A stretch of DNA of 24,183 nt from IMG/VR virus record IMGVR_UViG_3300042988_002075, positions 1 to 24,183 of that record; one strand, written 5' to 3'. The number at the start of each line of letters is the position of its first letter. The stretch's first letter is position 1. The notes beneath the pieces were generated by a model. It was given only the letters and a program-made list of their open reading frames with translations. It was not told the origin of the DNA and searched no databases. Positions 1-24,183 of the stretch are shown in pieces. A program made the position numbers and the translations under genes. The stretch comes from a virus.

Positions 1-115
1 TGATTGTCTGATTTCCCATATCTTGATATTCAATGGGAGTTTTGCTGTTTATAGCATGTGTATTTGCGCCTTCCCCTGTTGCAAGAACAACGCGTTTTGC
101 AGTTTTTGATTCCAT
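1..115 (-). CDS. Partial hypothetical phage protein (N-terminal 38 residues)
   Basis: An ATG at 113-115 opens a frame that runs without a stop to the left edge, so only the N-terminus is visible. The peptide begins MESKTAKRVVLATGEG and contains the segment VVLATGEGANTHAI. This resembles the 'LAxGExTGHxH' segment of small phage proteins that often pair with an 'RQGDV' segment. Here an RQGDI segment sits at the C-terminus of the gene at 365-1066, two genes upstream, so the two may be halves of one family's fold. That link is my inference. The ten-base gap to the preceding gene is too short for a promoter, so it is probably co-transcribed. Confidence 0.6.
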   Translation of the reverse strand, partial: MESKTAKRVVLATGEGANTHAINSKTPIEYQDMGNQTI

Positions 116-125
116 TTTACAAGTT

Positions 126-368
126 TTATTCAGCTGAAACATTCTTTTTTTCAAAACCTTCGCATTCACCTTGCATCCAAATAGGATCATAATCATAAGG
201 AAACTCCCACCATCCATTTTTTATAGCATGTTCGCTACCTTTTGGATGAGCCGATTTGTTCTTTTTGTAATATGACCAGTATAGTTTGCAATGCACATGA
301 GCTGAGTTCACAAAAGAATTGCTTCTTGAGTGAACACAGTTGTGACAATTTGTTTTTGATAAACTCAT
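126..368 (-). CDS. Small Cys/His-rich, probably zinc-binding protein
   Basis: This 80-residue protein starts in an ATGA overlap with the stop of the upstream gene. It contains a CHNCVHSR motif at residues 8-15, then a CKLYW segment and a late Cys (GECEGF). The pattern of a CxxC pair followed by spaced single cysteines matches the many small 'CHNCVH...HCxHP...C' proteins of Bacteroidota phages, which are presumed to bind zinc. No catalytic motif is visible and the function is unknown. The translational coupling suggests co-expression with the 233-residue protein upstream. Confidence 0.7.
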   Translation of the reverse strand: MSLSKTNCHNCVHSRSNSFVNSAHVHCKLYWSYYKKNKSAHPKGSEHAIKNGWWEFPYDYDPIWMQGECEGFEKKNVSAE

Positions 369-1066
369 GATTGTGATTTTAAAAGTTTAAGATACATCTC
401 CTTTTCAATGTGATAAGGACGAGACAACTCTCTTGAATTTACACCTGCTTTTGCAATAATGATATCACCTTGGCGATATAATGCTTCAGGTTCAGAAATG
501 TTTAATTGAAAAGTCCAAGCAATTGCTTCAATTGCATCTTTCTTTTCACCAACATGTCTTGGAACATAAATCCAATACTCACGCCCTGTCGTTGTACACC
601 AACAACGTACAGCATAAATATCAGCATTAGCTCTACGCCAATCAGATTTTTCTTCTGGAAACAATTTATCACCTTTGATCAAGTATAATTCATACTTGTC
701 ATGAATGATTTTTACATCCATGCTGTTGTCTGATTCATTCCAAACAGCATTGTTAAACACAATAGTTTCTTCTGCTACAAGAGAAGGTTCAAGTTCTTGG
801 AACATCTTTTCAATTCCAATAGCTCTGAAATATAACCTACGTATTTCAAGATTTTCTTTTGCAAAACCATCTTGTGCAGTAGCAGGTTTTATATCATTCC
901 AAACTGAAGCACAATGATCTCCAAACTCTTGCATTGACTCAAATCTGATTACATTTGTCATAAACGTGTTAAAGTCTTTGTACATTGTTTTCCAAAGAAT
1001 TAACGCGTCATCATATGAGACACCGTGTTGGTTCTCAACTGTGTATTTTAGTTCTTTATAGTTCAT
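365..1066 (-). CDS. DUF6745-like protein
   Basis: This is a 233-residue protein. Near residue 75 it has ENLEIRRLYFRAIG. After that comes a stretch reading TGREYWIYVPRH, followed by the helix segment DAIEAIAWTF. I know the same order, EVRR...G followed by TGRxYxLRVPP and AxEAVAWTFG, from DUF6745-type proteins that occur alone or behind leucine-rich repeats in bacteria and phages. The C-terminus carries YRQGDIIIAKAG, a segment often seen in phage 'QGD' proteins. The biochemical role is unknown. It lies 2 bp after the 227-residue acidic protein gene and overlaps the next gene by ATGA. The family call rests on remembered motifs, not a search. Confidence 0.7.
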   Translation of the reverse strand: MNYKELKYTVENQHGVSYDDALILWKTMYKDFNTFMTNVIRFESMQEFGDHCASVWNDIKPATAQDGFAKENLEIRRLYFRAIGIEKMFQELEPSLVAEETIVFNNAVWNESDNSMDVKIIHDKYELYLIKGDKLFPEEKSDWRRANADIYAVRCWCTTTGREYWIYVPRHVGEKKDAIEAIAWTFQLNISEPEALYRQGDIIIAKAGVNSRELSRPYHIEKEMYLKLLKSQS

Positions 1067-1068
1067 GA

Positions 1069-1752
1069 TTATTCAGTTTCGTCTTCTAAAAGTTGTTGTA
1101 AATCAATTTCTACATGATTTTCAGATGTTTCTCTTTTTGAGTATACAATATCTTCTAAAGTATAAACAAGGTCATCACCATCTTCTGTAAAATCAGTTCT
1201 AAATATTTGATAGTTTTCCCAGAATCCATCAATTTCATCTTCATCATCTACATCAGCTTTAGCAGCTTCCATGATTTCTTCTGATAACATTTCCTGCAAT
1301 TTTTTAGCAACAGATTCAGTATCAGGATGATCAAAACCATTTCTAATTCCAAATGTAACGTTTACAGTACAATCTTCATCTTGAGTTTCAATGTCAATGT
1401 CATCAAAATGAATATGTTTAGGAATTCTGATTTCAATACTTGCTTTTGCATTTGTTGAATCAGTTTCTGTATAATAGTCAATGCCTTGAAACATTTTAGT
1501 ATCAGGGTCAAAGGGTGCTTCACCAGATGCTGAGAACTCACCAGCCCATGAACCATAATCAAGTTGATCATACATCATGTCAACTAATGCTTCTGCTTCA
1601 GGATCACTGCTATCAGATCCATCTACTTCAAGATGAACCCATCCTGAATCTCCTCCACCATCCCAGTGTAGGACAACTTCAGAACCTTCTTCTGTTTTTT
1701 TCATGCACCAATCAAGAATCTCTTTGATTGATAAATCTTTTTTTTCACTCAT
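1069..1752 (-). CDS. Acidic hypothetical protein
   Basis: This 227-residue, strongly acidic protein contains the glycine-rich segment LHWDGGGDSGWVHLEV near residue 28 and a later YDQLDYGSWAGEFSASGEA segment. The D/GGGDSG motif followed by a conserved Gly-Ser-Trp-x-Gly-Glu-Phe block suggests a defined globular family that I have seen in phages next to MoxR/VWA genes, but I cannot name it. The C-terminal half is rich in Asp and Glu. It overlaps the preceding DUF6915 gene by 4 bp (ATGA). No transmembrane segment or enzyme signature is visible. Confidence 0.7.
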   Translation of the reverse strand: MSEKKDLSIKEILDWCMKKTEEGSEVVLHWDGGGDSGWVHLEVDGSDSSDPEAEALVDMMYDQLDYGSWAGEFSASGEAPFDPDTKMFQGIDYYTETDSTNAKASIEIRIPKHIHFDDIDIETQDEDCTVNVTFGIRNGFDHPDTESVAKKLQEMLSEEIMEAAKADVDDEDEIDGFWENYQIFRTDFTEDGDDLVYTLEDIVYSKRETSENHVEIDLQQLLEDETE

Positions 1753-2147
1753 GGTAATTGTGCGTTTTCTTGTTTAACAAAATCTGATTTGTCTTTTGAC
1801 ATTTCTTTTAACATTTTACGTCCTTCACCTGGTTTGAACATCCAACCTTTTGTTTCCATGTTGTCCAGGTAATCTTTAATTGTAGGAATCCAACCAAGGT
1901 CTTCCATACAATGCTGTTCACCAATTGCTCTTACAGGAACCATACGTCCTTCAGAGTTAGTGATATATGTGCCAAATTGTTGCTCACACCAGAAAATTCC
2001 TTCTGAGTGATGACGCAATGCCCTATGACGCATGTCAGGGTAGTGCATTTTAGTTTCATCAAACCAGTTGTGGATAGGCAAGTAGTCATCTACATGCCCA
2101 CCCCACTTTTTCTGGCTTGAAATACTATGATGTAATGGATGACTCAT
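1749..2147 (-). CDS. DUF6915 family protein
   Basis: The protein begins MSHPLHHSISSQKKWGGHVDDY and continues with LPIHNWFDETK, RHRALRHHSEGIFWCEQ, EGRMVPVRAIGEQH and DLGWIPT. These are the successive conserved blocks of the DUF6915 family, which spans the whole 132 residues here. I start at the ATG at 2147, because the frame extends upstream only to a TTG and family members begin at MSHPL. Function is unknown. The many conserved histidines (His-Pro-x-x-His, RHRALRHH, GEQH) suggest metal binding, which is inference. It overlaps the gene before it by 23 bp and the one after it by 4 bp. Confidence 0.85.
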   Translation of the reverse strand: MSHPLHHSISSQKKWGGHVDDYLPIHNWFDETKMHYPDMRHRALRHHSEGIFWCEQQFGTYITNSEGRMVPVRAIGEQHCMEDLGWIPTIKDYLDNMETKGWMFKPGEGRKMLKEMSKDKSDFVKQENAQLP

Positions 2148-2454
2148 TGTTTTCAAGTTCTAAATTTTCAACTGCAAATTCAATAGCTGCAGAAATACAA
2201 CGTGTTGTTGCACGCCACATATTGTATTTGTGAGAACCAGTAACAAAACCAAATTCAGTTCTGCCGTCACCTGGAACAACTTTAAATGTTTTACGCAACA
2301 CATCCATTTCTAAGTAAACAGCTGCTTGTTTTTTAGAACCTTTCTCATCTTCATAAGGATGTGAAAATTGATACTTTTGTTCTACTAAAGTTTGTTGTAC
2401 AGGAGAATCTATTTTTTCTAGAAACTCATCAATTGGTAAATTATTCATGCTCAT
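2125..2454 (-). CDS. Hypothetical protein, 109 aa
   Basis: This is an unrecognised soluble protein. The central part, KGSKKQAAVYLEMDVL followed by TFKVVPGDGRTEFGFVTGS, looks like an alpha/beta domain. The C-terminal part contains an amphipathic helix (ATTRCISAAIEFAVENLEL). The start at 2454 lies inside the end of the preceding gene; a second in-frame ATG two codons later would also work. It overlaps the DUF6915 gene by 23 bp. No known motif was found. Confidence 0.65.
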   Translation of the reverse strand: MSMNNLPIDEFLEKIDSPVQQTLVEQKYQFSHPYEDEKGSKKQAAVYLEMDVLRKTFKVVPGDGRTEFGFVTGSHKYNMWRATTRCISAAIEFAVENLELENNESSITS

Positions 2455-2677
2455 CTTCTTGAGTTGTTATATCAAAATGATCACCTATTTTTCTAAGAGT
2501 ATTGGCAAGGTGTTTAGCCAAATTTTTAACTGCTTCAGGGTCAAGTGAATTTAACCATTCATCTTGTTTTTCTTCAGGACAGTCTTCAAAGCATGTTGGT
2601 TCACGCTTTTCTTCATTGTCAAATTTGTGGAATATATAAACTCCACTTAAGCTTCTGCGATTTGGTTGTTCACTCAT
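2441..2677 (-). CDS. Hypothetical protein, 78 aa
   Basis: This small acidic protein has an N-terminal PNRRSLSGVYIFHKFDNEEKREPTCFEDC segment. The 'GVYIFHKFDNEEKREPTCFEDC' part, followed by CPEEKQDEWL, resembles small phage proteins with a glycine-initiated beta-strand pair and a helix, but I cannot assign a family. It ends in an Asp/Glu/His-rich tail that overlaps the next gene by 14 bp. It lies 2 bp after the preceding gene, which supports co-transcription. Confidence 0.6.
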   Translation of the reverse strand: MSEQPNRRSLSGVYIFHKFDNEEKREPTCFEDCPEEKQDEWLNSLDPEAVKNLAKHLANTLRKIGDHFDITTQEDEHE

Positions 2678-2679
2678 CT

Positions 2680-2931
2680 TTAGTCTATTAAGTCAAAGAA
2701 TTCACTATTAATTTTCTCTTCTGCAGAGTCTACATCACGCGGAATTTCATCCACCCATGTAATTTCTGTAATTTCATAACTTTGATTATCATTATCATGA
2801 TGAACAGCAACAGTGAAGTCATATGACTCCTCCTGATACTCATCTTCCCATAATGATACGTCAGTTCTGTAAGTACCATTGTAGTACTTTGTTTCGCTAA
2901 ATGGCTTTTTTGTTATTTTTAGTTTGCTCAT
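2680..2931 (-). CDS. Hypothetical protein, 83 aa
   Basis: This unrecognised acidic protein has a predicted beta-strand pattern (KKPFSETKYYNGTYRTDVSLW, then YDFTVAVHHDNDNQSYEI). It ends NSEFFDLID. There is no membrane segment, cysteine pair or catalytic motif. It sits 5 bp after the DPCY-motif gene and 2 bp before the next gene in a tight minus-strand operon. The start is the only ATG near the N-terminus. Confidence 0.6.
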   Translation of the reverse strand: MSKLKITKKPFSETKYYNGTYRTDVSLWEDEYQEESYDFTVAVHHDNDNQSYEITEITWVDEIPRDVDSAEEKINSEFFDLID

Positions 2932-2936
2932 GATTT

Positions 2937-3383
2937 TTAAAATTCTACTGTTACTGATTTCAAAACACCAGCAGCACTGTAAACAGCATATACAGGGTAT
3001 ATACCATCACCAAACGCTGTTGAAAAAGCTACACCTACGCCAGGATGACCTAGTTTGTAGTTTAATTGACCATGTCCACTATCTGACAACGTTGCTTTGC
3101 AACAAGCATTGTAGCTAAATGGAAATTCAGAATCAGTTGCAGGAATGTCTATCCATTCTCCTGTTTTAATTAACTGATTCATGTTTTTGCCATACTTTGA
3201 AATTTCAGCTTCATAGTCTGGAAAATCTACTTTGTACTGAAGTCTTTCTTTTGTTTCTTTATGCTCATAGATTCTGATATCTGTAAAGTCTTCTTTAGAC
3301 CATTCTGAATCAATGTAGCATGGATCACACATTAGGAGCTGACCTGAATCAACTCCTACATGTCCTATTAATAGTTTTTTCAT
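2937..3383 (-). CDS. DPCY-motif phage protein (DUF4241-like)
   Basis: The N-terminal block VGVDSGQLLMCDPCYIDSEW (residues 9-28) and the C-terminal block PGVGVAFSTAFGDGIYPVYA are the two conserved ends of a widespread bacterial and phage family of unknown function. Members have 'DSGxLxxxDPCY' at the start and 'GVxVSTGxGDGxYPVY' near the end. Length (148 aa) fits a single compact domain. A paired CC (residues near 112) and the Cys residues in DPCY could bind metal, but that is speculation. The gene lies 2 bp after its upstream neighbour and 5 bp before the next one. Confidence 0.75.
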   Translation of the reverse strand: MKKLLIGHVGVDSGQLLMCDPCYIDSEWSKEDFTDIRIYEHKETKERLQYKVDFPDYEAEISKYGKNMNQLIKTGEWIDIPATDSEFPFSYNACCKATLSDSGHGQLNYKLGHPGVGVAFSTAFGDGIYPVYAVYSAAGVLKSVTVEF

Positions 3384-3385
3384 AA

Positions 3386-3928
3386 TTATTTTACAATAAA
3401 TTGATTGGGTGGAAGTTCATAGGTCCTGAAAACTCTCATTCCTTTATAAAATATCTTAGCTTTATCATCAATGTGAATCATTGCTTTACCAAAACTACTA
3501 CTCATTGCTTCTTCAGCAATTTGTCTAAATGTATCAGGGTTACACATGATGATAAACTCTTCAGCAGAATAGTGAGCACTTTTACGATACGCTTCTACAA
3601 TTGCTTTTTCTAATAATACATAAGGAGTTGTTGATTCTGAATGATAAGTTGATGAGCTGACAGGAATTTTTACTTCTTTAAACACAGGACCAACCATACT
3701 TTTTAACTGATTGTATGATTGTTTTAAATTGTCATAAATGTGTTGATAATAGTCAACATTTCTTTTAACAGAGTCCATGCCAGCTTCTAAGTTAGCAAGT
3801 TCATCTATTATTTGAGAATTGTAATGAGCTTCAGCATAACCTCTAGCTGATTCTGCATGTTCCAAAGAGTGTTTGTATGCTTCAGCTTGCATCATGTACA
3901 TGTACTCAGCTTCATCATGTGGTTCCAT
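3386..3928 (-). CDS. Hypothetical protein with coiled coil and C-terminal 'RTYELPPN' domain
   Basis: Residues 1-75 are strongly helical (YMMQAEAYKHSLEHAESARGY, then NVDYYQHIYDNLKQSYNQLK) and probably form a coiled coil. The C-terminal 70 residues contain IIMCNPDTFRQIAEEA and end IFYKGMRVFRTYELPPNQFIVK. A 'NPDTFxxI...YxGxxVxRTxxLPxxxixV' ending is a common small phage domain of unknown role, faintly like the C-terminal edge of capsid-type folds, though I would not call it a capsid protein. Its start overlaps the upstream stop by one base. Confidence 0.65.
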   Translation of the reverse strand: MEPHDEAEYMYMMQAEAYKHSLEHAESARGYAEAHYNSQIIDELANLEAGMDSVKRNVDYYQHIYDNLKQSYNQLKSMVGPVFKEVKIPVSSSTYHSESTTPYVLLEKAIVEAYRKSAHYSAEEFIIMCNPDTFRQIAEEAMSSSFGKAMIHIDDKAKIFYKGMRVFRTYELPPNQFIVK

Positions 3929-4260
3929 TACTTTAAATTTTCAAGTTCTTTAATAATAGATTCCATTTCAGCACCAATTTGCTTGTGCAATTTATGCTGA
4001 CTCTTTGGTTCATGAAGTTCACTAAGCGTTCTGTAACGAATTTTAAGTTCTTGTTCACGTTTTGATTTTTCATTTGCTGCTTCCTTGTGCTTTACAAGAA
4101 TTTTAACAGCAGATTCTACATCAAATTGTAAACCCATTCTGTCAATTGCCAAGACTGTGTCAAGAATAATACTTGCTGTATTTTCATTCACGCCTATGTC
4201 TACCAAACCAAGAGCTACTCTGAACTCTTGTGGTTTAATTTTCTTTAATGCTGATGCCAT
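3928..4260 (-). CDS. Hypothetical helical protein, 110 aa
   Basis: This is a lysine-rich, almost wholly helical protein. It begins MASALKKIKPQEFRVALGLVD and ends in a coiled-coil-like stretch (KHKLHKQIGAEMESIIKELENLK). No family was recognised. It starts 26 bp inside the end of the preceding gene and shares one base with the following gene (TAATG), so translation of the three is probably coupled. Confidence 0.6.
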   Translation of the reverse strand: MASALKKIKPQEFRVALGLVDIGVNENTASIILDTVLAIDRMGLQFDVESAVKILVKHKEAANEKSKREQELKIRYRTLSELHEPKSQHKLHKQIGAEMESIIKELENLK

Positions 4261-4636
4261 TGTCTTTTCTGTATTGAATTTCTTTTCTAATAAGTTCTAA
4301 ATGCCAATCTGGTCCACCATAATCTAATACAGCTTCTAACCAGTCATCATTCATTTCACAAATTGGAACCCACTTTAAAGGTTCTGTTCCATCTTTACCC
4401 CTACCACCGCGTGTGGCGTGTTTACGTACAAGTTCAAAATCATCATCTGTATAAACAGCATAGATTTTTATCTTTGTCATATCTTTTGCACCATATCTTA
4501 AATAAGAAGTGCCACCATCTACCATTGCATTGTTAGGACATGAACATGTTTTGTAATCATGTCTGTGATAACTTACAATAGTTTCATTACACTCTTGACA
4601 AGTCACAGAGTTGTAAACTAGTTGTTTATTTTCCAT
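4235..4636 (-). CDS. DUF7695-type zinc-ribbon protein
   Basis: The N-terminus holds CQECNETIVSYHRHDYKTCSC followed by VDGGTSYLRYGAKD. This is the 'CxxCxxxIxSxhrHDfxxCxC...VDGGxxYlRxg' signature of a small zinc-ribbon family common in bacteria and phages (DUF7695 as I remember it). The two CxxC/CxC pairs at residues 14-17 and 32-34 should bind one zinc. The remaining 80 residues are an extra domain with KIYAVYTDDDFELVRKHATRGGRG, plus a Trp-rich end (DWLEAVLDYGGPDWHLELIR), which I do not recognise. It overlaps the upstream gene by 11 bp. Confidence 0.75.
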   Translation of the reverse strand: MENKQLVYNSVTCQECNETIVSYHRHDYKTCSCPNNAMVDGGTSYLRYGAKDMTKIKIYAVYTDDDFELVRKHATRGGRGKDGTEPLKWVPICEMNDDWLEAVLDYGGPDWHLELIRKEIQYRKDNGISIKEN

Positions 4637-4844
4637 ATTCTAAAGGAATAAAGTTTTTGTCAAAATATTCTTTTGAAACCATGGTCTTAATTTTTTCCAT
4701 GTCCTCTGAGTTAGCTGTAAGCTTGTTACCAACTTTTTTAAAAGCAACACAGTTGTCATTGTAAGATCTAATACCATACTGATGAGGGCTGTTTAAAAGT
4801 TGATCAAACTGAAACTCATTTATAACATAATCAGCATGACTCAT
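4626..4844 (-). CDS. Hypothetical protein, 72 aa
   Basis: This small soluble protein starts at the ATG that forms an ATGA overlap with a 28-residue membrane peptide upstream. Visible segments are ADYVINEFQFDQLLNSPHQYG and CVAFKKVGNKLTANSEDM. It ends 11 bp inside the DUF7695-type gene. No motif was recognised. Confidence 0.6.
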   Translation of the reverse strand: MSHADYVINEFQFDQLLNSPHQYGIRSYNDNCVAFKKVGNKLTANSEDMEKIKTMVSKEYFDKNFIPLEYGK

Positions 4845-4927
4845 AGAAAGAATAACATTAAACCTGCAAACCCAATACCTGCAAAGAAGTATATGAGATT
4901 GTTAAGCCATTGAGGATAATTGTTCAT
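4841..4927 (-). CDS. 28-residue single-pass membrane peptide
   Basis: The ATG at 4925-4927 opens MNNYPQWLNNLIYFFAG, continues with a hydrophobic run to LMLFFL, and stops in an ATGA overlap with the next gene. Residues 11-28 form one transmembrane helix with a GxxxG-like pair (FAGIGFAG). The gene fills an otherwise empty 84-bp gap exactly and is translationally coupled to its neighbour, which is my main reason for believing it. The function is unknown; it could be a small membrane-active or accessory lysis peptide. Confidence 0.6.
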   Translation of the reverse strand: MNNYPQWLNNLIYFFAGIGFAGLMLFFL

Positions 4928-4928
4928 A

Positions 4929-5150
4929 TTAAAAGTTGTTATCTATTTGAACTATTGTTTCTGCAACTGCATTGACTTCTTGAAAAAGAACATTGTGTTC
5001 TTCTTCAGGTAATTCTAAATACTTTACACAAGTATTTAAATCGACTTTACAAATGTCTTGCATTACTTGCAGCATGAATTCTGTAGACTTGTCTGTCACA
5101 TCACAAATTTGATGGACAGCTGCCAATTTTAGCTTAGTCTTGTGTTGCAT
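4929..5150 (-). CDS. Hypothetical helical protein, 73 aa
   Basis: This protein is all-helical in appearance: KTKLKLAAVHQICDVTDKST, then MLQVMQDICKVDLNTCVKYL. It has three cysteines without CxxC spacing. The start lies 17 bp inside the upstream gene, and the next start follows one base after its stop. The family was not recognised. Confidence 0.6.
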   Translation of the reverse strand: MQHKTKLKLAAVHQICDVTDKSTEFMLQVMQDICKVDLNTCVKYLELPEEEHNVLFQEVNAVAETIVQIDNNF

Positions 5151-5502
5151 CTTCTGTTTTTTCTAAAAGTTTAGCAAGATAGTTTTCCCAACCCATTTTT
5201 TTAGCAACAAATGCAATTCTAACACAATGATCAACCATAGCACCAGTTTGTCCACCTGTTTCTTCTGGATCGTCTTCATGAAGACACATGTAATCAATCA
5301 ATGGTCTAACAATTGCATCATTAACTTTTACACCACCAGCACTTACTCTGTCACATAATTCTTGATGGTCGTCAAGATACTCTACACCACGCGTTACCAT
5401 ACGTTGGCATTCTAACTCATAATCACATGGGTTTGATTGGCTTTCTGAGAAACCACTTAAAAAGTCTCCTACAGGATACTTGTACTTTGATTCTGTTTTC
5501 AT
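5134..5502 (-). CDS. Hypothetical protein, 122 aa
   Basis: This acidic, mainly helical protein contains SNPCDYELECQRMVTRGVEYL, then a GGQTGAMVDHCVRIAFVAKKMGW segment near its end. The 'AMVDHCVRIAFVAKKMGWENYL' helix is the most conserved-looking part, but I cannot place it in a family. It overlaps the following gene by 17 bp. Confidence 0.6.
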   Translation of the reverse strand: MKTESKYKYPVGDFLSGFSESQSNPCDYELECQRMVTRGVEYLDDHQELCDRVSAGGVKVNDAIVRPLIDYMCLHEDDPEETGGQTGAMVDHCVRIAFVAKKMGWENYLAKLLEKTEDATQD

Positions 5503-5521
5503 TGTTCTTGTTGTTTAAAGG

Positions 5522-5761
5522 TTAGTAGTAAATAAATCCTAATTGAAATTGAGCAAGTTTTGTGTCATCCTCATCACTAGATAAACCAAGCGAGATACTT
5601 TGACCACTACATGTACATGTAGGATTGCCTTCTTCATTTAATCCAAAGTGAATAAAACCTGCACTAATTGGATTCATGTGTTTAAAATCACTGTGTAACA
5701 TGATTTCACCAAAAACAATAATTTCTTTGTCTTTAGTCTTAATGTACTTTGCTTTTGCCAT
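5522..5761 (-). CDS. Hypothetical protein, 79 aa
   Basis: This predicted beta-rich small protein begins MAKAKYIKTKDKEIIVFGE and ends AQFQLGFIYY. The central segment KHMNPISAGFIHFG, followed by a CTCSGQSISLGL segment, resembles small phage proteins built on the pattern 'HSDF...ISAGFIxF...CxGxSxSLxL'. The role is unknown. It lies about 20 bp downstream of the tRNA-like gene and is the first protein gene after it in the transcript. Confidence 0.6.
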   Translation of the reverse strand: MAKAKYIKTKDKEIIVFGEIMLHSDFKHMNPISAGFIHFGLNEEGNPTCTCSGQSISLGLSSDEDDTKLAQFQLGFIYY

Positions 5762-5782
5762 TTGTTTGTTTTTAAAATTAGA

Positions 5783-5883
5783 AGTCAGGACAGGATTCGA
5801 ACCTGTTACAGCTTTACCATAAAGAGTCAGCCTTGCTGTTACTCAACCTTGGGGAGGTGCTCCCAACCAATGGGCTCCTGACT
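5783..5883 (-). tRNA. Atypical 101-nt tRNA-like gene, anticodon unclear
   Basis: The ends form a perfect 7-bp acceptor stem (AGTCAGG with CCTGACT) next to a perfect T arm (ACAGG, loop TTCGAAT, CCTGT). A three-pair D arm (CCC-ATTGGTT-GGG) follows two linker bases. The middle does not fold normally. The best-placed seven-base loop, TCCCCAA, would give anticodon CCC with C rather than T at position 33 and only three paired stem bases. The remainder holds two extra hairpins, GAGT-AA-CAGC-AAG-GCTG-ACTC and CTTTA-TGG-TAAAG. CCA is not encoded. It could be a degenerate class II tRNA, a tRNA with an insertion, or a tRNA mimic. Confidence 0.5.
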
Positions 5884-5954
5884 GTGTTGCTTGTCTTTCC
5901 AAGCTGTCACGATTTTGCTAGTGTCAGACAATTGTTTTGCCTCTCATTACCTCA

Positions 5955-6203
5955 CTAGTTTTGGGGAGCGTCTACCTGATTACCCGCATCCATTCCGCCT
6001 TGCAGGGGAAAATTTCTTTGTCTCATCTCTTCTTCTAAAGACTGATCTGGACTATAGACTTTGTCACAATTTGCACAAATCATAGCTTCTCCATCTTCAG
6101 TCCATTTGTTGACAAATTCACCTTCTTTTATATAAGGTGAGCATGATTTACAATTACATGCGTTTGCTATGCCACAATGTGGACAATAAAATGCTCCCAT
6201 CAT
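5955..6203 (-). CDS. Zinc-ribbon protein, 82 aa
   Basis: The sequence starts MMGAFYCPHCGIANACNCKSC and later has MICANCDKVY. Together the CPHC, CNCKSC and CANC pairs give enough cysteines for one or two zinc sites. I start at the ATG at 6203, which overlaps the upstream stop as ATGA; another ATG lies two codons earlier at 6209. The frame can be extended to a TTG at 6269, but that would run 70 bp into the upstream gene. The tail is Gln/Asn-rich and probably disordered. The function is unknown. Confidence 0.7.
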   Translation of the reverse strand: MMGAFYCPHCGIANACNCKSCSPYIKEGEFVNKWTEDGEAMICANCDKVYSPDQSLEEEMRQRNFPLQGGMDAGNQVDAPQN

Positions 6204-6394
6204 ATCCATCCTGGTTTTAAATCTTTTACAGCTGTCATTTGACCAGTGTAGTCTTTGTAATTTTCCCAATCATTGTTACAATGAAAAACAACAAATGCAT
6301 GCCTACCTTCTGGAGAAAAAACTTTTATAATCCCATGTTCTTTAGTTCTACCTTTCAAGTATGTAACTTTTGAACCTTCACTTAATACATCCAT
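6200..6394 (-). CDS. Small SH3-like phage protein
   Basis: This is a 64-residue beta-barrel-type protein. It has an N-terminal EGSKVTYLKGRTKEHGIIK strand-turn-strand (a KOW/SH3-like opening with HGI), then AFVVFHCNNDWENYKDYTG and a terminal LKPGW. The order 'GxxVTYxxGxxxEHGIVK...VFVVYxCxxDWxxYxxYTGxxTxxxxLxxGW' is a frequent small-protein family in phage genomes. The biochemical role is unknown; small SH3-like proteins often bind RNA or protein. It lies 10 bp after the radical-SAM gene and is coupled to the zinc-ribbon gene by ATGA. Confidence 0.75.
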   Translation of the reverse strand: MDVLSEGSKVTYLKGRTKEHGIIKVFSPEGRHAFVVFHCNNDWENYKDYTGQMTAVKDLKPGWI

Positions 6395-6404
6395 ACGCTA
6401 GTTA

Positions 6405-7262
6405 TTAGAAGATATATCTGATTTTATTCCAAGGTATAATCTCATCATGTAACTCTTTGAACTGATCAATGTACTGAGACTTTAGTTGATGTTTATAACG
6501 AATGTTCAACCCTCCATACTGTGATGTTTTATCTTCCTGAACATCAGGATTCCATAATAATTCTTCACCTGGTAAGTTATTTGCAAGATTATATTCATGT
6601 TTATCATGATTATGAGTCAAGAATATAACTTCAGCTTTAACTTGGTCTTTATACTTTCTATCTACAAGAGCATCTACACCTTCAAAAAGCATTCTATATT
6701 GCTCTAACCAATCATCTGTTACAATAACAGGTGAAAAGTTAATATGAACATCATATCCAGCTTCAATGAATTCATTAATAGCTTTGATTCTATCAATAAT
6801 CTTAGTGGTATTTGGTTCTAAAAGATCCGCATATTTCTGAGGCATCAATGAAAATCTTATACGTATCTTTTTTTCTGGATTGTACGTAAGAAGTTCATTG
6901 TTTACATACTTTGTTGCAAATGAACCCATTGCAATTTCACTTTGCTTAAAAAAGTCAAAAATGTATTGCCATTTATGGTACTTAAGATGCAATGCAAAGT
7001 CTTCATTGCATGATATGTCATAAGTAACAAACTTTTCATGAGTTTGATTAGGCTTATCTACAGTAGAAAACCAGCTGTGATTATTAATTTCTGTAAGAAT
7101 CTCACTGGTATTTTTGGCAATGTCTAACCCTTCAGGTTTATGACGCTTCATGTAACAGTAAGTACAATTAAATAGACAACCATGCCCAAAGCTTGGTGAT
7201 ATAAAGTCTGTACTTCTGCCACTCTCACGTATGAGCATTGATTTTCTAATTACTTGTTCCAT
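6405..7262 (-). CDS. Radical SAM protein, spore photoproduct lyase-like
   Basis: Residues 28-37 (GCLFNCTYCY) give the CX3CX2C motif (Cys29, Cys33, Cys36) that binds the [4Fe-4S] cluster used to cleave S-adenosylmethionine. The next residues, MKRHKP, and later RIRFSLMPQKYADLLEPNTTK, FSPVIVTDDW and EVIFLTHN fit the spore photoproduct lyase superfamily, members of which occur in bacteria and phages. The segment YDISCNEDFAL places Cys90 where spore photoproduct lyase has its hydrogen-donor cysteine in an 'ASCTSD' context. If that alignment is right, a DNA-photoproduct repair chemistry is possible. At 285 aa it is a little shorter than the Bacillus enzyme. Its start shares one base with the phosphoesterase stop. 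Confidence 0.85.
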   Translation of the reverse strand: MEQVIRKSMLIRESGRSTDFISPSFGHGCLFNCTYCYMKRHKPEGLDIAKNTSEILTEINNHSWFSTVDKPNQTHEKFVTYDISCNEDFALHLKYHKWQYIFDFFKQSEIAMGSFATKYVNNELLTYNPEKKIRIRFSLMPQKYADLLEPNTTKIIDRIKAINEFIEAGYDVHINFSPVIVTDDWLEQYRMLFEGVDALVDRKYKDQVKAEVIFLTHNHDKHEYNLANNLPGEELLWNPDVQEDKTSQYGGLNIRYKHQLKSQYIDQFKELHDEIIPWNKIRYIF

Positions 7263-7750
7263 TATTCTTTTTTAGGAATTTTAATGTTTAACTCTTCGTG
7301 TGTGACTGGTTTGTAATCAGTGTTCTCACAAGATACACAATAGTATTTTGGATGATCAATAATATTTTCATGGACATGCCCATGTATATTTCCATAAACT
7401 CTTTCAAGTTCAAATGGATGTACTGGACAGTGTGTTAGCCAAAAACCTTTATGTTTTATCATTCCTGATACACTATGAACATGTTTTAATAGTTCTGCTA
7501 CATCCTGATGACGATCATGATTACCCAGAACCACATGCTTCACGCCATTAAGACGTGAAAGCAGGTGATAAGGGCTTTTCTTTTCCATAGATACATCTCC
7601 TAGGATATAAGTAACATCACGTTTTGAAACAGTTTCATTCCAGAGTTTGACTATATGCTCATCATGTTCTTGAGCACATGAAAATCCACGTTTTTTAGCC
7701 ATATTCTCATGACCAAAATGAAGATCTGCAATAAAACGAATAGTACTCAT
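7262..7750 (-). CDS. Calcineurin-like metallophosphoesterase
   Basis: All metal-binding blocks are present: ADLHFGH (Asp9, His11), GDVS (Asp52), GNHD (Asn77, His78), LTHCP (His107) and GHVH (His125, His127). This predicts a two-metal phosphodiesterase or phosphatase of the small (about 160 aa) MPE type, probably acting on nucleotides or nucleic-acid ends. The substrate cannot be read from sequence. I start at the ATG at 7750, directly before the first strand; the longer frame begins with GTG inside the upstream gene. It lies 10 bp after the AAA ATPase and is coupled (TAATG) to the radical-SAM gene, which may indicate a nucleic-acid repair module. Confidence 0.92.
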   Translation of the reverse strand: MSTIRFIADLHFGHENMAKKRGFSCAQEHDEHIVKLWNETVSKRDVTYILGDVSMEKKSPYHLLSRLNGVKHVVLGNHDRHQDVAELLKHVHSVSGMIKHKGFWLTHCPVHPFELERVYGNIHGHVHENIIDHPKYYCVSCENTDYKPVTHEELNIKIPKKE

Positions 7751-7760
7751 AAAATATGTT

Positions 7761-8999
7761 TTAGAAAGCGTAAGTATTATAATTTTTGTACAAAGCACGT
7801 GCTTTAAATGTCATTTCACAATTGTAGATGACATTTTCTTCTATGAAAGAGTTTTTATCAGAAGTAATAATAATTCTTTTGATAGATTCTTTTGACTCTG
7901 AATCTGATTCTTCACGTTTCAATTGTGATATTACATTTTCTCTATGCTTAACTTCAAATCCAACTAGACATTTGTAGACATTTTCTTCAAGCTCATCATG
8001 TACTTCTTCTACATAGTTCAAATAACAACCACGTGGATAAGCATCAGAAATACTGATAATTTCTCTTGTTGATTCATTCATGTGTCCATGGAATCCACTT
8101 ATTCTCAAAGAAGTATCATGGTCAACAATGTTTTCAAAAAAGTCAGCTGGTGAGTAATTAAGAATTGTGTCATACTCAAATTCATAAACCTTACCTGTTT
8201 CTGGATGAGTCAACTTGACCATTACATCATAACTAGGTTTGTCGTTATCAGCATTAAAGAAAGATTTAAACTTACCAGGTCCAACTCTATGAATGTTAAC
8301 TTCATTTATCACAGACATTAGAATGTCTATTGTCAAAAACCTAAAAAACATTACCCAGTCAATAATTTCTTGTTTGAACTCTGGATAAACAAGTTTATCA
8401 TTAATGATTTCTTTAACTGTATCAATACTTAAAGAACCATAATTCTTGATGTAGCGAATACGTCCAGGACGATCAATAAAGAACTCTGAAATGTTTGTGT
8501 CATTTGATGTAAAAATCATCAAGTGTTTTGCTGAGGTAATTGTACCATCAACAAAAGAAAGTAGTGGAGCAATACGTGCTGTATCTTTATGATCAATGAT
8601 TTTTTCAAATTCATCAAACATAAAACATAAAGATTGCGTCACATCATTGAAATAATTCAATGAATCAATATTTTCTGAGTTGATAATGATAATTGGTAAT
8701 TCACAACGATTTGCAATAATTTTTGCAGTCACTGTTTTACCACATCCTTTCAATCCATTTAATAAGATACCCATGTTCTTTTCAGCTAATTGAAAGCTGT
8801 TATTTGTATACTTAATAAAATCTTCTTCTAAGCCATAGATTTTATGGCCAAAGTTAAAGTTGTCAGAAACTTTTTGAAGGTATGGACCCATCATTGACAG
8901 TTTCAATTCCCATACACCTTGAGGTATATGATCAAAAGTATCACTTCCTGATATTTTGCTGATGTTTGTTGAGCTTCCAGCCCATAATAATTTTTTCAT
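7761..8999 (-). CDS. AAA+ ATPase, BCS1-like
   Basis: The P-loop is NGLKGCGKT (residues 81-89). Walker B is FMFDE (126-130), sensor 1 is SND (165-167), and the segment IDRPGRIRYI (175-184) carries the arginine finger. The 'DRPGRI(R)' block right after sensor 1 is typical of BCS1/FtsH-like AAA proteins. The N-terminal 75 residues and the C-terminal 220 residues are phage-specific and carry no recognised domain. Such proteins remodel protein complexes. Small phage BCS1-like ATPases occur in many large phages, with no settled role. It precedes the phosphoesterase by 10 bp and probably belongs to the same transcript. Confidence 0.9.
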   Translation of the reverse strand: MKKLLWAGSSTNISKISGSDTFDHIPQGVWELKLSMMGPYLQKVSDNFNFGHKIYGLEEDFIKYTNNSFQLAEKNMGILLNGLKGCGKTVTAKIIANRCELPIIIINSENIDSLNYFNDVTQSLCFMFDEFEKIIDHKDTARIAPLLSFVDGTITSAKHLMIFTSNDTNISEFFIDRPGRIRYIKNYGSLSIDTVKEIINDKLVYPEFKQEIIDWVMFFRFLTIDILMSVINEVNIHRVGPGKFKSFFNADNDKPSYDVMVKLTHPETGKVYEFEYDTILNYSPADFFENIVDHDTSLRISGFHGHMNESTREIISISDAYPRGCYLNYVEEVHDELEENVYKCLVGFEVKHRENVISQLKREESDSESKESIKRIIITSDKNSFIEENVIYNCEMTFKARALYKNYNTYAF

Positions 9000-9029
9000 T
9001 TCTAGTTGTTTAGGATCACTATTTACTTA

Positions 9030-9371
9030 CTACTCAATAACTTTAACATTAATACCATTGTGTACATGAAATTGGACTGTCTTTCTTTTTTCTGAAGACG
9101 CGTTTTCATCAATTTTCATATCAATGTCTAGTAATTTTCCAAACTCTTCTAATTGTTCTTCAGACATGCTGTTTAAAAGGTTTACTGTTGCCATTAACTT
9201 TGCGTGGTCTTTGAAATCTTCTTCTGTAAGCAGATTTTCACCACATTTAGGGCATGGTTTATTTAACCATTGATCAAGATCTTTATGTGAGACTGTCATG
9301 TCTTCATAGTCGCATTTTGGATTGTCACAAACAATTCCAGAACCTGCTTCTTCTATGTGTTTTTGATGCAT
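9030..9371 (-). CDS. Zinc-ribbon protein, 113 aa
   Basis: Two cysteine pairs, VCDNPKCDYED (Cys15, Cys20) and KPCPKCGENLL (Cys40, Cys43), form an N-terminal zinc ribbon. The phrase 'WLNKPCPKCGxNLLTxED' is familiar from several phage families. A helical region follows (LMATVNLLNSMSEEQLEEFGKLL), and the C-terminus is a short beta segment, TVQFHVHNGINVKVIE. It is probably a nucleic-acid or protein adaptor; the function is unproven. Its ATG lies only 14 bp past a strong intrinsic terminator, so its expression may depend on read-through. Confidence 0.7.
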   Translation of the reverse strand: MHQKHIEEAGSGIVCDNPKCDYEDMTVSHKDLDQWLNKPCPKCGENLLTEEDFKDHAKLMATVNLLNSMSEEQLEEFGKLLDIDMKIDENASSEKRKTVQFHVHNGINVKVIE

Positions 9372-9385
9372 AGTTTAAAAAATTA

Positions 9386-9413
9386 AAAGCCCTGACTTTT
9401 ACACCAGGGCTTT
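9386..9413 (-). terminator. Intrinsic terminator after the SPFH gene
   Basis: On the minus strand, AAAGCCCTG pairs perfectly with CAGGGCTTT across a 10-nt loop and is followed by TTTAATTTTTT. The stop codon of the SPFH gene is 6 bp before it. The next start codon is only about 15 bp after it, leaving no room for an independent promoter. Confidence 0.9.
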
Positions 9414-9418
9414 ATTAA

Positions 9419-10279
9419 TTAGTTTACTGATTTAAACATTTGAGGAGCAGTTCCATATACAGGAAGCTTACCATCCCATTTCTCAATCCATTGTTGTTGT
9501 AACAACATAGATGATAATGTTTTTATTTTTAAGTTATTAGCTTCTGCTTCAGCGCGTGCTTGTGTCAACATTGCTTGAGCATTACCTTCAGCTTTTGCAA
9601 TTTTAATTTTAGCCTCTGCTTCTGCAGTTTTAACTTGATTTTCAGCTGTTAAAGCAGTTTGTACAGCATTATTTTTAGCTTCAATTGCTTTCTTGAAAGT
9701 TTCAGGATAAGCAAGATTAGATGTAAATTGTGCTAATACAAATCCTTCTGGTAACAATTGCTTTTCTAATACACCACGCACTTTGATTTCAAACTCTTCA
9801 CGATTAGAAATTAAAGCATCTGCAGGATATGAGTTAGCTACAAGACGAAATGCATCATAAATAGCAGTTTTGAGAAAACCATTTTCAATTTCTTCTAAGC
9901 TTCTACGATATTTAGAAAAAATATAAGGCACTTTCTCACGCTGTACAGAATAGTTTACAATAGGAGCAACATGAAACTCTGATCCATCTTTAGAGTTTAC
10001 TACAAATGATTCATCAGAAACAACTTGTCCTTCTTGAATTACTTGTTTGTACTCTTTGTGCTGAACAAAAGTTGGAAACTCAATAATTTTTGTAGAAAAA
10101 GGGTTGTAAAAAACCATTCCTGTCACTTCAGTAACATCATCTACACCTTTTCCTGTACCATAAAGGTTTACTTTAACACCAACGTGTCCTGCGTCAATAC
10201 GCTCACATCCAGCAATGAAGATAAACATTGCGAAAACTACAGCTGCAATAGCTCCAATCTTAATAATAAATTGATTCAT
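9419..10279 (-). CDS. SPFH-domain (stomatin/prohibitin-like) membrane protein
   Basis: Residues 5-24 form a transmembrane or signal segment ending in FIAGC, which also fits a lipoprotein box (Cys25). Residues 28-200 have the SPFH pattern: DAGHVGVKVNLYG near the start, VVNSKDGSEFHVAPIVNYSV, then the long helix SLEEIENGFLKTAIYDAFR. From about 205 to 260 there is an Ala/Glu/Lys coiled coil (VKTAEAEAKIKIAKAEGNAQ), as in prohibitins. The end, WIEKWDGKLPVYG, is typical of the bacterial branch. These proteins form large rings on membranes and often work with proteases or AAA proteins. It overlaps the small membrane gene by ATGA. Inferred role: membrane scaffold partner of the VWA/MoxR pair. Confidence 0.92.
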   Translation of the reverse strand: MNQFIIKIGAIAAVVFAMFIFIAGCERIDAGHVGVKVNLYGTGKGVDDVTEVTGMVFYNPFSTKIIEFPTFVQHKEYKQVIQEGQVVSDESFVVNSKDGSEFHVAPIVNYSVQREKVPYIFSKYRRSLEEIENGFLKTAIYDAFRLVANSYPADALISNREEFEIKVRGVLEKQLLPEGFVLAQFTSNLAYPETFKKAIEAKNNAVQTALTAENQVKTAEAEAKIKIAKAEGNAQAMLTQARAEAEANNLKIKTLSSMLLQQQWIEKWDGKLPVYGTAPQMFKSVN

Positions 10280-10521
10280 TTTTTCTTTGTTTTAGATTTT
10301 GATTTAAAATGTTTGTTGTAAGCATCTAATGCTTGAATTGCTAAAAACACAGTCAGTTTTATACCTGCAATTGCGGTTGCTACAAGTACAATAAGTCCTG
10401 AGTAAAAAGCCAAATCACTTGACTGATTCATTAAGAATAAGCTCAAGTCTAAAAGTATCATCAGGCATATTGTAGACAATATCCATATGATTGCAATGAG
10501 GTATCCATTGTGTATTTTCAT
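10276..10521 (-). CDS. Two-helix membrane protein, 81 aa
   Basis: Hydrophobic segments at residues 7-30 and 40-63 predict two transmembrane helices, followed by a basic tail rich in Lys and Ser (KHFKSKSKTKKK). The family was not recognised. It is coupled by an ATGA overlap to the SPFH gene, so the two products are probably made together and may interact in the membrane. Its start codon lies 15 bp past the terminator of the VWA gene. Confidence 0.75.
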   Translation of the reverse strand: MKIHNGYLIAIIWILSTICLMILLDLSLFLMNQSSDLAFYSGLIVLVATAIAGIKLTVFLAIQALDAYNKHFKSKSKTKKK

Positions 10522-10536
10522 AATTATAAAATAAAA

Positions 10537-10567
10537 ACTTAGGTGATGAGGTTATCACCACCTAAGT
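10537..10567 (-). terminator. Intrinsic terminator after the VWA gene
   Basis: On the minus strand, ACTTAGGTG and CACCTAAGT form a perfect 9-bp stem with a 13-nt loop, followed by TTTTATTTTAT. It begins just after the VWA stop and ends 15 bp before the next ATG. Confidence 0.9.
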
Positions 10568-10570
10568 ATG

Positions 10571-12439
10571 TTAAACAGTAACTTTTTCTTTAATAAGTTT
10601 GTCTACTTTTCTTGACATGTAGGCAACAAGTTCTTTTGGAAGATTCTTGATGTCTGTCATCTTGATAAAGTAATCAAACATATCACGCGAAGGAACGTGT
10701 TCTTCAATGGCAATTTGAATTACCTGAAAACCAAGTGATTGTGCACGTAATACTTTTTTACGTGTGTCATCAATAGCACTACGTCCTCCATAATCAGAGG
10801 CAGAAGGAGCACCATCAGATAACACAAAAAGCAAACCTTGATTTTCTGTTTGTGCACGCATACGTTTTGCTGTAGCAAAAATGGCATCACCATCTCTGTT
10901 ATTAGCACGTGCGGAAACAGAACCAAGAGAAAATGAATCAGTAATAAATCCTTTTTCACGATACACCATCATATCTACAGAACCACTGTTAGTTATATCT
11001 GCAGTATGACCATAGATAAACAATTCAACATCAGGCATTTTTCTAAATACCTCGTTGATGAAGATTGCAGCTTCACGTGCTTTTTCAATTTTAGAACCAC
11101 CCATAGATCCAGATTCATCAATAAGAACACCAACACATACTTTGCTAGTTGTTACTTGACCAAATCTTTCATAGATAGTTGGAACTTGTTGTGCAGCTTC
11201 GGCAATCTTGTTTGTATCTAAACGACCTGAACGCATTGATTTCATTGAGAATTCATAGTTTTTACTCTTGCGAGCAAAAAGTTTTTGAAGAACTGCAGCC
11301 TTTGTAGTGTCAATTTTTGTCAAAGCTTCTTTATAACGTTCTTTTGACTTCTCGTTAATATTTGCTTTTTTAAAATAAACATTACCTTGACTTGCATTAC
11401 CTTCTTTTTCCCAATCAAAATCTGTTTTAGGAGCAGCTGATTCATCCATGTCATCCACAAACTCATCAAACTCTTCTTTGAAATCTTCATCAGAACTATC
11501 ACCTTCTTCTGGATTTATCAAAGCTTCCATCATTTCTTTGGCAAAATCGTTCAGCTCAGACTTGCTCATTTCAGGTTTTGGTTTTGCAGGAGGAGGAGTA
11601 CCACCATCTGATTCATCTGATTCATCTTCTCCACCACCGCCTCCACCTGGAGGTTCCTCTTCTTTGTCTACATATTTGTAAACAATATTAGAAAGACTTG
11701 TTGCCATACTACTACAACCATCAAAGTCTGCAGGAATACCACCATGCTTTTTAAGCAAGCGTTCCATAGCTTTCAACGGTTCACCAAATTCATCCATGTC
11801 TTCTTCTGTAATGTTTGCTGGATAGCGTAACATTTTTACCACAAGATCTAATAGACGTTTTTGCTTTGCAGCTTCTGGTCCTGGCCCTTCATAATTTTCA
11901 AACCTGTGTTCTTTGTATTTTTGTACAAACTTCAAGTATCCAGGAAGACGATCAGCAAGTTTTTTGTCAATACGTTCTGTGTTCAACACACTGTGTAACA
12001 AGTCTTTAACTGTTGCACCACGCGATGTGTCACGTGCCTGCATAGTTTTTTGATACTCAAGTGTTGTTTGCATTGAAGCCAAACATGCATTTTGAATTGC
12101 AGCACCATAAAATGCGTCAAGAAGATTTGGATCATTATCTAAATAATTTCCATCTTCATCACGCAACATACTCAAAGGAACTTGTACAGAAACTCTATCA
12201 GAATGTCTTGTAATACTTTGAAGGTCATTGGTATACTTAAATGTTTTAGGTACACCAATAACTCTAAACATGGAGCCAATCATCTTGGAGGCTTCTTTTA
12301 GAGTATTGTCATTTTTAATAAAGTATGAAGAATAAGAACTTCTACCTTTATCCCAGCTGAAGAAACGCTTACTATCATCTTGAAAAGTATATGCGTCTTC
12401 TGCTCTACGATTAAACCAATCTTTTACTAATTTGCTCAT
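10571..12439 (-). CDS. CobT-like VWA-domain protein
   Basis: The C-terminal third is a von Willebrand A domain with an intact MIDAS: VGVLIDESGSMGGSK (Asp441, Ser443, Ser445), YGHTAD (478-481) and VLSDGAPSA (539-547). The preceding RSGRLDTNKIAEA matches the 'GRLDT..L' block of cobaltochelatase CobT. Residues 258-345 form a disordered acidic linker with a poly-Gly run and Asp/Glu clusters, also as in CobT. The N-terminal 250 residues are helical. CobT-type VWA proteins act with MoxR/CobS AAA+ rings, and the MoxR gene is immediately upstream. With no chelatase catalytic subunit in view, a chaperone-like remodelling job seems likelier than cobalamin synthesis. Confidence 0.9.
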   Translation of the reverse strand: MSKLVKDWFNRRAEDAYTFQDDSKRFFSWDKGRSSYSSYFIKNDNTLKEASKMIGSMFRVIGVPKTFKYTNDLQSITRHSDRVSVQVPLSMLRDEDGNYLDNDPNLLDAFYGAAIQNACLASMQTTLEYQKTMQARDTSRGATVKDLLHSVLNTERIDKKLADRLPGYLKFVQKYKEHRFENYEGPGPEAAKQKRLLDLVVKMLRYPANITEEDMDEFGEPLKAMERLLKKHGGIPADFDGCSSMATSLSNIVYKYVDKEEEPPGGGGGGEDESDESDGGTPPPAKPKPEMSKSELNDFAKEMMEALINPEEGDSSDEDFKEEFDEFVDDMDESAAPKTDFDWEKEGNASQGNVYFKKANINEKSKERYKEALTKIDTTKAAVLQKLFARKSKNYEFSMKSMRSGRLDTNKIAEAAQQVPTIYERFGQVTTSKVCVGVLIDESGSMGGSKIEKAREAAIFINEVFRKMPDVELFIYGHTADITNSGSVDMMVYREKGFITDSFSLGSVSARANNRDGDAIFATAKRMRAQTENQGLLFVLSDGAPSASDYGGRSAIDDTRKKVLRAQSLGFQVIQIAIEEHVPSRDMFDYFIKMTDIKNLPKELVAYMSRKVDKLIKEKVTV

Positions 12440-12466
12440 GTCACATTTTTTGTTAAAATTTGTGAC
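12440..12466 (-). promoter_or_regulatory. Hairpin abutting the VWA start codon
   Basis: GTCACA at 12440-12445 pairs with TGTGAC at 12461-12466 across an A/T-only loop. On the minus strand the last stem base is directly followed by the ATG at 12437-12439. Such placement could control ribosome access or be part of an operator. The function is inferred only from position. Confidence 0.5.
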
Positions 12467-12468
12467 AA

Positions 12469-12496
12469 AAAAGGAGAGCTGTTATACTCTCCTTTT
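12469..12496 (-). terminator. Intrinsic terminator after the MoxR gene
   Basis: AAAAGGAGAG and CTCTCCTTTT form a perfect 10-bp stem with an 8-nt loop, and the minus-strand 3' side continues with TT. It lies 31 bp after the MoxR stop and about 30 bp before the VWA start, so it separates the two partner genes. Confidence 0.9.
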
Positions 12497-12527
12497 AATA
12501 TCACTTTACAGTTGATCCTATTCAACC

Positions 12528-13814
12528 TTAAAACGCTGATACTATTGAAAGCACCTTGCTACGCTCTGATACACCAATACCATCTTCAAACAATGGCATG
12601 ATAGTAGCAAGCAAAGCTTTATCAACATCAAAGCCATCTGCAATCAAACTTGCAGCTTGAATAGTATGACGAACAGACACAGGTGTAGAAAGCTCCTGCT
12701 CTTTGTATTGCTTGCGAATCTCATTAGAGACACGAACAATAGCAGTTGCAGCTTTCTCATCAATACCAGTACGCAATTTTAGCACGTTGATCTCATCCTT
12801 TTCTGTAGGATAACCTAATTCAATAGGAAAGAAACGATCCAACAATGCACGGTCAATTGAGTGAGTACCTGAATACTCAGAACCAAGGTTAGCAGTTGCA
12901 AAGAAAACAGTGTTTTCATCAACAGCAATCTTACGGTCACAATCTTCACATGCAATATCTACTGGTAAATAACGTCTTTTATCCAAACAAGGAAATAAGA
13001 TGTTGTTAGCTGCCAGTGGAGAACGGTTAAGCTCATCCAATAACATAATACCACCAGACTGAATGTTATGAACAAAAGGAGCAAACTCAAATGATGAGTG
13101 ACCTTCTTTGTTCAAACGGTGAACACCAAGCAATGCTGACTGAGCATCTTGCACAGTACCCATGTCTTGGATGTACATGTTCTTTTCCATTGCTAAGGCA
13201 AGGTGAGATACAATTTCTGTTTTACCAGAACCTGTTGGGCCTATCAACAATGTATTTTCACCTCTCAACACGTTTCTCACAAGTAAGAACCACATGTCAG
13301 GATCAATATGAAAACCACAGTCATCAACAGACGGCACAGGATAATTGGCAGCAATGGTTCTCTTCAAGTTTGTACCTGAAGGAATTTCACCACCTTCAAT
13401 AGGTTTAGGAGCAATCATGGCATCCCAGTCATATTCATAACCATAAGATGCAAATTGCTCAGCCATCAATTTAGCTTTTTCAAAGCCGTATTCATCACTG
13501 TCAATCATGTAATTTACAGTAAAGTCAGCTAGTTGCTGAAGACGGTCTTTCTCTACATGTGCTAAAGGAAACACTGTACCATCATAAAAGACAGCAACAA
13601 CATTTTCTTTGCGAATGTGTAAGTGATCATCTTCTGGGAAATCATAACCATCAGTGATGAAGATAGTTCCCAAAGGATATTTGGCAAATTCTGCAATTGG
13701 AGACGTAATCTTCATATCATCAATGTGACGAGTCAAAGATTTTTCAAATGCTTGTTTAGGAAGAGTTCTTACTTGATAACTAGTTCCACTAATAAATGAT
13801 TGTAATAGGATCAT
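12528..13814 (-). CDS. MoxR/CobS-type AAA+ ATPase
   Basis: Walker A is GPTGSGKT (192-199), Walker B is IMLLDELNR (256-264), and sensor 1 is FATAN (305-309). The arginine finger lies in DRALLDRFF (321-329), and sensor 2 is in PVSVRHT (378-384). The order and spacing are those of the MoxR family, including the CobS branch that partners CobT-like VWA proteins. The N-terminal 150 residues are an unassigned domain. The protein should form a hexameric ATP-driven remodelling ring whose substrate is selected by the downstream VWA protein. CobS-like genes are known from marine T4-like phages. The start is the ATG 25 bp after the previous gene, in an A/T-only leader. Confidence 0.93.
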   Translation of the reverse strand: MILLQSFISGTSYQVRTLPKQAFEKSLTRHIDDMKITSPIAEFAKYPLGTIFITDGYDFPEDDHLHIRKENVVAVFYDGTVFPLAHVEKDRLQQLADFTVNYMIDSDEYGFEKAKLMAEQFASYGYEYDWDAMIAPKPIEGGEIPSGTNLKRTIAANYPVPSVDDCGFHIDPDMWFLLVRNVLRGENTLLIGPTGSGKTEIVSHLALAMEKNMYIQDMGTVQDAQSALLGVHRLNKEGHSSFEFAPFVHNIQSGGIMLLDELNRSPLAANNILFPCLDKRRYLPVDIACEDCDRKIAVDENTVFFATANLGSEYSGTHSIDRALLDRFFPIELGYPTEKDEINVLKLRTGIDEKAATAIVRVSNEIRKQYKEQELSTPVSVRHTIQAASLIADGFDVDKALLATIMPLFEDGIGVSERSKVLSIVSAF

Positions 13815-13839
13815 CTTGATTTGTTTTTTAAATTTTTAA

Positions 13840-14424
13840 TTAATGAATTTCAAAACCATTACAGTTTTCTAAAAAAAGAGCAAACTCTTCTAAATTGTCA
13901 ACATTTGTACCGTGAGATGCTTCATAGTCAACTCCATTAAGAGTTGGCGCTTCAAAGAATAACCCAGGGTATTTTTCATTTAACTTGTCAATAAGTTCTT
14001 GATCATCAATGGATTTTCCACCATTTAACTGCTTGTCTTTAAAATGCCACCAGCCTGTGTTCAAATACACAACCTTGTTATCATCTTTTTTCATTTGTTC
14101 AACAAACTGCTTGAAACAAGATGCTAATTGTTCACAATGACCTTTATCTTTTACACCATTTCCACCATTGCTCCCTAAAGATTTGATTTCATCTTCAGGA
14201 ATGTTCAAGTTATATGATTCATTAAAGACAGTAATCAGTATTTGAATAGGACGCCAATGCCACCAGTTATTTCTAAAGTAATAACCTGGATTTTCTTGCT
14301 CCCATTCTTCTGTCAAATCCCAAAAAGCTTTCTGATCATCAGAGTCTAAATCTTGATAATCATCAGGTATTTCTGGCTTAGGTTTTGTCAGTTTTGGACT
14401 AATTCCATAAATGTCTACTCCCAT
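13840..14424 (-). CDS. Phage 'GVDIYG...YFRNNWW' protein
   Basis: The N-terminus MGVDIYGISPKL and the block YYFRNNWWHWRPI (residues 48-60) match a common phage family of unknown function. In that family the pattern 'MGxDxYGxxP...GxYFRNNxWxWRPL' is conserved. A later GSNGGNGVKDKGHCEQLA segment and the DDQELIDKLNEKYPGLF helix are additional conserved-looking parts. The aromatic clusters suggest a ligand- or sugar-binding surface, but this is guesswork. The upstream leader contains the hairpins at 14.47-14.56 kb. Confidence 0.7.
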   Translation of the reverse strand: MGVDIYGISPKLTKPKPEIPDDYQDLDSDDQKAFWDLTEEWEQENPGYYFRNNWWHWRPIQILITVFNESYNLNIPEDEIKSLGSNGGNGVKDKGHCEQLASCFKQFVEQMKKDDNKVVYLNTGWWHFKDKQLNGGKSIDDQELIDKLNEKYPGLFFEAPTLNGVDYEASHGTNVDNLEEFALFLENCNGFEIH

Positions 14425-14466
14425 AATTATAAGTGCTTGATTGTTAGTACATTTTTAGTACCTACA

Positions 14467-14505
14467 TAGTCACCAGTGACCACCTATGGTATTCACCAGT
14501 GACTA
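14467..14505 (-). promoter_or_regulatory. Leader hairpin with paired TCACCAGTGAC repeats
   Basis: The 11-bp sequence TCACCAGTGAC occurs at 14470-14480 and again at 14493-14503, and each copy is itself nearly palindromic. As minus-strand RNA the two 13-nt arms (14467-14479 and 14493-14505) pair completely, with two G-U pairs. The hairpin ends 43 bp before the start of the 194-residue protein. Part of it (GTGACCACC, 14477-14485) can instead pair with 14550-14558. It may be an operator, a leader structure or a terminator. Confidence 0.55.
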
Positions 14506-14544
14506 GTAAGTAAAGAGAAGAATATAAAGAGAAAGCGAAAAAGT

Positions 14545-14564
14545 TCATGGGTGGTCACCCATGA
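14545..14564 (-). terminator. Probable intrinsic terminator
   Basis: TCATGGGTG-GT-CACCCATGA is a perfect inverted repeat 17 bp past the stop of the 142-residue gene. On the minus strand it is followed by ACTTTTTCGCTTT. The stem is strong but the T tract is imperfect, and it overlaps an alternative pairing with the 14.48-kb hairpin. Confidence 0.65.
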
Positions 14565-14581
14565 CCATGCTTCCTCTCATA

Positions 14582-15010
14582 TTATCCTTTAAAATCATTG
14601 ATGTTGAAGCCATCTTCATCGCCTTCATCTTCTGATAAACCAAGGTCATTTTTAACTTGGTCACGAAGTGCTTCAAGTTTGTCAATGTCTCCATTCTTTA
14701 AAGCTTCACGTGCTTGCTCTTCAAAGTTTCTGATTTTGTCAACCATTTCTTTTGGAAGCTTGTTCATCATGCGTGATGCATCTTCAATACTTTGAAACTT
14801 TTCGTGAATAGAATCACGTGCTTCTTCCAATTTTGCAATTGCAAGATCCAACATTCCTAGTGTTTGAAAAGGAGTACCTTTTACTTTAACAGCACTTCCA
14901 ACAGGAAGACCGTTTTCATCTGCTTCAATACAGATTAACACATGATCATTAAAAGATTTACTTTTTTCTTCTAGGTCATGCAATTGCGATAAAATTGAAT
15001 TTTTGGACAT
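14582..15010 (-). CDS. Coiled-coil hypothetical protein, 142 aa
   Basis: This acidic helical protein has an N-terminal coiled coil (ILSQLHDLEEKSKSFNDH), a short beta segment VLICIEADENGLPVGSAVKV, and then long helices to the end. The tail is Asp/Glu-rich (LGLSEDEGDEDGFNINDFKG). The middle 'KGTPFQTLGMLDLAIAKLEE' looks conserved, but I do not know the family. It starts 11 bp after the winged-helix gene and ends before a probable terminator. Confidence 0.65.
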   Translation of the reverse strand: MSKNSILSQLHDLEEKSKSFNDHVLICIEADENGLPVGSAVKVKGTPFQTLGMLDLAIAKLEEARDSIHEKFQSIEDASRMMNKLPKEMVDKIRNFEEQAREALKNGDIDKLEALRDQVKNDLGLSEDEGDEDGFNINDFKG

Positions 15011-15021
15011 AATTATTGATT

Positions 15022-15297
15022 TTAAGAGTTTTTACGTTTATCCATCAAATTGTAGGTGATGGTTTTCCTTTGAGTTGGGTCATACAACCTTTGTATAACA
15101 CCCTTTTCTATTAATTCTTTGAGCAGACGTTGGACAGTACTTTTACTTTTGCCAGACATCTTTGAAAGAGTTGATAATGCGGGATAGCAGTAATCTTTGC
15201 TCCCACAAAGCGAACAAACAATGGCGTATAGTCCTTTTGCTTCTAAAGAAATTAACTCAGAATAGGACACAACATTGTTTATTCTACCGTAGTTCAT
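15022..15297 (-). CDS. Winged helix-turn-helix protein
   Basis: After MNYGRINNVVSYSELISLEA the protein has KGLYAIVCSLCGSKDYCYPA, then LSTLSKMSGKSKSTVQRLLKEL and EKGVIQRLY. This is the replication-initiator-like / DnaD-like wHTH layout: first helix 'AKGLYAxL', recognition helix 'SxSTVxRxLKEL' and a wing. It likely binds DNA as a regulator or replication factor. I start at the ATG at 15297, giving 91 aa and a 14-bp overlap; the longer frame begins with TTG inside the upstream gene. The wing ends in a basic tail (NLMDKRKNS). Confidence 0.8.
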   Translation of the reverse strand: MNYGRINNVVSYSELISLEAKGLYAIVCSLCGSKDYCYPALSTLSKMSGKSKSTVQRLLKELIEKGVIQRLYDPTQRKTITYNLMDKRKNS

Positions 15298-15607
15298 CTG
15301 CAAGTTGTTTAAAGTTATCGTCACATTCTTGTAATAGCTCAACAATGGGCCCAAGCTTTGCAACAACTGCTTTTGACAACTTGTAATACTCAGTAGATTT
15401 AAACTTCTGAATGTGCTCGTCTGATACTTGCATAACTGCTGTGCCTTTGCCCATTGGCGTATTCACAACTTTAGAGATTTGGTTCTTACTTAATCCTTCT
15501 TCAAGGTCATCTATATACTTTTTGAAGCGATAATAGATGATCATGATTTCAGAATTGCTAAGTCCACCATATTTGATGGACTCAGCTGTTTCTTCTGTTT
15601 TAACCAT
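15284..15607 (-). CDS. Hypothetical helical protein, 107 aa
   Basis: This mainly helical protein contains LSNSEIMIIYYRFKKYIDD, then QISKVVNTPMGKGTAVMQVSD and a C-terminal helix to LADELR. The family was not recognised. Its start shares one base with the upstream stop and its end overlaps the winged-helix gene, so the three genes from 16146 to 15022 are tightly coupled and probably function together. Confidence 0.65.
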   Translation of the reverse strand: MVKTEETAESIKYGGLSNSEIMIIYYRFKKYIDDLEEGLSKNQISKVVNTPMGKGTAVMQVSDEHIQKFKSTEYYKLSKAVVAKLGPIVELLQECDDNFKQLADELR

Positions 15608-16146
15608 TAGATTGATACATTTTGAATTGTAATTGAATGAAAGTTTTTAGGTAATAGCTTACGTCTGATAAACTCGTCAATCACTTCTTTAGTTGATATA
15701 CCAAGACTTCTCAGTGTAATGTTCTTAGGTAATTCCAAGAACCAATCATGATCTTTAGAACCAATGTTAAATGACGGGAAAATAGCGTTCATCAGCTTTG
15801 TTTCAGCGTGATAATACTTTTTAGCCTTCATTATGTGTAAAGCTCTTTTAGCTTTTTTGTAGTCTTCAACAATTTTTGACAATGCTGAAGGTGACAACGA
15901 TGCAATTTGTTCAGGTGCATACTCTTTCAACCCATACATCAAACGTCTAAACATTTGGCGTTGAACCATGTTTAGATGATATTTTTCTAAATCTGTGCTT
16001 GTTTTTGCAATGTGTGCAGGCTTGTAGTTTGATTTAGATTGAAATGTTTGAGCATAGCGTTCCATTTGAACTTTGCCAGTGTTGTCATAAGACACAAGAC
16101 CTTGTGCCGTTGCTGTGATGTTAGTAAATTTCTTCATTGTAGACAT
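15607..16146 (-). CDS. Basic hypothetical protein, 179 aa
   Basis: This is a lysine/arginine-rich, helical protein (LNMVQRQMFRRLMYGLKEYA; VEDYKKAKRALHIMKAKKYY). The C-terminal part has LPKNITLRSLGISTKEVIDEF. Basic character and position directly before the winged-helix gene suggest nucleic-acid binding, but I see no recognised motif. It lies 56 bp after a terminator, so a promoter for this three-gene unit may sit in 16147-16200, although I cannot point to a convincing one. Confidence 0.65.
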   Translation of the reverse strand: MSTMKKFTNITATAQGLVSYDNTGKVQMERYAQTFQSKSNYKPAHIAKTSTDLEKYHLNMVQRQMFRRLMYGLKEYAPEQIASLSPSALSKIVEDYKKAKRALHIMKAKKYYHAETKLMNAIFPSFNIGSKDHDWFLELPKNITLRSLGISTKEVIDEFIRRKLLPKNFHSITIQNVSI

Positions 16147-16201
16147 TTTAAGAGTAAATTTTAAGAAGTAACGCTTGATGCGTTGTAATTGTCAAAAGAA
16201 A

Positions 16202-16223
16202 AGCCTGGTGTTTCCACCAAGCT
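16202..16223 (-). terminator. Intrinsic terminator with GAAA loop
   Basis: The minus-strand RNA AGCUUGGUG-GAAA-CACCAGGCU is a 9-bp stem with one U-G pair and a GNRA tetraloop, followed by UUUCUUUU. It lies 6 bp after the stop of the 67-residue membrane protein. Confidence 0.9.
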
Positions 16224-16229
16224 CTTCAC

Positions 16230-16433
16230 TTATTTTCTGTAGATTACAGTATCTAAATCAAAAAGATTTGAGACAAGCTGTACAAAAAGAATAGGAACCA
16301 TTGTAAAAGGGGCTAATATAAACATCAGCAAATCTCCTACAGTAAGCATCTCATCTTTAGAGATTGTCATAACCATAAATGCAAATCCCATTGCATAGGT
16401 TAATAGCAAATAAATAATCAAAACAAATTCCAT
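16230..16433 (-). CDS. Two-helix membrane protein, 67 aa
   Basis: Hydrophobic stretches at residues 2-23 and 34-56 predict two transmembrane helices separated by a short charged loop (TISKDEM). It is two genes downstream of a signal-anchored glucosaminidase, so a holin-like or lysis-accessory role is possible, but no family signature supports it. The start follows the upstream stop by 1 bp. Confidence 0.65.
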   Translation of the reverse strand: MEFVLIIYLLLTYAMGFAFMVMTISKDEMLTVGDLLMFILAPFTMVPILFVQLVSNLFDLDTVIYRK

Positions 16434-16434
16434 T

Positions 16435-16626
16435 TTAATCTTTCTTTAGGTTAATGTGATTTTGTACATTCTCATGTACATCTTGTTGTACAGATTCTTG
16501 TTTTAAAGACTCTGCATACTGCTTTTCTTCCAGATACTTATTGTACCAGTACTCATCATCAAAATGAGGATCGTTTTGAATCTCTTGCTCACGCTTCAGC
16601 ATGAACACTTCTTTCATTCTTCCCAT
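16435..16626 (-). CDS. Hypothetical charged protein, up to 63 aa
   Basis: This hydrophilic helical protein contains NDPHFDDEYWYNKYLEEKQYAE and a Gln/Asn/His-rich end. Three in-frame ATG codons (16626, 16617, 16602) are possible starts. The last would reduce the overlap with the upstream gene from 38 to 14 bp, which is more like the other junctions here. Family unknown. Confidence 0.55.
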   Translation of the reverse strand: MGRMKEVFMLKREQEIQNDPHFDDEYWYNKYLEEKQYAESLKQESVQQDVHENVQNHINLKKD

Positions 16627-16924
16627 TGGCTTCTAATTTATTTAGTTTAATCATTCCATGTTTGGGATTCTGTAAGTCCATCAAGAAGTATTCATTGTCA
16701 ATGTCATACAAGTATTCAGGAGAAGCAAAATTCATTGCATCTTTCATACTGTAAAATTCTCTTGATTTGAATTCTCTTGAGGATCTATTCATGACTAAGA
16801 TTTTATACTTAGGCATGGGAACATCGTCAATTGCTTTGACTTTCTGAACAATGCGATCAAATTCCTCTTTGGAAGTTATCAGCAAGTTCTTTAACTTTAC
16901 TAACATAGCTGGGTGATTCTGCAT
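16589..16924 (-). CDS. Hypothetical protein, up to 111 aa
   Basis: The core reads PKYKILVMNRSSREFKSREF, then YSMKDAMNFASPEYLYD, a beta-beta-alpha arrangement seen in small phage proteins of unknown role. The start is uncertain. ATG at 16924 or 16906 overlaps the glucosaminidase gene by 50-68 bp, which is long for this genome. ATG at 16816 would begin exactly at the conserved-looking core and leave a 40-bp gap. I give the longest frame. Confidence 0.55.
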   Translation of the reverse strand: MQNHPAMLVKLKNLLITSKEEFDRIVQKVKAIDDVPMPKYKILVMNRSSREFKSREFYSMKDAMNFASPEYLYDIDNEYFLMDLQNPKHGMIKLNKLEANGKNERSVHAEA

Positions 16925-17420
16925 AATTTTCTTTTAAGTATTGATAATAGCCTTCTTCAGTTCTAATCTTTGTAAGAAATGCACATTGAAACAATGCGTA
17001 ATCAACTACACTTTCACGCCAATGACCATAGACAGCATGACCTAAGTCAGTACCAAGGTTTGTTGTTGCGCGAACTTTTGCTTCTTTCATTCCAAACAGA
17101 TTGTTATTAGAATTAAAGATTTTGCTTTGAAAGTTTCCTGTTTCAAGTACAGCTTGAGCGTATACTATATGAGGAAATCTGATATTCAATTGCAATAGAT
17201 ACTCTTTGAACTTTTCTTCAGAGAATTTGTCATTTTCTCTAATGATTATCATTCGTTCTTCAGGTGTAACTGTACCTGTAGCATGAGCTTTGTACCCTCT
17301 GTAGTGACCTGTTGTATAAGATACAAGAGTAGTAAATACAATTGCAGCTAATATAAAAGCACTAGTTTTGAAAAACACTGACTCAAACTTGAGTGTTGTC
17401 CTGTTAAATTTGTAAATCAT
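16857..17420 (-). CDS. Signal-anchored glucosaminidase-type peptidoglycan hydrolase
   Basis: Residues 17-36 form one transmembrane helix after a short basic start, placing the enzyme domain in the periplasm. From about residue 66 the sequence has the GH73-type glucosaminidase features: the segment IVYAQAVLETGNFQSKIF with the likely catalytic Glu93, then NNLFGMK and a YGHWRESVVDYALFQ segment with the conserved Trp-x-x-Ser-x-x-Asp-Tyr. The predicted reaction is hydrolysis of GlcNAc-MurNAc bonds. In a phage this suggests a signal-anchored endolysin or wall-remodelling enzyme. I start at the ATG at 17420; the frame extends to a TTG at 17528, but that would run into another reading frame with coding character. 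Confidence 0.88.
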   Translation of the reverse strand: MIYKFNRTTLKFESVFFKTSAFILAAIVFTTLVSYTTGHYRGYKAHATGTVTPEERMIIIRENDKFSEEKFKEYLLQLNIRFPHIVYAQAVLETGNFQSKIFNSNNNLFGMKEAKVRATTNLGTDLGHAVYGHWRESVVDYALFQCAFLTKIRTEEGYYQYLKENYAESPSYVSKVKELADNFQRGI

Positions 17421-17518
17421 CTTCTGAGAATTTAAGTTAAACAATAATGAGTATATATTTACAGGCTGCAAGAAAACAAACGTTTTATTCTGTTTCTCAC
17501 AACCTGATTGAGTTTGCT

Positions 17519-17695
17519 CTATTCCCAAGGGAGCTTTTCATTACCTGAAATAGAGTCTTTTAGTAAATCAACATAGCGACACTCCTTGATACTAACCAGA
17601 TCAATTGCGTGTGTTCTTGAAAGACGGCAAACAATACTCTTACAATTGTTTACCCTATCTACTATGTGATTGACCTTTCTAGCAGCACAAAAAAT
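17519..17695 (-). CDS. Open frame without ATG, 58 codons (gene remnant or ATT start)
   Basis: A stop-free frame runs from the 3' end of tRNA-Leu to a TAG at 17519-17521. It reads FCAARKVNHIVDRVNN, then CRLSRTHAIDLVSIKEC and ends GNEKLPWE, which looks like real protein. It has no ATG, GTG or TTG in frame; the first plausible codon is an ATT at 17695. Either it uses this rare start, or the tRNA has replaced the 5' part of an older gene. Family unknown. The rest of 17421-17518 shows no gene. Confidence 0.4.
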   Translation of the reverse strand: MFCAARKVNHIVDRVNNCKSIVCRLSRTHAIDLVSIKECRYVDLLKDSISGNEKLPWE

Positions 17696-17698
17696 TGT

Positions 17699-17783
17699 AC
17701 CTCAGACAGGAATTGAACCTGCACGATCATCACTGATCAAGGGATTTTAAGTCCCTCGTGTCTACCACTTTCACCACTGAGGT
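17699..17783 (-). tRNA. tRNA-Leu(TAA)
   Basis: An 85-nt class II tRNA. The acceptor stem is ACCTCAG/CTGAGGT, the D loop carries the conserved GG, and the anticodon arm is AGGGA-CTTAAAA-TCCCT with anticodon TAA (reads UUA). There is a variable arm (GATCA...TGATC) and a T arm, GCAGG-TTCAATT-CCTGT. The discriminator base is A at 17698. CCA is not encoded. UUA is a favoured codon in AT-rich phages. Confidence 0.95.
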
Positions 17784-17788
17784 TTAAT

Positions 17789-17962
17789 TTATCTTTTCAT
17801 CTTACGAGCTACTTTATACATAGCGCGGTTGGTTTGATAATGACAAAGCTTAGAGTATAGAAGCTCTATAGCATGCCACTTAGTACAAGCATACACAGAT
17901 TGTTTGTATACTTGACCATCAGGCATAGTTACCTGAATAGGGAAAGAACTCATTGCTTCCAT
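17789..17962 (-). CDS. Hypothetical protein, 57 aa
   Basis: An ATG at 17962 opens a 57-residue frame: MEAMSSFPIQVTMPDGQVYK, then SVYACTKWHAIELLYSKLC and a basic end (YKVARKMKR). A beta-hairpin followed by a helix is the likely shape. It fills the space between the HNH gene and tRNA-Leu, with its stop 5 bp before the tRNA. A second ATG three codons in is an alternative start. No family was recognised. Confidence 0.6.
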   Translation of the reverse strand: MEAMSSFPIQVTMPDGQVYKQSVYACTKWHAIELLYSKLCHYQTNRAMYKVARKMKR

Positions 17963-17972
17963 ACTTTAAGTT

Positions 17973-18422
17973 TTAATAGGTTTCTAAAAAAGATATGTCA
18001 AGGGTGTAATTGTTTTTGGAGCGACTTCTCCATATTTCAAATGCTTCATTAAGCATAGCACCTGCTTCTTCAACAGAGATTTGGTTGACTCTTTGAAGTT
18101 GCTTTAGAACTATACCTAACTTACCATTCATTTGGGCTAATCCTGGATGCTTGACTAAATGACAATAAGGACAAAGACTAACAAGACCTGTTAGAGTCTG
18201 AGTAAGTGCTTGATCATCATACTGCCAAATCTCATGACATTCTAGTTTATGCTTGTAACCTTGGTTAGTACCAACGTCACCACATACTTCACAAACGTGA
18301 TTAGCGTTCTCATAAGACTTCTTGCGTATGCGGTCCCACTCTGCTTTAGAGACATTAGACCTTACATTACTATACCAAGAAGTCTTAGGAACAAGTTCAA
18401 TTGTTAGTTTAGTTGTATGCAT
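17973..18422 (-). CDS. HNH-type nuclease-like protein
   Basis: After a KTSWYSNVRSNVSKAEWDRI segment typical of a phage family, the protein has CEVCGD (Cys44, Cys47), LECHEIWQYDD (Cys62, His63) and LCPYCHLVKHPG (Cys84, Cys87, His88, His92). This is a zinc-supported beta-beta-alpha metal fold of the HNH type. The His63...His88 pair is in place, although the central Asn is not obvious. It may be a free-standing endonuclease or a nuclease-derived DNA-binding protein. I start at the ATG at 18422 (149 aa), which overlaps the lipoprotein gene by 14 bp; the longer frame starts with GTG. Confidence 0.8.
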   Translation of the reverse strand: MHTTKLTIELVPKTSWYSNVRSNVSKAEWDRIRKKSYENANHVCEVCGDVGTNQGYKHKLECHEIWQYDDQALTQTLTGLVSLCPYCHLVKHPGLAQMNGKLGIVLKQLQRVNQISVEEAGAMLNEAFEIWRSRSKNNYTLDISFLETY

Positions 18423-18558
18423 CGCACTTAACATGTTTATGCTTTTCAGCTTTGAGAGGTTTGTAATGAGTTTTATATGCATCACAAGTTACGTACTTGG
18501 TTCCACCACATGATGAGAGAACAATAGCAACAATTACAAGGGTGATTAACTTTTTCAT
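18409..18558 (-). CDS. Small lipoprotein, 49 aa
   Basis: MKKLITLVIVAIVLSSCGGT is a clear type II signal peptide: two lysines, a hydrophobic core and the LSSC lipobox with Cys17. The mature 33 residues are basic and contain the tetrapeptide CDAY twice (residues 25-28 and 45-48), with Lys/His between. Tiny lipoproteins of this kind are common in Bacteroidota and their phages, sometimes in lysis regions. The glucosaminidase lies about 1 kb further on in the same direction. The frame extends to a GTG at 18657, but the signal peptide fixes the start at 18558. Confidence 0.8.
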   Translation of the reverse strand: MKKLITLVIVAIVLSSCGGTKYVTCDAYKTHYKPLKAEKHKHVKCDAYN

Positions 18559-18601
18559 ATTTAACTGATTTTGAGGGTTTATAAAGAAAGCGGATGCTCT
18601 T

Positions 18602-18634
18602 ATACTATAGGAAGAGATAAAGAACATACTATAG
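18602..18634. repeat. Direct repeat ATACTATAG x2
   Basis: ATACTATAG occurs at 18602-18610 and 18626-18634, 24 bp apart, in the 98-bp gap before the lipoprotein gene. The spacing is a little over two helical turns, as for a pair of protein-binding sites. No promoter consensus is obvious beside it. Confidence 0.4.
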
Positions 18635-18656
18635 AGAGTAATAAAGAAACAACTCA

Positions 18657-18779
18657 CTACATACCATCATGTGGATACCTAGGTATACCATACACAATAG
18701 AGTTATATATGACTAAGGCAAGTATAGTAGTAAGAACTACAAACATTACACTTAGTCTTAACTTATCAGATCTTGACAT
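18657..18779 (-). CDS. Small membrane protein, 40 aa
   Basis: The ATG at 18779 begins MSRSDKLRLSVMFVVLTTIL. Residues 9-28 form one transmembrane helix after a basic start, followed by a short tail NSIVYGIPRYPHDGM. The positive-inside rule predicts a cytoplasmic N-terminus. An overlapping plus-strand frame at 18571-18804 is a shadow. Function unknown. Confidence 0.6.
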   Translation of the reverse strand: MSRSDKLRLSVMFVVLTTILALVIYNSIVYGIPRYPHDGM

Positions 18780-19012
18780 GTTAGTTTATTTGAATGAATA
18801 CTAATATTATAGCTATCTAGTGACACGTGTGACACTGTTTTCTGAGAATTTTTTTTGACTAATATATGTGGAGAGGTGGAACTCTCATCCACTCTCTCGC
18901 ACACAATTAATTGTTTTTCAACTACTTACAAAGAAGTTTTTAATTACTTCTAGATACTTTGTCATGTGACACCTAAGTTTACCCCATGTTAATTAGAAAA
19001 AACTGCAGAAGA
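18780..19012. other. 233-bp region without a gene
   Basis: I see no convincing coding sequence on either strand. It holds a near-palindrome, AGTGACACGTGTGACACT (18819-18836), with a perfect ACACGTGT core. It also holds a bulged hairpin (GAGAGGTGG at 18871-18879 with CCAC at 18889-18892 and CTCTC at 18894-18898). It is probably the leader and promoter region for the minus-strand genes that follow. Confidence 0.5.
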
Positions 19013-19033
19013 TACAGGGCATTACACCCTGTA
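19013..19033 (-). terminator. Intrinsic terminator after paralogue A
   Basis: TACAGGG and CCCTGTA form a perfect 7-bp stem with a 7-nt loop about 20 bp past the stop. On the minus strand a GTTTTTTC tract follows after about a dozen bases. Confidence 0.75.
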
Positions 19034-19053
19034 CCAACTACAATTAGTTCATA

Positions 19054-19545
19054 TTATTGGAATGAAGCGCTGTTAGCAGTAAGTGCTTTACTCTCTACTA
19101 CAGCAGTTACGTTGTCGTGTGCTACTTTTACATCAGTATCAGTACCACTTCCATCATAACTTGTGAAACGCAAAATGCGTTCTCCACCAAGAGTTAACTC
19201 AATACCATCTGCACCTGCGCGTTTTACGTAAGGAGCAATAGCATCTTCATAAGCTAATTCTTTATTGAAGAACTTTGCAGCAATATCTTCTGGCACTTCG
19301 CTTTCAAGATATTCTTTTACTACAATTGCACCTGGCAATTGAAGACTTTTGTGAGCGCTAACAAACTTGGTTAACAAGTCCATTTTAGCACGCAATAGAG
19401 TAGAGCGTTTGCTCTCTCTAATCCAACCACCGTCAACAGTGATTGCAGTTTGTTGAAGCTGAACATAACCATATTCAGCGTTGTTCTGATAAGCAGTGAT
19501 TACACTACCTGTCTTTGAGTTAGGAACGATTTGTACTTGAGACAT
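19054..19545 (-). CDS. Paralogue A of a duplicated phage protein, 163 aa
   Basis: This protein is a clear paralogue of the gene at 20141-20635. Both begin with xVQIxPxxxTGxxIxAYxNN, have a GGWxR...RSxLLRA helix start and share VVKE..ESEVPE. The C-terminal third is almost identical, including LAYEDAIAPYVKRAG and DGIELTLGGERILRFT. The predicted fold is alpha/beta and soluble; I do not recognise the family. Each copy has its own terminator and the same upstream motif, suggesting strong or specially timed expression. No cysteine or catalytic pattern is visible, so a binding or structural role is more likely than an enzyme. Confidence 0.8.
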   Translation of the reverse strand: MSQVQIVPNSKTGSVITAYQNNAEYGYVQLQQTAITVDGGWIRESKRSTLLRAKMDLLTKFVSAHKSLQLPGAIVVKEYLESEVPEDIAAKFFNKELAYEDAIAPYVKRAGADGIELTLGGERILRFTSYDGSGTDTDVKVAHDNVTAVVESKALTANSASFQ

Positions 19546-19586
19546 AATTCTAATTTTTAATTGTTAATACTTTAATGATTTGGGGG

Positions 19587-19624
19587 TTTAGGTGTTGTTG
19601 TATTCAGGGGTAATTAAGGTGTTG
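19587..19624 (-). promoter_or_regulatory. Repeated motif, two copies, upstream of paralogue A
   Basis: On the minus strand CAACACCTAAA (19587-19597, followed by CCCCC) lies 42 bp before the start codon, and CAACACCTTAA (19614-19624) lies 27 bp further upstream. The same motif occurs before four other genes in the next 1.6 kb. It is probably a promoter element or regulator site; the exact role is unknown. Confidence 0.6.
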
Positions 19625-19700
19625 AGTTTGGCTTGAGAAAAAACTGTTCTGTTGTTTTTGTCTTTGGGATACTCAACCACCCCAACCTGTTTATTTGAAA

Positions 19701-19732
19701 AAACTGAGGAAAGATAATTCTCTCCTCAGTTT
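19701..19732 (-). terminator. Intrinsic terminator after the 98-aa gene
   Basis: AAACTGAGGA and TCCTCAGTTT form a perfect 10-bp stem with a 12-nt loop. The minus-strand 3' side runs on as TTTC. It starts 8 bp after the stop codon. Confidence 0.9.
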
Positions 19733-19739
19733 CTAAGTT

Positions 19740-20036
19740 TTAATGACAGTACATTACATCATCTTCAATGCGAAAGTACACGCTTGCATTTCTGAAGCGA
19801 AACTTACCATTGTCAGTGTCGTGCCACTGTATAAGTGTTGTGAAGTCTAACAACTCAATTCTGTAAAGTATTGTCCAAGAGTTGTTAATCTTTCTTGTTA
19901 CTACTTCCTCAGATTTGTTGTCAAGGAATGGTCTGAGAACATCACCACCTCTGCTGTATGCAGATAATGATATGTAAGCAACGTTCTCAAATGGGTTAAC
20001 TTCAATTTTTTTTCCAATGTTAAAGTGAGTCATCAT
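19740..20036 (-). CDS. Hypothetical beta-rich protein, 98 aa
   Basis: The pattern of short hydrophobic strands (KKIEVNPFENVAYISLSAYS, then TILYRIELLDFTTLIQW and FRFRNASVYFRIEDDVMYCH) suggests an all-beta domain. No family was recognised. It is a single-gene unit between its own terminator and an upstream motif copy. Two consecutive ATG codons (20036, 20033) could serve as start. Confidence 0.65.
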   Translation of the reverse strand: MMTHFNIGKKIEVNPFENVAYISLSAYSRGGDVLRPFLDNKSEEVVTRKINNSWTILYRIELLDFTTLIQWHDTDNGKFRFRNASVYFRIEDDVMYCH

Positions 20037-20071
20037 GATATATAAGATTTAAATGTTGAGTATTATAGGAG

Positions 20072-20082
20072 TTAAGGTGTTC
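20072..20082 (-). promoter_or_regulatory. Repeated upstream motif
   Basis: GAACACCTTAA, followed by CTCC on the minus strand, lies 36 bp before the ATG of the 98-residue gene. It matches the motif before the neighbouring units at all but one or two positions. Confidence 0.55.
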
Positions 20083-20104
20083 TAATGGAATATTAATAAA
20101 GAGA

Positions 20105-20128
20105 ACCAGACCCTGTGTAGAGTCTGGT
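20105..20128 (-). terminator. Intrinsic terminator after paralogue B
   Basis: ACCAGAC and GTCTGGT form a 7-bp stem with a 10-nt loop, followed on the minus strand by TCTCTTTATT. It lies 12 bp past the stop. Confidence 0.8.
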
Positions 20129-20140
20129 CTCTTCAATTAG

Positions 20141-20635
20141 TTATTCAGGTAATGCAGCGCCAGTAGCTGTCACGTTAGCACGTGCTTCTACCACAGCTCC
20201 AACATTATCATGAGCTACGCGGATGTCTTGGTCATTACCAGATCCGTCATAGTCAGTGAAACGCAAGATACGCTCACCACCTAAAGTTAGCTCAATGCCG
20301 TCTTTACCAGCACGCTTAACATATGGTGCAATAGCGTCCTCATATGCAAGGTTCTTGTTAAAGCGAGATGCAAAGTTCTCAGGCACTTCAGACTCTACAA
20401 ATTCCTTTACAACAATACGTCCTGGAATAGCACCAGACTTACCATATACTTGAACGAATTTTTCAAGCAATGATACTTCAGCGCGCAATAGCGCACTACG
20501 TACTTTGTTACGCACCCAGCCACCTTCAACACTCATCTCTTCAGATTGTAGTGTGATGTAACCGTAAGCAGGATTGTTTTTGTAGGCGTTAATGATTGCG
20601 CCAGTTTCAGATGGTTTAATTTGTACTTTGTTCAT
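20141..20635 (-). CDS. Paralogue B of a duplicated phage protein, 164 aa
   Basis: This is the second copy of the family at 19054-19545, with the same length and layout. N-terminal MNKVQIKPSETGAIINAYKN, then GGWVRNKVRSALLRA, VVKEFVESEVPENFA and the near-identical C-terminal block around LAYEDAIAPYVKRAGKDGIE. The N-terminal third and the extreme C-terminus diverge more, so the shared block is probably the functional core. The two genes are separated by the unrelated 98-aa gene, so the duplication is either old or the insertion came later. Family and function are unknown to me. Confidence 0.8.
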   Translation of the reverse strand: MNKVQIKPSETGAIINAYKNNPAYGYITLQSEEMSVEGGWVRNKVRSALLRAEVSLLEKFVQVYGKSGAIPGRIVVKEFVESEVPENFASRFNKNLAYEDAIAPYVKRAGKDGIELTLGGERILRFTDYDGSGNDQDIRVAHDNVGAVVEARANVTATGAALPE

Positions 20636-20673
20636 GATTTTTGATTTTAAATTGTTATTGATTTATTAAGGAT

Positions 20674-20684
20674 TTAAGTTGTTG
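20674..20684 (-). promoter_or_regulatory. Repeated upstream motif
   Basis: CAACAACTTAA, followed by ATCCTTAA on the minus strand, lies 39 bp before the ATG of paralogue B. It directly follows the hairpin at 20687-20719 that closes the previous unit. Confidence 0.55.
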
Positions 20685-20686
20685 AA

Positions 20687-20719
20687 GGATGTAGGAAGAT
20701 TATTTCTCTTCCCACATCC
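20687..20719 (-). terminator. Hairpin overlapping the end of the 75-aa gene
   Basis: GGATGTAGGAAGA pairs with TCTTCCCACATCC at 12 of 13 positions across a 7-nt loop. The stem includes the last codons and the stop of the 75-residue gene. No T tract follows; the sequence runs straight into the upstream motif of paralogue B. It may end or stabilise the transcript. Confidence 0.55.
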
Positions 20720-20927
20720 ATTGACCTACAGCAATGAAGAATGCAATTCCAGTGAAGAAATTGAATACCCACATTGGTGTAGATGACGTAACGTCTGAGA
20801 ATGTCAGATGCGTTAATAGTGATAAGCAACCAGCTAATGTAGCTGTGATGATTGTGATCATGATCATTGGCAATACGAACAATGCAATGATCTGTACAGG
20901 AAGTACCATTCTTTTGAGATGTCTCAT
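20700..20927 (-). CDS. Two-helix membrane protein, 75 aa
   Basis: After a basic MRHLKRM start, hydrophobic stretches at residues 8-38 and 52-68 predict two transmembrane helices. The end is WMWEEK. No family was recognised. It is one of five single-gene units in this stretch, with the shared motif 42 bp before its ATG. Confidence 0.65.
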   Translation of the reverse strand: MRHLKRMVLPVQIIALFVLPMIMITIITATLAGCLSLLTHLTFSDVTSSTPMWVFNFFTGIAFFIAVGQWMWEEK

Positions 20928-20968
20928 GAGTTTAAATTTAGAGTTATTAATATTGATTTGTTAAGGGG

Positions 20969-20979
20969 TTTAGCTGTTG
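20969..20979 (-). promoter_or_regulatory. Repeated upstream motif
   Basis: CAACAGCTAAA, followed by CCCCTTAACAA on the minus strand, lies 42 bp before the ATG of the 75-residue gene. It is the closest match to the copy before paralogue A. Confidence 0.6.
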
Positions 20980-21002
20980 AATGACAAGGCTTATATATAA
21001 TA

Positions 21003-21038
21003 AACACAGAGACACTCTTGTTAGAACATCTCTGTGTT
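21003..21038 (-). terminator. Intrinsic terminator after the 33-aa gene
   Basis: AACACAGAGA and TCTCTGTGTT form a perfect 10-bp stem; inside, TCT and AGA add a smaller stem around TGTT. On the minus strand TATTATATAT follows. It lies 22 bp past the stop codon. Confidence 0.8.
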
Positions 21039-21060
21039 GGTGCTGTGCAGGTGACACTTC

Positions 21061-21162
21061 TCAGTGTCTGTCCTCCTTGCAGTAGTCCATGAAGTATTTG
21101 TATGCTTCACGCATGGACTTGGCAAGGATTTGATGTCCTGCAATTAAATACCAATGATACAT
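21061..21162 (-). CDS. Hypothetical peptide, 33 aa
   Basis: The ATG at 21162 opens MYHWYLIAGHQILAKSM, ending FMDYCKEDRH, an amphipathic helix-like peptide. The frame extends upstream to 21285, but that part is G/C-rich, Pro/Thr-rich and unlike the neighbours. The true start is supported by the upstream motif at 21197-21207, 35 bp away, the same distance as in the other four units. Function unknown. Confidence 0.6.
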   Translation of the reverse strand: MYHWYLIAGHQILAKSMREAYKYFMDYCKEDRH

Positions 21163-21191
21163 AAGCTTTGATTTAATGTGCTGGTTCACAT

Positions 21192-21268
21192 GGGGGTATA
21201 GGTGTTGCGTGCGTTGGCGGGGGGATGTTGTGGTAGGGGGTACACCCTCTCTACTACACAGATGGGGG
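21192..21268. other. Cluster of four G runs
   Basis: Plus-strand runs of five or six G at 21192-21196, 21219-21224, 21236-21240 and 21264-21268 stand out in a strongly AT-rich genome. They could form a long-looped G-quadruplex on the plus strand. The first run is the CCCCC half of the upstream motif as read on the minus strand. Confidence 0.45.
21197..21207 (-). promoter_or_regulatory. Repeated upstream motif
   Basis: CAACACCTATA, followed by CCCCC on the minus strand, lies 35 bp before the ATG of the 33-residue gene. It is the first of the series of five units. Confidence 0.6.
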
Positions 21269-21290
21269 CTAGTTCCAGTAGCCACTGTTA

Positions 21291-21361
21291 TAGCTCAAAC
21301 GCAATTCACTTCTAGCTCAAATACGCTAAGTAATGAGCTGCAACGTTAGCAAGATTGAGCT
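21291..21361. repeat. Periodic AGCT array
   Basis: AGCT occurs at 21292, 21314, 21335 and 21358, that is every 21-23 bp. The first two copies are TAGCTCAAA, each followed by a CGC; the last two are GAGCTGCAA, in the opposite sense. GCTAA (21325-21329) and TTAGC (21346-21350) form an inner inverted repeat. The array lies between a terminator and the first upstream motif, as an operator cluster would. Confidence 0.45.
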
Positions 21362-21373
21362 GCAAACAAAAAA

Positions 21374-21392
21374 CCCAGGCTTGTGACCTGGG
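21374..21392 (-). terminator. Intrinsic terminator after the 67-aa gene
   Basis: CCCAGG and CCTGGG form a 6-bp GC-rich stem with a 7-nt loop, followed on the minus strand by a run of six T. It starts 7 bp past the stop codon and closes the 23.25-21.4 kb operon. Confidence 0.9.
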
Positions 21393-21398
21393 CTTCTC

Positions 21399-21602
21399 TT
21401 AGTGGGATGTTTTAAGGAGTATGTCTGGATGATCTGCTAGTTCTACTTCATAGTGCCAATCTACATCTTGTCCTTGTGCAAGTTTATACAGCATTCCGCC
21501 ATCTGCACAAATTTGAATTCCTGTAATAATTCGTGGTAATTGTTCCAAGTCTGTTTTAAGGTAGACAATGGTCCCTAGTTCAAAAAGGTTGTTTACTATC
21601 AT
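21399..21602 (-). CDS. Small predicted beta-barrel protein, 67 aa
   Basis: FELGTIVYLKTDLEQLPRII, then TGIQICADGGMLYKLAQGQD and WHYEVELAD fit a common phage family. In it a short SH3-like barrel starts 'LGxxVYLxTDxEQxxRIVTxI' and ends 'WHYExEL'. Function is unknown. It is the last gene of the operon that begins with the thioesterase. Confidence 0.7.
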   Translation of the reverse strand: MIVNNLFELGTIVYLKTDLEQLPRIITGIQICADGGMLYKLAQGQDVDWHYEVELADHPDILLKTSH

Positions 21603-21610
21603 AGTGGTTG

Positions 21611-21874
21611 TTATAGGTTACTAAAGAAATTCATTAAGAATGAACTAGTGTATAATCCCAATAGACTACCCACAGTTGCCCCAAGGGAATAAATAACCCT
21701 CTCAGAAAATGTTCCAAATACAATCTTCTTGATGTTATACGACCAAATCATAGATATTGAAAAGGCTGCAAATAAAACTCCAATGTATAATTCTTTTGCC
21801 AAGAATACTGTGTTGATAGCAACAAAGTAAACCTGAAGTACTCCTGTAAAAAATAAACTAATCTTGTTTTTCAT
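21611..21874 (-). CDS. Three-helix membrane protein, 87 aa
   Basis: Hydrophobic segments at about residues 5-25, 28-46 and 60-83 predict three transmembrane helices. The blocks QVYFVAINTVFLA, SMIWSYNIKKIVFGTF and RVIYSLGATVGSLLGLY match a small membrane protein family I have seen in several Bacteroidota and other phages. The role is unproven; holin-like activity is possible. It starts 17 bp inside the upstream zinc-binding gene. Confidence 0.7.
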   Translation of the reverse strand: MKNKISLFFTGVLQVYFVAINTVFLAKELYIGVLFAAFSISMIWSYNIKKIVFGTFSERVIYSLGATVGSLLGLYTSSFLMNFFSNL

Positions 21875-22436
21875 CTTGTTCTTTTTTATTACGTTCTGCC
21901 TTCTCTGTCCATGTCAAGAATAAATCTGACAATTTAACCTCTGGTTTAAAATAGCCTTTGTCCATACCAAACTTGTAACTGTCTTCAGCACAAGGTTTAC
22001 ATTTTGTAGAGATCCAACCGTCACTGTAACAACCCACATCAGTCTTAGAACCGCAGTTCTCACAAACTTCATAGGATTCTTTCTCCCCTTTTTCAATTAC
22101 ACTCCAGCCTTTGTCAGTTGTACCTGTGCAATAGAAACGCAAACCGCCCCATTTCTCTTTGATTTGAGTGACTTTTGTGATGTGTTCAGAGTTGTTTTCA
22201 AGATTGACTCTGTCGTCTTCCTCTTTTATAGTTTCTACAATGTCCTTTATGATACCATACCATCCCAGTCCAATACCTAATCCATGGCCGTAAGACTCAT
22301 AAGGATCAGGTTTACAATTAACACGCACACAGAACGTAAACATGTCAGGATAAATATCAATTATCTCTTTAGCAAGCTTAAACTTGAGAGCTTGTCGTTC
22401 TTCTTGAGAAAGACTTCTGATGTTAAGATTTTCCAT
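21858..22436 (-). CDS. Phage zinc-binding protein, 192 aa
   Basis: The segment QIKEKWGGLRFYCTGTTDKG (around residue 92) is the hallmark of a widespread phage and prophage family. In that family 'KEKWGxLRxY' is followed by a helix and a zinc ribbon. Here the ribbon is VCENCGSKTDVGC and the later STKCKPC. The N-terminal FTFCVRVNCKPDPYESYGHG and GLGWYGIIKD are also typical. Function unknown. The tail is Lys/Glu-rich and disordered. It overlaps the genes on both sides by 14-17 bp. Confidence 0.8.
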   Translation of the reverse strand: MENLNIRSLSQEERQALKFKLAKEIIDIYPDMFTFCVRVNCKPDPYESYGHGLGIGLGWYGIIKDIVETIKEEDDRVNLENNSEHITKVTQIKEKWGGLRFYCTGTTDKGWSVIEKGEKESYEVCENCGSKTDVGCYSDGWISTKCKPCAEDSYKFGMDKGYFKPEVKLSDLFLTWTEKAERNKKEQDEKQD

Positions 22437-22860
22437 TTTTAATTTTGTTTAGTATATAGGTTGAGTTTTTAGTTTTAAACTGCAATTCATTTGCAGATAT
22501 TTTGGTCATGCTCTCAATTGTTGTTGTGAGCCATGTGTATTGAGAACCGTACTCTGGATCAACAATGCATGAAAACCCTATTTTAGGACGTGCATATAGT
22601 TTTTCAAAACGTCCATCTTCTTTCCATTTAACCCATTTTACAGAACATGAATTAAACATTAGTCCATCTTCTACACGAATTAAAACATAGTGCATTCCTG
22701 TTGTGCATTTAGAACAGAACGCTGGAGGTAATAACTCAATACCTTTCATAGCATTCTTTTCTTGGTCTGTCATTTGAGAACCTGTTTTAATAATGGTTCT
22801 ACATTTTGAGCACAACAATGCTCCTAGTCCTCCGTTAAACTTGAATATTGCTTTCTCCAT
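22423..22860 (-). CDS. Two-part zinc-ribbon protein, 145 aa
   Basis: The N-terminal part, FKFNGGLGALLCSKCRTIIK followed by LPPAFCSKCTTG (residues 6-54), is a four-cysteine zinc ribbon family of phages. The C-terminal part starts around residue 67 (MFNSCSVKWVKWKEDGRF) and runs through the segments KIGFSCIVDPEYGSQYTWLT and TTIESMTK. It resembles a second small phage domain that often occurs as a separate protein. It may therefore be a fusion. The role is unknown. Confidence 0.7.
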   Translation of the reverse strand: MEKAIFKFNGGLGALLCSKCRTIIKTGSQMTDQEKNAMKGIELLPPAFCSKCTTGMHYVLIRVEDGLMFNSCSVKWVKWKEDGRFEKLYARPKIGFSCIVDPEYGSQYTWLTTTIESMTKISANELQFKTKNSTYILNKIKNGKS

Positions 22861-23251
22861 TGGAATATAATTTACGTGTTCTTTCTCCTATTGGTAAAGG
22901 ATCACCTGCTTCATCTATTCTAACAAAACGCATGTTTGTATGTAATACCACGGTTTGAGTACCACTATACACATTATGAGCGCGAGCTTCCATGTATAGT
23001 GTAATGGAAGTTGTACCTACATGCATAACCTTCCCGTAAATCTTAATCAGTTGCCCCTCTTTTGCTGACTTTTTAAACACACACTTGTCTATTAGAAGAG
23101 TTACCATGCGTGGTGTATCACAAACTTCCATAGCAAATCCAGCTGCAGCAGCATCCATCCATGCTAAAAGTTTGCCTCCAAAAAGATTACCATGAAAGCC
23201 AAGATCTGACTTTTTAATAGGGTGTGTAGTTATAAGGGTCATGCCTTCCAT
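22835..23251 (-). CDS. Hotdog-fold acyl-CoA thioesterase
   Basis: The sequence GFHGNLFGGKLLAWMDAAAA (residues 18-37) is the conserved core of YciA/BACH-type acyl-CoA thioesterases. It contains the active-site Asn22 and Asp33 and the GG turn, followed by the central hydrophobic helix. The later VTLLIDKCVFKKSAKEGQLI and TTSITLYMEARAHN fit the beta sheet. At 138 aa it is a single hotdog domain. The predicted reaction is hydrolysis of acyl-CoA to free acid and CoA. In a phage it may alter host lipid or acyl-CoA pools. It is the first gene after the divergent promoter. Confidence 0.88.
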   Translation of the reverse strand: MEGMTLITTHPIKKSDLGFHGNLFGGKLLAWMDAAAAGFAMEVCDTPRMVTLLIDKCVFKKSAKEGQLIKIYGKVMHVGTTSITLYMEARAHNVYSGTQTVVLHTNMRFVRIDEAGDPLPIGERTRKLYSNGESNIQV

Positions 23252-23277
23252 TTTAACAAAATAAGATTTAAACTTTA

Positions 23278-23285
23278 CAAATGTA
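23278..23285 (-). promoter_or_regulatory. Probable -7 element for the leftward operon
   Basis: The minus strand reads TACATTTG, a match to the Bacteroidota -7 consensus TAnnTTTG, 27 bp before the thioesterase ATG. The -33 region (GTTTAAA) has no clear TTG, so support is moderate. Confidence 0.5.
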
Positions 23286-23294
23286 AATAAAAAT

Positions 23295-23325
23295 TTGCAG
23301 AATTTAAACTTTTAAAGTATATTTG
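23295..23325 (+). promoter_or_regulatory. Bacteroidota-type promoter for the rightward genes
   Basis: TTG at 23295-23297 and TATATTTG at 23318-23325 match the -33 TTG and -7 TAnnTTTG consensus with a 20-bp spacer. Transcription would begin near 23332 and read the 75-aa gene, the structured region and the tRNAs. Confidence 0.7.
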
Positions 23326-23332
23326 TAGTGAG

Positions 23333-23346
23333 GTTTCATATGAAAC
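23333..23346 (+). promoter_or_regulatory. Palindromic possible operator
   Basis: GTTTCATATGAAAC is a perfect 14-bp palindrome located at the predicted transcription start of the rightward promoter. It could be a repressor site or form a hairpin at the 5' end of the RNA. Confidence 0.45.
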
Positions 23347-23367
23347 TCTAACAAAAAACTTAACATA

Positions 23368-23595
23368 ATGGCAGAACAAGAAAAAGAACCAACAAGAGAT
23401 GAGGTTATTGCCTGGTATAAAAGCCAGATTGAACTAGCCTCATTACGTGCTGAGCTGGCAGAGTTACAAGCAAAGGCTGTAACTGAAGAAGCTAAGCGTA
23501 TTCAAGCAACAATCATGATTGCAAACATGACAACGCCTGATAATGCTGAAAACAAAAATACTGACGGACCAGGTGGAGCTGAGACTTCAGAGTAA
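23368..23595 (+). CDS. Short coiled-coil protein, 75 aa
   Basis: This helical protein contains TRDEVIAWYKSQIELASLRA, then ELAELQAKAVTEEAKRIQAT, a probable coiled coil over residues 15-52. It is followed by an Asn/Gly/Glu-rich disordered tail. It is the first gene in the rightward direction. I have seen similar small proteins at the head of phage structural or tRNA regions but know no function. The upstream promoter and the A/T-only leader support the start. Confidence 0.75.
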   Translation: MAEQEKEPTRDEVIAWYKSQIELASLRAELAELQAKAVTEEAKRIQATIMIANMTTPDNAENKNTDGPGGAETSE

Positions 23596-23635
23596 AAAAC
23601 CAAACGTTACAAGTTTAAACTAAACTTGAATCGTT

Positions 23636-23940
23636 CTTTGACATTTGATTTGTATTCTGTGACTGAATAGACTCTTGAGAGGGGTCAAAGTAGTGTCACC
23701 GTTCTGAAAAGAACTGGGAAGCACGTTGTCAGGCATGTGAGTTAAAACCACTCATCTTAAAGGTAGCGTAACCAATAAGCTCTGAGGTCCTGTGAAGATA
23801 TACATAACTGATCTCCGCAGCAGGTGCTGGTAGTCAATCCAGCTAGTCATTAACAAGGAAACTGATCATTTACTTGGACTATGGGTGAAAAGGGGCATGC
23901 GTTGGACTTGTGGGTAGTCAGGAACCCCACTAGAATTTCA
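23636..23940 (+). ncRNA. Candidate structured noncoding RNA
   Basis: About 300 nt without a believable gene but with many potential helices. CTTTGAC (23636) pairs with GTCAAAG (23684). GTTCT-GAAA-AGAAC is a GNRA hairpin at 23701-23714. GTGAGT/ACTCAT lies at 23737-23755. GCTGG/CCAGC lies at 23826-23843. TAGTC (23844) plus CAAG (23854) pair with CTTGGACTA (23873-23881), and GTGGG/CCCAC lies at 23911-23930. TTGGACT is repeated at 23874 and 23902. The segment is more GC-rich than its flanks and sits directly before two tRNAs. It does not match RNase P RNA, tmRNA or 6S RNA as I know them. Confidence 0.5.
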
Positions 23941-23955
23941 AATCAATTACAATGA

Positions 23956-24029
<74 letters not shown>

Positions 24030-24036
24030 CAAACAA

Positions 24037-24109
24037 GCCTTCTTAGCTCAACTGGTAGAGCAGCTGATTTGTACTCAGCAGGTTGTGGGTTCAACTCCTA
24101 CAGAAGGCT
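24037..24109 (+). tRNA. tRNA-Thr(TGT)
   Basis: A 73-nt tRNA. Acceptor GCCTTCT pairs with AGAAGGC; the D arm is GCTC...GAGC. The anticodon arm GCTGA-TTTGTAC-TCAGC carries anticodon TGT (reads ACA), and the T arm is GTGGG-TTCAACT-CCTAC. CCA is not encoded. It follows tRNA-Arg by 7 bp and is probably on the same transcript. Confidence 0.95.
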
Positions 24110-24136
24110 CAATTTTAATAACCAAATAAATAAACA

Positions 24137-24183
24137 ATGACACAATTCAAAAAATTGGTAGGAACCAGAGTGTTGCTTACTAA
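24137..24183 (+). CDS. Partial gene start, cut by the window edge
   Basis: An ATG at 24137, after an A/T-only leader (AACCAAATAAATAAACA), opens MTQFKKLVGTRVLLT and runs off the right edge. The frame is too short to identify. The 'KKLVGTRVLL' opening is faintly like a co-chaperonin N-terminus, but this is not enough for a call. Confidence 0.55.
   Translation, partial: MTQFKKLVGTRVLLT

Follow-up and report, generated by a model that had tools for sequence, protein, structure and literature searches.

A conserved C-run/CAG element as a putative phage-specific promoter class at a module of single-gene units in an uncultured phage lineage apparently allied to Crassvirales

We identified a short bipartite element in front of the genes of one small module in a viral DNA fragment from IMG/VR (hereafter the window, 24,183 nt), and this element very probably represents a phage-specific promoter class. 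Its deeply conserved core consists of a C-run (ACCCCC) followed, after 8-9 nt, by CAG, while a CAAC-type box in front of the C-run is more variable. The promoter reading is supported by the restriction of the element to one module, its strand-specific placement, the bipartite core, the concerted divergence of the copies, the presence of a phage RNA polymerase, and the contrast with host-type promoters. The motif would thus form the upstream part of a promoter for the single-gene units a, b, c, an optional d, and e, with a clade-specific CAAC-type box at approximately −25 to −16, the C-run at approximately −15 to −10, and CAG at the start. Transcripts starting at CAG would carry leaders of approximately 20-40 nt. 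The likeliest reader would be the phage's own giant crAss-type RNA polymerase with initiation at CAG, a proposal that we regard as evenly balanced.

The original prediction had described six copies of a motif on the minus strand of the window, and each was found where it had been placed. The elements to which these copies belong are as follows.

21181-21207, minus strand: putative promoter element a, CAACACCTATACCCCC-N8-CAG
20953-20979, minus strand: putative promoter element b, CAACAGCTAAACCCC-N9-CAA (CAG in close relatives)
20658-20684, minus strand: putative promoter element c, CAACAACTTAAATCC-N9-CAA, degenerate in the window clade (CCCCC-N8-CAG in others)
20056-20082, minus strand: putative promoter element d, GAACACCTTAACTCC-N9-CAA
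19605-19624, minus strand: extra upstream copy e1, CAACACCTTAATTACCCCTG, 27 bp before e2 in the window clade
19570-19597, minus strand: putative promoter element e2, CAACACCTAAACCCCC-N9-AAG, then TATTAA

As listed, only a has CAG as its putative initiator in the window; b, c, and d have CAA, and e has AAG. Elements c and d contain a short C-run, and copy e1 is without CAG at the right distance. When a weight matrix was built from five of the six sites, the left-out site ranked 1st to 6th among ~48,000 positions on both strands, and the cluster sites outranked every other position of the window. The loose consensus alone gave 24 matches compared with 16.7 expected in shuffles and is therefore unconvincing by itself, so that it is the matrix together with the placement that makes the motif convincing. 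No other gene of the window was preceded by the motif, as had been claimed. The bases intervening between the 11-mer and ATG numbered 34 (a), 41 (b), 38 (c), 35 (d), and 41 (e); the distances given earlier were each one larger through counting.

The five genes and the hairpins that follow them were arranged as below.

21061-21162, minus strand: gene a, a small ORF of 33 aa (MYHWYLIAGHQ...), with its start codon 20 nt past the A of CAG
21003-21038, minus strand: terminator of unit a, strong hairpin (z −4.1)
20700-20927, minus strand: gene b, 75 aa, hydrophobic
20691-20715, minus strand: hairpin at the end of b (z −4.4), without a U-run
20141-20635, minus strand: gene c, 164 aa, paralogue of e (65% identical)
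20097-20135, minus strand: terminator of unit c, strong hairpin (z −6.5)
19740-20036, minus strand: gene d, 98 aa
19699-19734, minus strand: terminator of unit d, strong hairpin (z −6.7)
19054-19545, minus strand: gene e, 163 aa, paralogue of c
18996-19050, minus strand: terminator of unit e, strong hairpin (z −7.5)

The earlier claim that each gene ends in its own hairpin or terminator thus held for a, c, d, and e, which have strong hairpins, but less clearly for b, whose hairpin may not be a terminator because it is without a U-run. The gene b product is probably membrane-bound, and relatives carry the b orthologue upstream of their gene c. No resemblance to c and e was seen for genes a, b, and d. 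An AlphaFold model of e made from 22 sequences reached a mean pLDDT of 87, whereas a 13-sequence model was poor. Fold matches of the model were SSB/PriB-like and stayed weak, so that a possible role of c and e as DNA-binding OB-fold/SSB proteins is only a lead.

Genes c and e were conserved in about 40 related IMG/VR loci, and a search of the c/e family in GTDB genome contigs gave no relatives. The motif cluster recurred at the same genes in seven records, in which sites a, b, c, e1, and e2 were kept. Gene d was missing from close relatives, where the c-to-e1 gap is 665-679 bp compared with 1,060 in the window. A protein search of viral contigs with d gave no match; its only homologue, which surfaced through the c/e search, lies between c and e in a distant contig (L057) and has its own ACACCCC-N8-CAG element. 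Gene d thus seems to behave as a sporadic cassette carrying its own promoter and terminator. One further site, f (CAACACCTGTACCCC, ~3 kb downstream in five relatives), was rejected; it falls within the reading frame of a 111-aa gene, is absent from the window, and was therefore treated as coding conservation.

Comparison among relatives redefined the element. The originally described motif is a real signal, although its CAACACCTAAA part is specific to the clade, and the deep conservation resides in the C-run and the downstream CAG. In distant relatives (protein identity from 60% down to 38%), the upstream box changes, and the C-run with CAG 8-9 nt on remains. The pattern C4+-N8/9-YAG was present in 26 of 53 upstream regions of the c/e family, compared with 0.8 in shuffles. 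When C-runs were taken without conditioning on CAG, 8 of the 12 dereplicated ones had [CT]AG downstream, always at offset 8 or 9. In an information profile of 29 dereplicated sites, for which the pattern used required the C-run and AG, conservation was seen at an A ahead of the C-run and at a T two positions ahead of the C of CAG, was weaker in the CAAC region, and was slight past CAG. The ACCCCC-N8/9-CAG core was also kept before the 28-35 aa ORF (gene a) in most relatives. Exceptions to the core are lineage L084 and some c-type sites.

The core was highly specific to the module locus. ACCCCC-N8/9-YAG gave 20 exact matches over seven ~120-kb genomes, 17 of them in the module locus, and the remaining three represent one conserved intergenic site elsewhere (G003, G004, and G006); a reversed control pattern gave two matches anywhere in the same seven genomes. 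Each genome holds only 2-6 copies of the core. In crAss001, phi14:2, cr116_1, Fpv3, and BS162P1, the core was not enriched (16 matches compared with 16 for the control), indicating that it is not transferable to phages with a characterised polymerase. De novo motif EM, applied to every upstream region in one genome, missed the box because only four sites exist there, and recovered instead a late-gene motif described below.

We then consider the possible reader. The source appears to be an uncultured phage lineage allied to Crassvirales, within or beside the order; its TerL shows ~25% identity both to Crassvirales and to Fpv3-type phages, and the portal and major head families together with CrAss_Ring_1 and Ring_2, hallmark structural genes of Crassvirales, were found. 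Relatives encode a giant protein of ~3,800-4,100 residues. The sequence GSDFDVDALY, with the DFDxD signature, is present in proteins of 3773 and 3782 aa and aligns with GSDFDIDKMY of the phi14:2 polymerase, and the giant protein matched the 'putative RNA polymerase' of Crassvirales records (tblastn E 2e-9). The alternative polymerase motif DxDGD was in no plausible protein, and DFDxD proved the right form; Pfam detected no polymerase domain in the giant proteins. The giant polymerase gene is present in all seven large (~120-kb) relatives, and we infer from the close relatives that the window phage also carries it, outside the window fragment. L016 encodes a giant late protein of 1510 aa (12600-17132, minus strand) with DUF5872, SET, and DUF5754 domains.

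The link between polymerase and element is one of co-occurrence. If the giant crAss-type polymerase recognises the putative promoter, the units would form an early module made independently of the host polymerase; against this reading, a polymerase responsible for an early gene set would be expected to have more sites than the 2-6 core copies per genome. The proposal that ACCCCC-N8/9-CAG is the recognition sequence of the crAss-type giant RNA polymerase is accordingly put forward as tentative, at a little short of even confidence. The promoter of the AR9 non-virion polymerase comprises a motif at −11 to −8, N6, and two bases at the start (PMC9209446). The element resembles it in having a short motif ~10 nt upstream of conserved bases at the start site, here a predicted one, with fixed spacing, and in occurring in a phage that encodes its own polymerase related to cellular enzymes. 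It differs in the C-run and CAG, in a spacer of 8-9 rather than 6, and in the additional upstream CAAC-type box. The likeness to crAss001 and phi14:2 lies in the giant DFDxD polymerase, a small group of early units, putative ones here, and the likely transcription of middle and/or late genes by the host polymerase (PMC8375218, PMC10136315); unlike here, the C-run/CAG core is unenriched in those phages. The accessible parts of these two papers gave no promoter consensus for the crAss giant polymerase. An N4-type hairpin promoter was rejected, as the window boxes are without self-pairing; being nearly free of G, the C-rich box cannot pair with itself.

The main rival explanation of the element, possible but rather unlikely, is a host RNA polymerase assisted by a phage DNA-binding factor on the CAAC/C-run box. 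In T4 MotA-dependent middle promoters, a phage-specific box replaces the −35 element. By analogy, TATTAA after the box would be a −10 element with the start ~7 nt further on, and the box would then span approximately −39 to −23. Consistent with this, e-type sites keep CAGTATTAAT across clades, the e1 copy and a tandem copy in L080 and L081 resemble activator sites, and the phage has a winged-helix HTH_36 protein (window 15022-15366), possibly an unrelated activator. However, TATTAA occurs only at e-type sites and a few others; a- and c-type sites do not retain it (CAGGCTTCTC, CAGGACACAA, and CAGTTCATT), although they do retain CAG at the fixed spacing. The putative module promoters share with T4 the use of a phage-specific box at several promoters, but no −10 hexamer is conserved across all sites, and Pfam scans of the G3 proteins tested revealed no MotA-like protein. 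Sigma70_r2 was found in none of nine genomes, with control ring proteins detected in 10 of 14 genomes, and Pfam scans also gave no sigma-70 family factor. A phage sigma factor is therefore a less likely reader than a phage polymerase or some other phage factor.

The distance between the core and the start codon bears on a further explanation, namely that the motif acts as an RNA leader element governing how the five messages are translated or how stable they are, in which case transcription would begin upstream of the motif. Most genes have the C-run/CAG core 35-55 nt upstream of ATG, and the distance is roughly constant in the window clade, as such a leader element would predict; the overall range, however, extends from ~35 to ~100 nt. 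In L067, L071-L074, L080, and L081, gene c begins ~97 nt past the core, and a leader hairpin lies in this interval. This hairpin, GCACTATGGCC-TTGAG-AATTATAGTGC (L067:1627-1730, L071:1499-1600, L080:1997-2096, and relatives), showed five pairs with compensatory changes in RNAalifold and had no Rfam match at the gathering score; another conserved leader (GTCGCTGCCTGCAATGTGCGAC) occurs in L064, L066, L075, and L076. Although structured leaders before c in some relatives could suit an RNA element, the structure is downstream of the core and not within it, and no folding was found in the window leaders of c and e. Furthermore, the element often begins right after the hairpin of the preceding unit, especially from b to c. 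A core ~97 nt from ATG, ahead of a structured leader, points to a mark of transcript start rather than to a translation element at fixed distance. Thus, between the two possibilities originally offered, the promoter gains support, whereas the motif itself as an RNA leader element is disfavoured and, in our estimate, improbable. Rfam at the gathering score returned only tRNAs for the window and no match for the module of four relatives. Two self-cleaving ribozymes were observed in relatives: a Hatchet downstream of gene e in L073 (4122-4258, plus strand; 81.5 bits, E 9e-16) and a Pistol in the same strand region of L067 (5302-5363, plus strand; 55 bits, E 9e-8).

The boxes diverge in concert. 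Over the first 11 nt, different genes within a genome were 83% identical, whereas the same gene compared across genomes showed 56% identity (three genomes; permutation p = 0.005). This co-divergence within each genome points to a shared trans-acting reader, since a single genome-specific protein reading every copy would produce such a pattern. Gene conversion could also cause it, but the unrelated genes a and b take part. That the copies are mere relics of tandem cassette duplication, alike by descent or gene conversion and not by function, is highly improbable: the paralogy of c and e and the greater likeness of copies within than between genomes fit it, but a, b, and d are unlike c and e, the similarity ends at the element while spacers and leaders differ, and CAG at fixed spacing persists across clades with otherwise diverged flanks.

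The putative promoter class is accompanied by two other promoter-like classes in the same genomes. The original observation that the motif does not resemble the Bacteroidota promoter holds for the module: no TAnnTTTG was found upstream of module genes. Bacteroidota primary-sigma promoters (TTTG / TAnnTTTG) occur elsewhere in the same phage genomes but not at the module; host-type TTTG-N-TAnnTTTG promoters precede other genes, e.g., the DnaB helicase. In the window, a 75-aa gene (23368-23595, plus strand) has an upstream host-type promoter, TTTG-N-TATATTTG, conserved in relatives. A third promoter-like motif, GTAWATTnTnnnTGTAG, belongs to late genes; it occurs on the late strand only, 8-43 nt upstream of starts, with exactly four copies each in G003, G004, and G006 and two in G009. 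The copies in G003 are as follows, and the same was found in G004 and G006.

G003:C1:52536-52552, minus strand: late motif
G003:C1:65878-65894, minus strand: late motif
G003:C1:72927-72943, minus strand: late motif
G003:C1:13105-13121, minus strand: late motif

Replication genes would thus use host-type promoters and late genes the third motif. The organisation of the five-gene module recalls the SPO1 host-takeover module, a cluster of small genes expressed early, in which many units have an individual promoter and terminator and host sigma-A promoters are used. Here too, small genes are clustered with their own putative promoter and terminator, but the gene content is unrelated and, unlike in SPO1, the promoters are not of the host sigma-A type. 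In crAss001, an early module of few genes is expressed within 10 min, which has been ascribed to the virion polymerase, and the host polymerase likely transcribes the middle and late genes (PMC8375218; see also PMC10136315). By analogy with that early module, we consider the five-gene module a candidate early module.

The giant RNA polymerase of crAss-like phages enters the cell with the phage, and the element represents a testable candidate for what this polymerase recognises. It is sharply defined, confined to one module, and co-diverging, and can serve directly as a template in tests in vitro and in vivo. If the polymerase does read it, the promoter signature of this polymerase class could be recognised in sequence, and four to six single-gene units would make up a minimal early regulon. 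The element would further allow early genes to be predicted from sequence in this uncultured lineage. Furthermore, three promoter-like classes on three gene sets in the same genomes make the transcription programme of this lineage testable.
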